From Candidatus Ruminococcus intestinipullorum (GTDB taxonomy: Bacteria > Bacillota > Clostridia > Lachnospirales > Lachnospiraceae), in the NCBI GenBank assembly GCA_018883985.1, contig JAHLFA010000059.1, positions 62,001 through 126,000 of the forward strand: a DNA stretch of 64,000 nt, written 5' to 3'. Below are positions 1-64,000 of the stretch, in pieces (the stretch's first letter is position 1; every line of letters begins with the position of its first letter). The position numbers were made by a program, and so were the translations under genes. A model generated the notes under the pieces. That model worked only from the letters and a program-made list of their open reading frames with translations, was not told the DNA's origin and ran no database searches.

Positions 1-1
1 T

Positions 2-730
2 TGGAATCTTCAGGAACGATTAAGCCCAATTGGAGAGCATTATCAATTACCTATGGTGAGTGTGTTAGATGCTGTATCTCCACAGTTTGGATTAAAACCA
101 GAAGAGGGACGGGTTATTACAAAAAATCAGTATTTCTATGATATGTTTCATCCTACAAATGAGGGACATACAGTTATGGCACAATGTCTGGATTATCTAT
201 TCGAGGTGGTTGCTCATGGGGAATCTGGTCAAGATGATAGCAGAAAAAATATTTTTGATATACCTCCAATTTTAGGAAAGACTTTTGAACATATAAGATT
301 CTTTGACCGAAAAGATTTGTATGATGGTGCAGAGATTATGGAGGGAAGTTTCCATGATACGGACGTGGATTTGCAAGCTGTAGAAATGGATATGGATACA
401 GAGGGGACTTTAGAGTTTCCATATAATTGGCAGTATAATGGGGAAAATTGGAGTGGTAAAGAAGTAAAGCCTTTTAGAATGAAGATTTTCTGTAAAAATC
501 TTGTGTTAGTTTTTAAGGATTCTGGAGCTGTTTGTGCAGGAAAGGCAAAAGTATTGGTGGATGGAGAGCATGTGTATACAGCAGACCCATTGGTGAATGG
601 TTGGACCCATTGTAATGCAAAGATTCTTTTTGAGGAGCAGGAAAGTAGGGAGCATATAGTAGAGATTCAAATGGAGCAGGGAGAGGAGAGTAAGAAGTTT
701 ACAATTTTGGGCTTTGGGTACGTAATATAA
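2..730 (+). CDS. SGNH/GDSL-like hydrolase, C-terminal part (5' truncated by window edge)
   Basis: Frame is open from base 2 upstream of the listed ORF (WNLQERLSPIGEHYQLPMVS...); MFHPTNEGHTVMA resembles the DxxH block of SGNH hydrolases. Confidence 0.7.
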   Translation, partial: WNLQERLSPIGEHYQLPMVSVLDAVSPQFGLKPEEGRVITKNQYFYDMFHPTNEGHTVMAQCLDYLFEVVAHGESGQDDSRKNIFDIPPILGKTFEHIRFFDRKDLYDGAEIMEGSFHDTDVDLQAVEMDMDTEGTLEFPYNWQYNGENWSGKEVKPFRMKIFCKNLVLVFKDSGAVCAGKAKVLVDGEHVYTADPLVNGWTHCNAKILFEEQESREHIVEIQMEQGEESKKFTILGFGYVI

Positions 731-814
731 AAAAATTATAAAAAATACTTGATTTTTTATAAAATTCCATATATAATAATTTTTGCATTGAAAAATGATT
801 GTTTTATATGGAAT

Positions 815-887
815 GCGCGATTAGCTCAGTTGGTAGAGCACCTGACTCTTAATCAGGGTGTCCAGGGTTCGAGCCCCTGATCGCGCA
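815..887 (+). tRNA. tRNA-Lys (CTT)
   Basis: Cloverleaf with acceptor GCGCGAT/ATCGCGC, anticodon loop CTCTTAA, GGTTCGAGCC T-arm. Confidence 0.95.
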
Positions 888-1073
888 CTGCAAAGCACTG
901 TTTTCTAGCGAAATCGCTATGGGGATGGTGCTTTTTTTCGTTCTCAAATATTTAAAAAATAAGAAAATGAAAAGCAATAATTGAATAGGTCATAACAACA
1001 ATTAAAAAGAAAAAACAGTTGGAATTTGATAAACTAGAACCAGATAACTTTGTATGAAAAGTGAGGGGATTTT

Positions 1074-3176
1074 ATGAGACGAGAAGAAGCAAGAAAAAGA
1101 GCAGAAGAACTAGTAAGTCAAATGACCTTAATGGAGAAAGCAAGTCAATTACGGTATGATTCACCTGCTATTCCACGGTTAAATATTCCAGCATATAATT
1201 GGTGGAATGAGTCTTTGCATGGGGTTGCACGAGCTGGAGTTGCAACGATTTTTCCTCAAGCAATTGGATTGGCAGCAACTTTTGATGAATCTCTTTTAAA
1301 GGATGTAGGTTCAGTAATTGCGTTAGAAGGACGTGCCAAATATAATGCATCATCAGAATTAGGGGATCGAGATATCTATAAAGGATTGACTTTTTGGGCA
1401 CCTAATGTAAATATTTTCCGTGATCCTAGATGGGGAAGAGGTCATGAAACATATGGCGAAGATCCATATTTATCTAGCCGTTTGGGGGTTGCTTATATAC
1501 AAGGACTCCAAGGGGATGGTGACACCATGAAAGCAGCAGCTTGTGCAAAGCATTTCGCAGTGCATTCAGGACCAGAAGCGATTCGACATGAATTTGATGC
1601 ATGTGTTTCCCAAAAGGATTTGAGAGAAACATATCTTCCAGCATTTCAAGCATGTGTGCAAGAAGCAGATGTGGAATCTGTGATGGGAGCATACAATCGA
1701 GTGAATGGGGAACCATGTTGTGGAAGTCCTACATTGCTAAGGGAAATTTTGAGAGATGAATGGGGATTTCAAGGGCATGTTGTGTCTGATTGTTGGGCAA
1801 TTAAGGATTTTCATGAAAATCATATGGTTACAGGTACGCCAATTCAATCAGCAGCTTTAGCCATAGATTCAGGATGTGATTTGAATTGTGGTGTTACATA
1901 TTTGCATTTATTGCAAGCATATGAAGAAGGACTTGTTACAGAAGAGCAGATTACGGAGTCAGCTATTCGTTTATTTACAACACGTTTTCGTTTGGGATTG
2001 TTTGAGGGCAGTGAGTATGATACAGTTCCATACACAATGATAGAGTGCAAGGAGCATTTGGAACTTTCAGAACGTGCAGCTAGGGAGTCTATTGTATTGT
2101 TAAAAAATAATGGTATATTACCGTTAAAGCAGGAAAAAATTCAGACAATAGGAGTTATAGGACCTAATGCAGACAGCAGAGCCTCTCTTATTGGAAATTA
2201 TCATGGTACTTCATCAGAATATATTACGATGTTAGAAGGAATTCGCAGGTATGTGGGCGAAGATACAAGAATTTTGTATTCAGAAGGAAGTCATTTGTTT
2301 AAAGATAGAATAGAGAGCATAGCACTGGAAAATGATAGATTATCGGAAGCTAGAGCGGTAGCGAAAAATAGTGATGTAGTCATTCTTTGTCTTGGTTTAG
2401 ATGAAACTTTAGAAGGGGAAGAAGGAGATACAGGAAACAGTTATGCATCTGGAGATAAGTTAGATTTGTTATTGCCAGAATCTCAGAGAAGGTTGATGGA
2501 AGCTGTTGCTATGGAGGGCAAACCAACGATTCTTTGTCTTTTGGCTGGAAGTGATATAGATATGTCTTATGCTGCAGAAAAATTTGATGCTATTCTAACT
2601 ATGTGGTATCCAGGTTCTAGAGGTGGAAGTGCAGCGGCAGACATACTGTTTGGAAAGTATTCTCCATCAGGAAAGCTTCCAATTACATTCTACGAATCGT
2701 TAGAAGAATTGCCAGATTTTGAAGACTATTCTATGAAAGGAAGAACATACCGTTATATGGAACACAAAGCACAGTATCCTTTTGGTTATGGTCTGACTTA
2801 TGCAGAATTTGAAGCAAATTCTATGAGGATTGAAGAACAGGAAGAGTCTGTAACTGTGTACGTAGATGTTAAGAATTTAAGTGAAGTAGACAGTGAGGAT
2901 GTTTTGCAGATTTATATTAGAAATCAAGAGTCAGAATGGGAAACATTGAATCCACATTTGGCAGCATTTCAAAGGATTTCTCTAAAAGGAGGAGAAGAAA
3001 GCACCGTGAAAGTGCTTGTGGATAAGGGGTGCTTTACTGTTGTAGATGAAAATGGTAATAGAGTTAGAGATGGTAAAAAATATGAAATTTTTGCAGGATT
3101 TTCTCAGCCAGATGAAAGAAGTGTGGAATTAACAGGAAAAGCTCTTGTTAGAATGCAATATGAGATTTGTGAGTAG
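1074..3176 (+). CDS. Glycoside hydrolase family 3 (beta-xylosidase/beta-glucosidase-like)
   Basis: GH3 motifs FWAPNVNIFRDPRWGRGHETYGEDPYL, KHFAVHSGPE, VVSDCWAI; C-terminal fibronectin III-like region. Confidence 0.92.
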   Translation: MRREEARKRAEELVSQMTLMEKASQLRYDSPAIPRLNIPAYNWWNESLHGVARAGVATIFPQAIGLAATFDESLLKDVGSVIALEGRAKYNASSELGDRDIYKGLTFWAPNVNIFRDPRWGRGHETYGEDPYLSSRLGVAYIQGLQGDGDTMKAAACAKHFAVHSGPEAIRHEFDACVSQKDLRETYLPAFQACVQEADVESVMGAYNRVNGEPCCGSPTLLREILRDEWGFQGHVVSDCWAIKDFHENHMVTGTPIQSAALAIDSGCDLNCGVTYLHLLQAYEEGLVTEEQITESAIRLFTTRFRLGLFEGSEYDTVPYTMIECKEHLELSERAARESIVLLKNNGILPLKQEKIQTIGVIGPNADSRASLIGNYHGTSSEYITMLEGIRRYVGEDTRILYSEGSHLFKDRIESIALENDRLSEARAVAKNSDVVILCLGLDETLEGEEGDTGNSYASGDKLDLLLPESQRRLMEAVAMEGKPTILCLLAGSDIDMSYAAEKFDAILTMWYPGSRGGSAAADILFGKYSPSGKLPITFYESLEELPDFEDYSMKGRTYRYMEHKAQYPFGYGLTYAEFEANSMRIEEQEESVTVYVDVKNLSEVDSEDVLQIYIRNQESEWETLNPHLAAFQRISLKGGEESTVKVLVDKGCFTVVDENGNRVRDGKKYEIFAGFSQPDERSVELTGKALVRMQYEICE

Positions 3177-3290
3177 CATACATAAAAAGTGTTAGATTTT
3201 ACTGCCAGTATTTGTAATATACTGGCAGTAGTTCTTGACATTTGTTTTTAATTAATTTATGATGAACGAGAAGAAAATTAAATAAGATTG

Positions 3291-3384
3291 ATAACAAGGG
3301 GGAGCTTGTTTTACAGGCTGAGAGGAAGTTGGAAACTTCGACCCATAACCTGATGTGGATAATGCCAACGAAGGGATGTGTTAT
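3291..3384 (+). promoter_or_regulatory. TPP (THI-box) riboswitch
   Basis: GGCTGAGAGG, ACCCATAACCTGATGTGGATAATGCCAACGAAGGGA; closing ATAACA/TGTTAT pairing; directly upstream of thiT. Confidence 0.95.
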
Positions 3385-3432
3385 AGGTATTTAGGTCCTT
3401 TTGTTTTCAATCTGAGAGCAGGAGGTTTTTTT

Positions 3433-4098
3433 ATGTTTGAATTGTTTGTAAATGAACAGGGAACTCTTACAACATTAGGATATATTGTCGTAGGGGTTGT
3501 TGGATTATTGTTTTTTTTTGTAGGAACTTTTTTTGCTGGAAAAGGTTCTATGAAAAAAAAGGCAACTACAAAGCAGCTTGTTTTTTGTGCCATGGCGATA
3601 GCATTAGCATTTATAACATCTTATATAAGAATTTTCAGTATGCCATGGGGTGGAAGTATTACGTTGTGTAGTATGCTTTTTATTGTTTTGGTGGCGAATT
3701 GGTACGGAACATCTACTGGAATTTTAGTCGGGCTTACATATGGAATTTTACAATTTGTGCAGGAGCCATATGTTTTATCATTTTTTCAAGTAGGCTGTGA
3801 TTATATTCTTGCTTTTGCAGCTCTTGGTGTTGCTGGATTTTTTGCAAAGAGCAAAAATGGATTGGTAAAGGGGTATATTCTTGCAGTAGTTGCCAGAGGT
3901 GCATTTCACTCTTTAGGGGGATATTTATACTGGTTAGATTATATGCCAGACAGCTTTCCACAGGCGTTAAAAGGGGTTTATCCTATTGTGTATAATTTTA
4001 GTTATTTGTTAGTAGAAGGAATTATCACTGTTGTTATTATTTCCATTCCATCTGTAGCAAGAGGATTGAAGAGAATAAAACAGATGGCAATAGAGTAG
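3433..4098 (+). CDS. thiT: Thiamine transporter ThiT (ECF S-component/YuaJ-like)
   Basis: Hydrophobic protein; FCAMAIALAFITSYIRIF.MPWGGSITLCSMLFI; follows TPP riboswitch. The listed ORF start at 3355 lies inside the riboswitch, so ATG 3433 is preferred. Confidence 0.9.
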   Translation: MFELFVNEQGTLTTLGYIVVGVVGLLFFFVGTFFAGKGSMKKKATTKQLVFCAMAIALAFITSYIRIFSMPWGGSITLCSMLFIVLVANWYGTSTGILVGLTYGILQFVQEPYVLSFFQVGCDYILAFAALGVAGFFAKSKNGLVKGYILAVVARGAFHSLGGYLYWLDYMPDSFPQALKGVYPIVYNFSYLLVEGIITVVIISIPSVARGLKRIKQMAIE

Positions 4099-4170
4099 GG
4101 AGAAAAACTCTTATATTATGGACGTATAGTCTCTTTCTAACTTATTCATTAATAAAAAGAAATGTGTTTT

Positions 4171-4217
4171 CCCTTCTTTCTCTTATGAAATAATCATAAG
4201 AGAAAGAGGGGATTTTT
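4171..4217 (+). terminator. Rho-independent terminator
   Basis: CTTTCTCTTATGA aataa TCATAAGAGAAAG stem extended by CCCTT/AGGGG, followed by ATTTTTT. Confidence 0.85.
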
Positions 4218-4366
4218 TAATCATTGTCTAGTGCTTTATCAAAAAATCTAACAAAAACTATTTATGGACAGTTTTACTAGTATTTTACAGTAATATGATA
4301 GCGATTTTTACATCAGTACAGTATTCTATAAAAAAGAAAGATTAACTTGATGGGGAGAAAATATTA

Positions 4367-4618
4367 ATGAGACCAAAGAAATGCAGAGGTATATTAAATG
4401 GATTAGCATTAGTGGTAATGGGGCTAGTTTTTTTATCATATATTCCTACTTTTGGTTCGATTCGTAAAGAAATGGTTTCTATAGCAGCACTTCTAATAAT
4501 TGGTGATCTTATTTTTGGATTTATATTTTTACGGTGTCCAAATTGTAAAAAATTATTGAATATTCGATGGTCATCACAAGGCATTTGTCATAACTGCGGA
4601 GCAAGATTAGATGATTGA
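4367..4618 (+). CDS. Small membrane protein with C-terminal zinc-ribbon-like CPNC...CHNC
   Basis: Hydrophobic N-terminus; RCPNCKKLL...GICHNCGARL. Confidence 0.65.
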   Translation: MRPKKCRGILNGLALVVMGLVFLSYIPTFGSIRKEMVSIAALLIIGDLIFGFIFLRCPNCKKLLNIRWSSQGICHNCGARLDD

Positions 4619-4873
4619 GATTTAAAATTGTAGGTGTGACTATTGGTGCTATTGCGACGGAGTACTTTAAGAGAGGGACAACACACATCTTACTATTTTG
4701 ATATAGGACATAGATATTTAACGGGAACTGATTACTATGAGTATGATGGTAGGTGGTAAACATTTATATTGTTAAAAGTGGAAAAACTGGTGTTTTTACA
4801 TCAGTTTTTTTATTGATATGAATGCAGAACTGGGATAAAATAAGGAATTAATGTAATACAAAAGAAAAATATT

Positions 4874-5374
4874 GTGAAGGAGCAAGAGATGGAAAATAGT
4901 ATTGTATTAGGTGTTATTATTTTAGGATTGGTATTTTTATCTTTTATGATTGGAAAGAAGTCGGAAAAACGTGCAATAGGAGATGGACATTATCCTTATA
5001 AATTGAAGCCAATTTTAACAAAAACAGAGTATGAATTTTACAAAGTTTTAAGGGAAGAATGCGAAGAGAGGGGAATTCTTATATGCCCTAAAGTTAGAAT
5101 GGAAGATTATCTAACAGTTACAGACAAAGAAAATTATATGAAATATAGAGGACATGTAAAATCTCGGCATATAGACTTTATTTTGTGCAATGACGACATG
5201 GAGATGTTGGCTGGAATCGAGCTAGATGATAGTAGCCATGAAAGAAAAGATGTGAAAGAGGTAGATAATTTTAAAGATGCCGTATTCAAAAAAATAAATA
5301 TTCCATTGTACCGAGTGAAAACATCAGGTGGAAAATATAAAAAACAAATTAACGAATTTATAGAAAGTTTATAG
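4874..5374 (+). CDS. DUF2726-like nuclease-fold protein with N-terminal TM
   Basis: LTKTEYEFYKVLREEC...HIDFILCNDDMEMLAGIELDDSSHERKD...INIPLYRVK. Confidence 0.75.
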   Translation: MKEQEMENSIVLGVIILGLVFLSFMIGKKSEKRAIGDGHYPYKLKPILTKTEYEFYKVLREECEERGILICPKVRMEDYLTVTDKENYMKYRGHVKSRHIDFILCNDDMEMLAGIELDDSSHERKDVKEVDNFKDAVFKKINIPLYRVKTSGGKYKKQINEFIESL

Positions 5375-5447
5375 AAAATTTTTATATAAGTATTTAAATT
5401 TTCTGAAAAAAGTGTATAATAATAGAAAAAGAAAGGAGCTGATAGTT

Positions 5448-6077
5448 ATGAACAAAAATGTAATTATTTCCATTGGACGACAGTTTGGTAGTGGAGGACA
5501 TGAAATTGGTGAAAAGCTTGCAGAACGATTAGGGATTCCTTTTTATGATCGAAATTTGGTGACAATGGCAGCAGATAAGTTGCATATCTCACCTGGTAAA
5601 GCAGAAGAATCTGATGAAAAAGATATGGATCGTTTTCTTGTATACTATGCATCAACCTCTATGCATTACGCATCTATGTATATGAATGAAGAGTTGTTTG
5701 AACCAATTAGCCAAAAAGTATTTGAGGCACAAAGGGAAATTATTGAAACATTGGCATCAAAAGGCTCCTGTATTATCGTAGGAAGGTGTGCAGATGATAT
5801 CTTGAGAGATCAACCAGGCTTGATTAATGTTTTTATCACTGCCGATAAGAAGGATAGAATCAAGAGAATCGCAGAGAAGTATGAATTGTCTGATAGAAAA
5901 GCAGCTGAACGCATCAGAAAAGTTGAGCGTGAAAGACGTTACTATTATGAGAAACATACGGGAAAATCTTGGGGAGATATTTCATCACATCAGATTATGT
6001 TGAACGTAAGCCAGCTAGGCATTGATAAGGCGGTAGATGTTCTAGAAGCGTTGTATAAAGCTAATTTGGGGACGTAG
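5448..6077 (+). CDS. Cytidylate kinase-like family protein
   Basis: ISIGRQFGSGGHEIGEKLAERLGIPFYDRNL, IIVGRCAD; start 5448 has RBS AAAGGAG. Confidence 0.88.
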   Translation: MNKNVIISIGRQFGSGGHEIGEKLAERLGIPFYDRNLVTMAADKLHISPGKAEESDEKDMDRFLVYYASTSMHYASMYMNEELFEPISQKVFEAQREIIETLASKGSCIIVGRCADDILRDQPGLINVFITADKKDRIKRIAEKYELSDRKAAERIRKVERERRYYYEKHTGKSWGDISSHQIMLNVSQLGIDKAVDVLEALYKANLGT

Positions 6078-6290
6078 TGAAATCAGTTTTGTCATGTCCC
6101 TAATTGGAAAGTGACCTGTCCCTTTTTTAATATGGCTCTGTCCCTATTCAAAAAAAGGGGGTATTTTAGAAGATGAAAATAGAATAAATGTATCTTGTTT
6201 TTTAAAGGGGACATAGTAGTTGCCAAAAAGGGACAGGGTGAATGTAATTCGGGGACGTAGTTAAGTTTCATTTAACTACGTCCCCGAATT
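6068..6290. repeat. REP-like modular palindrome array, copy 1
   Basis: GGGGACGTAGTGAAATCAGTTTTG..ATGTCCC, degenerate CCTGTCCC/GGGACAGGG arms, and the palindrome AATTCGGGGACGTAGTTAA...TTAACTACGTCCCCGAATT (6246-6290). Confidence 0.85.
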
Positions 6291-6367
6291 AATATTTTTA
6301 TAAGATTTTCTGCAAGCTCTCTTAATTTTTTGCGTATATCATGTATACTATAAGGGGGTGATGAAGT

Positions 6368-7063
6368 ATGTATAATGTTTTAGTATGTGATGATGATAAG
6401 GAAATTGTTGAGGCTATAGAAATATATTTGATGCAGGAGGGGTATCGTGTTCTAAAGGCATACGATGGTATGCAGGCATTAAACGTATTGGAAACGGAGG
6501 ACGTGCATCTTTTAATTCTTGATATTATGATGCCACGCCTAGATGGTATACACGCTATGTTAAAAATTCGGGAAACGAACAGCATACCTATTATTATCTT
6601 ATCTGCGAAGTCTGAAGATGCAGACAAGATTTTAGGGTTAAACATAGGTGCAGATGATTACGTAACTAAGCCGTTTAACCCCTTGGAGTTGGTGGCAAGG
6701 GTAAAGTCACAGTTAAGGAGATATACCCAGCTTGGAAGCAATGTAAAGGAGAATAATAAGCATGTGTATAAATCAGGAGGTTTAGCATTAAACGATGAAT
6801 TAAAAGAGGTTACTGTCGACGGAGAGGCAGTCAAGTTGACCCCAATTGAATATAATATCTTACGCTTATTGATTCAAAATCAGGGAAAAGTATTTTCCAT
6901 TAACCAAATATATGAATTAATTTGGAATGAAGATGCAATAGGTGTTGATAATACAGTCGCAGTACATATTCGACATATCAGAGAAAAAATAGAGATTAAT
7001 CCCAAAGAGCCACAGTATTTAAAGGTTGTATGGGGAATTGGATATAAAATAGAAAAGTTATAA
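6368..7063 (+). CDS. OmpR/PhoB-family response regulator
   Basis: VLVCDDDKEIVEAI, LLILDIMMPRLDG, DDYVTKPFNPLELVARV; winged-helix C-terminus. Confidence 0.95.
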   Translation: MYNVLVCDDDKEIVEAIEIYLMQEGYRVLKAYDGMQALNVLETEDVHLLILDIMMPRLDGIHAMLKIRETNSIPIIILSAKSEDADKILGLNIGADDYVTKPFNPLELVARVKSQLRRYTQLGSNVKENNKHVYKSGGLALNDELKEVTVDGEAVKLTPIEYNILRLLIQNQGKVFSINQIYELIWNEDAIGVDNTVAVHIRHIREKIEINPKEPQYLKVVWGIGYKIEKL

Positions 7064-7070
7064 GGGGAGC

Positions 7071-9623
7071 GTGTATATGAAAACATGGTATAAAAGTGGC
7101 ATTGCAAAACTATTGCTCATTATAGTGGTGATTTTATCAGCAGTAGTAACAATGACAAGTTTTGTAAAGTGTGTAATTCATGTTCGAAATTCAGGAGAAA
7201 AAGATATATTTTCCTCAAGTGACATAGAATATGAAGAGTCCCAATTGTTTCAGGATCAATTGTTTAATACGACAATATTTGTGATGGAACAAATACAATT
7301 TAGTCAAGGATTTAAAACGGATGGGGTATACAATCCAGATGCTTTAATAGATGTAGTACAATATGCAAATAATAAAACAATAACAGGGGAGAATGAGTCT
7401 GGATTAGCCTACAAAGCAAAGGATATATTGGAATGGGGAGAACTCTATTATAATGGTAAAAGTGATACAGAACCTGAGCCTATAATCGTTTGTAAAAAGC
7501 TAGATGGAACATATCATTATTATTATGAAAATGAGTTTATAAATGAAATCTTAGAAGGAAAGCTTAAGGTAGAAGGGACTGAACTTACTAATCAAGAATT
7601 GGTAGATAATATTGTTGTATATGGTTCACATTTTACAGATGTTACAGTAAGGGATGAAAGTGGAGATATACTTTATTCTGAATTCTGGAATTTTTACACA
7701 TCATTTCAAGAAAGATTTACTCCCGACGGGGGGAATAGTATTTTAGATATTCTTAATAATAACCCAAAGTTAAATGGGAATTTAGAATCTATTTTAGGGT
7801 ATACTGAATATTTAATAAGAAATTTTTATGATAGCTATATGCTCTATCAAGATGTAGAAGAGCTACAAGAGGGAAATTCAAATTTTATCTATATTTTTGC
7901 AGACAAGGATAATAAAAAAATCATTACAAACAGGAAGCAGTACGAAGATTTTGGGAAGTTAAATAGCTATATAGATGAAATTCAAAAGTCAGATCATATG
8001 AAATATGTAATTGTACAAAAGAAGTTATATGATTTTCAGTCTAATTTAGATATTTCAGCAACTACCTGGACTAATACTATCAAAGAGTTTGCTTTAGCAA
8101 ATGATTCAATAAATGATTTCACATGTGTAGTAGCTGTAGATACATCATTTCCAATACAAGACACATATTATGAAACACAAATGTATTACGAAACACAAAA
8201 AATGTCAGACAGTTGGATTGTAATGGGAATTCTAGGAGCAATATTATTTACAATTTCTTATATTTGGCTAACAGTAGTTGCAGGAAGAACGAATAAGGAT
8301 GAGAAAGTACATTTGAATTTATTTGATACTTGGAAAACCGAAATTGCAGCAGTTGTAGTCGTCGGAATTTGGATAGCATTTTCTTTGATATTGCTGGAAG
8401 GCTTAGGGGCAGCGCTTAATACTTATGTTTATAGTGGGACTTCTGCAGTTACTCCTGTATTTTATTCAAGTTCTGATAGAAATAATTTAATTATTGTAGG
8501 AGTCTATACAGCGGGAACAATGGGATTATTCCTATGGGGATATTTAAGTCTTGTTCGTAGAATTAAGGCAGGTACCCTTTGGAGCAACAGTTTGCTTCAT
8601 ATGTTATGCAGATGCTGGAAGTTTTTTTGGAAAAATAGAAGTATAGTAACAAAAGAAACAGCTCCTATTCTTATTTATGTTTTGTTTAGCTTTTTTGCAA
8701 TGGCAGTTGGTGGAATTATGCCGTTGATTAGTTTGATTCTTTCTATCGTTTTACTAGCAAAAATTGTAGCAGAGGGACTTGCAAAGGAGAGAATTAAGAA
8801 AGGAATCAAAGAGATTTCATCAGGAGAATTAAAGTATCAAATTTCAACAAAGTACCTAAAGGGTGAGTATCTTGAGTTAGCTGAAGATGTAAATAAAATT
8901 GCAGAGGGACTAGATAAAGCAGTTGAAAAAAGTATGCGAAGTGAGCGATTAAAAGCAGAGTTAATCACAAATGTTTCTCACGATATTAAGACCCCATTGA
9001 CTTCTATTATTAATTATATTGATTTGCTTAAGAGGGAAAATATAGAAGATGAAAAAATCCAAGGTTACTTGGAAGTTTTAGAAGCCAAAGCCCAAAGATT
9101 AAAGACGTTGACGGAAGATGTAGTTGAAGCGTCCAAGGTAAGTAGTGGGAATATTACATTAGAATGTATGAATGTGGATTTGGTAGAGATGTTACATCAA
9201 ACTTCTGGGGAATTTGCAGAGAAGTTTGAACAGAAAAATTTGCAATTAATTGAAAATTTCTCACAGGATACAGCGATTATACATGTTGATGGGCGAAGGA
9301 TGTGGCGTGTATTAGAAAATTTGTACGGAAATGTCGCAAAATATGCACTTTCAGGGAGCCGAGTTTATGCAGATTTGAAAGTACAAGAAGGTCAGGTAAT
9401 ATTTTCTTTGAAAAATATTTCAGAACAGGCACTGAATATTGCGTCAGAGGAATTGACGGAGCGTTTCATACGAGGTGATGTATCTCGAAGTACGGAAGGC
9501 AGTGGATTAGGGTTATCTATTGCAAAGAGTCTTGTAGAAATGCAAGGTGGAAAGTTTGAGATATATTTGGATGGTGACTTATTTAAAGTAACAATTCAAT
9601 TTCAGGAGCAAAAAGGACAGTAA
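7071..9623 (+). CDS. Sensor histidine kinase
   Basis: H-box NVSHDIKTPLTSIINYIDLL, N-box WRVLENLYGNVAKYA, G-box GSGLGLSIAKSL; multiple TMs. Confidence 0.93.
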   Translation: MYMKTWYKSGIAKLLLIIVVILSAVVTMTSFVKCVIHVRNSGEKDIFSSSDIEYEESQLFQDQLFNTTIFVMEQIQFSQGFKTDGVYNPDALIDVVQYANNKTITGENESGLAYKAKDILEWGELYYNGKSDTEPEPIIVCKKLDGTYHYYYENEFINEILEGKLKVEGTELTNQELVDNIVVYGSHFTDVTVRDESGDILYSEFWNFYTSFQERFTPDGGNSILDILNNNPKLNGNLESILGYTEYLIRNFYDSYMLYQDVEELQEGNSNFIYIFADKDNKKIITNRKQYEDFGKLNSYIDEIQKSDHMKYVIVQKKLYDFQSNLDISATTWTNTIKEFALANDSINDFTCVVAVDTSFPIQDTYYETQMYYETQKMSDSWIVMGILGAILFTISYIWLTVVAGRTNKDEKVHLNLFDTWKTEIAAVVVVGIWIAFSLILLEGLGAALNTYVYSGTSAVTPVFYSSSDRNNLIIVGVYTAGTMGLFLWGYLSLVRRIKAGTLWSNSLLHMLCRCWKFFWKNRSIVTKETAPILIYVLFSFFAMAVGGIMPLISLILSIVLLAKIVAEGLAKERIKKGIKEISSGELKYQISTKYLKGEYLELAEDVNKIAEGLDKAVEKSMRSERLKAELITNVSHDIKTPLTSIINYIDLLKRENIEDEKIQGYLEVLEAKAQRLKTLTEDVVEASKVSSGNITLECMNVDLVEMLHQTSGEFAEKFEQKNLQLIENFSQDTAIIHVDGRRMWRVLENLYGNVAKYALSGSRVYADLKVQEGQVIFSLKNISEQALNIASEELTERFIRGDVSRSTEGSGLGLSIAKSLVEMQGGKFEIYLDGDLFKVTIQFQEQKGQ

Positions 9624-9641
9624 AATGCTGTCCTTTTTTTA
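9613..9641 (+). terminator. Rho-independent terminator overlapping kinase stop codon
   Basis: AAGGACAG taaaatg CTGTCCTT then TTTTTT. Confidence 0.85.
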
Positions 9642-9725
9642 TGCTATTATGTGACTTCTCTTGTCAAGTTAGGTCATTTTGTTTTACAATAGAAAAAAAT
9701 ATATTGAAATAATAAGAGGAATACA

Positions 9726-10901
9726 ATGAAAGAGATTAAAGAGTTATTATATAGCATTTTAAATATAGAATTTATACGTGCAATTCTTAGTAATCCTAGG
9801 AATAAAGAAGATGTGTTGAAAATTAAGGTTCGTCCTGTGGAAAAAAAGGGAGAATTGTTCTTTCAATGTGAATTATTTACAAAAACACAGGCATTTCATG
9901 AGAATTTGAAGCCTGAGGAAGCAGCAGAGCGTTTAGCAGAGTATATGGATGAATTTAGACAGATGCAAATTTCAACAAAGTGTATGGATTACACAATTTT
10001 AGTAAGTAAAAAGGGAAAAGTATCCATACAAAAGAAAGCTGTTAAAGGATGTGTAAGAAAGGTTGAATTATCACATAATAGAAGTAAGAAATATATTTTA
10101 AAAGAAGGCACACCAGTTCCATTTTTACAGGATTTGGGGGTTATGACACAAGATGGGAAGATTGTACATTCTAGGTTTGATAAATTTCGTCAAATAAACC
10201 GTTTTCTAGAGTTTATCGAGGATATACTTCCAAAGTTAGAGAAGAATAAAGAAATTACAATATTAGACTTTGGTTGTGGAAAATCTTATCTAACATTTGC
10301 TATGTATTATTATTTGCATGTGTTAAAAAATTATAATATACGCATTATCGGTTTGGACTTAAAAAAAGATGTCATTGCTAAATGTAATGAGTTGAGTCGA
10401 AAATATGGGTATGAGAAGCTAGAATTTCTTGTAGGTGATATTGCAGATTATGAAGGTGTGGATGAAGTGGATATGGTTGTTACCCTCCATGCATGTGATA
10501 CAGCAACCGATTTTGCCTTGGCTAAGGCTGTGGGGTGGAATGCAAAGGTTATTTTGTCTGTACCTTGCTGCCAGCATGAGTTGAATGCTCAACTACAAAA
10601 AGATAAAGGTACGAAAGGATATGAAGTTTTAGCACCTATTTTAGATTATGGATTACTCAAAGAGCGTTTTGCCTCTTTGCTTACAGATGGCTTGAGGGCA
10701 AAATATTTAGAAGAGTGCGGATATGAAACACAAATCTTAGAATTTATAGATATGGAACATACACCAAAGAATATTTTAATTCGTGCAGTAAAAGTTGGAG
10801 CTGATAGAAAACAAAATGGAGGTGAAATAAAGGCTTGTAAAGAATTTTTAAATCTCAACCCAATGCTTGGAGTATTATTAGATAAGGGGATGGAAGTATG
10901 A
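9726..10901 (+). CDS. SAM-dependent methyltransferase (Methyltransf_32-like)
   Basis: ITILDFGCGKSYLTFAMYYYL; TLHACDTATDFALAKAV; SVPCCQHELN. Confidence 0.85.
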   Translation: MKEIKELLYSILNIEFIRAILSNPRNKEDVLKIKVRPVEKKGELFFQCELFTKTQAFHENLKPEEAAERLAEYMDEFRQMQISTKCMDYTILVSKKGKVSIQKKAVKGCVRKVELSHNRSKKYILKEGTPVPFLQDLGVMTQDGKIVHSRFDKFRQINRFLEFIEDILPKLEKNKEITILDFGCGKSYLTFAMYYYLHVLKNYNIRIIGLDLKKDVIAKCNELSRKYGYEKLEFLVGDIADYEGVDEVDMVVTLHACDTATDFALAKAVGWNAKVILSVPCCQHELNAQLQKDKGTKGYEVLAPILDYGLLKERFASLLTDGLRAKYLEECGYETQILEFIDMEHTPKNILIRAVKVGADRKQNGGEIKACKEFLNLNPMLGVLLDKGMEV

Positions 10902-13324
10902 AAAAAATCTTAATTCGGGTTGGTGTATTAGCATTCGTATTTCTAGCTGTCATTGTTATCAGCAGTATGGTAATGAATCGAGGTGTTGATGACCAAGTTG
11001 TAGATATGGGCGAGCCTACATTGCCTATGATTTCTTTTCAACAAGGGGATGAGAAGATTAATGCATTAGCGGGGTATGTTAACGAGATGGATATTACATC
11101 TATGAGAGATACGATTACTCCTTTCGATAAGAATAGCACTTTAGAAATGAATTTAGAAGCTTTTGGAAATCAGATTGATGCTATTGCATATCGAGTTTGT
11201 TCTTTAGATGGGGAAAAGGTGTATCAGGAAGAACAAGTAAAAGAATTTTCAGATGATAAAGTTTTACTTGATTTATCGGATGTAGTTCCAGAAGAAGAAA
11301 GAGAGTCTGTATTAGAAGTTATTTTATCTGTAGGAGAAAAAAAGATACATTACTATACTAGAGTGAGAGATTCTGAGGAATTATCTGTAGGAGAGTGTTT
11401 ATCTTTTGCTCAGAGTTTTCACCAACAGGCATTAAAACATGCAACAGACGATATTCAAAAATACTTGGAAACAAGCACACAGGGAGATGATACAACGTAT
11501 CAAAATGTGACGATTCATTCAGATGTAGAACACGTAACTTGGGGAGATTTAAATCCACAGATTGTTGAAGAGGTAAAATGGAGCATTAAGGAAAGCAATT
11601 CCGTTTATACATCCATTTTAGCTCAGTATCAGGTGGCCTGTGAGGATGAAGATGGGGAAATTGATACGTACAATGTAAAAGAATTTTTCCGTATTCGTCA
11701 TGTGGAAGGAGAAACGTATCTTCTCGATTATAATCGAAAGATGACAGAGAAATTTACTGCAAATCCTAAAGACTTTGACTCAGAGGGTATTATTTTAGGA
11801 ATAGGCTCTTCTGATATTCCATATAAAGTTAGTGAAAATGGTAATATCACAGCATTTATTCAAAATGATGAATTATGGCTATACAGCAAAGAAGATAACC
11901 AAATTGTATTGGTATTTAGTTTTGCAAATTATGAAGGAAAAGATATTAGAAGTTTAAACAATCAGCATGAAGTTCAGATAATCACAGTCGAAAATACAGG
12001 AAGTATGGCATTTGCTGTATGTGGATATATGAACCGAGGTGGGCATGAAGGGGAAGTTGGAATTAGCATTTATTATTTTGATAGAGATACTAATTCCGTA
12101 GAGGAAAAAGTATTTATTCCAAGTAATTTATCCTATAAAATGACAGAGGATGAATTAGGAGAGATGCTCTATTATAATCATGCAAGTAACACGTTATATC
12201 TTTTGGAAGATGGTATTTTTAATCGAATAAATTTGCAGGATAATGAGAAAACAAAATTAGCAGAAAATCTGACTTCTGAGCAATATACTGTTGCAGCAAA
12301 TGGAAAGCAAATTGCTTATCAAAAAAGTGGAAATGGCGTTTTTGCTACACAAATAGGTATTTTAGATTTAGAGTCAGGGGAAGAAAACCTTGTAAATTCA
12401 CCAGAAGGAGAATTTATAAGACCACTGGGATTTATAGAAGAAGATTTTGTTTATGGCTATTTTAGAGAATCCGATGGTGGCAAATCAAATGCTGGTGAGG
12501 AACTATTCCCAATGTATCAATTAGAAATTAGAGATAAGGGAAATGAAGTTGTAAAAACATATTCTGTGGATCAAATATTTGTTTCAAATGTTGAAATTGA
12601 GAAAACATTGATTACACTAAATCGAGTAGCAAAATCAGAAGATGTGTATGTAGCAACAAGCCAAGATTATATAAGCAGCAACGAAGAGCAGGAAGAAAAT
12701 ATTTTGGAGCTTGCTGTTATTAATACTCAGAAAAAACAAAACCAAAATAAATTGATTTATACTTCTGGAATAGAAAAGAAGGCACCGAAAATGATTAGAC
12801 CAAAACTTGTGGTATCAGAGGGATTATTGACTTTGGAGGTATCAAACAAAAGAGACGTTCCAAAATATTACGTGTATGGTCAAGGAGAATTGGATAGTAT
12901 ATATTGTCAAGCAGGAGAGGCTATCCAGAGAGCACAAAAAGTTTCAGGAGTTGTTATTTCTTCTAGTCAAGAATACGTTTGGGAGAGAGGAAATCGAAAC
13001 CTAGTATTTAGTATTGAAATAGAGCCATTTGGGAATATAGAAGGGAAAACATCATTGCAGACCTGTGAGGAAAAATTGAAGTCATATGGAGAAGAAAGAA
13101 TAAATTTATCAGGCTGCACGCTAGATCAAGTGTTATATGTGATAAATAAAGGAACACCTGTGATTACAATGCTTGAATCAAATCATGCCGTTTTATTAAC
13201 AGCATACACGCTAGACACTATTACGTATATAGACCCTGAAAATGCACAGGAATATACGGTTATTCAAGAAGAGTTTAGTGAAAGAATAGAACAAAATGGA
13301 AGCATATTTATAGGTTATATGTAA
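10898..13324 (+). CDS. Exported protein, repeat/propeller-like body with C-terminal C39-peptidase-like domain
   Basis: N-terminal TM; C-terminus LDQVLYVINKGTPVITMLESNHAVLLTAYTLDTITYIDPENAQEYTV resembles C39-like Peptidase_C39_2; overlaps the methyltransferase stop by 4 nt. Confidence 0.7.
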   Translation: MKKILIRVGVLAFVFLAVIVISSMVMNRGVDDQVVDMGEPTLPMISFQQGDEKINALAGYVNEMDITSMRDTITPFDKNSTLEMNLEAFGNQIDAIAYRVCSLDGEKVYQEEQVKEFSDDKVLLDLSDVVPEEERESVLEVILSVGEKKIHYYTRVRDSEELSVGECLSFAQSFHQQALKHATDDIQKYLETSTQGDDTTYQNVTIHSDVEHVTWGDLNPQIVEEVKWSIKESNSVYTSILAQYQVACEDEDGEIDTYNVKEFFRIRHVEGETYLLDYNRKMTEKFTANPKDFDSEGIILGIGSSDIPYKVSENGNITAFIQNDELWLYSKEDNQIVLVFSFANYEGKDIRSLNNQHEVQIITVENTGSMAFAVCGYMNRGGHEGEVGISIYYFDRDTNSVEEKVFIPSNLSYKMTEDELGEMLYYNHASNTLYLLEDGIFNRINLQDNEKTKLAENLTSEQYTVAANGKQIAYQKSGNGVFATQIGILDLESGEENLVNSPEGEFIRPLGFIEEDFVYGYFRESDGGKSNAGEELFPMYQLEIRDKGNEVVKTYSVDQIFVSNVEIEKTLITLNRVAKSEDVYVATSQDYISSNEEQEENILELAVINTQKKQNQNKLIYTSGIEKKAPKMIRPKLVVSEGLLTLEVSNKRDVPKYYVYGQGELDSIYCQAGEAIQRAQKVSGVVISSSQEYVWERGNRNLVFSIEIEPFGNIEGKTSLQTCEEKLKSYGEERINLSGCTLDQVLYVINKGTPVITMLESNHAVLLTAYTLDTITYIDPENAQEYTVIQEEFSERIEQNGSIFIGYM

Positions 13325-13366
13325 ATTGGGGACGTAGTCAAATTGAATTTGACTACGTCCCCAATT
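13324..13366. repeat. REP-like palindrome, copy 2
   Basis: AATTGGGGACGTAGTCAAATTgAATTTGACTACGTCCCCAATT, near-perfect; fills the gap between convergent genes. Confidence 0.9.
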
Positions 13367-13367
13367 G

Positions 13368-13856
13368 CTAGAAAATAATATGTTTATATTTATTTAATAC
13401 TGTATACAAAAGGATTCCAAGTATTCCGCAAGAAATTACTTCTCCAATTCCAACAGTAAGCATCATAAAAGGAATTGGAAGTGGAACCATATATCCGTAA
13501 CGAAGGACAAAAGGAACCAAAATCATATTTGCTACAATAGGAGGGATTGGTGCAAGGAATTTACTTTTGTTACGTAGTGCATAGGTAAAGCATGCTCCAA
13601 TTAAAGTTGCAAGGCTTCCTACGATAATATCAGGTAAAATCCCACCACCAGTAATATTTCCAATTAAACATCCAACAAATAGTCCAGGAATTGCAGCTGG
13701 GGTGAATACTGGGAGTATGGTGAGAGCTTCTGCGATACGTACTTGAACCTCACCAAAGCTGAAAGGTGCAAAGACAAACGTTAGCACCACATAGATTGCA
13801 GCAATCATGGCTGCTTGTGCTATGAATAGCACGGAAAAGTTTTTTTCTTTTTTCAT
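13368..13856 (-). CDS. queT: QueT-family queuosine precursor transporter
   Basis: TM protein; APFSFGEVQVRIAEALTILPVFTPAAIPGLFVGCLIGNI is typical of QueT; preQ1-like leader upstream. Confidence 0.9.
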   Translation of the reverse strand: MKKEKNFSVLFIAQAAMIAAIYVVLTFVFAPFSFGEVQVRIAEALTILPVFTPAAIPGLFVGCLIGNITGGGILPDIIVGSLATLIGACFTYALRNKSKFLAPIPPIVANMILVPFVLRYGYMVPLPIPFMMLTVGIGEVISCGILGILLYTVLNKYKHIIF

Positions 13857-13865
13857 TTTTTCATC

Positions 13866-13910
13866 TCCTTTAGTTTTGTTTTACGTGTGGAAGGTCTCGA
13901 ACACACGATA
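13866..13910 (-). promoter_or_regulatory. preQ1-I-type riboswitch (candidate)
   Basis: On minus strand: CGTGTGTTCGAGACCTTCCACACG stem-loop followed by A-rich TAAAACAAAACTAAAGGAG overlapping the RBS of queT. Confidence 0.8.
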
Positions 13911-14043
13911 GTTGCTTGTTGAAAATAGCGTATTTTCACTGTTTACAACGGTTTGTAGTATAACATAGGGGAGGGGAGAAATCAAGGAATTGAAAGAAAT
14001 ACGTCTTCTTCATTCTACTAAAAACATAATACATTTCATTGAA

Positions 14044-14072
14044 TTGATACCTAAGTAAAAATATGATACAAT
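14044..14072 (+). promoter_or_regulatory. Sigma-A-type promoter of small toxin gene
   Basis: TTGATA - 17 nt - TACAAT. Confidence 0.75.
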
Positions 14073-14156
14073 TTGGACAGGGAAACCAAAGCTAGGCGGC
14101 TTGCCCTCTTTTACGGAGGGGGACCCCTCCAGACGAAAGAAAGGAGGGTGATATCA

Positions 14157-14252
14157 ATGTATGTTACATATACTGATTTGATGCAGTTATTGATATTCAT
14201 TGTTGCCCTTGTCAGTCTTTGTTATGAGATTTTCAAGGATAAACGTAAATAG
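14157..14252 (+). CDS. Putative holin-like/type I toxin peptide (31 aa): MYVTYTDLMQLLIFIVALVSLCYEIFKDKRK
   Basis: Strong RBS AAAGGAGGG; single TM plus basic C-terminus; structured leader and flanking convergent promoter. Confidence 0.75.
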   Translation: MYVTYTDLMQLLIFIVALVSLCYEIFKDKRK

Positions 14253-14278
14253 CCGCCATTACTGCAATAATGACGGCT
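14251..14278. terminator. Hairpin overlapping toxin stop codon, possible bidirectional terminator
   Basis: AGCCGCCATTA ctgcaa TAATGACGGCT; weak U-tracts on both sides. Confidence 0.55.
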
Positions 14279-14302
14279 TAGTGTAAATTAAGCATTTTAT
14301 TA

Positions 14303-14332
14303 TTGGGGAAGCCGCTTATGGTTTCCCTTTTT
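14303..14332 (+). terminator. Rho-independent terminator
   Basis: GGGAAGCC gcttat GGTTTCCC TTTTT. Confidence 0.8.
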
Positions 14333-14340
14333 GTATTTTC

Positions 14341-14369
14341 AATATAGCATATCAATATCAATTCTGCAA
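14341..14369 (-). promoter_or_regulatory. Candidate antisense-RNA promoter facing the toxin gene
   Basis: Minus strand: TTGCAG - 17 nt - TATATT. Confidence 0.5.
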
Positions 14370-14491
14370 GGTGGCAGGCGTATATTTTCAAAAGATATTG
14401 ATAGTATTACTCTTTGGGGCTTTAAATCTTCCATAAGTGTGTTATAATAAGCCTTAAAAGAGTGCAAATATATCAATAGAAGGAGTATGGT

Positions 14492-15883
14492 ATGGACTTG
14501 ATAACAGTACGTGAATTATTTAAAAATAGAGAAGCATATCTAGGTAAAAAAGTAACAGTTGGAGGATGGATTCGTAGCATTCGTGACTCCAAGACATTTG
14601 GATTTATCGTAGTAAATGATGGTTCTTATTTTGAAACATTACAGATTGTATACCATGATACAATGGAAAACTTTGAAGAAATATCAAAGCAGAATGTAGG
14701 TGCTGCAATCATTGTAACAGGTACATTAGTTGCTACACCACAGGCTAAGCAGCCTTTTGAAATTCAAGCAGAAGAGATTGAAATAGAAGGAGCATCATCT
14801 CCAGAGTATCCACTACAAAAAAAGCGTCATAGCTTTGAGTATTTAAGAACAATTTCTCATCTACGACCAAGAACGAATACATTTCAGGCAGTATTTCGTG
14901 TACGTTCTATGATTGCTTATGCAATCCACCAGTTTTTCCAAGAGAGAGGATTTGTATATGTGCATACTCCACTCATTACAGGAAGTGACTGCGAAGGTGC
15001 AGGTGAGATGTTCCGTGTGACAACACTTGACATGCAGAATGTTCCAAAGAATGAGGATGGAAGTGTTGATTACAGTCAGGATTTCTTTGGGAAAGAGACA
15101 AATCTGACAGTAAGTGGTCAGTTAAATGGTGAAACATTTGCACAGGCATTTAGAAATATTTATACATTTGGACCAACATTTAGAGCAGAAAATTCCAATA
15201 CAACAAGACATGCAGCAGAGTTCTGGATGATTGAGCCAGAGATTGCATTTGCAGATCTTGAAGATAACATGGATTTGGCAGAATCTATGTTAAAATATAT
15301 TATTTCCTACGTTTTAGAGAATGCACCAGAAGAGATGAATTTCTTCAATTCCTTCGTAGATAAAGGGCTTTTAGATAGATTGAATCATGTTATGAAGTCT
15401 GATTTTGCAAGAGTAACTTATACAGAGGCCGTAGAGATATTAGAGAAAAATAATGATAAGTTTGAATATAAAGTTTCTTGGGGAACAGACCTTCAAACAG
15501 AGCATGAGCGTTACCTAACAGAAGAGGTGTACAAGCGTCCAGTATTTGTAACAGATTATCCAAAAGAAATTAAGGCATTTTATATGAAACAAAATGAGGA
15601 TGGAAAGACTGTTGCAGCAGTAGATTGTCTTGTACCAGGAATTGGTGAAATTATTGGTGGAAGCCAAAGAGAAGACGATTATGACAAACTTCGTGCAAGA
15701 ATGGCAGAGATGAATCTTAACGAGGAAGACTACAAGTTCTATTTAGACTTAAGAAAATATGGTTCTACAAGACACGCAGGTTTTGGTTTAGGATTTGAAA
15801 GATGTGTTATGTACTTGACAGGAATGTCAAATATCCGTGATGTAGTTCCATTCCCAAGAACAGTTAATAATTGTGAATTGTAA
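14492..15883 (+). CDS. asnS: Asparaginyl-tRNA synthetase
   Basis: Class II aaRS motifs; [27 protein letters not shown]-terminus [34 protein letters not shown]. Confidence 0.97.
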
Positions 15884-15903
15884 AATAAAGTAAAAGTATA
15901 ATC

Positions 15904-15950
15904 AAAAGAGGGTGTCCCAAAGGCAAGATTGCTTTTGAGCATCCTCTTTC
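15904..15950 (+). terminator. Likely terminator after asnS
   Basis: AAGAGGGTGtcccAAAGGCAAgattTTGCTTTtgagCATCCTCTTT. Confidence 0.6.
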
Positions 15951-15986
15951 CTAATAAAGAGAAAAGGAGAGGGGGGTAAAGTACCA

Positions 15987-17039
15987 ATGAAATTTATTCA
16001 CATTGCTGATGTACATCTAGGAGCATTGCCAGATGCAGGCAAGGCTTACTCGAAAGAGCGTGGAAAAGAATTATGGGAAACATTTGCAAAAGTAATTCAA
16101 ATTTGTGAAGAAGAGAAAGTAGATTTTTTATTTATTGCTGGAGATTTTTTTCATAGACAACCTTTAAAAAAAGAGCTAAAGGAAGTAAATTACTATTTTT
16201 CTAAATTGTCACAGACAAGGGTTATTCTAATAGCAGGAAATCACGATTATGTAAAATCAGATTCCCAATATCACAATTTTCCGTGGAATGATAATGTATA
16301 TTTTTTAATAGAAGAGAACCCCAAATGCCTTGTATTTGAGGATGTTGCAACTTCAGTAACAGGATTTAGTTATAAAAATCGTGAAATTAAAGAACCAAAA
16401 TATGATGTGATTGTGCCTAAAAAACATGCAAAATATGAAGTTCTAATAGCTCATGGTGGTGATGAGAAACATATTCCAATAAAAAGAGAGTATTTGGAGA
16501 AAGTAGGATTTGATTACATTGCCTTAGGACATATTCATAAACCTCAAATTCTGGTAGAAAATAAAGCTGCCTATGCAGGGGCATTGGAACCTATTGATAG
16601 AAATGATACAGGAAAACATGGGTATATAAAAGGGGAAATCACACGAAATGGGACAAAGATTTGCTTTGTACCTTTGGCAAAAAGAGAGTATAAGCATTTT
16701 ATTTTTCCTATAAAAAGAGATATGACAAACGCATCAATAAAAGAAGCACTTATAAAAATTGTAGAGAAATATGGACAGCAAAATATGTATAAATTTATTT
16801 TGCGAGGAACGAGGGATCCAGAAATTGAGCTTGATACAGAATCAATGGATGTTATGGGAAATATTTTAGAAGTTGTAGATGAAACCATACCAGATTATGA
16901 TTTTGAAAAGCTTGCTCTACAAAATCAGGATAATTTAATTGGTGCCTATATACAAGCATTCGAGGGATGCGAAGAGGGTAGTATAGAATATGAGGCATTA
17001 TGTGAAGGGGTACATGCACTTATGGAGAATAGGAGATAA
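15987..17039 (+). CDS. Metallophosphoesterase / DNA repair exonuclease (YhaO/SbcD-like)
   Basis: FIHIADVHLGA, FIAGDFFHRQ, LIAGNHDY, ALGHIHKPQ. Confidence 0.92.
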   Translation: MKFIHIADVHLGALPDAGKAYSKERGKELWETFAKVIQICEEEKVDFLFIAGDFFHRQPLKKELKEVNYYFSKLSQTRVILIAGNHDYVKSDSQYHNFPWNDNVYFLIEENPKCLVFEDVATSVTGFSYKNREIKEPKYDVIVPKKHAKYEVLIAHGGDEKHIPIKREYLEKVGFDYIALGHIHKPQILVENKAAYAGALEPIDRNDTGKHGYIKGEITRNGTKICFVPLAKREYKHFIFPIKRDMTNASIKEALIKIVEKYGQQNMYKFILRGTRDPEIELDTESMDVMGNILEVVDETIPDYDFEKLALQNQDNLIGAYIQAFEGCEEGSIEYEALCEGVHALMENRR

Positions 17040-17049
17040 AAAGGAAAAT

Positions 17050-18543
17050 ATGGAGATTAAAGAGCTATATATTAAGAACTTTGGGAAATTTTCTGAGCAG
17101 CACTTTTTAATCCAAGAAGGAATTCATATTTTCTATGGTGAAAATGAATACGGAAAATCTACAATTTATGCTTTTATAAAGGCAATGCTATTTGGTTTAG
17201 AAAGAGCAAGAGGAAAGGCAGCTCTTAATGATGAATTTCGGCGTTATGAACCGTGGGATAATCCGAACTACTATGCAGGAGTAATAAGGTTTCGCTGTGG
17301 AGAACGTTTTTTTCGTTTAGAACGTAGATTTGACCGTTATACGAAAGGTGCAGAGTTGATTTGCGAAAATGATGGGGAAGAGCTTTCTGTTGAGCAGGGG
17401 GATTTAGATATTCTATTAGAGGGCATGACAGCCACATCGTTTCAAAATATAGCTGCAATAGGGCAACTTACTGCGAAGCCTGGGCAAAGCCTAGCATCAG
17501 AATTACAAAATTATGCAGCAAATTCTTATGAAACGGGTAGTAATGGTGTTGATTTAGATGGAACAAGACAGGCATTAAAAAGCAGAAAAAAGGAAGTAGA
17601 ACAGAAAATAAAAAGGTTAAAGCTAGAGCGAGAGGCGAAGAGAGAGAAGATACTAGAAAAGATAGCAGATGTAGATGCAGAAATTATGCAGTTAAAGGAA
17701 AAGATAGAAAATAGGAGGTATGTGGGGAGTAAGCAGGAATTACAACAAGAAGAACAATGGGATGCAAAAAATATAAAGATGTTAGGTATCATAACTTTTA
17801 TAATTTTGGTGGTATCCTTATTGTTGAAAAATATTTTTCCAGCATTGATATGGTTTGTATTAGGTGGTGGAATTTTTGGGATGCAAATAAAAAAACGAAA
17901 GCAAAGAAATACTTCTATTAAAAAAGAAAACGAAAAGATACAGCAAAAAATTCAATGGGAAATACAATATATAAAAGATGTATTAAAGGAAAAAGAGATT
18001 GTTCAAAATAATCTGCGAGAAGATTTGGAAGAGTTAGAGGATATTCCCAAAGAAGAGCGTATGCTAAAAAAGACATGGTCTGCATTAGAGCTATCCGAGA
18101 AAACACTAGACGAGGCTTCCCGTTCTATGTCAAAAGGATTTGGGCAGCTTTTAAATGAAAAAGCATCTGAAATATTAGAGCAAATTACAGATGGGAAATA
18201 CAATAGGCTTTTTATAGAGAATGGTTTGGAACTGGTTGTTCTTACACAGGGAAAGCGTATTCAGGCAGATAGATTAAGTAGAGGAACATTAGAGCAAATT
18301 TACTTTTCTTTACGAATGGCTATTTTAGATATTTTATATGAGGACAAGATACCCGTTATATTTGATGATGCATTTGCATTTTATGACGACAAAAGGCTGA
18401 AATCTACCTTAAAATGGTTGAGGGAACAGTCAAGACAAGTTATAATATTTAGTTGCCAAAAGCGTGAAACTGAAATTCTAGATGAATTGGAAGAAGAGCA
18501 GTTTAAATCTGAATATTCATGGGAAGGAAAAGCTTTGATATGA
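17050..18543 (+). CDS. AAA-family ATPase (YhaN/SbcC-like)
   Basis: Walker A FYGENEYGKSTIYAFIKAMLFG, coiled coil, ABC-like signature LSRGTLEQIYFSLRMAI, VIFDDAF. Confidence 0.9.
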   Translation: MEIKELYIKNFGKFSEQHFLIQEGIHIFYGENEYGKSTIYAFIKAMLFGLERARGKAALNDEFRRYEPWDNPNYYAGVIRFRCGERFFRLERRFDRYTKGAELICENDGEELSVEQGDLDILLEGMTATSFQNIAAIGQLTAKPGQSLASELQNYAANSYETGSNGVDLDGTRQALKSRKKEVEQKIKRLKLEREAKREKILEKIADVDAEIMQLKEKIENRRYVGSKQELQQEEQWDAKNIKMLGIITFIILVVSLLLKNIFPALIWFVLGGGIFGMQIKKRKQRNTSIKKENEKIQQKIQWEIQYIKDVLKEKEIVQNNLREDLEELEDIPKEERMLKKTWSALELSEKTLDEASRSMSKGFGQLLNEKASEILEQITDGKYNRLFIENGLELVVLTQGKRIQADRLSRGTLEQIYFSLRMAILDILYEDKIPVIFDDAFAFYDDKRLKSTLKWLREQSRQVIIFSCQKRETEILDELEEEQFKSEYSWEGKALI

Positions 18544-19874
18544 AAATAGAAATGCCAAGAAAAGTGGTTTTAATTATAACAAATCTTCAGCAACACGGAT
18601 ATGAAGCGTATGCAGTGGGTGGGTGTGTTAGAGATTCTATATTGAATCGTACACCAGAAGATTGGGATATTACAACATCTGCAAAACCAGAGGAAATCAA
18701 GCAATTATTCCGAAGAACTGTAGATACAGGAATAGAGCATGGGACGGTAACTGTGCTAATTGGTCGGGATGCATTTGAGGTTACAACTTACAGAGTGGAT
18801 GGGAAATATGAGGATAGCAGACATCCAACAGAGGTTACATTTACCAATCAGTTGGAAGAGGATTTAAAGAGAAGAGATTTTACTATTAATGCAATGGCAT
18901 ACAATGATCAGGTGCGTCTTGTAGACGTATTTGGGGGAATGAAAGACTTAAATTATCATTTAATTCGTTGCGTTGGAGAGCCTAGAGAGCGATTTTCGGA
19001 AGATGCTCTTCGGATTTTACGTGCCGTACGTTTTTCTGCACAACTAGCATTTCCAATTGAGTTAGAAACTGCCGATGCAATTCGGGAATTGGTACCGACC
19101 TTGGCGAATATTAGTGCAGAGCGTATACAGACAGAATTGGTAAAACTTTTAGTGTCCGATCATCCAGAATATATTAAAACAGCATACGAATTAGGGATTA
19201 CAAAAGTCATTTTACCAGAGTGGGATGCCATGGTAGGAGTAGGGCAGAATACACCTCACCATAAATATGATGTGGCTGAGCATACAATTCATGCATTGCA
19301 GAATGTGAAGAATGATAAAGTATTACGTTTGGTTATGTTATTCCATGATATGGGGAAACCAGTTATGAAAACCACAGATGAGAATGGAAGAGATCACTTC
19401 AAAGGACATGCTGCAGTTAGTGAAGAAATAGCCAGAACAGTTATGAAGAGATTAAAATTTGATAATGAAACCATTCGTAAAGTGACGAAATTAGTTTATT
19501 ATCATGATTATAGAATGGAGCCAAATGCCCAAAATGTGCGTAAGGCAATGCATCTTATTGGGACGGAGCTTTTCCCATATTATTTAGCAATTCGACTTGC
19601 AGATACCATGGCACAAAGCGGATATCAAAAGAGAGAGAAACTAGAAAATCTAATAGAAATTAGAAAGCATTTTATCAATGCATTAAGAAATAGAGAATGC
19701 GTTTCCTTAAAAATGTTGGCTGTAACAGGTCGGGATTTGATTGCACTAGGAATGGAGCCAGGCAAACAGCTTGGGGAAATGTTAGATGAGTTATTAGAAA
19801 AAGTGATATTGGATCCAAAATTCAATAAAAAGGAACAATTGTGCAGCTATGTCAAAGAAAAGCTAAGTCATTAG
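18540..19874 (+). CDS. cca: CCA tRNA nucleotidyltransferase with HD domain
   Basis: YAVGGCVRDSILNRTPEDWDITTSAKPEE, RRDFTINAMAY, FHDMGKP. Confidence 0.95.
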   Translation: MKIEMPRKVVLIITNLQQHGYEAYAVGGCVRDSILNRTPEDWDITTSAKPEEIKQLFRRTVDTGIEHGTVTVLIGRDAFEVTTYRVDGKYEDSRHPTEVTFTNQLEEDLKRRDFTINAMAYNDQVRLVDVFGGMKDLNYHLIRCVGEPRERFSEDALRILRAVRFSAQLAFPIELETADAIRELVPTLANISAERIQTELVKLLVSDHPEYIKTAYELGITKVILPEWDAMVGVGQNTPHHKYDVAEHTIHALQNVKNDKVLRLVMLFHDMGKPVMKTTDENGRDHFKGHAAVSEEIARTVMKRLKFDNETIRKVTKLVYYHDYRMEPNAQNVRKAMHLIGTELFPYYLAIRLADTMAQSGYQKREKLENLIEIRKHFINALRNRECVSLKMLAVTGRDLIALGMEPGKQLGEMLDELLEKVILDPKFNKKEQLCSYVKEKLSH

Positions 19875-19939
19875 CATACTTTTACCCCTACATTCATAGG
19901 TTAGAAAGAGTTATGATTTGTAGAATGTAGGGGGCTATC

Positions 19940-20929
19940 ATGAGAGAGTATGAATTAGAAGTCTTAGAACAATATGATATAGAAGTAATTAATACCCACA
20001 AGGTGAGAGGTGCATATTTTTGCGAAACGAAAGAAGGGCTATTTCTTTTGAAAGAGGCAGAAATTTCAGAGGGCAGAGCTTCATTTATGTATCAACTTCA
20101 AAGACATTTAGAGAGTGCCTATGGAATGAAGGTTGATACACCTTTGCATACAAAAGAGGGGGAGCTTTTTAGTGTTTTGCCAGATGGGACGAAGTATATT
20201 TTGAAGAAATGGTTCGGGGGAAGAGAATGTGATGTTCGCAGAGAGCGAGATATTCTAGAGGCATCTTCTCATTTAGCATTGCTTCATAGTCGAATGAATT
20301 GGAGCGAAGAAACACCACTTCCATATGTAGGGCGTAGTGTGCTAACAGAAATGCAGGGCCATAATAGAGAATTGAAGAAAGTTCGGACGTTTGTTAGAAA
20401 TCGAGTAAAGAAAAATGAATTTGAATATCGTTTTCTAGAAAATTTTGATGCTATGTATCGTATTGCCCAACAGGTCACAGCACGTATGGCAAGTTCAGAG
20501 TATCAGGAATTGTATTTAGATAGTATGAAACGGGGAGCCTTGGTGCATGGAAGTTATAATTATCACAATATTTTATTTTCACAAGGCAAAGTTGTGGTAG
20601 CAAATTTTGAGCATTTCCGTAAAGATATACAAGTTCAAGATCTATATTATTTTTTACGCAAAGCAATGGAAAAGTATCAGTGGGAAGAGCAAATAGGCAG
20701 ACAATTATTAGAAGCATATGAAAGTATTCGACCTTTAGAGAAAAGAGAAAAAGACTATCTAGCACTTCATTTGGCATATCCAGAAAAGTTTTGGAAGGTT
20801 GTAAATGCATATGCCAACTCTAATAAAGCATGGATTTCAGATAAAAGTTTAGAAAAACTTCAGATAGCTATAAGCCAATCAAAGGTAAAAGAGTTGTTTC
20901 TAGAAAAGATATTTGCTTTCCATTTATAG
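19940..20929 (+). CDS. CotS-family spore coat/phosphotransferase-like protein
   Basis: Kinase-like fold: VHGSYNYHNILFSQGKVVVANFEHFRKDIQVQDLYYFLRKAMEK. Confidence 0.8.
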   Translation: MREYELEVLEQYDIEVINTHKVRGAYFCETKEGLFLLKEAEISEGRASFMYQLQRHLESAYGMKVDTPLHTKEGELFSVLPDGTKYILKKWFGGRECDVRRERDILEASSHLALLHSRMNWSEETPLPYVGRSVLTEMQGHNRELKKVRTFVRNRVKKNEFEYRFLENFDAMYRIAQQVTARMASSEYQELYLDSMKRGALVHGSYNYHNILFSQGKVVVANFEHFRKDIQVQDLYYFLRKAMEKYQWEEQIGRQLLEAYESIRPLEKREKDYLALHLAYPEKFWKVVNAYANSNKAWISDKSLEKLQIAISQSKVKELFLEKIFAFHL

Positions 20930-20976
20930 CTACCTGTTGTATAATAAGAACAATAATATTTGTAGGAGGTACTACT

Positions 20977-22707
20977 ATGAGTTATAGAGAAAGGTATGAG
21001 GAGTGGTTGTCAAATCCTTATTTTGATGCACAGACAAAAGCAGAGCTTGAAAGTATTAAAGAGGATGAAAAAGAGATTAAAGAACGGTTTTATACAGATT
21101 TGGAGTTTGGAACAGCTGGATTAAGGGGAATTATTGGAGCTGGAACAAACCGTATGAATATCTATACCGTTAGAAAAGCAACACAGGGATTGGCAAATTA
21201 TATTTTAAAAGGTCAAAACGAACAAAAAGGGGTTGTAATTGCTTTTGATTCTCGCCGTATGTCAACAGAATTTGCACAAGAAGCAGCATGCTGTTTGGCA
21301 TCTAACGGGATTAAAGCATATATCTTTGATGCGCTAAGACCTACACCAGAATTATCTTATGCTGTAAGAGAATTGGGTTGTATTGCAGGGATTAATATTA
21401 CAGCAAGTCATAATCCACCAGAATATAATGGGTATAAGGTTTATTGGGAAGATGGTGCTCAAATCACACCTCCACATGATAAAGGAATTATGGATGAGGT
21501 GAAGTCTTTAGAAGATTATACAACGATGAAGACTATGAGTATTGAGGCTGCAAAAGAGGCTGGACTTTATGAAGTAATTGGGCAAAAAATTGATGATTCT
21601 TACATAGAAGAATTGAAGAAACAAGTTTTACATCAAGATGCAATTGACGCTGTTGGAAAAGATATTAAGATTGTATACAGTCCTTTGCATGGAACAGGGA
21701 ATATTCCAGCACGTAGAATCTTGAAAGAGCTTGGATTTGAAAATGTCTATGTAGTAAAAGAACAAGAGCTTCCAGATGGAGAATTTCCAACAGTATCTTA
21801 TCCAAATCCAGAGTCTGAGGAAGCTTTTGAATTGGGGTTAAAATTAGCAAAAGAAGTAGATGCAGACATTGTATTAGCAACAGATCCAGATGCGGATAGA
21901 TTGGGAGTACGTGTAAAAGATAAGAATGGGGTATATCATACACTAACAGGTAATATGTCAGGTTGTTTATTGGCAGATTATGAAATTAGCCAAAGAAAGG
22001 CTTTAAAAGGGCTTCCAGAAGATGGATATTTAATAAAAACAATTGTTACAACAAACATGGCGGATGCGATTGCTAAGTATTACGAAGCTGGTTTAATTGA
22101 AGTTTTAACTGGATTTAAATATATTGGACAGCAGATTCTAGGATTTGAAACAACTGGAAAAGGGAATTATTTATTTGGATTTGAGGAAAGTTATGGCTGC
22201 TTAATAGGTACTTATGCAAGAGATAAGGACGCAATTGTAGCAACAATGGCATTGTGTGAGGCAGCAGCATATTATAAGACGAAAGATATGACTCTTTGGG
22301 ATGCCATGATTGAGATGTATGAAAGATATGGATATTATAAAGATGATATTCAGTCTATCACATTAAAGGGAATTGAGGGACTTGCGAAAATACAGGAAAT
22401 TCTAGATACTTTACGTAAGAATCCTCCAACAAAGATTGCAGAGTATGAAGTTCTTAAAGCAAGAGATTACAAAGCAGATACAATTCATGATATGCAAACA
22501 GGTGAGGTAACTAAAACAGGACTTCCAAGTTCTAATGTTCTTTACTATGACTTGTCTGATGATGCTTGGTTGTGCGTTCGCCCATCAGGAACAGAACCAA
22601 AGGTAAAATTCTACTATGGTGTAAAGGGTTGTTCATTAGAGGATGCAGATCAGAAGTCAGAAGCACTAGGAAAAGAAGTTTTGGCAATGATTGATAGGAT
22701 GTTATAG
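20977..22707 (+). CDS. Phospho-sugar mutase (phosphoglucomutase/phosphomannomutase)
   Basis: GTAGLRGIIGAGTNRMN, ITASHNPPEYNGYKVYWEDGAQI, ATDPDADRLGV, RPSGTEPKVKFY. Confidence 0.95.
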   Translation: MSYRERYEEWLSNPYFDAQTKAELESIKEDEKEIKERFYTDLEFGTAGLRGIIGAGTNRMNIYTVRKATQGLANYILKGQNEQKGVVIAFDSRRMSTEFAQEAACCLASNGIKAYIFDALRPTPELSYAVRELGCIAGINITASHNPPEYNGYKVYWEDGAQITPPHDKGIMDEVKSLEDYTTMKTMSIEAAKEAGLYEVIGQKIDDSYIEELKKQVLHQDAIDAVGKDIKIVYSPLHGTGNIPARRILKELGFENVYVVKEQELPDGEFPTVSYPNPESEEAFELGLKLAKEVDADIVLATDPDADRLGVRVKDKNGVYHTLTGNMSGCLLADYEISQRKALKGLPEDGYLIKTIVTTNMADAIAKYYEAGLIEVLTGFKYIGQQILGFETTGKGNYLFGFEESYGCLIGTYARDKDAIVATMALCEAAAYYKTKDMTLWDAMIEMYERYGYYKDDIQSITLKGIEGLAKIQEILDTLRKNPPTKIAEYEVLKARDYKADTIHDMQTGEVTKTGLPSSNVLYYDLSDDAWLCVRPSGTEPKVKFYYGVKGCSLEDADQKSEALGKEVLAMIDRML

Positions 22708-22727
22708 AGTAAATCGAATGAAACTTC

Positions 22728-22756
22728 TTGACAAAAATAGCATAAGCAGTTATAAC
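22728..22756 (+). promoter_or_regulatory. Sigma-A-type promoter of HU gene
   Basis: TTGACA - 17 nt - TATAAC. Confidence 0.7.
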
Positions 22757-22847
22757 AGTACAGAAGGGTATCGACATGTATAACGGTAGGCATGCGGCCT
22801 TTACCAATTTTATAGAATAATTTTAAATAATAAGGAGGAATTAATTC

Positions 22848-23123
22848 ATGAATAAGACAGAATTAATCGCAGCAATTGCTGAGCAGGCAGAACTTTCTAA
22901 GAAAGATGCAGAAAAAGCATTAAAAGCATTTATAGATGTTGTTACAGAGCAGTTGAAAGCAGGAGAAAAAGTACAGCTAGTAGGATTTGGTACTTTTGAA
23001 GTAAGCGAAAGAGCAGCAAGAGAAGGAAGAAATCCTCAGACAGGTAAGACTATGAAGATTGCAGCTTGCAAAGCTCCTAAGTTCAAAGCTGGAAAAGCAT
23101 TGAAAGATGCTGTAAACGAGTAA
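22848..23123 (+). CDS. hup: HU family DNA-binding protein
   Basis: [25 protein letters not shown]...[21 protein letters not shown]. Confidence 0.97.
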
Positions 23124-23204
23124 GAATTATTAAGATAGAATAGAATGAGAGAGTACAGTTGGACAAGTTTCTGATTGTATTCTCTTTTCATATAGGAGGA
23201 CGTT

Positions 23205-23444
23205 ATGAGATTAGATAAGTTTTTGAAAGTATCTAGATTGATTAAACGAAGAACAGTAGCCAATGAAGCCTGCGATGCTGGGAGAGTGCTTGTCAATGGC
23301 AAACCAGCGAAAGCCTCTGTAAAAGTGAAAGTTGGAGATATTATAGAAATACAATTTGGTACAAAGACAGTAAAGGCAGAAGTATTAGATCTTCAGGAAA
23401 CAACTAAGAAAGAAGAAGCCAAAGAACTATTTCGATATTTGTAG
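23205..23444 (+). CDS. S4-domain RNA-binding protein (RqcP/YabO-like)
   Basis: MRLDKFLKVSRLIKRRTVANEACDAGRVLVNGKPAKAS; position between hup and yabP. Confidence 0.92.
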   Translation: MRLDKFLKVSRLIKRRTVANEACDAGRVLVNGKPAKASVKVKVGDIIEIQFGTKTVKAEVLDLQETTKKEEAKELFRYL

Positions 23445-23550
23445 TTTCCGTGTATAAAAGAGTCTTCCCTCTCATATATATAAAAAAGGTCATTATTTGT
23501 GGACAGAGTGTGACTAAAAGAAATATATCAAAAGCAGAGAGTGGAGGAAG

Positions 23551-23844
23551 ATGTGTATGGATGAACGACAGATGCCGATGAAATCGCATAAATTAGTTGT
23601 AAATAATAGAAAGACGAGTACAGTAACAGGAGTTTTGGATGTATTGTCTTTTGATTTAAATGAGATTCTTTTAGAAACAGAGCAAGGGATGCTTATGGTG
23701 AAAGGATCCGATTTACATGTGAATCGTTTGAGCGTAGAAAAAGGAGAAGTTGATCTTTCAGGAAATATAGATAGCATTGCATATTCAGGAGTAAATCAAG
23801 GGCATAAGCAAGGGGAAGCTTTTTTTGCCAAATTATTTAAATAG
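23551..23844 (+). CDS. yabP: Sporulation protein YabP
   Basis: SHKLVVNNRKTSTVTGVLDVLSFDLNEILLETEQG; synteny. Confidence 0.92.
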   Translation: MCMDERQMPMKSHKLVVNNRKTSTVTGVLDVLSFDLNEILLETEQGMLMVKGSDLHVNRLSVEKGEVDLSGNIDSIAYSGVNQGHKQGEAFFAKLFK

Positions 23845-23855
23845 GTGGAGCATCT

Positions 23856-24170
23856 ATGCTGGGAATAGGAATAGAGGCAATGATTTTTTTGTATGCAGGT
23901 TTAACAGGAATTGTAATATTTTGTAGTTATCAAATATTACGTTTTTTTCGTTATCTTATACCGCATTATCAAATCATTATAAGTATCGAAGATTTTCTCT
24001 TTTGGATTGGAATCAGTGCATATGTCTTTCATCAGATGTACTATACTACATATGGAACAATTCGGTGGTTTTTTATTATAGGAATGCTAGTAGGGGCAGC
24101 CTTATCAGGAGTCCTTTTTATAGTCATTAAAAAAATATATAGGAAAACGAAGAAACATCTTGAAAAATAG
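23856..24170 (+). CDS. yabQ: Spore cortex biosynthesis protein YabQ
   Basis: Small TM protein in YabP-YabQ-DivIC order. Confidence 0.85.
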   Translation: MLGIGIEAMIFLYAGLTGIVIFCSYQILRFFRYLIPHYQIIISIEDFLFWIGISAYVFHQMYYTTYGTIRWFFIIGMLVGAALSGVLFIVIKKIYRKTKKHLEK

Positions 24171-24243
24171 AAGAAAAGCATATAATATAATTGCAGTTAG
24201 AAAGATTACATCTAACAAAGAAGAAATGATTGGGTGATGATAC

Positions 24244-24582
24244 ATGGCGGTTCAAAATAATCAAAAGGTGAATCGGCAGAAAAGCCGAAGAAAGAGATCC
24301 GTTTTACAATATCATAAAAAGAGCATGTTGCTTATTAGTATCATTCTTATGTTACTTACAGGAACGGTGACGGTAAGTGCAGTGTCCTTAGAAGAAAAGA
24401 ACAGAGATTACAAAAAGCAAGAAGAAGAACTAGAGGCACAGATTCTTGAGGAAAAGGATCGCTCTGAAAGAATAGAAGAATATAGAGAGTATGTAAAGAC
24501 AGATGACTATGTGAAAGATATTGCTGAAGAAAAGTTGGGATTAGTAGACCCAAATGAGATTATATTTAAGTCAACACAATAG
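24244..24582 (+). CDS. Septum formation initiator (DivIC/FtsB-like)
   Basis: TM plus coiled coil; YREYVKTDDYVKDIAEEKLGLVDPNEIIFK. Confidence 0.88.
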   Translation: MAVQNNQKVNRQKSRRKRSVLQYHKKSMLLISIILMLLTGTVTVSAVSLEEKNRDYKKQEEELEAQILEEKDRSERIEEYREYVKTDDYVKDIAEEKLGLVDPNEIIFKSTQ

Positions 24583-24596
24583 CATTTACAAAAGAT

Positions 24597-24626
24597 AAGC
24601 TCCAGGGAATTCCTGGGGCTTTTTGT
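24597..24626 (+). terminator. Rho-independent terminator
   Basis: AGCTCCAGGgaattCCTGGGGCTTTTTG. Confidence 0.75.
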
Positions 24627-24683
24627 ATATTAAAAATAGTGAAATAATGGAATGAAAGAACGAAAGGAGAAGGATATTATCGT

Positions 24684-26081
24684 ATGGAAGAAAGACAAGC
24701 ATTACACACAAGCCCTTATGTAGTGCAGATTGAAAAATTTGCATCTTCTTTAAAACAGCTTTCACATACATTTTTGAAATTAGAAGATAAGAAACGTTCC
24801 TTTACAAATGAAGAGGTTGAGCAGATGTTTGAACAAGTCAAGGAAAAGGTATGTGAGGGGTGTGATAAACATCCATGGTGTTGGGGAACAAATTTTGTAC
24901 ATACTTATCAAATGGGATATGAGATTTTATCGGCTGTAGATCAGTATGGAAATGAATTAAATACAGAAACCAAACGGAAATTGCAGCAAAGATGTATGAA
25001 AGCACCTAGATTTTTAAGGGAAATATTGAGCGCATTCCATGATGCGAGAAAGGAGCTAATGTGGAATAACCGAATGGTGCAAAGTAGAGAAGGTTATGCT
25101 GTACAAATGGATACATTTGCAGATATGATTCGAAATACAGCAAAGGAATTGGAGAGAAGTATCTTTGTTGACGAGCGATTGGAGAAAAAAATTTCAGCCC
25201 ATTTGAAGAAAATGGGGATTCGTGTTTTATATACGAATTTCTTTTTAAATCGTGAAGGAAAGTATGAGGTTCACGTAACAGCAAAGGCATTAAAAAATGG
25301 ATGTGTTGCCACAAAGGAGCTTGTGAAAGGAGTTTCGGATGTAATGGGGCGTAAGTTTATTTCCGATGGAACGCACAATCCAGTTTTAGGAAAGGAGTAT
25401 ATTACCATTATATGTATGGAAGGCCCAGGGTATTATACGTTACAAGGTGTAGCGAAAATAGGGAAAGGGTGTAATAAAATTTCTGGAGATAGCTTTATGC
25501 TGATGGAACTTTCAGGAGGCCGTCAGGGAGCAGCATTATCGGATGGAATGGGTTCTGGAGAGAAAGCATGTAAAGAAAGCACATTAGTCATTGAGCTTTT
25601 GGAAGAATTATTAGAAGCAGGTTTTCCCGAAAAAACAGCAATTCAAATGATAAATACAATGCTTGTTATGGGAAGAGAGGACATCCATTTTTCAACAGTA
25701 GATATGAGTATTTTTGATTTGTATACAGGCACTTGTGAAATAATAAAAGCAGGGGCATCTTCTACATTTATTAAAAAGAAAAATAAAGTGGAACATATTA
25801 GTTCTTCTAGTTTGCCTATTGGAGTCATGAATTCTATTGAAATTGAATCCGTAAAACGGCAGTTAGAGGATGGGGATTTTGTCATTATGGTAACCGATGG
25901 TGTGCTGGATGCACTTCCTGTTGGGGAGCAAGATATTTTATTGGAAACAATTATTGGAGGGACTGCCATTAATAACCCAAGAGAATTAGCACATCATATC
26001 CTAGAGCAAGTGTTAAGCTTTACAGGAGAAGTTCCAATGGATGATATGACCGTTTTAGCAGTGGGCTTATGGGAATGTTGA
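24684..26081 (+). CDS. spoIIE: SpoIIE-like PP2C serine phosphatase lacking the N-terminal TM domain
   Basis: SGDSFMLMELSGGRQGAALSDGMGSGEKA, VTDGVLDAL, DDMTVLAVGL; Cys-rich VCEGCDKHPWCW; synteny. Confidence 0.85.
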   Translation: MEERQALHTSPYVVQIEKFASSLKQLSHTFLKLEDKKRSFTNEEVEQMFEQVKEKVCEGCDKHPWCWGTNFVHTYQMGYEILSAVDQYGNELNTETKRKLQQRCMKAPRFLREILSAFHDARKELMWNNRMVQSREGYAVQMDTFADMIRNTAKELERSIFVDERLEKKISAHLKKMGIRVLYTNFFLNREGKYEVHVTAKALKNGCVATKELVKGVSDVMGRKFISDGTHNPVLGKEYITIICMEGPGYYTLQGVAKIGKGCNKISGDSFMLMELSGGRQGAALSDGMGSGEKACKESTLVIELLEELLEAGFPEKTAIQMINTMLVMGREDIHFSTVDMSIFDLYTGTCEIIKAGASSTFIKKKNKVEHISSSSLPIGVMNSIEIESVKRQLEDGDFVIMVTDGVLDALPVGEQDILLETIIGGTAINNPRELAHHILEQVLSFTGEVPMDDMTVLAVGLWEC

Positions 26082-26120
26082 GTGGTTGCAATTTTTTGAA
26101 AGATTGAGTATAGTTTATTT

Positions 26121-27533
26121 ATGGATAAAAAAATTTGGAACTATATAGAGCAGCAAAAACTATTAGAGTACGGAGATAAGGTTATTGCAGGGATATCGGG
26201 AGGAGCAGATTCGGTATGCCTGTTTTTCGTGTTGTTATCTTTGAGAGAAAAATTAGGGCTTGATATACTGGCAGTTCACGTGAATCATGGTCTGCGTGGA
26301 GCAACTGCAAAAAGAGATGAAGAGTTTACAAAGAAATTATGTGAGCAACATGCAGTTCCTTGTCTAGTTTATTCGGAAAATATAGAGGCTGTTGCAAAGG
26401 AAAGAAAGAAATCTATTGAGGAAGCTGGAAGAATAGTTAGAAGAGAGTGCTTTGAGCGTGTAAGAAAGGAGTATCAAGGGAATAAAATTGCCCTTGCACA
26501 TCATCAAAATGATAATGCAGAAACGCTTATTATGAATTTAGCAAGGGGAACAGGGCTTCGAGGCATGGGAGGGATTCGTCCTAAAAATGGGCATGTAATT
26601 CGTCCATTATTGTGTTTAAATCGAAGAGAAATCGAGGCATATTTACAAGAAAAGGGCGTTTCGTTTTGTGAAGATGAAACAAATCAAGAGGATATATATT
26701 TAAGAAATCGCATTCGTCATCATATTATTCCAGCACTAGAAGAACAGGTAAATTCACAGGCAGTTCGTCATATGAATGACTTAATGCAGCAAGTACAGGA
26801 AGTTTGGGAATATATGGATGATGTTGTACAAGGTGTATTTAAAGAATGTGTTGACGAATCCACGAACCAATGCCAAATAAAAGAACAGCAATTTTGCTCA
26901 CTAAAAATAGTTTTACAAAAAATGATAGTGTATAAAGCACTTGCTAACATTACAGGAAGTGAACGAGATTTATCTATGCTTCATGTAGAATCGGTATTGG
27001 ATTTGTTTCAAAAACAAAGTGGAAAATCCAAAAGTCTTTTAAAGGGAATTCGTGCAGTAAGGAATTATGAAGGTGTGCTGCTTGAGAGAGAAGAGAAAGG
27101 TTTAGTGGAAGAATTTCCCCTGCAAACACTTCAAATACCAGGTATAACAAGAGTGGAAACTAGAGGCTTGGAGATATCTTGTAAAATATTTGAAAAAAAT
27201 GTTGATTTCTCCATGGAGGATATCCCTCAAAAAGCCTACACGAAATGGATAGATTATGATATAATAAAAAATACTCTGACTATTAGAGGGAGAAAGTCCC
27301 AAGATGTCATAGGAATTAGTAGGGCAGGAGGCACACAGAAATTAAAGTCTTATTTTGTGAATGAAAAAATTCCTGCAAAAATCCGTGCAAACATTCCATT
27401 AATCGCAGATGGAAGCCAGATTGTATGGGTCGTTGGATATCGTATGAGCAGTAAGTATCAGATATCTGACAAGACAAAACGTATACTTCAAATTGAAATA
27501 ACGGAGGATAAAGAGAATGGCAGAAACAATTAA
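26121..27533 (+). CDS. tilS: tRNA(Ile)-lysidine synthetase
   Basis: PP-loop [38 protein letters not shown]. Confidence 0.95.
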
Positions 27534-28044
27534 AGTTTTACTAAGTGAAAAAGAGGTAGAAGAGAGAATTCAGGAGCTAGGCAGACAGATTAGTGAGAAG
27601 TACCAAGGAAAGCAAATTCATATGATTTGTGTTTTAAAAGGTGGCGTATTCTTTATGTGTGAACTAGCAAAAAGAATTAGCGTTCCTGTGTCATTGGATT
27701 TTATGTGTGTCAGCAGCTATGGAGATGCAACACAGTCAAGTGGAGTTGTAAGAATTGCAAAAGATTTGGACGAGTCTATTGAAGGTAAAGATGTTCTGAT
27801 AGTAGAGGACATTATCGATTCTGGACGCACATTATCTTATTTGATTGAAGTTTTGAAAAAGAGAAATCCTAAGAGCATTGAGCTTTGCACTCTTTTAGAT
27901 AAACCAGAAAGAAGAGAAAGAGATGTTCAAGTAGATTATGTAGGATTTGAAATTCCAGATGAGTTCGTAGTGGGATATGGTCTTGACTACGCACAAAAAT
28001 ATAGAAATTTACCATATATTGGAGTAGTAGAAGGGTTGGAATAG
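27517..28044 (+). CDS. hpt: Hypoxanthine phosphoribosyltransferase
   Basis: [31 protein letters not shown]. Confidence 0.96.
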
Positions 28045-28059
28045 GAAGGAGAAGTATCA

Positions 28060-29889
28060 TTGAATGACAAAAAATATAAGGGAATAAATGGAGTAACGTT
28101 TAGTATTATTCTTCTTATTATTCTTGCTGTACTTTGGATGACAGGCAGGGTGCAGCTTCACGGCCAGGAGATGACATATACACAATTTGAGCAGGAAATT
28201 CAGGCTGAGAATATAGACAATGTTATTATTCACCAAGGAAAGGCAGTTCCCACAGGAAGCGTTTCGTTTATATTGCGTGATAATGATGAAATAAGAAGAG
28301 TAAATGTATCTGATGTAAATCATACGCAGGAGCTATTGGAGGAGAATGATATTGCTTATCAATTTGAAGCAGTCCCACAGGAATCCATAGCAGTCACAGT
28401 AGTTTTACCTGTGATTCTTACGTTATTAGGCTTTTTGTTTATCATTTCATTTATGAATCGTCAAAGTGGGGGAGCAAATGCCAAAGCAATGAATTTTGGA
28501 AAAAGCCGTGCCCGTATGAGTACGGATAGTGATAAGAAAGTTACTTTTGCTGATGTGGCAGGACTTCAGGAGGAAAAGGAACAGTTAGAAGAAATTGTAG
28601 ATTTCTTAAAAGCACCAAAAAAATATATTCAAGTAGGTGCAAGAATTCCAAAGGGAGTTTTATTGGAAGGACCTCCAGGAACAGGTAAGACTTTGTTGGC
28701 AAAAGCTGTAGCTGGAGAAGCGGGAGTTCCATTCTTTTCCATTTCTGGTTCTGATTTTGTGGAAATGTTCGTTGGTGTTGGAGCATCTCGTGTACGAGAT
28801 TTATTTCAGGATGCCAAGAAGAATGCCCCATGTATTGTATTTATTGATGAAATAGATGCTGTGGCTAGAAGAAGAGGAAGTGGTCTTGGTGGAGGACATG
28901 ATGAACGTGAACAGACGTTGAACCAAATGCTTGTAGAAATGGATGGATTTGGTGTTAATGAAGGTATTATCGTTATGGCTGCAACGAATAGAAAAGATAT
29001 TTTAGACCCTGCGATTTTAAGACCAGGTCGTTTTGACCGTGATGTAATGGTTGGACGCCCAGATGTTCGAGGAAGAGAAGATATCTTAAAAGTACATGCC
29101 AGAAATAAACCATTGGGTGATGATATTGATTTAAAACAGATTGCACAGACTACAAGTGGATTTACAGGTGCTGATTTAGAAAATCTTTTAAATGAGGCAG
29201 CGATTTATGCTGCTAAGGCAGGAAGAGTTTATTTACAACAAGAAGATATTAAACAGGCATTTGTAAAGGTTGGAATTGGGACAGAGAAGAAGAGTCGAAT
29301 TGTATCTGAAAAAGAAAGAAAGATTACAGCATACCATGAAGCTGGTCACGCTATTTTGTTCCATGTTTTGCCAGATGTAGGGCCTGTTTACAGTGTTTCT
29401 ATCGTGCCTACAGGAGGAGCTGGTGGATATACAATGCCATTGCCTCAAGGCGATGATATGTTTAATACAAAGGGACGTATGTTGCAAGAAATTATTGTGT
29501 CACTAGGTGGTCGTGTAGCAGAAGAGCAAGTTTTTGATGATATTACGACAGGGGCATCTCAGGATATTCGTCAGGCAACAGCTACTGCCAAATCTATGAT
29601 TACAAAATTTGGTATGTCTGAAAAATTAGGATTAATCAATTATGACAATGACAGTGATGAAGTATTCATTGGAAGAGATTTTGGGCATACATCTAGAGGA
29701 TATGGTGAAAAGGTTGCAACTACAATTGATGAAGAAGTAAAACGTATCATCGATGAATGCTATGAGAAAGCAAAAGCAATATTAGAAGAGCATAAAGATG
29801 TTTTAGAAGCTTGTGCACAGTTGCTTTTAGAGAAAGAAAAGATTTCAAGAAGCGAGTTTGAAGCACTTTTTGAAAAAGAGGAAAAATAG
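28060..29889 (+). CDS. ftsH: ATP-dependent zinc metalloprotease FtsH
   Basis: [51 protein letters not shown]. Confidence 0.98.
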
Positions 29890-29970
29890 ACGGATTAGAT
29901 TTGGAAGAGATGGGGCAAGCACTTCAAATACTCAAAGGAGTAGAGAGGGGCTTGCCCCAAGGGAGATTTT

Positions 29971-32040
29971 ATGAGAGAAAATGCATTATTCTGTGATGGA
30001 ACATCAGAGTATGTTATCCCAGCAGAGCCAGCAGCTTTTGAGAAAATTCATTTGAAATTTCGTACAGCTAAGGATGATGTAGACGAGGTGTATCTTGTAA
30101 CAGATGGCAGAGAATATTCTATGAAGAAAGAATGTTCTAAGGGGATTTTTGATTACTATGATATAGAATGGGAGTTAGGAGAGAACATGTTTTCCTATTA
30201 CTTCCGTATTCGAAGCAAAGATGAGATTTTATATTATCATCGTTGCGGTGTATCTAAGAATGTGGTTGAATACTACAATTTTAAGATTATGCCTGGATTT
30301 TCCACACCAGATTGGGCCAAAGGGGCAGTTATTTATCAAATTTTTGTGGATCGTTTTTGTAATGGGGATTCTTCAAATGATGTGTTAGATTCTGAATATA
30401 TGTATATTGGAGAGCCTGTTCAAAAGAGTAAAAGTTGGGATGAGCTGCCTCATGCAATGGATATTCGCAGATTTCATGGAGGCGATTTACAGGGTGTTTT
30501 GGACAAGTTGGATTATTTACAGGATTTAGGGGTAGAAGTTATTTATTTTAATCCACTTTTTGTATCACCATCGAACCATAAGTACGATATTCAAGATTAC
30601 GATTATATTGACCCTCATTATGGAGTAATTGTAGAAGATGAAGGGGCGCTTGTTTCCCAAGAAACAGATTTTGAGAATGCGAAGGCGACTAGATATCAGA
30701 GGAGAGTTGGAAGTCTTCGAAATCTTGAGGAAAGTAACAAGTTATTTATACGATTGATTGAAGAAATGCATCGAAGAGGGATGAAGGTTATTCTAGATGG
30801 AGTTTTTAACCATTGCGGTTCGTTTAATAAATGGCTGGATCGAGAAAGAATTTATGAAAATTTATCGGAATATCAAAAGGGTGCTTATGTAAGTGCCGAT
30901 AGTCCATATAGAGATTTCTTTCATTTTCGAGATCAAAGTGATGCATCCTGGCCATATAACCCTAGTTATGATGGATGGTGGGGGCATGATACACTTCCAA
31001 AATTAAATTATGAGGATTCACCGAAGTTAGTAAAATATATTATGGATATCGGAAAAAAATGGGTGTCACCACCTTTTTGTGCAGATGGATGGCGTTTAGA
31101 TGTAGCAGCTGATTTAGGATATAGCACGGAGTATAACCATATGTTTTGGAGAGAATTTCGTAAACAAGTAAAGGAAGCTAATCCAGAGGCTATTATTTTA
31201 GCAGAGCATTACGGAGATCCAGCAGAGTGGCTACAAGGAGATGAATGGGACAGCATTATGAATTATGATGCTTTTATGGAGCCTTTGACATGGTTTTTAA
31301 CTGGCATGGAAAAGCATAGTGATGAACGCCGAACGGATTTATGGGGAAATGCAGATAACTTTGTAAATACTATGAATCATTTCATGTCATCTATGTTGAC
31401 TCCATCTTTACAAACTGCAATGAATGAACTATCTAATCATGATCATTCTCGGTTTTTAACTCGTACCAATCATATCGTAGGGAGAATTGCAACTGTAGGA
31501 AGTAAGGCAGCTTCAGAGGGCATTAATGTAGCGGTAATGAGAGAGGCTGTCGCAATTCAGATGACGTGGGTTGGTGCACCAACAGTATATTATGGAGATG
31601 AAGTTGGTCTATGTGGTTTTACAGATCCAGATAGTAGACGAGCCTTTCCGTGGGGAAATGAAGATTGGGAGATGCATCAATTTCACAAAGATATGATACG
31701 TATTCATAAAACAGAAAAGCCATTACGAACAGGATCAATCAAAATGTTATATTGGGAAAATAACGTCATTGCATATGCTAGGTTTCAAGAGGGAGAGCAG
31801 ATTATTGTTGTTCTAAATAATAGTAAGGATTTTAAACAGGTTGTTGTACCTGTATGGCAGGCAGAGGTTCCTATGGAAGGCAAAATGAAAAGATTGCTTT
31901 ACTCTTGGGAAAAAGGATATACAACAAAGAAAGATATTTATCACGTAGAAAATGGAGAAGTTGTGATGAATATGAGCAGGCACTCTGTTGTGATTATGAA
32001 ACCAACTGCCGATACGAGAAATGTATATTTTGAAGACTAG
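29971..32040 (+). CDS. Glycoside hydrolase family 13 (neopullulanase/cyclomaltodextrinase-like)
   Basis: GAVIYQIFVDRFCNGD, VILDGVFNHCG, DGWRLDVAADLG, ELSNHDHSR. Confidence 0.93.
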   Translation: MRENALFCDGTSEYVIPAEPAAFEKIHLKFRTAKDDVDEVYLVTDGREYSMKKECSKGIFDYYDIEWELGENMFSYYFRIRSKDEILYYHRCGVSKNVVEYYNFKIMPGFSTPDWAKGAVIYQIFVDRFCNGDSSNDVLDSEYMYIGEPVQKSKSWDELPHAMDIRRFHGGDLQGVLDKLDYLQDLGVEVIYFNPLFVSPSNHKYDIQDYDYIDPHYGVIVEDEGALVSQETDFENAKATRYQRRVGSLRNLEESNKLFIRLIEEMHRRGMKVILDGVFNHCGSFNKWLDRERIYENLSEYQKGAYVSADSPYRDFFHFRDQSDASWPYNPSYDGWWGHDTLPKLNYEDSPKLVKYIMDIGKKWVSPPFCADGWRLDVAADLGYSTEYNHMFWREFRKQVKEANPEAIILAEHYGDPAEWLQGDEWDSIMNYDAFMEPLTWFLTGMEKHSDERRTDLWGNADNFVNTMNHFMSSMLTPSLQTAMNELSNHDHSRFLTRTNHIVGRIATVGSKAASEGINVAVMREAVAIQMTWVGAPTVYYGDEVGLCGFTDPDSRRAFPWGNEDWEMHQFHKDMIRIHKTEKPLRTGSIKMLYWENNVIAYARFQEGEQIIVVLNNSKDFKQVVVPVWQAEVPMEGKMKRLLYSWEKGYTTKKDIYHVENGEVVMNMSRHSVVIMKPTADTRNVYFED

Positions 32041-32056
32041 AAAGTCGAGGAAACAG

Positions 32057-32917
32057 ATGAAAAAAATAGCAGTAATAAATGATTTATCAGGTTTTGGAAG
32101 ATGCTCTTTGACAGCTGCAATATCCACAATTTCAGTGATGGGAGTGCAGCCTTGTCCATTTCCAACAGCTGTTTTAAGTGCTCAAACAGGCTACAAAGAT
32201 TCTTATTGTGTAGAGCTGACAGATAAGATGCCGCTATTTCAATCTTCTTGGGAAAAAATGCAAGCTTCTTTTGATGGGATTTACACTGGGTTTGCCATCA
32301 ATGAACAGCAAATTCAGCATATGATTGATTTTGTAGAAGCATTTCAAAAAAAAGGGACATTTTTTTTGGCAGACCCTATTATGGGTGACCATGGAAAACG
32401 ATTTGATATATTTACTCCTTTATTTTGTGAAAAGATGAGAGAATTGGCAAAAAGAGCAGATATTATAACACCAAATATAACAGAACTTTGCATTTTAACA
32501 GGTACAGATTATAGAATTATAGAAAATATAGCAGAAGAAAAAGAGTTGATTACAACAGTTCATCAAATTGCAAGCGAATTTCAGAAAGAAGGTCCACAAA
32601 GCATAGTGGTGACAGGAATTCAGTTTCAAGATGAACAGACAGGAGAAAATAAAATAGGAAATCTAGCAATTCAAGGAAAAGATACTTATATGTCCTCATT
32701 TCCATATATAGGTGGAAGTTATTCAGGAACAGGCGATTTATTTGCGTCCATTATAGCTGGAGGAATAGCAAGAGGGAAAAAGTTGGAAGAATTGATAGAT
32801 TTGGCGGGAGCATTTATCGAGAAAGCGATAACAGATGCCGTAGCAGCGGGCATTCCACGAGATGAAGGCGTAGAATATGAAAGGTATTTATACTTTATCG
32901 GGGACGTAGTCAAATGA
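32057..32917 (+). CDS. Pyridoxamine/pyridoxal kinase (PdxK/PdxY-like)
   Basis: KKIAVINDLSGFGRCSLTAAISTISVMGVQPCPFPTAVLSAQT; GTGDLFASIIAGG. Confidence 0.93.
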   Translation: MKKIAVINDLSGFGRCSLTAAISTISVMGVQPCPFPTAVLSAQTGYKDSYCVELTDKMPLFQSSWEKMQASFDGIYTGFAINEQQIQHMIDFVEAFQKKGTFFLADPIMGDHGKRFDIFTPLFCEKMRELAKRADIITPNITELCILTGTDYRIIENIAEEKELITTVHQIASEFQKEGPQSIVVTGIQFQDEQTGENKIGNLAIQGKDTYMSSFPYIGGSYSGTGDLFASIIAGGIARGKKLEELIDLAGAFIEKAITDAVAAGIPRDEGVEYERYLYFIGDVVK

Positions 32918-33021
32918 AATTTGACTACGTCCCCGATAAACGTTTGCCCTGTCCCTTTTTGAAAAAAGGGACAGGGCAAGATGCAATTCGGGACGTACTG
33001 AAATCAGTTTTGCTACGTCCC
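32894..33021. repeat. REP-like modular palindrome array, copy 3 (three consecutive hairpins)
   Basis: TTTATCGGGGACGTAGTCAAAT...ATTTGACTACGTCCCCGATAAA (32894-32940); GCCCTGTCCCTTTTTgAAAAAAGGGACAGGGC (32946-32977); GGGACGTACTGAAATCAGTTTTGCTACGTCCC (32990-33021). Confidence 0.92.
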
Positions 33022-33884
33022 TATTTAGTTAATATTTCTACGCCATCGTTTGTGATTAGCACCATATACTCAATCTGAGCAGACAATCCATCATCTTCTG
33101 TATAAACAGTCCATCCATTGTCTTCATCCACAAAGAAGTCTGGACTGCCTTCGTTAATCATTGGCTCGATTGTAAACATCATCCCTGGTACAAGCAGCAT
33201 TTCACTTCCTTTTGGTGTCACATAGCTTACGAATGGTTCTTCATGAAATTCTAGTCCAATTCCATGTCCACCGATATCTTCTACCACGGAGTAACCATTT
33301 GCTTTAGCATGTGAGTTAATAGCATCTGCGATATCGCCCAAATGTCCCCAAGGTTTTGCGGCTGCAAGCCCAAGCTCTACGCATTCTTCTGTTACACGAA
33401 TGAGGCGTTCAGCTCGTTCGGATACTTTTCCAATTTTAAACATACGGGAAGCATCTGAATAGTACCCATCTAAGATTGTGGATACATCAACGTTAATGAT
33501 ATCCCCTTCTTGAAGAATAATTCCTTCATCTGGAATACCATGACAAACTTCGTTATTTAAGGAAGTACATACACTTTTAGGAAATCCTTGATAACCTAAA
33601 GGTGCAGGAATCCCTCCGTTTTTTGTGGTAAAGTCATGAACGATACGGTCAATATCAGCAGTACTCATTCCAGCACAAATTTTAGATGCAACTTCATCAA
33701 GTACAGCTGTGTTGAGAGCCGCACTTTTTTTAATCTTTTCAATTTGTTCGGGTGTTTTTAGCAAATCACGAGTAGGAACAATTTCGCCTTTTTCTTCATG
33801 AAGTTTTATCCTTTCTTCGATAGGCATGTGGCATTTTTTATATTTTTTTCCACTGCCACACCAACAAAAATCATTTCTTTCCAT
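33021..33884 (-). CDS. map: Type I methionine aminopeptidase with N-terminal SEC-C zinc motif
   Basis: MERNDFCWCGSGKKYKKCHM; VCTSLNNEVCHGIPDEGIILQEGDIINVDVS; GHGIGLEFHEEPFV; upstream M at 33932 less likely. Confidence 0.95.
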   Translation of the reverse strand: MERNDFCWCGSGKKYKKCHMPIEERIKLHEEKGEIVPTRDLLKTPEQIEKIKKSAALNTAVLDEVASKICAGMSTADIDRIVHDFTTKNGGIPAPLGYQGFPKSVCTSLNNEVCHGIPDEGIILQEGDIINVDVSTILDGYYSDASRMFKIGKVSERAERLIRVTEECVELGLAAAKPWGHLGDIADAINSHAKANGYSVVEDIGGHGIGLEFHEEPFVSYVTPKGSEMLLVPGMMFTIEPMINEGSPDFFVDEDNGWTVYTEDDGLSAQIEYMVLITNDGVEILTK

Positions 33885-34046
33885 AGTTTGTATATCTCCT
33901 TTATTCTTGCTGTTAAGATAAATCAAATTCAAATCCCATTTTCTTAAGGTTTTGCTTAATCATATCAATAAATGTAGCAAATGTACAGCTATTTATGATA
34001 AGATAAACCATGAAACCATAACCAGAAATTTAAGGAGGAACGGGAT

Positions 34047-35123
34047 ATGTTACGAATCGGAATGCTGACAAGTGGCGGAGATTGCCAGGCTTTAAATGCA
34101 GCAATGCGTGGAGTTGTCAAAGGAATCTGTACAAAACGGGATGATGTAGAGATTTATGGATTTGAAGATGGGTACAAAGGATTAATCTATGGAAAATACC
34201 ATATGCTGACAGCAAAAGATTTTTCAGGAATATTAACAAAAGGTGGAACCATATTAGGAACATCCAGACAGCCATTTAAAAAGATGCGTATACCAGATAA
34301 AGATGGATTAGATAAGGTTGAAAGCATGAAACATACATATCACAAGTTGAGTTTAAATTGTCTGGTCGTCTTAGGTGGAAATGGAACTCATAAGACAGCC
34401 AATCTTCTTAGGGAGGAAGGATTAAATGTAATAACACTTCCAAAGACGATTGACAATGATTTATGGGGAACAGATATGACATTTGGTTTCCAAAGTGCAG
34501 TGGATATTGCAACAGATACGATTGATAAAATACATACAACAGCAACATCACACAGCAGAGTTTTCATTGTAGAGATTATGGGACATAAGGTAGGACATGT
34601 TACATTGCACGCAGGAATTGCAGGTGGTGCAGATGTGATTCTTTTGCCAGAAATTCCTTATGACATTGATGTGATTGCAGGAGTTATTGAAAAGCGTGCT
34701 ACACAGGGGAAAAGATTTACAATTATTGCAGTAGCAGAAGGAGCGATTTCAAAAGAAGATGCAAAATTAAAAAAGAAGCAGTATAAAGAAAAACTAGCAA
34801 ACCGTAATTCCCCATCCATTGCTTATGAGCTGGCACAACAGATTCAAAAAAAGACAGATCAAGAGGTTCGTATTACCATTCCAGGACATACACAAAGAGG
34901 AGGTTCTCCATGTGCCTATGATCGTGTATTTGCAACTAGAGTCGGTGCAGCGGCAGCAGAATTGATTGAAAAAGAAGAATATGGGTACATGATTGCTAGT
35001 AAAAATGGAAAAATAACAAAAGTACCACTTCAGGAAGTGGCAGGGAAATTAAAGATGGTAGATCCAGAAGCAGGGATTATCCAAGAAGCCAGAACAATCG
35101 GAATCAGTTTTGGTGATAAATAA
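34047..35123 (+). CDS. 6-phosphofructokinase family protein
   Basis: GMLTSGGDCQALNAAMRGVV, LGGNGTHKTANLL, PKTIDNDLWGTDMTFGFQSAVD. Confidence 0.93.
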   Translation: MLRIGMLTSGGDCQALNAAMRGVVKGICTKRDDVEIYGFEDGYKGLIYGKYHMLTAKDFSGILTKGGTILGTSRQPFKKMRIPDKDGLDKVESMKHTYHKLSLNCLVVLGGNGTHKTANLLREEGLNVITLPKTIDNDLWGTDMTFGFQSAVDIATDTIDKIHTTATSHSRVFIVEIMGHKVGHVTLHAGIAGGADVILLPEIPYDIDVIAGVIEKRATQGKRFTIIAVAEGAISKEDAKLKKKQYKEKLANRNSPSIAYELAQQIQKKTDQEVRITIPGHTQRGGSPCAYDRVFATRVGAAAAELIEKEEYGYMIASKNGKITKVPLQEVAGKLKMVDPEAGIIQEARTIGISFGDK

Positions 35124-35148
35124 GAGTAGGAAGACAGAGGTGTAATTC

Positions 35149-36711
35149 ATGTCGTATACGGCACTTTATCGAAAATTTCGCCCAGCAGAGTTTGAAGATG
35201 TAAAAGGGCAAGAGCATATTATTACAACACTAAAAAACCAAATCGTGGCAAACCGCATTGGACATGCATATCTTTTTTGTGGAACAAGAGGAACTGGTAA
35301 AACAACAGTTGCTAAGATATTTGCAAAAGCAGTCAATTGCGAACATCCAGTGAACGGCAGCCCATGTGGAGAATGTTCGATGTGTAAATCCATTTCAGCA
35401 GGAGTTTCTATGAATGTAATTGAAATAGATGCAGCATCGAACAATGGCGTAGATAATATACGTGAAATTAGAGAAGAGGTGGCGTATCGTCCAACAGAGG
35501 GACGATATAAGGTTTATATTATAGATGAGGTGCATATGCTATCTATAGGAGCGTTTAATGCACTATTGAAAACATTGGAAGAACCACCAGAGTATGTAAT
35601 TTTCATTTTAGCTACAACAGAGGTTCATAAAATTCCAATTACAATTTTATCAAGATGCCAGCACTATGATTTCAAGAGAATTCGTATTGAAACAATTACG
35701 GATAGAATGAAAGAACTAATGGAGGCAGAGCAAGTAGAGGTAGAAGAGCGAGCATTGCGTTATGTAGCCAAGGCGGCAGATGGCTCTATGCGAGATGCCC
35801 TAAGCTTATTGGATCAGTGTATTGCGTTTCACATAGGCGAAAAATTAACCTATGACCATGTACTAGATATACTAGGTGCAGTTGATACAGATATGTTTAG
35901 CAAACTTCTTAGAAATATTATACAGAGAAATGTTTCTAAAGTCCTAGACGTTGTGGAAGACTTAGTTATGCAGGGAAAAGAGTTGACACAACTTACAACA
36001 GATTTCACATGGTATTTGAGAAATCTCTTGCTTGTAAAAACATCTGACCAAATAGAAGATGTTTTAGATGTTTCAACAGAAAATTTACAGCAATTAAAAG
36101 AAGAATCCAAAATGATAGAAGATGACAGGCTTCTTCGCTACATTCGAGTATTTTCAGAGTTATCTGGTGAATTAAAATATGCAGCACATAAAAGGGTACT
36201 CTTAGAAGTTGCGTTGATTCGTCTTTGTACACCATCTATGGAAACGAATACTGACTCCCTTTTGGATAGAATTCGAGCATTAGAGGAAAAAGTTGAAGAA
36301 GGAATGAAAAAGGGAGGCCAAGAGAGAGTTGTTTATGTAGAGAAAGATATGAAGGAAGTTCCACAAACAAAGCCAACCTTACCCAAAGCAGTACCAGAGG
36401 ATATACAAATGGTTGTGAAGAATTTTAGACCTATTATAGATGAGGCATCGGGAGGACTTCGAATTTATTTAAAAAGGGCAAGACTGAGTCTTGCAGGAGA
36501 TAACCGTCTTATGCTTGTATTACCAGATGCATTAGGTGCAGACTTTGTAGGGAGCGAAGAACATATACAAGAGATAGAGGAATTAATAGAAAATCGTATC
36601 GGTAAAAAAGTTGAAATAGAGGTGCGTTATGTAGAAGAAGGACGCAGATTTGAAGATACTTTTGTAGATATAGAGAAGAAAATTAATATGCCGATTCTTG
36701 TAGAGGATTGA
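35149..36711 (+). CDS. dnaX: DNA polymerase III subunits gamma/tau
   Basis: YRKFRPAEFEDVKGQEHIITTLKNQI, GTRGTGKTTVAKIFAKAVNC, zinc-binding CGECSMC. Confidence 0.97.
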   Translation: MSYTALYRKFRPAEFEDVKGQEHIITTLKNQIVANRIGHAYLFCGTRGTGKTTVAKIFAKAVNCEHPVNGSPCGECSMCKSISAGVSMNVIEIDAASNNGVDNIREIREEVAYRPTEGRYKVYIIDEVHMLSIGAFNALLKTLEEPPEYVIFILATTEVHKIPITILSRCQHYDFKRIRIETITDRMKELMEAEQVEVEERALRYVAKAADGSMRDALSLLDQCIAFHIGEKLTYDHVLDILGAVDTDMFSKLLRNIIQRNVSKVLDVVEDLVMQGKELTQLTTDFTWYLRNLLLVKTSDQIEDVLDVSTENLQQLKEESKMIEDDRLLRYIRVFSELSGELKYAAHKRVLLEVALIRLCTPSMETNTDSLLDRIRALEEKVEEGMKKGGQERVVYVEKDMKEVPQTKPTLPKAVPEDIQMVVKNFRPIIDEASGGLRIYLKRARLSLAGDNRLMLVLPDALGADFVGSEEHIQEIEELIENRIGKKVEIEVRYVEEGRRFEDTFVDIEKKINMPILVED

Positions 36712-36798
36712 TAGGGAATAGGGATACACAATTTTTGTAAAATATGATATGATAGTCAAGAAACGGTAGAGCCGAAATAGAGTTTTGGAGGAAAAATT

Positions 36799-37152
36799 AT
36801 GGCAAGAAGAGGCGGATTTCCAGGTGGAGGAATGCCTGGGAACATGGCAAATCTAATGAAGCAGGCACAGAAGATGCAAAAGCAGGTGGAAGAGCAGCAA
36901 AAAGAAATGGAAGCCAAAGAATTTACTGCAGCAGCAGGTGGTGGTGCAGTTGAAGTAACAATTTCAGGAAAAAGAGAAGTTCTTAAGGTAAAACTAGATG
37001 AAGAAGTGGTGGATCCTGAAGACATTGAAATGTTAGAGGATTTGATTGTTGCAGCTACAAATGAAGCTCTTCGAAAAGTAGAAGAAGAGTCTAGTTCTGT
37101 AATGTCAAAACTGGCAGGTGGACTTGGCGGAGGAATCCCAGGACTGTTCTAA
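36799..37152 (+). CDS. YbaB/EbfC nucleoid-associated protein
   Basis: [21 protein letters not shown]; dnaX-ybaB-recR synteny. Confidence 0.95.
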
Positions 37153-37165
37153 ACGAGCAGTCCTT
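37139..37165 (+). terminator. Terminator-like hairpin overlapping ebfC stop
   Basis: AGGACTGttctaaacgagCAGTCCTTTTT. Confidence 0.7.
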
Positions 37166-37203
37166 TTTAATATGCAAGGATAGGAAAGAATAGGAGTGAC
37201 AAT

Positions 37204-37800
37204 ATGGATTACTATAGCAGTCAAATAAGCCGATTAATAGAAGAATTTTCAAGGCTCCCAGGAATTGGAGCAAAATCGGCACAAAGATTGGCCTTCCATA
37301 TCATTAATATGCCTAAGGAACAAGTAGAAAACTTGGCAAAATCCATTGTAGACGCTAGAAATAACGTGAGATATTGTGCCCAGTGCTGTACATTAACAGA
37401 TAAAGAAATTTGTCCAATTTGCAGCAATTCTAAGAGGGATCAAAGAACGATTATGGTTGTTGAAACCCCAAGGGACTTAGCAGCATATGAAAAAACTGGA
37501 AAATACGATGGAGTTTACCATGTTTTACATGGTGCGATTTCCCCTATGTTAGGCATTGGACCAGGAGATATAAAGCTTAAGGAATTGATGGAGCGTCTAC
37601 AGAAGGATGTTGATGAAGTTATTGTTGCGACAAACTCCAGCCTAGAAGGGGAAACCACAGCGATGTATATTAGTAAGCTTATTAAACCAACTGGAATCAA
37701 AGTGAGTCGTATTGCAAGTGGCGTACCAGTAGGCGGAGATTTAGAGTATATTGATGAAGTAACATTGTTGCGTGCTTTGGAAGGAAGAACAGAGCTTTAA
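37204..37800 (+). CDS. recR: Recombination protein RecR
   Basis: [32 protein letters not shown], Toprim domain. Confidence 0.97.
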
Positions 37801-37819
37801 GAAAAGGAATTGATAGGAG

Positions 37820-38914
37820 ATGAATAAGAAAAAAGTAACATCTTCGGATGTGGCAAAGCTTGCTGGTGTATCACAGACAACAGTATCGATGATTCTAAAT
37901 AAAAAATATAACGTTTCCTTTTCAAAAGAGGTAATTCAAAAGGTAGAACAAGCGGCAGAGGAATTAGGCTATACCCTGCCAAAGCGACGTGTTTTAAAAG
38001 AAGGGAAAAAGGAAAAGTTATTAGTTGTTTTTTGTCCGAATTTGACAAATCCATACTACGTAATGCTGCTTCAGGGAATTGAAGCTCGGGCTACAGAACA
38101 AGGGTATGGATTATATATATGTAATACGCAGAGGGATTTAAAATTAGAGGAAAGATATTTGAAGATGCTCCCATCTTTAAATCCTCAAGGCGTTATTTAT
38201 AGCTGTAACCCAAGTAGTTGCTATATGCCTATAGTAGAAGAGCTTTCTAAAAGAATTCCAATAGCTGTAATTAATAATCAAAATGAACATCTAAATGTAG
38301 ATGCAGTGGAATTAGATAATTCCAAGCTAGGACGTATCATGGCAAGACATTTACTAGACCTTGGACACACACATGTAGCGTATATAGCCCCACCACTTAC
38401 GGTACGTCAAAAACAACGTTCCAAAAGAGTAGAGGGGTTCTTGAAAGAGTTTCAAGAGGCTGGATTTGGAGAAAATGTTATTATTAAGGCAGCAGATGAA
38501 CAAATAGATAAAGATGTTCCAGGTATCGATTCAGAATATAGAATCGGATACGATTTAACAAAAGAACTACTAAAAGAACGGGCATCCGTTACAGCAATTG
38601 TAGGTTTGAATGATATGATAGCATTTGGAATCTTAGATGCATTACATGAAGCAAAATATAAAGTTCCAGCAGATATGTCGGTTATGGGATGTGATAATAC
38701 ATTATTTGGTCAGATTCATAATATTTCTCTAACAACAGTAGAACATTTTGTATTGTGTAAGGGTAGAGATGCCTGCGATATTATTATGAAAAAAATCAAG
38801 ACTGGAAGTAAGAAATATGCAGGAATTCAGCCTGTTAGTATTTATCATGTAGAGTATGAACCAAAGATTGTTGTACGAAAGACGACAGGATATGCTCGCT
38901 TGAAAAAAAGATGA
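37820..38914 (+). CDS. LacI-family transcriptional regulator
   Basis: VTSSDVAKLAGVSQTTVSMILNKKYNVSFSKEVIQKV. Confidence 0.95.
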   Translation: MNKKKVTSSDVAKLAGVSQTTVSMILNKKYNVSFSKEVIQKVEQAAEELGYTLPKRRVLKEGKKEKLLVVFCPNLTNPYYVMLLQGIEARATEQGYGLYICNTQRDLKLEERYLKMLPSLNPQGVIYSCNPSSCYMPIVEELSKRIPIAVINNQNEHLNVDAVELDNSKLGRIMARHLLDLGHTHVAYIAPPLTVRQKQRSKRVEGFLKEFQEAGFGENVIIKAADEQIDKDVPGIDSEYRIGYDLTKELLKERASVTAIVGLNDMIAFGILDALHEAKYKVPADMSVMGCDNTLFGQIHNISLTTVEHFVLCKGRDACDIIMKKIKTGSKKYAGIQPVSIYHVEYEPKIVVRKTTGYARLKKR

Positions 38915-39077
38915 AATTAATATAAAACGTAAATTATTAATAATAAAGAAGCTGAAATATATCGTAATATAAGGTTTTGTTAGGGTATAAGAATAGAATA
39001 TAGTATTTTAGGATAGTATTTTAATTAATAATATGTTATTATTAATAGGGTAAAATTATTAATAAAAAATGGCTCTA

Positions 39078-39106
39078 TTGACCTGTTTCCTTGGAATTTA
39101 TATAAT
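39078..39106 (+). promoter_or_regulatory. Sigma-A-type promoter of transaldolase-transketolase operon
   Basis: TTGACC - 17 nt - TATAAT. Confidence 0.8.
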
Positions 39107-39147
39107 CAAAATATATGATATCGAGAGGTTTCAAGGAGGATTAAAAC

Positions 39148-39801
39148 ATGAAATTTTTTATTGACACAGCAAATGTAGAAGACATTAAAAAAGCGAATGC
39201 TATGGGAGTGATTTGTGGTGTTACAACAAACCCATCCTTAATCGCAAAAGAAGGTCGTGTATTTGAAGAAGTAATCGCAGAGATTGCATCTATCGTAGAT
39301 GGACCAATTAGTGGAGAAGTAAAAGCAACTACTGTTGACGCTGAAGGCATGATTAAAGAAGGACGTGAAATTGCGAAGATTCATCCTAACATGGTAGTAA
39401 AAATTCCTATGACAGTAGAAGGATTGAAAGCATGTAAAGTACTTTCATCTGAAGGTATTAAGACAAACGTTACTTTGATTTTCAGTGCAAATCAAGCGTT
39501 GCTTGCAGCAAGAGCTGGTGCTACATATGTTTCTCCATTCTTAGGAAGATTGGATGATATTTCTGTTCGTGGAACAGATTTGATTTCTGAAATCGTTCAG
39601 ATGTTTGATGTAGCAGGAATTGAAACAGAGATTATTGCAGCAAGTGTAAGAAATCCAATTCATATTACAGATTGTGCAATTGCAGGAGCTGACATTGCGA
39701 CAGTACCATACAACGTAATTGAGCAAATGACACACCACCCATTGACAGATGCTGGAATTGAAAAGTTTCAGGCAGATTATAAGGCTGTTTTCGGAGAGTA
39801 A
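39148..39801 (+). CDS. Transaldolase / fructose-6-phosphate aldolase (TalC-like)
   Basis: [43 protein letters not shown]. Confidence 0.96.
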
Positions 39802-39816
39802 AAGCAGGAGGAAATC

Positions 39817-40653
39817 ATGAATAAATTAGAATTGATGAAGACTGCAAATGAGGTTCGCAAGGGAATTGTGACAGCTGTACATAGTGCAAAGGCTGGACAC
39901 CCAGGTGGTTCCTTATCAGCAGCAGATATTTTTACATACCTTTATTTTGAAGAAATGAATATTGACCCAGCAGACCCTAAGAAAGCAAATCGAGATCGAT
40001 TTGTACTTTCAAAAGGACATACAGCTCCAGGTCTTTATTCTGTACTTGCACAGAGAGGATATTTTCCAAAAGAAGATTTAAAAACACTTCGCCATACAGG
40101 TTCTTATTTACAAGGACATCCAGATATGAAGCATATACCAGGTGTAGATATGTCTTCTGGTTCTTTGGGACAGGGAATTTCAGCAGCAGTAGGTATGGCA
40201 ATCGCAGGAAAATTGGATCAAGCAGATTTCCGTGTATATACTCTAGTTGGAGATGGAGAAATCCAAGAAGGTCAAGTATGGGAAGCAGCTATGTTAGCAT
40301 CACATAAAGAATTAGACAATCTTGTAGTAATCGTAGATAATAACAATCTTCAGATTGATGGTGCAATTACTGAAGTTAACTCTCCATACCCAATTGATAA
40401 AAAGTTTGAAGCATTTAACTTCCATGTAATTAATATCGATGGAAATGATTTTGAACAGATTGATGCTGCATTTAAAGAAGCAAAACAAGTAAAAGGACGT
40501 CCAACAGCTATTGTAGCAAAGACAGTAAAAGGAAAAGGTGTATCCTTTATGGAAAACCAAGCTGGATGGCATGGAAAAGCACCTAATGATGAGCAGTACG
40601 CACAAGCTATGGCAGATTTAGAGAAAGTAGGTGAAGCATTATGTCAGATGTAA
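39817..40653 (+). CDS. Transketolase, N-terminal subunit
   Basis: SAKAGHPGGSLSAADIFTYLYF; GDGEIQEGQVWEAAM. Confidence 0.96.
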   Translation: MNKLELMKTANEVRKGIVTAVHSAKAGHPGGSLSAADIFTYLYFEEMNIDPADPKKANRDRFVLSKGHTAPGLYSVLAQRGYFPKEDLKTLRHTGSYLQGHPDMKHIPGVDMSSGSLGQGISAAVGMAIAGKLDQADFRVYTLVGDGEIQEGQVWEAAMLASHKELDNLVVIVDNNNLQIDGAITEVNSPYPIDKKFEAFNFHVINIDGNDFEQIDAAFKEAKQVKGRPTAIVAKTVKGKGVSFMENQAGWHGKAPNDEQYAQAMADLEKVGEALCQM

Positions 40654-41582
40654 AGAAAATTGCAACAAGAGATAGTTACGGTAATGCTTTGGCCGAACTA
40701 GGATTAGAAAATGAAAATGTAGTAGTATTAGATGCAGACTTAGCAGAGGCAACAAAGACAGGTACATTTAAAAAAGCATGCCCAGAGCGTTTCATTGATT
40801 GTGGAATTGCTGAAAGTAATATGATGGGCGTTGCAGCAGGTCTTGCAGCAGCAGGAAAAGTACCATTTGCAAGTTCATTTGCAATGTTTGCAGCAGGTCG
40901 TGCATTTGAGCAGATTAGAAACTCTATCGGTTACCCACATTTGAATGTAAAAATCGGGGCAACACATGCAGGTATTTCTGTAGGTGAGGATGGAGCAACA
41001 CATCAGTGTAATGAAGATATTGCCTTGATGAGAACAATTCCAGGTATGGTAGTAATTAACCCATCTGATGATGTAGAAGCAAGGGCAGCTGTTAGAGCAG
41101 CTTATGAGCATGAAGGTCCAGTATATATGCGTTTCGGACGTTTAGCTGTACCAGTAATTAATGATACACCAGATTATAAGTTTGAACTTGGAAAAGGTGT
41201 AGTATTAAGAGAAGGAAAAGATTTAACAATCGTTGCAACAGGACTTCCAGTAGCAAATTGCTTGGAAGTAGCTGAAAAGTTAGCAGAAGATGGAATTGAT
41301 GCAAAAGTGATTAATATTCATACAATCAAACCATTGGACGAAGAATTGATTATCAAAGCAGCAAAAGAAACTGGAAAAGTTGTTACAGTTGAAGAACATT
41401 CTGTTATTGGTGGACTTGGAAGTGCAGTATGTGATGTATTGGCTGAGAAAGCTCCAACACAGGTTTTAAAAATCGGTGTAAATGATACATTTGGTGAGTC
41501 AGGTCCAGCACTTGAATTGTTGAAGAAGTATGGTTTAGATACAGATGGCATTTATGAAAAAGTAAAAGCATTTGTAAAATAA
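40641..41582 (+). CDS. Transketolase, C-terminal subunit
   Basis: VVVLDADLAEATKTGTFKKACPERFIDCGIAESNMMGVAAGLA. Confidence 0.96.
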   Translation: MSDVKKIATRDSYGNALAELGLENENVVVLDADLAEATKTGTFKKACPERFIDCGIAESNMMGVAAGLAAAGKVPFASSFAMFAAGRAFEQIRNSIGYPHLNVKIGATHAGISVGEDGATHQCNEDIALMRTIPGMVVINPSDDVEARAAVRAAYEHEGPVYMRFGRLAVPVINDTPDYKFELGKGVVLREGKDLTIVATGLPVANCLEVAEKLAEDGIDAKVINIHTIKPLDEELIIKAAKETGKVVTVEEHSVIGGLGSAVCDVLAEKAPTQVLKIGVNDTFGESGPALELLKKYGLDTDGIYEKVKAFVK

Positions 41583-41598
41583 ATATAGAAAAAATAAT

Positions 41599-41639
41599 CT
41601 CCCTAATCTGTAGTTATAGTGACAGGTTAGGGAGTTTTT
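41599..41639 (+). terminator. Rho-independent terminator
   Basis: CTCCCTAA...TTAGGGAG TTTTT. Confidence 0.85.
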
Positions 41640-41678
41640 GTGTTATGATATATAAAAATATAAAGTGGGGGAACAACA

Positions 41679-42143
41679 ATGCTGAAAAAGAAACGACAAA
41701 AATGGGAAAAAGAGTTTTATGAATGTATTCAGGATATTGCAAAGCATCCTGTTGTATTAAGAATGAAATTATATCCACATCATGGGACAACAAACTGTTA
41801 TCAACATTGCTTACATGTAGCCTATTACAATTATATGTGGTGTCGTTTTTTTCATTTAGATGCACGCTCTGCAGCTAGAGGTGGAATGCTTCACGATTTA
41901 TTTTTATATGACTGGCACACACATGCAAGAGAAACGGGCAATCGTTTTCATGGTCTGACACATCCTAAGACAGCCTTAGATCATGCAAAGCGATTATTTC
42001 AATTGAACTCAGCTGAAATAGATGTAATTAGAAGCCATATGTGGCCATTAACTTTATTTAGTATTCCTCATACAAGAGAGGGATGGATTACAACCTTGAC
42101 AGATAAATATTGTGGAGCCTGTGAAACAAGTAAACGTAAATAA
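41679..42143 (+). CDS. HD-domain hydrolase-like protein
   Basis: YQHCLHVAYYNYMWCRF...AARGGMLHDLFLYDWH. Confidence 0.85.
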   Translation: MLKKKRQKWEKEFYECIQDIAKHPVVLRMKLYPHHGTTNCYQHCLHVAYYNYMWCRFFHLDARSAARGGMLHDLFLYDWHTHARETGNRFHGLTHPKTALDHAKRLFQLNSAEIDVIRSHMWPLTLFSIPHTREGWITTLTDKYCGACETSKRK

Positions 42144-42283
42144 ATGAAAAAGATATTTTGTCGAATTTACCTGACACCAACTGATAAAATCGGCCTTTTT
42201 AGTATGCTATTCTCTTAGTCAATCGAGAGCGTATAAAAGATTTCTCGAAAAATTATCAGAATTTTATCAGGAGGTTTTATATC

Positions 42284-43369
42284 ATGGGAAGACAGATACC
42301 AAAAAATGTACGCCAAATAGGAAATGTAAGTGATAGTCCAAAAATTTATGTAGAAGATTATGTAGATACTTTTTTGTTACAAATGTGTGATAAAGCAAAA
42401 GAACAAAGTGTAGGAGCTTTTTTAATTGGGGATGTTGAAAAAACAGAAGGGGAGGATTATGTATATATTTATGGTGCAGTACAGATGCAAGAGTTAAAGC
42501 AGTCTGGAAATGAGTACATTATTGATGAACAAACATGGAAAAGAGCATATGAAGATTGTAAGCAGTATTTTGAAGACGGAGAAATGTTAGGGTGGTTCGT
42601 TACAGGGCCAGGTATCAAGCTAGGAACAGATAAAGCAATGATAAAACTACACAAAAAATCTTTCCCGAAACAAAATACTGTTTTTATTATTAAAGAATCT
42701 GTGGAGAAAGAAGAGGTGTATTTTGTACATAAACTAAACGATTTGATAGAGTTAGGCGGGCATTATACATATTATGAGAAAAATCCGTGTATGCAAAATT
42801 ATATGATTTCTGTGCGTAGAAAAAATGGAGTGTCCCCCTCGGAGAATGTGGAAGATAGAGCTGCAAAGGACTTTCGTAATATGGTACGCAGCAGGGAAAT
42901 GAAAATGCAAAGAAAGAACAATCGGTTCGTCTATGCAGTAAGCTCTATCCTAGTGCTAATAGTAGTTATTATGGGAATAACAACTTTAAATAACTTTGAT
43001 AAGATGAAGTCTGTACAAGATACTTTAAAGTATTTAGCCGATAACTCAAAACAAGAAACGTCCAAGCAAATAGTGGAAACAAATGCAGCTTTAGAGGAGG
43101 GACAAGCAGAGGAACAAATGGAGGTGCCAAAGGAAGAAACACCCACTGAGCCTACACAAAGTTCTGCCACAAATGATACGACAGAACAAGGAGAGGGGAG
43201 TGAAGAATCTTTTGGAGATGGTATCTATGAAGTCCAACAAGGCGATACACTTGCAACGATTAGCCGTAAAGCATATGGAGATGTTTCACATGTAGAGTCT
43301 ATCTGTCAGATGAATGGAATTACAGATGGAAATCTGATTTATGTAGGACAAAAATTGCTATTGCCATAA
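42284..43369 (+). CDS. MPN-like N-terminal domain, TM, C-terminal LysM domain protein
   Basis: C-terminus YEVQQGDTLATISRKAYGDVSHVESICQMNGITDGNLIYVGQKLLLP (LysM); central TM; N-terminal MPN-like pattern without JAMM residues. Confidence 0.75.
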   Translation: MGRQIPKNVRQIGNVSDSPKIYVEDYVDTFLLQMCDKAKEQSVGAFLIGDVEKTEGEDYVYIYGAVQMQELKQSGNEYIIDEQTWKRAYEDCKQYFEDGEMLGWFVTGPGIKLGTDKAMIKLHKKSFPKQNTVFIIKESVEKEEVYFVHKLNDLIELGGHYTYYEKNPCMQNYMISVRRKNGVSPSENVEDRAAKDFRNMVRSREMKMQRKNNRFVYAVSSILVLIVVIMGITTLNNFDKMKSVQDTLKYLADNSKQETSKQIVETNAALEEGQAEEQMEVPKEETPTEPTQSSATNDTTEQGEGSEESFGDGIYEVQQGDTLATISRKAYGDVSHVESICQMNGITDGNLIYVGQKLLLP

Positions 43370-43431
43370 GATAGTGATATAATGTGAGAGATTCATTGAT
43401 AATAAACAAAAGAAAAGACAGGGAGAAGCTT

Positions 43432-44541
43432 ATGAGGCAAATGAAAAAGTGGCTTACATCCTTGCTGCTTGTGGTTATGATGATTATAGGTACATATTTT
43501 TTGTTGCAAACTAGAGAGTATACGTCGGTTAATATGGCAGCGTCCTATAAAAAAGATATTTCAGATACTAATCATTATGCAGCATTTTCAGATGGAATTG
43601 TACGTTACAGTAGAGATGGGGTTGTATATTTAGATAAAAAAAATAAAGAAAAGTGGATTCATCCATGTCAGATACAAAATCCAATTATTGATGTTAATGA
43701 AGAAGCATTTGCCATTGCAGATAGAGGCGGAAATACAATTTTAATTTTCACAAAGGAGGGGGTGAAAGGAGAGGTAGAAACAACACTTCCAATAGAGAAG
43801 ATATCTGTGTCGAATCAAGGAGTTGTAAGTGCCATTTTAAAAAATGAAACAACACCTTTGATGCTTTGCTATGATGCAATGGGAAATATTTTAGTGGAAC
43901 ATCAAGTGAATGCAAATGCGACAGGTTATCCAATAGCTATCGATATAGCACCAAATGGGGAGATGCTCGCTATATCATATCTATCTACAAAAAATGGGGA
44001 ATTAAAATCAAAAATTATTTACTATAGTTTTGGAGAAGCTGGCCAAGACAAGACAGACCATCAGGTATATATAGAAGAGTATGATAATGAGATTGTACCG
44101 AGTGTGTTTTTTATGGACATGTCCACCTCGGTTTCAGTTGGAGAACGGTCATTTACGATTTACGAAGGAATTGAAGAGCCAAAAAAGGTGACAGAAGTTT
44201 CTATAAATCAAGAAATTAGAAGTGAATTTCATACAGATAAATACATAGGATTTGTTTTGATGAATGAAGAAAAATCAGGATATGAGATTCAATTATATAA
44301 TAAAGCAGGAGTCCTAATTATGAAGCGTGCTATTGAGGGAGAGTATAGCAACGTGAAAATGGTTGAGGATGAGATTATTATGTTTGACGGTACAAAAGGA
44401 TGTATTGTTAGTCATACAGGAATCTTGAGATTCAAAGGAGATTGGGGTATGGAAGTACTTGAGGTGATTCCAACCATGGGGATTCACCGATATATTCTAG
44501 TAGGTACGGATGAACTTAGAGTGATTAATCTTACAAATTAG
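43432..44541 (+). CDS. Membrane-anchored DUF5711-like (propeller-like) protein
   Basis: N-terminal TM MKKWLTSLLLVVMMIIGTYFLL then repetitive beta-rich body; family name is a tentative recollection. Confidence 0.55.
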   Translation: MRQMKKWLTSLLLVVMMIIGTYFLLQTREYTSVNMAASYKKDISDTNHYAAFSDGIVRYSRDGVVYLDKKNKEKWIHPCQIQNPIIDVNEEAFAIADRGGNTILIFTKEGVKGEVETTLPIEKISVSNQGVVSAILKNETTPLMLCYDAMGNILVEHQVNANATGYPIAIDIAPNGEMLAISYLSTKNGELKSKIIYYSFGEAGQDKTDHQVYIEEYDNEIVPSVFFMDMSTSVSVGERSFTIYEGIEEPKKVTEVSINQEIRSEFHTDKYIGFVLMNEEKSGYEIQLYNKAGVLIMKRAIEGEYSNVKMVEDEIIMFDGTKGCIVSHTGILRFKGDWGMEVLEVIPTMGIHRYILVGTDELRVINLTN

Positions 44542-44549
44542 GAGAAAAT

Positions 44550-45308
44550 ATGGATAATTGGTTATTAGTGATAGTAGGAGTTATTTTTCTGGTAAGTATT
44601 GTTGTTGGGTATATACGAGGATTATTAAAAATTGTAATTTCATTAGTTTCAACAATACTCACAATAGTGTTGGTTATGTTTTTGCATCCATATGTGGGGG
44701 ATGCATTGGTAAAATGGACTCCTTTAGATGAAATGATTGAAGAAAAGTGTATAGAAGTATTTATGCAAGATATTCCAGCAGATATTACAGAAAATGTTAC
44801 AGAGAATATTTTGCAAGGAGAGGATATACAGAAGGTATTAGATTTGATTGGGAATATTCCTAAGGATATTCAAATTCAGAAAATTGAGAATGCAAAGATT
44901 CCACAGTTTTTAAAGGAAATACTTCTAGAGAACAATAATAATGCAATATATCAGGAACTAGGGGTGAATACATTTCCAGAATATGTTGCTTCATATATAT
45001 CTAGGATGATCATCAACTTAATTGCGTTTGTAGGAACGTTTATTTTAGTATTTATATTAGTGAGAGCGTTTATGGCAGTATTGGATATTTTAGGAGAACT
45101 GCCTGTTCTTGGAACTTTAAATCACTTAGGGGGAGCAGTTGCAGGCTTAGTAGTTGCAACATTAATTGTATGGATTTTATTTTTGATTATAACAATATCA
45201 TACTCTACAGAAATAGGGGCGACTTGCTTTGAGATGATTGAAAAGAGTTCAATTTTGAGCTTTTTATATGATAAAAACATTTTAATTAAGTATATTTTAT
45301 CTTTTTAA
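44550..45308 (+). CDS. CvpA-family membrane protein
   Basis: MDNWLLVIVGVIFLVSIVVGYIRGLLKIVISLVSTILTIVLVMFLHPYV; LNHLGGAVAGLV. Confidence 0.85.
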   Translation: MDNWLLVIVGVIFLVSIVVGYIRGLLKIVISLVSTILTIVLVMFLHPYVGDALVKWTPLDEMIEEKCIEVFMQDIPADITENVTENILQGEDIQKVLDLIGNIPKDIQIQKIENAKIPQFLKEILLENNNNAIYQELGVNTFPEYVASYISRMIINLIAFVGTFILVFILVRAFMAVLDILGELPVLGTLNHLGGAVAGLVVATLIVWILFLIITISYSTEIGATCFEMIEKSSILSFLYDKNILIKYILSF

Positions 45309-45410
45309 AAAAATGGGGAATAGATTTTCAAAAACTACACAAAATATATTGACAAATATAGTAGATTATGGTATTTTATAAGAGCTGTAGCAAAAGTGCT
45401 CAGTTCTTAT

Positions 45411-45483
45411 GGGGGATTAGCTCAGTTGGGAGAGCGCCTGCCTTGCAAGCAGGAGGTCACGAGTTCGAATCTCGTATTCTCCA
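45411..45483 (+). tRNA. tRNA-Ala (TGC)
   Basis: GGGGGATTAGCTCAGTTGGGAGAGCGCCTGCCTTGCAAGCAGG...GTTCGAATC...CCA. Confidence 0.95.
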
Positions 45484-45521
45484 TTCATCCCAGTATATTT
45501 ACTGGGTCAATTTTATAATAT

Positions 45522-45594
45522 TCCTCCTTAGCTCAGTCGGTAGAGCACTCGGCTGTTAACCGAGTTGTCGTTGGTTCAAGTCCAACAGGGGGAG
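45522..45594 (+). tRNA. tRNA-Asn (GTT)
   Basis: TCCTCCTTAGCTCAGTCGGTAGAGCACTCGGCTGTTAACCGAG...GGTTCAAGTCC...AGGGGGAG. Confidence 0.95.
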
Positions 45595-45599
45595 CTTTT

Positions 45600-45632
45600 A
45601 AAACCCGTAAACTTAACGTTTACGGGTTTTTT
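45600..45632 (+). terminator. Terminator after tRNA pair
   Basis: AAACCCGTAAAC..GTTTACGGGTTTTTT. Confidence 0.85.
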
Positions 45633-45664
45633 GTAATATCTATAAGAATAAATAAGGGAAATGG

Positions 45665-45868
45665 TTAATCCCAATTTATATCATCATGTGAAACTGTTTC
45701 TGGGTCTTCCATAGCTTCGTCAAGTTCTTTCTTTTCTGCTGGTGTCAGTTTTGTAAAATCTGGATCCCATGCAAGAACTAATTTTCTTACAAGTTCCAAT
45801 GCTAAATTCTGGTCGTTTTCTGGTAAAATCTCCATCAGGTCAATCATTTCTTTTATTGCTGCACTCAT
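45665..45868 (-). CDS. Putative antitoxin of RelE-type TA pair (67 aa, acidic)
   Basis: Small acidic protein directly downstream of RelE-like toxin on the same strand. Confidence 0.65.
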   Translation of the reverse strand: MSAAIKEMIDLMEILPENDQNLALELVRKLVLAWDPDFTKLTPAEKKELDEAMEDPETVSHDDINWD

Positions 45869-45897
45869 GCTATCACCTCTTTCTTTTTGAGAAGGTA

Positions 45898-46161
45898 TTA
45901 TTTATATATATCCCCTCTTGAATCCACATTGATTATATATAATATCTCTAATTCCCCATTTGGGAGATAAGTATATATTATTCTGTATTTCCCCACTCTT
46001 AGGCGTTTTCGCCCATCTGTAAATCCTTGCAGTAACTTTATATCTCCCTTTGGTGGTTGTTCCGTCAATCCTTCAATAGCTTTCTTGATACGTTGTTTTG
46101 TTGGTCTGTCTAAGCCATTTATATACTTAGCGGCTTTTTTGCTGTACTCTATTTTTACCAC
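45898..46161 (-). CDS. RelE/ParE-family toxin
   Basis: VKIEYSKKAAKYINGLDRPTKQRIKKAIEGL...LQGFTDGRKRLRVGKYRIIYTY.....ILYIINVDSRGDIYK. Confidence 0.88.
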   Translation of the reverse strand: MVKIEYSKKAAKYINGLDRPTKQRIKKAIEGLTEQPPKGDIKLLQGFTDGRKRLRVGKYRIIYTYLPNGELEILYIINVDSRGDIYK

Positions 46162-46516
46162 TTTTCCCTCCTTTCCCCATATAAGGGTATTGTCCTATGT
46201 TTTCTATACAGTGTTTATAGTGTGACATGAATGTATTATACATTGTTTTTACAGAAATCAATTGTTTTCATTTTCTACATAAAATTTATAAATAAATATG
46301 GTAACTTTCCTTTTTATTATTTATTAGTATATATTATTAACTACTCATTTTCAAGTGAATTACATTATAAATAACGTATAAACTTTTGGTTTTTTGCTTT
46401 ATATTTAGTTCAATAGATAGCGTTTAAGCAACAAATACTAAATTTTTAAAAAAATAAGATTAATCTAATATAAATTAAATAAAAATAGATAATAATCTGT
46501 TTGGGTCAGTTTTCTG

Positions 46517-46569
46517 TTCTAACCACTTTTCTAACCAATAATTGAAAAGAATGGTTAGAAAGGTTAGAA
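46517..46569. repeat. Inverted/direct repeat cluster of GGTTAGAA
   Basis: TTCTAACCACTTTTCTAACCA ... TGGTTAGAAAGGTTAGAA. Confidence 0.6.
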
Positions 46570-46600
46570 TGTGGGTAGAATAATTAGGGATGAGATAAAG

Positions 46601-46735
46601 ATGGTTTTTAAGCGGAGTTACGTTGAACAATGTAATGATGGGTATTTCCGTATGCTGAAATGTAAAACTGGCCAATATATTTTATCGACTGGAATTGATC
46701 GAAGCATACGGAACTGGGATGCGGAAAATAAATGA
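46601..46735 (+). pseudogene. Possible remnant of a WD40-repeat protein (44 codons)
   Basis: CKTGQYILSTGIDRSIRNWDAENK resembles one WD40 blade; no continuation. Confidence 0.35.
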
Positions 46736-47015
46736 GTCAGCGGTATTATCACATGATTCCACTGCATTATCCAACAAGTTACAGAACAGGGCGGTGATTT
46801 CAGGGTAATTAAGCCCTTTTAGTACATTTTTTCGTATATCTACTTTAAAGAGAATATGCTTGTTATGGCATGTTTTTGTGTAATGAAACAAGATAGAGTT
46901 TAACATGTCATTATCACAGATTCGAATGGAGGGCTGTAGTCCAGAAGAATTTAAAAGTTTATCCAAATACTGTTGAAAATTAAAAAAACAGTGGGAAACA
47001 ATCGTTTCAACAATA
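46682..47015 (-). pseudogene. Degraded GHKL sensor histidine kinase remnant
   Basis: LNSSGLQPSIRICDNDMLNSILFHYT...LNYPEITALFCNLLDNAVESC retains the N-box; lacks TM sensor and G-boxes; directly downstream of LytTR regulator. Confidence 0.75.
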
Positions 47016-47723
47016 TTACCTCTTACTTTCTAGATATAACAAAAAAGTATTTCTAAAGTGTGTATATTTTCGGCGTGCTAGATACGCTTTATGTTGGTTA
47101 TTTTGGATGTAGATTAATGAATGGTCAAAACTTGAGATATGTTCTAAATTTACGATAAAACTCCTATGTGACTGAAAAAAGCAAGGCATAGGAAGATGGT
47201 TTAGCCAATAATTAATATTGTGAATAGATATATAATCAGCAGCAACTGTATGAACAATGGTTCTACGAGCATCTGCTTCAATAAAAAGAATGTCTGAAGA
47301 TAGAACAATAAAGATACCATCTTTTGTTTCGATGGAAATTTTGGTTATTGTGCTGTTATATAAAGAAAGAGCATCTTTCATATTTTTAAAAATACGCTGT
47401 TTTTCTAAAGGTTTTGTTAAATAGCGAAATACGTGAAAACGCATTGCTTCATCCAAATATTGATAATGTGAAGTTATTATAAAAATAATGGTATTTTTAT
47501 TTTTTTGTTTCAGCTTATTTCCTATATCTATTCCATTTTCTTCTGGTAATTCTATATCTAGAAAAACAATGTCTTTGCTTTTAGGGTCTTTTAGCAAGTC
47601 TTCTCCATTGTTATAAATGATAATTTCTGGGGGATTAATTGAATTATTTTCAAAAAAAGAAACCAATATACTTTTTAGATGAAGGGAAAATTTTGTATCA
47701 TCGTCACAAATAAATATATGCAT
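47016..47723 (-). CDS. LytTR/AgrA-type response regulator
   Basis: IFICDDD..., IVFLDIELPEENGIDIG, C-terminal FFQSHRSFIVNLEHISSFD typical of LytTR. Confidence 0.92.
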   Translation of the reverse strand: MHIFICDDDTKFSLHLKSILVSFFENNSINPPEIIIYNNGEDLLKDPKSKDIVFLDIELPEENGIDIGNKLKQKNKNTIIFIITSHYQYLDEAMRFHVFRYLTKPLEKQRIFKNMKDALSLYNSTITKISIETKDGIFIVLSSDILFIEADARRTIVHTVAADYISIHNINYWLNHLPMPCFFQSHRSFIVNLEHISSFDHSLIYIQNNQHKAYLARRKYTHFRNTFLLYLESKR

Positions 47724-47934
47724 AAGTGCCTCCTTTTAGTATATTTTTATTTATTGTATCATAAAAAGTTTTCATATGGTAGTTAAAATAATAAAAGTGC
47801 TTTTATTGATTATAAGTACCCCAAGAAAGACCAAAAAAGCATGAAATATGTCATTTCAAGTAAAAATAATTGAATTTATTAATTAGTTAGATATACTGGA
47901 ATCAAATACTAAAATAAACAGGGGGAGGGTTGGT

Positions 47935-48576
47935 ATGAGACGAGTACTAAGTGGAGTATTAATATTATTTTCAATTATAGGAGTGTGTGCTTGCAGTCAA
48001 GCAAATGAGGAGCAAGGCGAACAAGTAGTAAACGTGACAGAAGAGATTGATCAGATGAAGGAGCATGCCGTTGATAAGGACAAATCTGTTTCAGTAGCTA
48101 CATATGTGGATGACAATGACGAACTCGCAGGTTATGTTGATATAAAAGTTATAGATACATATGTAGAAACAGAGAAAATTGAAAAAGCATCTTTAGATTT
48201 TCTAAAAAATCATATAGGGATGTTTATAGATGATGCAGGAATGCTATTAGATGGTTATTCCTTTGTCGGAGTGAAATTGAATATTAATTCAGAAGAGGAT
48301 TTAAATATAAATACAGCAGGTTTTACTCTTAAGGGTACCAACAACGATGAAATTTTTGGTGCAGGGTGTTTTTATCAAGATGGTCAACGAATAAGTGATG
48401 ATGTCCATCAAGGCGGTGTTGCGAAGTTACAAAAAGGGACAACAGAAATTACAGTTGGTTTTTTTGCAGATGAAAATTTGATGAAGTGTGAGGAAATCTT
48501 CTTGATACCAACAGTGTTCGCAACTGAGGAGAGTCAGGATAATTATATAGAAATAACGATTCAAAAGGGGAATTAA
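47935..48576 (+). CDS. Lipoprotein associated with ABC exporter
   Basis: Lipobox IIGVCACSQ. Confidence 0.7.
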   Translation: MRRVLSGVLILFSIIGVCACSQANEEQGEQVVNVTEEIDQMKEHAVDKDKSVSVATYVDDNDELAGYVDIKVIDTYVETEKIEKASLDFLKNHIGMFIDDAGMLLDGYSFVGVKLNINSEEDLNINTAGFTLKGTNNDEIFGAGCFYQDGQRISDDVHQGGVAKLQKGTTEITVGFFADENLMKCEEIFLIPTVFATEESQDNYIEITIQKGN

Positions 48577-48581
48577 AAAAT

Positions 48582-49424
48582 ATGAAAAACCTTTTAAAAG
48601 TAGAGTGTAAGAGGGTGTTTTCCAGTAAGGTATTTTATTTCTGTTTAGGGATAGGAGCAATACTATGTATATGGCTTTTAGGAATACAAGTTTTGGAAGT
48701 AAGAACATTTAATCAATTGATTCAAGAGTATGGAACAGAAAAGGTGGGATTATATTATCCGCGTTCTTTGTATAATTCGTTCATTGGACTTGATTATGCA
48801 TATTTACCATCAACCATATTATATACGATTTTTCCGCTCTTGGTAACATTACCACATGCTATGAGCTATTATCGTGATAAAAGGAGTGGGTATATAAAAA
48901 ATATATTAATAAAAGCGGATAAACGAGATTACTATGTAGCAAAATACCTTTCTGTTTTCCTGAGTGGTTTTATAGTTACAAGTATTATCTTGTTTTTTAG
49001 TTTATGGATTTCAGCAATATGTTTTCCAGCAATATTACCAGAAGTAACAACATCAACATATCTTCCAGCTAGTGCTATGGCAATGTATGTAGAATTATAT
49101 TATACACATCCTTTGGTTTATACAGTTGTTTATATTTTTATTGATGCAGTTTTTTATGGAATTATAGCAACTATAGCACTTTTGATAAGCTCTTATGCAG
49201 ACAATATATTATACGTGTTTGCAGGAGGAATGATTTTATATTTGATTACCGATTATATCACAGGCTTGGTGAATAAACGTGAATTTAGTCCTTTTAATTT
49301 TTTGAGACCAACACAAATCTCTTGTAATGCAAAGATAAGTATCATTGTAGCAGAGTTGATATTGCTAATAGTTCTAGTTGCCGTATCTTTTTTAAAAAAA
49401 GAAAGGGAAAAGGATGTATTTTAA
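48582..49424 (+). CDS. ABC transporter permease
   Basis: Six hydrophobic segments; YYRDKRSGYIKNILIKADKRDYYVAKYLS. Confidence 0.8.
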   Translation: MKNLLKVECKRVFSSKVFYFCLGIGAILCIWLLGIQVLEVRTFNQLIQEYGTEKVGLYYPRSLYNSFIGLDYAYLPSTILYTIFPLLVTLPHAMSYYRDKRSGYIKNILIKADKRDYYVAKYLSVFLSGFIVTSIILFFSLWISAICFPAILPEVTTSTYLPASAMAMYVELYYTHPLVYTVVYIFIDAVFYGIIATIALLISSYADNILYVFAGGMILYLITDYITGLVNKREFSPFNFLRPTQISCNAKISIIVAELILLIVLVAVSFLKKEREKDVF

Positions 49425-50241
49425 GTATGATTTAAAAATTGGATTCAGGAAAAATATCATGAGTCTATTTATTATCGCAGCTATCGTTTTTACAGCGGCA
49501 TTAGCATTTCATATTCAGATTTTAGATGAAAAAAGTGCGGAATTAATTTTGCCACGAAACTTAAATAGTATGGATTATTTTTTGCACGTATTTGAGGGAA
49601 TGAGACCGTACAGCCGAGTTTCTGATGAGAGATTTCAGCTCCCTATTACATGGTTTTTGATGAATGTGATTTTGTTTTATTTCACAGGGAAATATCCGTA
49701 TTCAGAAATATATAACAATCATGGAGCAAATGTGTTGGTAAGAGGTGGATCAAGGGAGAAGTGGTTTATATCAAAGTGGATGTGGTGCATTGTATGTGTA
49801 ACCTTATATTATTTTGTAGCATATGTAGTTTTGTTACTATTTTGTCTTATGGTAAACGTGACAATTAGCTTTGATATACAACCAATAGCTTATCAAAATC
49901 TATTATCTCCAGTGATGGAAATTACACAAGTTGATGTTATAAAAGTAATGATTTTACCACTCATTTCTTCTATGGCAGCTGTATCTGTTCAGCTCGTGAT
50001 TTCGTTGGTAACTTCAGATTTTACAGGGTTTATGTTTATGGCAGTTTTATATATTTCATCAGCATATTATTTTACCCCATTGTTAATAGGTAATTTTTCC
50101 ATGCTGGCACGAAGTGCCTTTTTTTATATAGGTGGAATTCCTATTATGCAAGCGATAATTTCTTCGATTGTAATAAGCATTTTATCATTAATAGCTGGTA
50201 TATATTTTTTCCGTAGACAGGATATTATGGAAAGGAGATAA
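49414..50241 (+). CDS. ABC transporter permease
   Basis: Six hydrophobic segments; NNHGANVLVRGGSREKWFISKWMW. Confidence 0.8.
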   Translation: MYFKYDLKIGFRKNIMSLFIIAAIVFTAALAFHIQILDEKSAELILPRNLNSMDYFLHVFEGMRPYSRVSDERFQLPITWFLMNVILFYFTGKYPYSEIYNNHGANVLVRGGSREKWFISKWMWCIVCVTLYYFVAYVVLLLFCLMVNVTISFDIQPIAYQNLLSPVMEITQVDVIKVMILPLISSMAAVSVQLVISLVTSDFTGFMFMAVLYISSAYYFTPLLIGNFSMLARSAFFYIGGIPIMQAIISSIVISILSLIAGIYFFRRQDIMERR

Positions 50242-50244
50242 GAG

Positions 50245-50874
50245 GTGTATATTCGATTAAAAAATGTGACAAAAAGGATAAAACAGGATATTGTGCTGGA
50301 CAACATATCTCTTGAATTTCAGGGAGGAAAATCTTACGGATTACAAGGTAAGAATGGTAGTGGAAAAACGATGCTTATGAGGGCAATCTGTGGTTTAATA
50401 ACCTTAACTGAGGGAGAGGTCGATATTAATGGTGAGATTTTACATAAGGATATTTCCTTTCCGAGAAGTATAGGAGTCTTGTTAGAGAATCCAGCATTTT
50501 TAAATGGCTATACAGGATTAGAGAATTTAAAGCTTTTGGCAGATATCCAAGGGGGAATCGAAGAAAATGAATTAAGAAATTGTCTAGTGAAAGTTGGATT
50601 GGATGCAGATGATAAACGTAGTTATAGAAAATATTCATTGGGTATGAAACAAAAGTTGGGTATTGCCGCTGCAATTATGGGAAATCCAGATATTGTAATT
50701 TTAGACGAGCCAATTAATGCCATTGATGAAGCTGGAGTGGAACAGGTAAGGAGGATTTTTGGTGAACTAAAAGCTAAGGGTTCTATTATTATTGTAGCAT
50801 GTCATGACAGAGAGGAATTGGAATTATTATCAGATGAAATTATAAAAATATCAAAAGGCAGGATTGTAGTATGA
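50245..50874 (+). CDS. ABC transporter ATP-binding protein
   Basis: GLQGKNGSGKTMLMRAICGL, YSLGMKQKLGIAAAIMGNPDIVILDEPINAID. Confidence 0.95.
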   Translation: MYIRLKNVTKRIKQDIVLDNISLEFQGGKSYGLQGKNGSGKTMLMRAICGLITLTEGEVDINGEILHKDISFPRSIGVLLENPAFLNGYTGLENLKLLADIQGGIEENELRNCLVKVGLDADDKRSYRKYSLGMKQKLGIAAAIMGNPDIVILDEPINAIDEAGVEQVRRIFGELKAKGSIIIVACHDREELELLSDEIIKISKGRIVV

Positions 50875-51395
50875 AAATTTATTTGAAAAAAATAATAATG
50901 ATTTTTCTGCTTGTAGTTTTGGGAATTCTATCTGTTGTGAGAATTATGTACGTCAATGCAAAACAACATGTAAAAGAAGTGTATACATATCAGGTAGGTG
51001 AAACATTCGAATATAATAACTTCCAGTTAAAAGTAGAGGAAGTAAATATTTATAACGTGGATGATATGAAAAGAATGTACAAAGAAATTCCCCAAGAGAT
51101 GCTGCCAGAGAATGAAATGCTAATCAAGGTAGAAGTTAAAAATATAGGAAATGAGGAGCAAGTGTTCAATGTTATACCGTTTACTTTACAGTGTGGGATA
51201 GAGAGAGGAAGTTCCCTTGATCCGTACGTATATCCCTATGTAAATCCAGAATTAAATGGAAACGTTGTTCTTGGAAAGGAAGAATCACAAACCGTAACAC
51301 TTGCTTATCCAGTAGATGAGAGTGCGTTAGAAAGAAAAGGGGAAATTAAGTTAATCTTATCTTTATATCCAATAAAATATCAAATAATACTATAA
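50871..51395 (+). CDS. Membrane-anchored DUF5028-like protein
   Basis: N-terminal TM; Ig-like MLIKVEVKNIGNEEQVFNV; family name tentative. Confidence 0.55.
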   Translation: MKIYLKKIIMIFLLVVLGILSVVRIMYVNAKQHVKEVYTYQVGETFEYNNFQLKVEEVNIYNVDDMKRMYKEIPQEMLPENEMLIKVEVKNIGNEEQVFNVIPFTLQCGIERGSSLDPYVYPYVNPELNGNVVLGKEESQTVTLAYPVDESALERKGEIKLILSLYPIKYQIIL

Positions 51396-51493
51396 GAGCC
51401 AAGAGCCTAGGTAAAACTTGACAAAGAAAAAGCAGAACATTAAAATTAGCATATAATAGAATGTGTGAGGAATGCACAGGTAAAGGGGAAATT

Positions 51494-52729
51494 ATGAGTC
51501 AAGTAAAAGAACTTAGGGTTCAAATGTTAGGTGGCTTTTCTATGCTGTATGGGGATCAGCAACTGACTTTTGGGAAGAATGTAGCATCCAAGTCCATGCA
51601 ATTATTACAATTACTTTTATATCGAAAGGACAGTGGAGTTGAACGAAAAGAGTTGATGGACACTCTATATGGAAGGAGTAATCTTTCAGATCCATCTAAC
51701 AATCTTAGGGTATCTGTACATCGATTGAGAAAGCAATTAATAGATGCTGGACTTCCAAAAGAAGAGTACATTCATATAGATGAGGGTGTCTATTGTTGGA
51801 AGAGTAGTTTTCCAGTTTCTATAGATGTGTTGGAATTTCAGGCTCTTATTTGTCAAGCAAAGGAAGTAGAGGATGAGGCAAGAATCAAGCTGTTACACCA
51901 AGCAGTTAATTTATATAGTGGAGATTTTTTGCCAAAATTATCAGGAGAAGATTGGGTTGTTTTAGAATCAGTTGGACATAAAAGAGCGTATGAAGACGCA
52001 TTACGAGAAGTGCTAGTATATCAAAGCAGCAAAGAACAGTATGCCGAGATGCTTAGACTGGCTGGGATTGCCAGTGATTTATATCCATTTGATGAATGGC
52101 AGTCTTATAAAATAGAAGCATTTATGGGAATGGGCAAGGATGAAGAGGCACTACGAGTGTACAATGAAACATCCAAGCTATTTTTTGAAGAACTAGGAAT
52201 TTCTCCATCTGAGAGAATTGAGAATCAGTTTAAAATTATGAGCGATCATATGCGAAATATTCCTAAATTAATTTCTGATATCCAAGATGGATTGCAGGAA
52301 AAAGAAGAGGAAAAGGGTGCATATTACTGTAGCTTTCCAAGTTTTTTGGATGAGTATCGAGTAGTGAAGAGAATCGTAGAGAGAAATGGGGATTCGGTTT
52401 ATCTAATGCTCTGTACACTTATGGATAGTAAGGGAAATCCTATGCAAAGTGGCAAGAAATTAGATGAAATGTCTAAAGAATTAAGAAAAGCAATTAAAGA
52501 TAGTTTGAGAAAAGGCGATTCCTATACGCAATATAGTGCAAATCAGTTCTTGATTTTATTAATTGGAACAAAGGAAGAAAGTTGTCATGTTGTTTCAGAA
52601 CGTATTTCAGAGCATTTGTCTAAGGTTCACAAACATTGGAGAAATTGTGTAGAATATCATATCTCTTCTATTATAGATACGAAGCACGAAGAATCACAAA
52701 TTAACTTTAAACGAAAATCAAATGAATAA
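51494..52729 (+). CDS. BTAD-domain (AfsR/SARP-like) transcriptional regulator
   Basis: RVQMLGGFSMLYGDQQLTF...NNLRVSVHRLRKQL...YSGDFLPKLSGEDWV... winged helix plus TPR-like BTAD. Confidence 0.88.
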   Translation: MSQVKELRVQMLGGFSMLYGDQQLTFGKNVASKSMQLLQLLLYRKDSGVERKELMDTLYGRSNLSDPSNNLRVSVHRLRKQLIDAGLPKEEYIHIDEGVYCWKSSFPVSIDVLEFQALICQAKEVEDEARIKLLHQAVNLYSGDFLPKLSGEDWVVLESVGHKRAYEDALREVLVYQSSKEQYAEMLRLAGIASDLYPFDEWQSYKIEAFMGMGKDEEALRVYNETSKLFFEELGISPSERIENQFKIMSDHMRNIPKLISDIQDGLQEKEEEKGAYYCSFPSFLDEYRVVKRIVERNGDSVYLMLCTLMDSKGNPMQSGKKLDEMSKELRKAIKDSLRKGDSYTQYSANQFLILLIGTKEESCHVVSERISEHLSKVHKHWRNCVEYHISSIIDTKHEESQINFKRKSNE

Positions 52730-52748
52730 TAAGATAGAACTATGGTCA

Positions 52749-52783
52749 AGAAAGCAGGTAGAAATATCTGCTTTCTTTTTTTT
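52749..52783 (+). terminator. Rho-independent terminator after BTAD regulator
   Basis: AGAAAGCAG gtagaaatat CTGCTTTCT TTTTTTT. Confidence 0.9.
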
Positions 52784-52899
52784 GCAAAAAATTTTAAAAA
52801 ATGGAAAATTTTACCGTACTGTAATGCCAACTGTTAATGGTAGGGTATGTAAAATAAAACCATCCGATGCAGGAGTAAGGCAGATAGAAGGTGAGAAGG

Positions 52900-53352
52900 A
52901 TGTGGACACCAAACTTGATTGTAGTGTGTGTGGATAATGTTGATAACGAAGTTTACCAAGGTCGAATCTATCATCTTTATAGGAATCAGCCAATTTACTT
53001 TGCAAATATATTACAAATGATTAAGTGGATGGAAGCTTTTTATAATGAACTTGAATTTCCAAAATCATCTACAAAAGATCGATATTTTGTAAAGAAAAAG
53101 TATCCAATGTTACAGGGAGGGAAGAGAGTGTTAAGTAAGAATCAAATTATGAAGCAAAAAGGAAAACAAGGAACCTTCCTAGTTCGAGTTCAATATCGAC
53201 AAAATGCAACTTGGCAAGGACAGATTACATGGGTTGAAGGTCAAGAAACAAAATCCTTCCGAAGTGTGTTGGAGATGTTGAAGCTAATGGATAACGTCAT
53301 TGATATAGAAGAAGAAAGGAAAGGAGAGGCGATTGGCTATGAAGAAGAATAG
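52900..53352 (+). CDS. Uncharacterised small protein with two-fold internal repeat
   Basis: Good ORF (alternative GTG start 52891) abutting adhesin gene; halves share xVxV...QGxI......F...L.M.K.M. Confidence 0.7.
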   Translation: MWTPNLIVVCVDNVDNEVYQGRIYHLYRNQPIYFANILQMIKWMEAFYNELEFPKSSTKDRYFVKKKYPMLQGGKRVLSKNQIMKQKGKQGTFLVRVQYRQNATWQGQITWVEGQETKSFRSVLEMLKLMDNVIDIEEERKGEAIGYEEE

Positions 53353-56300
53353 AGTAAAAAGGTTTCTGGCAGGGTTGTTATGTTTTAGTATGATTGGCAG
53401 CACAAATTTACTAGCCTTTGCTGAAACAACAGGGCAACAAGAGGTTCAGGTGGTAGAATCTACGGAAGAAACAACAGAGTTAGAAGCAGTAGAAGAACCA
53501 GAAGAAATCACAGAGCCAGAAGTAGTAGAAGAAGAACCAGAAGAAATCACAGAGCCAGAAGTAGTAGAGGAAGTGACGGAAGAAATTACAGAGCCAGAGG
53601 TAGTAGAAGAAGTAACGGAAGAAATTACAGAGCCAGAGGTAGTAGAAGAAGTAACAGAAGAAGCCACAGAGCCAGAGGTAGTAGAGGAAGAAACGGAAGA
53701 AACTACAGAGCCAGAGGTGGTAGAGGAAGAAACTACAGAGCAAGAAGTAGTAGAAGAAACAACAAATAGTGTAGAGCAACAGGTAGAACTACAAATTGGA
53801 AATCATGATTATAAAATTATAGATTTAGAAAATAATGGGATTACACTTTGGAAATATCAAAGTATGCTCACAGAAATGAAAAATCAAATAGAAAGTAATG
53901 ATGGAACAAATATCCCAATTTTAAATTGGAGGCGTTCAAGTAATTCTGTAGAAGTTCCAAAAGTTGGGCATGGTAGCAACGGTGACTGGAAATGGCCAGA
54001 TGTAGTAGATGACCTAGCTTTAGACATCACAGATGAAGCAGCTGTTTGGGATGGCTCCCGATTAGTTAAAGGAGCAGTTAATCATGTAGCAAAGAGTGAA
54101 GATTATATAAAAGATAATCAGATTACATCAGTAGATGGGAATTTGTATGATTCTGCCACATGGGATTGTGGTGAATTATCTGGAGGAACTGCAAGGTTGT
54201 TTAGGTTTCAGGGTGTTTTTGATATAGGAAACCTAAATCCAAATGATTATGCATTTACAATAGAACCTATGATAACAGGTGGAAACAAAGAAATTTATAT
54301 TAATGATGATATGTTTGTATTTGTTTATCCTGTAGATGAAAATGGAAGCCCAGTAGTAGAGATATCAGATAATAATTTTCTAGCTTATCTAGCTTTCTGG
54401 ACAGGAACTATATATAACAATGGAGCTTCAGAAATAGATGATGTAACAGAATTTCATAATATTTCGGGAACCCCAGCAAGTTGGGATCAAGATAATGTTC
54501 ATGAAAATGTTCTTGGAAAGTTAACAGATGGATGGAATGTAGAGGCAACAGAGGATAATGCAGGAAATATTATTCAAACATCTTACAATCAGGGTGGATA
54601 TACAAGATATGCGATAGATATTTTTGTAGATGATTATGCTGGAAGTGGTGGAATGTATCGCCCAGTTATGACTGCATCTTATGTAGAAAAGCATCAAATA
54701 GAGTTCTATAAAGTGGACCAATATGGAGAGCCATTAGAAGGAGCAGAATTTGAGTTAAGACGAGGCTCAACTCGTTATACAGGATTTTCTGATGAAAATG
54801 GTAAAGTTTCTATCACTCTTGTGCCAGGTCAATACACCATGAAAGAAATAAAAGCACCAGAGAATTGTGAATCGTTAAATGAAAATACGAAATGGAAAGT
54901 TGTTGTTGGAAGTAACGGTGGTTACACAATTGAAGCAATTGAACACAGCAATTTAAAAGTAGAAGATAACAAATATTTTATTAAAAATCAATCCATATTG
55001 GAAACGGAGATTTCATTTATAAAAACAGATGAAAAAGGAAGCCCAATAAAAGGAGTAGAATTTGTTTTAACGAACGAAGAGGGAGGGAAAGAGAGTTATA
55101 CAGCAACATCAGATGAGAATGGTGTTGTAAAAATAGTAGATGTTCCAAAAGGAACGTACACAATGAAAGAAAAAACAGTACCTGAAGGATACTTAAAATC
55201 AGGTCCATGGACAGTGGAAGTAGAGTCGGGGCGTAAATGTACAATTGATGGTCCAAATCTAACAACTCGAAATGGACAGTATCAAATTATGAACTACAAA
55301 TTTGAATCAAGTATCCAAGTTGATAAAAAAGTTGAAGTAGTAGATTATGACCAAAGAACATACGAAATTACGTTGTCAGCAAAATCCATTCTTAGTCAAA
55401 TTCAACAAGGAGAGCCAGTAGACATTGTTTTAGCTGTGGATACATCAAGATCTATGGATTTCCCAGGAAGTCTAAAAGCTATAGGAGATGCAACAACATT
55501 TAAAAGTTTGGATAAATCTCAAACGTACTATTATATCGGAACAACATCAGCAGCAACGGTATATGAAGTTCGATATAAAAGAGATGCTTGGTACTATAAG
55601 GATAGTTCTAATCCAGATGAAGAGGATGAAGGAACAAAGATTACAAGAAATTCTGATATTTTGCAATCAGATGAGAAATATGTTTTCTATCAATCAGTTG
55701 GAGAGGCTACTCGTTTATATTACTTAAAAGAGGCATTAAATAACTTTATTAACGAATTTGCAAGAATTTCAGAAGAGAATGGATTGGAAAATCGAATTGG
55801 CTTAGTTACTTTTGCAGAAGATTCAGAAATTAAATGTGAATTAAATACAATTTCTGAAAATAAAGAAGCAATATTAAATGAAATAAATGGAATTAAGACA
55901 GCAAGTGGAACAAATCAGGCAGGAGCATTAGATGATGCAAATACGATGTTGACAGAAACGGAAAATAAACAATATGTACTTCTTCTTACTGATGGAGCAC
56001 CTAACTGGAAAGATAAGGACGGTCACACTGTTGGAGAAGTGGAAGCATGGAAAACCATTGGTGCGCTAGCGGGTGACATCAAGGGTAAAGGTGCTACGCT
56101 TATGACCATAGGAGTTGGACTCAACTATGTAAAAGGTGCAGAGGCGAAGTTAGCGAATATTGCATCTGAGGATTCAAAAGGAAATCCATATGCTTATCAA
56201 ACAGAAAATGCAGATAACCTAGTAGAATTGTTTGAAGGAATGCTAGCAACAATTGTGACAGGTATTCCAGTTGAAAATGTAACAATTACAGATATCATCG

Positions 56301-57523
56301 ACCCAAGATTCCAGTTAGTTGGAGAACTAGGAGATGTGAATTATAGCGAAGATACAGGAACACTTACTTGGGAGAACGTAACCATACCATATGTAATAAG
56401 TGGAAGAAAAGGTTGGGAAGTGAAATTTACAGTTCAGGCAAAAGACGATTTTATGGGAGGAAATGTAATTCCGACAAATGGAGCAGGTTCAGGAGTTTCT
56501 AAAGACGGTATTACAATTGCATTTCCACAACCAATGGTAAATGTGAAACTTCTTGATTTAGAACTTCCAAATCTGGAGATTGCATACTTCAAAGGAGATG
56601 AAATCCAAGTATCTGAATTTCCAAGAGAGTTGTTAAATGGAAGTGAGATTTATCTTGATGTAGATAACAACAATGAACTAACGGAAGGCAGTGAAAGTGC
56701 ATTAGAAGAACAGCAGGTTCAAACAATCTTGAATTTAACTCAAGAGGAATGGGAAGCTATACTTCAAGGTAAACAAGTTGCCAAAGATTATATTTACTCT
56801 GGAACGACAGAAAAAGTTGGAACATTTATTTACCAATTTGAAGCAGTAGATGGAAAAGGTGAGTTAAAGAACCACATAGCAAATCAGGCAGGAAGTCCAG
56901 CAGAGGTATATAAATTGACAATACAATACCAAGCAGATCAAAAGAATGGGCAAGATAGAATCCCAGGTACTGCTGTAAAAGATGTTCAAGCAAGTGGTCA
57001 ATATCAAGTATTTGTAATAGATGGAAAAATTGATATTTCTAAACAGATTCTAGAAGTAAATCCAAACTTAGAAGGAGATGCAATTTTTACCTTTAAGATT
57101 GAGAGATTGAATGAAAAAGGCAATGCAGAAGAGGTATTTTATAGAACCATTCGTATGGATCAAGCAGGAGTTATGCATGCTGAATCATTAACAGGACTTG
57201 CAAAAGGAACATACAAAATAACAGAGCTTGAAACACAAAAGTATGAGCTTGATAGTATAAGTATGACAGAGAGAAACATAGAGGAAAGTACTCCTGTTAA
57301 TATGGAAGAGAAGTCTATTACATTTACGATAGGAGAGCAGCACATTGAAAAGAATGTCACAGGATATACTTGCAAAGACCAAGAAGCTCAAGTGTTGTTT
57401 GAAAATGAAAAGGATTCACCAAAATCAAACACTGATACGGATGTTAGATTGAATCGTTTTGTAAAGAAAGATGGAAAGTGGGTTATTGAATCTTATGAAA
57501 CTCCACAAAATCCAGAGAAGTAG
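53339..57523 (+). CDS. Large surface protein: signal peptide, acidic repeats, SpaA/Cna-B-like domains, VWA domain; no C-terminal anchor
   Basis: Signal RFLAGLLCFSMIGSTNLLAFAE; SpaA HQIEFYKVDQYGEPLEGAEFEL and TEISFIKTDEKGSPIKGVEFVLT; VWA DIVLAVDTSRSM ... LLLTDGAPN. Confidence 0.9.
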   Translation: MKKNRVKRFLAGLLCFSMIGSTNLLAFAETTGQQEVQVVESTEETTELEAVEEPEEITEPEVVEEEPEEITEPEVVEEVTEEITEPEVVEEVTEEITEPEVVEEVTEEATEPEVVEEETEETTEPEVVEEETTEQEVVEETTNSVEQQVELQIGNHDYKIIDLENNGITLWKYQSMLTEMKNQIESNDGTNIPILNWRRSSNSVEVPKVGHGSNGDWKWPDVVDDLALDITDEAAVWDGSRLVKGAVNHVAKSEDYIKDNQITSVDGNLYDSATWDCGELSGGTARLFRFQGVFDIGNLNPNDYAFTIEPMITGGNKEIYINDDMFVFVYPVDENGSPVVEISDNNFLAYLAFWTGTIYNNGASEIDDVTEFHNISGTPASWDQDNVHENVLGKLTDGWNVEATEDNAGNIIQTSYNQGGYTRYAIDIFVDDYAGSGGMYRPVMTASYVEKHQIEFYKVDQYGEPLEGAEFELRRGSTRYTGFSDENGKVSITLVPGQYTMKEIKAPENCESLNENTKWKVVVGSNGGYTIEAIEHSNLKVEDNKYFIKNQSILETEISFIKTDEKGSPIKGVEFVLTNEEGGKESYTATSDENGVVKIVDVPKGTYTMKEKTVPEGYLKSGPWTVEVESGRKCTIDGPNLTTRNGQYQIMNYKFESSIQVDKKVEVVDYDQRTYEITLSAKSILSQIQQGEPVDIVLAVDTSRSMDFPGSLKAIGDATTFKSLDKSQTYYYIGTTSAATVYEVRYKRDAWYYKDSSNPDEEDEGTKITRNSDILQSDEKYVFYQSVGEATRLYYLKEALNNFINEFARISEENGLENRIGLVTFAEDSEIKCELNTISENKEAILNEINGIKTASGTNQAGALDDANTMLTETENKQYVLLLTDGAPNWKDKDGHTVGEVEAWKTIGALAGDIKGKGATLMTIGVGLNYVKGAEAKLANIASEDSKGNPYAYQTENADNLVELFEGMLATIVTGIPVENVTITDIIDPRFQLVGELGDVNYSEDTGTLTWENVTIPYVISGRKGWEVKFTVQAKDDFMGGNVIPTNGAGSGVSKDGITIAFPQPMVNVKLLDLELPNLEIAYFKGDEIQVSEFPRELLNGSEIYLDVDNNNELTEGSESALEEQQVQTILNLTQEEWEAILQGKQVAKDYIYSGTTEKVGTFIYQFEAVDGKGELKNHIANQAGSPAEVYKLTIQYQADQKNGQDRIPGTAVKDVQASGQYQVFVIDGKIDISKQILEVNPNLEGDAIFTFKIERLNEKGNAEEVFYRTIRMDQAGVMHAESLTGLAKGTYKITELETQKYELDSISMTERNIEESTPVNMEEKSITFTIGEQHIEKNVTGYTCKDQEAQVLFENEKDSPKSNTDTDVRLNRFVKKDGKWVIESYETPQNPEK
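53495..53760 (+). repeat. 39-bp tandem coding repeat, about 6.8 units (EEITEPEVVEEVT)
   Basis: 13-aa units EPEEITEPEVVEE x2, VTEEITEPEVVEE x2, VTEEATEPEVVEE, ETEETTEPEVVEE, ETTEQEVVEE. Confidence 0.9.
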
Positions 57524-57544
57524 TGAGAAAGGAGGGAATAGAGT

Positions 57545-58129
57545 ATGAAAAAATTTAAGATAACGTCGTTTAAAACGTTTGGAATCTCAGCTTTCTTGCT
57601 AACAGTTATTATAGGAGTCACAATAACAGTTGCTCTTGAAGTAGCACAGTCAAACTTTATAACAAATACCTTTGCAACAAGCAAAATTGATACAGAAATA
57701 GAGGAAGACATAAGTGTAGACGGTGAAACGTTGAATAAGAGGGTATCGGTAAAGAATGTAGAAGATGCTACGGCTGATGCTTATATAAGAGTACGATTAA
57801 CAAAAAGCCCAGAGGATGCTTCTATCCAACTTATTTATAGCGAGGGTGCTTTAAGCACCCCCGTAGCAAAAGAGAATACTTGGATTGATGGTGGAGATGG
57901 TTTTTACTATTATCGCTATTCTGTTGCACCAGGAACAGAAACAACCGAGTTACTAAGTGGAGTAGATGCAAAAGGGTTTGAGGGAAACTTTGATGTGATT
58001 GTATATCAGGAGTCTTGTATTGCAGCAGAAGAAAATCGTTATAGCTTAGGGGAAGAAAATGTACCAACAGACTTAAGTACAATTAAGTCTACATTTGAGA
58101 GGGCAACAGAAATAAAGGAAGAACAATAA
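57545..58129 (+). CDS. SipW-dependent/TasA-like exported protein 1
   Basis: N-terminal hydrophobic segment then SNFITNTFATSKIDTEIEED; short beta-rich body; adjacent to sipW. Confidence 0.75.
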   Translation: MKKFKITSFKTFGISAFLLTVIIGVTITVALEVAQSNFITNTFATSKIDTEIEEDISVDGETLNKRVSVKNVEDATADAYIRVRLTKSPEDASIQLIYSEGALSTPVAKENTWIDGGDGFYYYRYSVAPGTETTELLSGVDAKGFEGNFDVIVYQESCIAAEENRYSLGEENVPTDLSTIKSTFERATEIKEEQ

Positions 58130-58141
58130 GAGAGGTGGGGC

Positions 58142-58678
58142 ATGATGTTAAAAAAGATTTGTAATTTTCTATCGGGAATCATCGTGTGTGTACTGGCAAT
58201 GTTGGCATCGGCATTGTTAATACCAAAAGCAATGGGATATGAAGAAATGGCAGTTTTAACAGGCAGTATGGAGCCAGAGTATCCCGTAGGATCTTTGATT
58301 TACGTAAAGCAAATAGATCCAAATCTACTTCAAGTAGACGATGTGATTACTTATCGTATGGGAGAGGATACAGTAGTTACTCACCGTATTGTAGAAATGA
58401 ATTTGAAAGAAGGCACAGTAATTACAAAAGGTGATGCCAATGAAAAAGAAGATGGCAAGCCAGTTGAGTTTAATCAAATTATAGGAAAAGCAGAATTCAA
58501 AATCCCTTATCTTGGATATGTAAGCATGAATATTAAAACACAAACAGGGATTATGGCAATTTGTGGAGTATTGATTGCAATTATTCTGTTAACATTTATT
58601 CCAGAAATTTTTTCAAATGAAGAAGAGGTGAAAAAAATCTCAAAAAAGAAAAACCGTTTAGAAGCAAAAAACATGTAA
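58142..58678 (+). CDS. sipW: Signal peptidase I, SipW type (Ser-His)
   Basis: LTGSMEPEYPVGSLIYVK, TVVTHRIVEM, ITKGDANEKEDGKPV. Confidence 0.93.
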   Translation: MMLKKICNFLSGIIVCVLAMLASALLIPKAMGYEEMAVLTGSMEPEYPVGSLIYVKQIDPNLLQVDDVITYRMGEDTVVTHRIVEMNLKEGTVITKGDANEKEDGKPVEFNQIIGKAEFKIPYLGYVSMNIKTQTGIMAICGVLIAIILLTFIPEIFSNEEEVKKISKKKNRLEAKNM

Positions 58679-58692
58679 AGGAGAGGATTATT

Positions 58693-59403
58693 ATGATGAA
58701 GAAAAAATTAATGTTAGCGGCAGTATCTACAGGTTTGGTGGCAGCAGTAGGAGTTGGAGGCACATTGGCATATCTGAGTGCACAGTCAGAACAAGTAACA
58801 AATACCTTTGCTGTAGGAGAAGGATACATTGAAGAAGAAGGTGGAGATGCCAAAGGAATTTGGCTAGATGAAACATTGGTGGATTCAGAAACAGGAGAAC
58901 CAGTAGTTCCAGCACAACGTACTCTTGAAAATGAGTATAATGATTTACTTCCTGCAGATACGAGAATGAAAGATCCTACAGTATCAATGATAGGTGGTTC
59001 TGTTGATTCTTATGTATTTGTCAAAGTAGATGGAGTTGATGAACTAAATGAAAAAGGAGTTTCTGTTCAAGACTTTAATGGAGATGATTGGCAGCTAGTA
59101 GCTCCAGAGGGAGAAGGCACAATGGATGGAATCTACATTTATAAAGGAGATGACCTTTCTTATGCAGATGCCCAAGGAAATAAAGTTGTAAAAGTTAGTG
59201 ATCAGGAAAAAGGAACAAAAATAACATTATCTACGGTATTTGAAAGTATCTATGTAGATTCCAATATTACACAAGACGGGTTAGAAGCTTTACAAGGCAA
59301 CTTAAATGATATTGTACTTCAGGCTGTTGCAGTGCAGGCAGATAACAATACAGCAGACAATGCACTAGAACAAGCAGAAGCTATATTAAATGGAGAACAG
59401 TAA
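58693..59403 (+). CDS. SipW-dependent/TasA-like exported protein 2
   Basis: GVGGTLAYLSAQSEQVTNTFAVGEG. Confidence 0.88.
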   Translation: MMKKKLMLAAVSTGLVAAVGVGGTLAYLSAQSEQVTNTFAVGEGYIEEEGGDAKGIWLDETLVDSETGEPVVPAQRTLENEYNDLLPADTRMKDPTVSMIGGSVDSYVFVKVDGVDELNEKGVSVQDFNGDDWQLVAPEGEGTMDGIYIYKGDDLSYADAQGNKVVKVSDQEKGTKITLSTVFESIYVDSNITQDGLEALQGNLNDIVLQAVAVQADNNTADNALEQAEAILNGEQ

Positions 59404-59430
59404 AAGATTTTATATAAGGAGGATACGGTC

Positions 59431-60153
59431 ATGAATAAAAAACAAATTGCAAAATTAGGTGTAACTTTAGGTTTAGTAGGTGCAGTAGGAGTTGGAGGGA
59501 CATTGGCTCTCTTATCCGCACAGTCCAATGTAGTAACCAATACATTCGCAGCTGGAAATGGTATTGATGCAGCTGAAGATATTACATTGTTTGAGCATAT
59601 TCCAGTAGAAAACGCAGAAGCAAAAGATAATCCAGTAACAAATAAGTATAATGATGGATCAGAAACAGAATATAAAGAATTGATCGCAAAGGTTGGAGTT
59701 TCTTATTCCAATCTAGAGCCAAATATGACTTTGGATAAGGATCCAGCAGTTCAAATTTCTGAAGGTACGGCAGACTGTTATCTATTTGTAAAGGTAGATA
59801 GCTCTAAATTTACAGGTGTAGTTGGTGATGTGGAGATAGATGGAATTTACAACACTGGTGAAGAGGGATATAAGGCTCCTAATTGGCACTTATTAGATGA
59901 TGATCAGAATATCTACTATTACCAAGTGGGTGATAATAAGGTAATTGATACAGAAGCTGAAGCTTTTGTCAGTGATCCATTGTTTGAAACAATTAATTTA
60001 GGAATGAATGCAGCATTATATAATGCAGATGGTAGCAGTGCATTAGATGACACTGATAATATTGAAATTAAAGCATTTATCGTTCAGGCTACAGAAAATG
60101 GAAACTGGGAACAAGCTGTTGAATTAGCAATGAACGAAAATTCATGGAAATAA
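59431..60153 (+). CDS. SipW-dependent/TasA-like exported protein 3
   Basis: GVGGTLALLSAQSNVVTNTFAAGNG; paralogue of the preceding gene. Confidence 0.88.
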   Translation: MNKKQIAKLGVTLGLVGAVGVGGTLALLSAQSNVVTNTFAAGNGIDAAEDITLFEHIPVENAEAKDNPVTNKYNDGSETEYKELIAKVGVSYSNLEPNMTLDKDPAVQISEGTADCYLFVKVDSSKFTGVVGDVEIDGIYNTGEEGYKAPNWHLLDDDQNIYYYQVGDNKVIDTEAEAFVSDPLFETINLGMNAALYNADGSSALDDTDNIEIKAFIVQATENGNWEQAVELAMNENSWK

Positions 60154-60170
60154 TAATAGAGAGGAGCTGA

Positions 60171-60803
60171 GTGATAATGAATAAGAAGAAAGTTGCAACA
60201 CTTATAGTATCACTTGGGTTATTATCTGTAGTTGGTGTAGGAGCAACACTTGCATATTTTACAGATAATGCAGAACAGGAAAATATCATTACAATGGGAC
60301 ATGTGGATATTGACTTAACAGAAGAAAGTAATGGAGAGGAAGGCAAGGAAGGTACCCCAATTGAAAATGGTTTATCATTTGAAAATATTATGCCAGGAGA
60401 TGTGGTATCTAAAATTCCGACCATTACAATTGATGGAAATTCTCAGAGTGCCTATGTTCGAATGAATATGACCATATCTGCTGGGGATAGCAGTATAACA
60501 CAAGAAGATATTTCTGAACTAGAGAATACACTAAGAGCAGAAATTACAGATGGAACAGGGTGGTATTACTCAGCAGAGGATGAATATTATTACTATAATA
60601 CAGCACTACAAGCTGGAGAAGGAATCGAATTCTTCGATACAGTAACGATTCCAGCCACATGGGCAAATAATACGGCAGATCAAGGATTTACCATCACACT
60701 ACAAGCAGAAGCAATTCAAGAAGAAAATGTAACTGTTGAAACAGATGGTACTTTCATTACAGGATGGCCAGATTCAGAAATTTATCGATACACAGAATCT
60801 TAG
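60171..60803 (+). CDS. SipW-dependent/TasA-camelysin-like exported protein 4
   Basis: GVGATLAYFTDNAEQENIITMGHVDIDLTEES...ENIMPGDVVSKIPTI. Confidence 0.9.
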   Translation: MIMNKKKVATLIVSLGLLSVVGVGATLAYFTDNAEQENIITMGHVDIDLTEESNGEEGKEGTPIENGLSFENIMPGDVVSKIPTITIDGNSQSAYVRMNMTISAGDSSITQEDISELENTLRAEITDGTGWYYSAEDEYYYYNTALQAGEGIEFFDTVTIPATWANNTADQGFTITLQAEAIQEENVTVETDGTFITGWPDSEIYRYTES

Positions 60804-60848
60804 TAATTTTTATATAACAGTGAGAACGGATACGAAAGGAGGAAGGTT

Positions 60849-61340
60849 ATGCTGTCAAAGCTTTTAAATATTTTAGCAACAATCATGATGGTTGTAGTAA
60901 TCCTCCTTGCCGTACCTCTCACCTTACCAAAGCTATTTGGATATCAGATATACGGTATCCTAACAGAGAGTATGGAGCCTGTTTACCCTGTAGGTTGTGC
61001 AGTATATGTTAAATCTGTACAGCCAGAGGATGTTCAAATTGGGGATGCCATTACATTTCATTTGGGGTCAGGTACACAGGCAACTGCAACACACCGTGTT
61101 GTAGAGATTGATACAAAAAAACAAGAGTTTATTACGAAAGGAGATGCCAATGCCTCTTCTGATGTGGAGCCAGTGAGATTTTCACAGTTGATTGGAAAGG
61201 TGACAGGCAAGTTGCCCTGGATTGGAGGATTTTCTGTTTTCCTACATTCTGGAAAAGGGATTGCTACATGTAGTCTTATCTTTGGGATAGCGTTGGCTTT
61301 GTGGAAAATAGCAGACAGAGTAAAGGAGTGTAAAGCATGA
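60849..61340 (+). CDS. sipW: Signal peptidase I, SipW type, second copy
   Basis: LTESMEPVYPVGCAVYVK, ATHRVVEI, ITKGDANASSDVEPV. Confidence 0.93.
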   Translation: MLSKLLNILATIMMVVVILLAVPLTLPKLFGYQIYGILTESMEPVYPVGCAVYVKSVQPEDVQIGDAITFHLGSGTQATATHRVVEIDTKKQEFITKGDANASSDVEPVRFSQLIGKVTGKLPWIGGFSVFLHSGKGIATCSLIFGIALALWKIADRVKECKA

Positions 61341-61957
61341 AGAAAAAATATATACTCATGGGCGTAGCAGCCACGCTGCTTGTAACAGCAATCGCAGGAG
61401 GTTCCTTGGCATACTTTCAAGCAGATGGAGAAAACGTTCAGCAACAAATTAATACAAAATCTTTAAGCATTGATTTAATAGGAAGTGGAAACGAAAACAC
61501 GAAACAGAGTGTATTAGTGGCAAATACAATGCCAGGTGAACAAATTGAGAAAAATGTTAAAGTAGAAAATACAGCAGATACCCCATTATATACTCGTGTA
61601 ACCATTCGTAAGTACTGGGGAGATTTTTCAAATGATAATCTCACAAAGGATTTTGATAAAGATACTTCTAAAATTTTGATTCCAACGTTAGAAAATTGGT
61701 ATATCTCTACTGGAGAAGGGGATGACGAAACACTTGTAATGTATTATCAAGATCCAATACAGCCAGGGGAATCCGTAGATGTGATGTACTCTTTAGAAGT
61801 TTCTCCAGAGTTGAATAACACATATGCAAACTTAGGAATTGGTTTAGACGTAGAGGCAGAGGCTGTTCAGGCATTTGCAGCACAGGATGCCATTCTTTCT
61901 GAATGGGGTGTATGGGCAGAAATAGATGGCGACCATATTGTTTATGTCGAAGAATAA
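61337..61957 (+). CDS. SipW-dependent/TasA-like exported protein 5
   Basis: IAGGSLAYFQADGENVQQQINTKSLSIDLIGSG...NTMPGEQIEKNVKVENTADTPLYTRV. Confidence 0.88.
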   Translation: MKKKYILMGVAATLLVTAIAGGSLAYFQADGENVQQQINTKSLSIDLIGSGNENTKQSVLVANTMPGEQIEKNVKVENTADTPLYTRVTIRKYWGDFSNDNLTKDFDKDTSKILIPTLENWYISTGEGDDETLVMYYQDPIQPGESVDVMYSLEVSPELNNTYANLGIGLDVEAEAVQAFAAQDAILSEWGVWAEIDGDHIVYVEE

Positions 61958-61981
61958 CCGTAGAAAGGATAGGGTGACAGC

Positions 61982-62740
61982 ATGAAGAGAATAATAATGA
62001 TTATAGGATTGATAACATCTTTGCTGTTTGGTACGAATACGGTTGCGTTTGCACAGGAAACGCCGACAGTAACATTTGATGGAAGCAGCGAGATGAAATA
62101 CAATTATGACAACACACAAAACTTTGGGACTGCATTTGAAGAAATGCTCCCAGGAGAGTCAAGAACACAAGAAATCCTTTTGAAAAATGATTATACTCGA
62201 GGCGTCGATTTTTATATGCAGCAAGAAGTAATTCGTTCTTTTGAAGATACGGTAGAAGCTAGCGGTGCAGCATATGATATTTCACTTGTATTAGTAAAAG
62301 GACAGGAAAGAACACAAATCTTCGGTGGTGGAGAAGATGCGGGACGTATTGGTGGTGACGAAGAAGGACTTGCAAATTTAAATGATGCTGTAGACGGTTG
62401 GGTTTATCTTACAGATTTAAATGCAGGAGAAGTGGCATCACTTCAATTAACAGTAACATTAGATGGAGAGTCTAATACAAATGCATACCAAGATGCAAGT
62501 GGAACATTTGAATTTCAATTCCGTGCAACCTATGACGACCCAGAAACTGTATACGAGAAAGGTGAAACACAATTTGTAACAAAAGAAGTAAAAGGGAAAA
62601 ACACCATTACTCGAATACGTAGTACCATAAAGACAGGAGATCAAGCTCCAATTGTACTTTTTGGAGCTAGTGCAGCACTTGCAGTATTTGTTTTGATTTT
62701 TTTGGTGGTTCGTCACAGAAAAGGCAAGGAAAATGAATAA
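61982..62740 (+). CDS. Exported surface protein with C-terminal sorting-like TM tail (IKTGD)
   Basis: Signal peptide ...NTVAFAQE; C-terminus STIKTGDQAPIVLFGASAALAVFVLIFLVVRHRKGKENE. Confidence 0.8.
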   Translation: MKRIIMIIGLITSLLFGTNTVAFAQETPTVTFDGSSEMKYNYDNTQNFGTAFEEMLPGESRTQEILLKNDYTRGVDFYMQQEVIRSFEDTVEASGAAYDISLVLVKGQERTQIFGGGEDAGRIGGDEEGLANLNDAVDGWVYLTDLNAGEVASLQLTVTLDGESNTNAYQDASGTFEFQFRATYDDPETVYEKGETQFVTKEVKGKNTITRIRSTIKTGDQAPIVLFGASAALAVFVLIFLVVRHRKGKENE

Positions 62741-62757
62741 GTAAAGGCGGAGTATTT

Positions 62758-63768
62758 ATGAAGAAAAATTTTGAGAAATGGATAAAAACAGCAATGGTGT
62801 TCTGTCTTGGAGCCTCTGCAGTTGTTGCGGCAGCTCCAATTCAAGTAAAAGCTGCTGAGCAAATGTATACAATCACATATCGTCCAGGACGAATTGGTAC
62901 ATTTCGTGAAGAGTTAATTCAACGTTATGATACTTATGCAAAGGAAAATGGAGGAAGTATTACCGTTGGAAGACGAACTGGAAATATCAAAATGCAGCTT
63001 CCAGCTGGAACAGCATATCCAGCAGCACCAAGACAGGACGAAATTGAAATCAAGGAAGAGTATCAGGGCAGATATGTGATTAACACAGATTGGATGCCTC
63101 AAACAGGTCGTACAGTAAGTGAGAGTGATTGCTATGTAGTAGACTATGAGGCGTTAGTTAATGGAGTTTCCTATCGAATTGAGTTTGTGGATGCACAAAG
63201 TGGAGAGCAAGTAGATTCTCCAATTATTGCACAAGGAAATGTGGGGCAGTATGTAACATACGCACCAGCACAAGTGATAGACACATATGTATTAGAGGAT
63301 GCACAATCTAAGGGCATGACGCTTGAGGAAGATGGAGAAAATATTTTGACATTTTCCTATGTAAACACAGATGTAAATGTAGTTTCAATTCCAGGCGAGG
63401 TTGTTACAAATGAGGTAACTGTTCCAGGGGATAATACTACAATTGTCGAGGGAGTGCCAGCTACGACCCCAGCTACGACTCCAGCTACGACTCCAGCTGC
63501 AGCTCCAGACGAAACAGCAGATGAAACACAGGATGATACAACACTTATTGAGGAAGAGGAAGTACCATTAGCAGAAGCTCCAACAGAAGAGGGCGATGAG
63601 GATACTGTTACAGTAGATGAAGATGAAGTACCTTTAGGAAATAAGGAGTTAGATGAGCAAGATACGAAAATGAATACGGCAATCATTATAGGAAGTACGA
63701 TAGGAGTGCTTGCAATTGCGACTGCGGCAGGAATGTTGATTTGGAAAAAGAAACATGTGAAAAAATAA
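62758..63768 (+). CDS. Membrane-anchored surface protein, MucBP-like region, PATT repeats, acidic linker
   Basis: Signal peptide ...PIQVKAAE; YRIEFVDAQSGEQVDSPIIAQGNVGQYVTYA; PATTPATTPATTP; terminal TM and KKKHVKK. Confidence 0.75.
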   Translation: MKKNFEKWIKTAMVFCLGASAVVAAAPIQVKAAEQMYTITYRPGRIGTFREELIQRYDTYAKENGGSITVGRRTGNIKMQLPAGTAYPAAPRQDEIEIKEEYQGRYVINTDWMPQTGRTVSESDCYVVDYEALVNGVSYRIEFVDAQSGEQVDSPIIAQGNVGQYVTYAPAQVIDTYVLEDAQSKGMTLEEDGENILTFSYVNTDVNVVSIPGEVVTNEVTVPGDNTTIVEGVPATTPATTPATTPAAAPDETADETQDDTTLIEEEEVPLAEAPTEEGDEDTVTVDEDEVPLGNKELDEQDTKMNTAIIIGSTIGVLAIATAAGMLIWKKKHVKK

Positions 63769-63844
63769 AGAAATGCATAAACTATACCCAACTTTATTCC
63801 CAATGTGTTATAATTTTTTAGTTGGGAATAAATATGTAGAAAAT

Positions 63845-63887
63845 ACCACCCCAAACTGGTCAAAGCTTTTGTGGGTGGTTTTTCTAT
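63845..63887 (+). terminator. Rho-independent terminator
   Basis: ACCACCCcaaactggtcaaagcttttGTGGGTGGTTTTT. Confidence 0.8.
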
Positions 63888-63908
63888 GCTTTAAGGAGTA
63901 GATTTTAT

Positions 63909-64000
63909 ATGAGTCATAGAAAAAGAGAAGGTCGTACAGAGTGGAGTTTATTATTGGGTTGTATTCTGTTTCTATGCAGTGGGGGAATGATAATAATTTC
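63909..64000 (+). CDS. 5' end of a membrane protein gene (truncated by window); product unknown
   Basis: MSHRKREGRTEWSLLLGCILFLCSGGMIII... basic N-terminus plus TM; sortase is a guess only. Confidence 0.5.
   Translation, partial: MSHRKREGRTEWSLLLGCILFLCSGGMIII

Follow-up and report, generated by a model that had tools for sequence, protein, structure and literature searches.

A run of 11 closely packed genes in Candidatus Ruminococcus intestinipullorum, a gut-type member of the Lachnospiraceae, represents a locus that recurs in the family and that probably directs the building of a surface fiber of TasA-like subunits carrying a large adhesin. In our favored reading, to which we give a probability of about 0.55, the fiber is assembled by donor-strand exchange and is anchored to the wall, with the adhesin docked on it by a C-terminal tail and the product of the IKTGD gene serving as its wall-bound base. 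The genes lie in a window of 64,000 nucleotides (the whole stretch of DNA that we analyzed), which corresponds to positions 62,001-126,000 of the forward strand of contig JAHLFA010000059.1 in assembly GCA_018883985.1, an incomplete metagenome-assembled genome (83.5% complete).

The genes of the run, which like all the features described below are on the + strand, are ordered DUP, adhesin, T1, SipW1, T2a, T2b, T2c, SipW2, T5, IKTGD, and MUC. All have intact reading frames, the gaps between them range from -14 to +45 bp, and the frames of SipW2 and T5 share 4 bp. A hairpin resembling an intrinsic terminator, with a 13-pair stem and a T-run (52748..52777; L001:2749-2778), is found just 5' of the run, between a regulatory gene and the structural genes, and no terminator-like sites were detected between genes of the run. 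An earlier note on this DNA had claimed nine or more tightly spaced genes on one strand, among them genes for five TasA-like proteins and two SipW peptidases, and all of these are indeed present. The same 11-gene order is repeated in a locus of another genus (L036), except that it has two copies of T2 where the window has three, and is thus more than a product of chance; likewise, the search for conserved neighborhoods in the Lachnospiraceae that the note had proposed revealed that the locus recurs in the family with its order conserved.

Upstream of the hairpin is the gene for a probable local regulator (51461..52729, with a start at 51461 or at a later in-frame ATG), which has winged-helix (Trans_reg_C), BTAD, and C-terminal GGDEF-like domains, all over the Pfam cut-offs, the motif of the last being degenerate (SANQF). 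Its cluster was found in 21 of the sampled loci, in many of them beside DUP. The DUP gene (52900..53352; best start ATG 52900, 150 aa) encodes a small, cytosolic-looking protein that consists of two related units, that matched nothing in Pfam or NCBIfam, and that possibly has a regulatory role. Its cluster (12) is represented in 17 loci and is scarce in the genus outside such loci. Because half-size, single-unit homologues exist (cluster 38), the internal duplication that had been ascribed to this first protein of the run is supported.

Five genes encode TasA-like proteins that we take as SipW substrates: T1 (57545..58129), a proposed adapter; T2a (58693..59403), T2b (59431..60153), and T2c (60177..60803), which are proposed to form a shaft; and T5 (61337..61957). 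The three T2 proteins, and not T1 or T5, scored over the cut-off for the SipW-type signal (TIGR04088), and T2c (25.7 bits) and T5 (25.0 bits) exceeded the cut-off of 22.5 bits for the camelysin/TasA family (PF12389). None reached the curated cut-off of 60 bits for the BsaA family (TIGR04090), the best being T5 at 41.5 bits; a match to this model below the cut-off (7.7e-9) was the only one of T1 to a family model. Nonetheless, the T1, T2, and T5 profiles are homologous, and that of T1 aligns along its length with those of T2 (hhalign, E 1.5e-32) and T5 (1.1e-22); T2a and T2b are members of the T2 profile, and T2a is 36% identical to T2b and 28% to T2c. An AF2 model of T1 (pLDDT 88) is a β-sandwich for which a Foldseek search of the PDB returned no TasA among the top 50 matches; those to BBSome and complement proteins were discarded as a generic likeness with low TM and large rmsd. 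Searches of PDB sequences with the T1, T2, T5, and IKTGD profiles recovered neither TasA nor any meaningful relative. The label TasA-like given by the earlier note is upheld by family membership for T2c and T5 and by profile homology for T1, T2a, and T2b, whereas the TasA fold was not confirmed for T1 among those 50 matches. Just after the signal helix, T1 has a segment, SNFITNTFATSKID (57650..57691), that is outside the predicted sheets of the AF2 model, that displays an NxF pattern as seen in the adhesin tails (below), and that is a candidate donor strand; the type B T1 proteins that we inspected are without the NxF motif that this hypothesis reads as the donor.

SipW1 (58142..58678) and SipW2 (60849..61340) are signal peptidases of the ER type and the only two proteins of the genome over the cut-off for TIGR02228 (104.9 and 91.6 bits, respectively). 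The Ser/His/Asp catalytic residues, which are at least 98% conserved among 122 homologues, are intact in both (S42/H81/D98/D104 in SipW1 and S41/H82/D99/D105 in SipW2). In a tree of SipW proteins SipW1 falls in a clade from loci with the arrangement T1-SipW-T2, and SipW2 groups with proteins from T2-SipW-T5 loci and is nearest to the SipWs of pilus loci. Judging from this tree, which rules out a recent duplication, the two are old paralogues, each tied to its own module. The presence of two had been presented as a departure from the one-SipW arrangement of Bacillus; it is no peculiarity, as 31 of 101 sampled loci have at least two.

The adhesin gene (53339..57523) specifies a large secreted protein with a Sec signal peptide, acidic repeats, two SpaA domains (PF17802, 2.7e-34), and a VWA domain (PF00092, 2e-14). 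The domains are those that had been reported for it; its length from the best start (ATG 53339) is 1394 aa, not 1396. The protein lacks an LPXTG motif and a C-terminal membrane segment and ends in ..SYETPQNPEK. Its resemblance to a sortase-pilus protein, which the note had drawn, is hence confined to its domains, as it has no sortase signal and the sortases detected in the genome are all of class B. Adhesins that adjoin T1 instead end in a conserved tail of the form VxFxN...TDVxxNxF (57410..57520 in the window adhesin, including NTDTDVRLNRFVKKDGKWVIE), which resembles the donor strand at the N-terminus of SipW substrates and which we propose to be a docking element. An alignment of 50 such protein tails was clean, and the tail is shared by proteins whose bodies differ in architecture; related adhesin bodies are present at other loci.

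Frequency tests pointed to an association of the tail with T1. The pattern VxFxN...VxxNxF was seen in 16 of 17 pilins of cluster c8 and in 17 of 24 other T1 neighbors versus 22 of 323 other secreted C-termini, a comparison in which the patterns were defined post hoc, after the tails had been inspected, and for which the p-values take no account of relatedness. An initial, narrower motif missed the tail of the window adhesin itself and was then broadened, again post hoc. About 15 of the 22 background matches turned out to be adhesins or c8 proteins of SipW loci, a membrane-like C-terminus was found in just 2 of 41 T1-neighbor proteins, and the clade of T1 goes together with the class of tail. 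A matrix built from the N-termini of SipW substrates ranked the tails over other secreted C-termini (AUC 0.72) and over shuffled tails (AUC 0.61). The donor-strand likeness is thus moderate, being clear mainly in adhesins and not in c8 proteins, and the window adhesin's tail was not among the top scorers. Used as a query, the adhesin found no relatives in the genome's contigs and only SpaA- or VWA-domain matches in the genomes of relatives; because adhesin bodies diverge too fast for direct searching, we chose SipW as the anchor of our survey. We infer that the tail, rather than the usual wall-sorting signal, attaches the adhesin to the fiber. As far as can be read from protein sequences, a T1-adjacent adhesin that almost never has a sortase signal and that ends in a conserved, donor-strand-like tail is a new anatomy.

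A second new element, on the same kind of evidence, is the tail of IKTGD (61982..62740), which has a Sec signal peptide and a β-rich domain and which ends in TGD, a membrane segment, and an RK tail. This sortase-type signal (IKTGD-TM-RHRKGKENE, 62627..62737) marks the protein as a putative class B sortase substrate. TGD was invariant in 28 of 28 aligned homologues and was followed by a hydrophobic segment and an RK tail, and curated sorting-signal models matched weakly (EF0750_LPXTG, 0.002; srtB_target, 0.083). Foldseek with an AF2 model of IKTGD gave TasA at probability 0.99, a match that is weak by E-value and TM (2-3e-3 and 0.33/0.42, respectively), with unrelated jelly-roll folds ranking alongside; the matches with the top E-values, to the C-terminal domain of a clostridial enterotoxin and to CUB domains, were set aside as generic jelly-rolls with low TM and large rmsd. 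In natural fusions found elsewhere, namely the c20 proteins and L139:2627-4357, an IKTGD-type domain is joined to a T domain (matches of E 1e-14 to 1e-34), and nearly all of them also have a TG anchor; L139 adjoins a class B sortase (2e-61). Three other candidates for fusions were rejected: a long-frame T1 match in genome G234, judged to be an accidental open frame beside c8, and those of L140 and L141, which are stand-alone T-domain proteins without an anchor. IKTGD is probably a wall anchor, with linkage to peptidoglycan predicted. The recovered genome has three sortases; none is encoded within the run, and no class C sortase was found in either. The earlier note had not put IKTGD forward as a wall anchor. 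The last gene, MUC (62758..63768), encodes a secreted protein with acidic EVPLA/EVPLG motifs and a C-terminal membrane segment; its designation as MucBP-like is weak, the matches being below cut-off (PF17965, E 0.065; NF033073, 6.1e-8).

To place the locus in context we compared SipW loci, about 100 in all, drawn from both the family and the order. SipW was found over the cut-off in 118 of 396 sampled genomes of the family (~30%) and a T1-type match in 84 of the 396. T5 was adjacent to IKTGD in 26 of 26 loci, MUC followed IKTGD in 27 of 27, and a tail-bearing c8 pilin was followed by T1 in 17 of 17. The set of T1, T5, IKTGD, MUC, and SipW occurs in two contexts, with a class C-sortase pilus or, as in the window, with a large adhesin and a TasA-like array; in the sister loci of the pilus type a SpaH/EbpB-type pilin and a class C sortase occupy the position of the adhesin, and a class B sortase is often present too. 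The comparison revealed a modular system. The family-wide gene order, the pairing of adhesin with T1, and the conservation of the tail also support the composite nature of the TasA-type fiber with a VWA/SpaA adhesin that had been suggested before.

We propose that two joined modules would give rise to a single SipW-dependent, wall-anchored adhesive fiber. The adhesin-T1-SipW1-T2a-c module would supply its distal part: the adhesin would leave by the ordinary Sec route and dock its strand-like tail on T1 without a sortase link, and SipW1 would free the N-termini of T1 and the T2 proteins, enabling them to chain by donor-strand exchange in the fashion of TasA (PMC9674648). The SipW2-T5-IKTGD-MUC module would supply the proximal part, in which T5 would join IKTGD, a class B sortase would link IKTGD to peptidoglycan via the TGD tail, and MUC would sit at the base of the fiber, in membrane or wall. 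The tail-bearing adhesin, its domains already complete, would act as a donor-only starter, as does TapA in B. subtilis (PMC10151520).

Several other explanations could account for the locus. It could be an ordinary TasA/BsaA-like matrix operon in which the T proteins form loose biofilm fibers, the adhesin is separate, soluble or loosely bound, and the tail is put to some other use, such as stabilizing the last domain. SipW with proteins of the PF12389/TIGR04088 type is a known matrix kit (PMC7395162), no receiving partner is apparent in the structure model of T1, and the likeness of tails to donor strands is, as noted, moderate. However, the conservation of the tail over different bodies specifically beside T1, the consistent absence of an anchor from the adhesin, and the conservation of a TGD-anchored partner, as IKTGD or in fused form, make this account rather unlikely. 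Nor do we favor the idea that T1, the T2 proteins, and T5 each contribute one copy to a short, fixed adapter chain that ties an adhesin or a class C-sortase pilus to wall-bound IKTGD without forming a polymer. Pilus-type loci do have T1 and T5 alone, with no T2 array, between pilus and IKTGD, and the divergence of the three T2 paralogues would suit fixed positions; yet relatives of TasA and BsaA polymerize (PMC9674648, PMC7395162), and a T2 number that varies from one to four between loci would suit a shaft, leaving the short adapter unlikely.

That the tail is cleaved, or is a sorting signal for another anchoring enzyme, is suggested by its position, past the last SpaA-like strand where LPXTG would be, and by its presence on different bodies. 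But no enzyme gene other than SipW was conserved in all the tailed loci, and several tails stop no more than a few residues past NxF and have neither a membrane segment nor a basic end, so that we regard this as quite improbable. Most improbable of all is a remnant of a sortase pilus, whose class C sortase and LPXTG pilin were lost and whose adhesin was orphaned. Such genes do occupy the matching position in sister loci, and the genome is incomplete, but the frames and SipW residues are intact, and the recurrence in many genera of an unanchored adhesin with a conserved tail and a T2 array largely refutes it.

A wall-anchored donor-strand fiber would share features with several known systems. 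As in the tapA-sipW-tasA operon of B. subtilis, an ER-type SipW, SipW-type signal peptides, and subunits of the camelysin/TasA family (two over the Pfam cut-off) are found together; unlike that operon, the window has two dedicated SipWs, five substrates, a large VWA/SpaA adhesin, a sortase-type wall anchor, no recognized TapA-like gene, and, in T1, a protein whose TasA fold is unconfirmed. The sipW-bsaABCRSD operon of C. perfringens, next to which srtB lies, similarly combines SipW with several small secreted proteins related to BsaA (PMC7395162), but its regulators are BsaRS rather than of the BTAD type, TIGR04090 scores in the window are all below the cut-off, and the operon as reported has neither a SpaA/VWA adhesin nor a TGD-anchored protein. 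SpaA/Ebp-type pili share the SpaA and VWA domains and differ in their reliance on a class C sortase and LPXTG. Finally, the TasA/CalY filaments of B. cereus also combine several TasA-type subunits with an accessory wall-associated protein, CapP, but are described as sortase-independent (PMC13082335), whereas the accessory protein here is TGD-tailed.

Neither these loci nor TasA-like proteins anchored by a sortase were described in the openly accessible literature that we searched. With somewhat less than even confidence, we put forward a broader, previously undescribed scheme for the building of surface structures in Gram-positive bacteria, in which a TasA-like adapter receives the C-terminal donor-strand tail of a sortase-type adhesin or of an entire class C-sortase pilus, and a class B sortase attaches the TasA-like chain to the wall via a TasA-like, TGD-tailed base. 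If this is true, a single organelle would combine donor-strand with sortase assembly and would be widespread in the Lachnospiraceae, a major gut group whose surface appendages are little known; and if tail docking is right, two principles of assembly that have been thought separate would become linked. The locus family thus offers a testable answer to the questions of how TasA-type fibers stay on the cell and whether adhesins ride on them.

The earlier note had claimed a tightly spaced, same-strand gene run, and this was borne out: positions 52900-63768 hold 11 genes, all on the + strand and with intergenic gaps of -14 to +45 bp. They encode, from 5' to 3', a duplicated small protein (DUP), a large adhesin with two SpaA domains and a VWA domain, the TasA-like protein T1, the signal peptidase SipW1, the TasA-like proteins T2a, T2b and T2c, the peptidase SipW2, the TasA-like T5, a protein with a sortase-type TGD tail (IKTGD) and a C-terminal-membrane protein (MUC). 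A terminator-like hairpin (52748-52777) precedes the run, a search for terminator-like sites between its genes found none, and a DUF3810 gene is its downstream neighbor. Upstream (51461-52729) lies a BTAD regulator, whose nearest named relative is from an uncultured Lachnospiraceae MAG; since the signature of its C-terminal GGDEF-like domain reads SANQF, this domain is probably not a cyclase. In many SipW loci, DUP has a regulator of this kind as its neighbor. The stretch directly upstream of the window's regulator (47935-51395) holds a lipoprotein gene, a pair of ABC permease-like genes, an ABC ATPase gene and a DUF4352 gene, which may form an unrelated exporter or immunity unit.

SipW exceeded its cut-off in 7 of 58 genomes of the genus, 118 of 396 of the family and 90 of 392 of the order. 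We fetched 100 SipW loci, called and clustered their genes, and compared gene orders. The conserved-neighborhood search proposed in the earlier note revealed a recurrent order: loci of the window's type (type A) carry BTAD, DUP, a large adhesin, T1, SipW, T2 copies and T5-IKTGD-MUC, and one from another genus (L036) has the same gene order as the window. In type B loci, an adhesin and a SpaH/EbpB-family pilin, both of LPXTG type, and a class C sortase are followed by a tail-bearing pilin (c8), T1, T5, IKTGD, MUC and SipW, sometimes with a class B sortase, BTAD and DUP. IKTGD directly followed T5 in 26 of 26 cases, MUC directly followed IKTGD in 27 of 27 and T1 directly followed c8 in 17 of 17, counts that are not independent events because the loci were picked by strongest SipW score and are related to each other. 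Sequence identity between proteins of the compared loci and their counterparts in the window is about 18-56%; thus, order is kept while sequence drifts. A different recurrent locus (L057, L086, L107, L115, L116, L122, L123) contains a conserved membrane protein (c10), proteins of clusters c16, c25, c23 and c26, and a secreted protein of ~2200 aa (c27). In three genera (L049, L095, L100) the SipW/T5/IKTGD set adjoins a type IV/Tad-like pilus cluster (c48, c49, c34, c35).

The SipW-type signal model TIGR04088 was exceeded by T2a, T2b and T2c, and the camelysin/TasA model PF12389 by T2c and T5; we did not file the T proteins as BsaA because every score of the small proteins against TIGR04090 fell below its cut-off. 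Profiles of T1, T2 and T5 built from other loci proved homologous to one another along their length (hhalign E 1.5e-32, 7.9e-23 and 1.1e-22), and profile comparison related IKTGD weakly to T2 and T5. The predicted structure of IKTGD (pLDDT 68, core strands about 90) matched TasA 5of1/5of2 in Foldseek with a probability of 0.99, covering nearly all of TasA at a weak E of 2-3e-3 and TM of 0.33/0.42. The T1 model (pLDDT 88) is a beta-sandwich whose top 50 Foldseek matches did not include TasA and did include CsuA/B, a donor-strand-accepting pilin (6fqa, probability 0.91).

SipW1 and SipW2 alone exceeded the TIGR02228 cut-off within the 83.5% complete genome, and each retains its catalytic residues (Ser, His and Asp). 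A tree of 122 SipWs places SipW1 among SipWs located between T1 and T2 (10 rows, 90/82), and SipW2 among SipWs located between T2 and T5 (4 rows, 100/94); the latter grouping falls inside a 7-row clade (98/92), to which 19 SipWs, mostly of pilus-type loci, form the nearest group (joined at 88/88). Their separate placement identifies the two, as judged from the tree, as old paralogues, one per module, and rules out local duplication as their origin. Another locus type (L037, L039, L040, L041, L048, L059, L077, L079, L081, L096, L125) has two SipWs around a c15 protein, likewise paired and phylogenetically distinct, and carries a c24 (often TGD-tailed) or c36 protein.

Proteins neighboring T1 end in a last SpaA-like strand ('VxFxN') and a short conserved C-terminal tail, of the form '..(S/H)(T)D[V]xxNxF..' in large adhesins and '..GGYGVxNHF..' in c8 pilins; only 2 of 41 have a membrane-like C-end. 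The tail was found in 16 of 17 c8 proteins and 17 of 24 other T1 neighbors, versus 22 of 323 other secreted C-ends, most of these 22 being themselves adhesins or c8 from SipW loci, and its classes follow the T1 clades. It resembles the segment immediately behind the signal peptide of SipW substrates ('VTNTF.xG'), which in TasA is the donor strand (PMC9674648); in the predicted structure of T1, the counterpart of this segment sits outside T1's own sheets. With a scoring matrix made from these substrate segments, the tails outscored other secreted C-ends (AUC 0.72, p 2.6e-6). Because their advantage over shuffled tails was only modest (AUC 0.61, p 0.007) and the tail of the window's adhesin was not among the top scorers, we infer, rather than observe, that the adhesin tail docks as a donor strand.

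All 28 sequences of the IKTGD family keep the TGD, after which come a membrane segment and a basic tail, and a TG-anchored protein is present in 40 of 50 T1 loci. Nine proteins of cluster c20, and also L139:2627-4357, fuse a T domain (E 1e-14 to 1e-34) to an IKTGD-type domain (E 5.5e-10 at best, 0.08 at weakest); nearly all end in a TG-membrane-RK tail, and the L139 gene abuts a class B sortase (2e-61). The window's genome (2.14 Mb, 83.5% complete; the window is C45:62001-126000) has three class B sortases, and sortases of other classes were not found in it. The fusions and the class B sortases indicate that, at the level of sequence, there is a TasA-like subunit coupled to a sorting signal of class B type, and we infer that IKTGD is covalently linked to the wall. 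A candidate for the anchoring enzyme is a class B sortase on the same contig (L126:5347-7798, about 41-44 kb of C45), inside a polysaccharide locus, where it adjoins an LCP-type gene and a protein of 198 aa with an SPKTGE tail. Elsewhere in this genome (L128:2141-3949, contig C60), a single frame in which a ParB-like N-terminal region is joined to PKTGD-tailed SpaA repeats lies next to a class B sortase, amid sequence resembling a mobile element, and may be a real fusion or an assembly artefact. Remote IKTGD-type matches (E 1e-19 to 1e-8) occur in other families of the phylum (L130, L131, L132, L134), two of them in frames of ~470 aa.

Finally, the model that we favor is a fiber that would run from tip to base as adhesin (through its tail), T1, T2a-c, T5 and wall-linked IKTGD, with MUC at the base, an order with which gene order in both locus types agrees. 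The adhesin's proposed role has a precedent in TapA, which has a complete domain and acts as a donor-only starter (PMC10151520). Each SipW would release the T proteins of its own module, and BTAD, perhaps jointly with DUP, would control expression.
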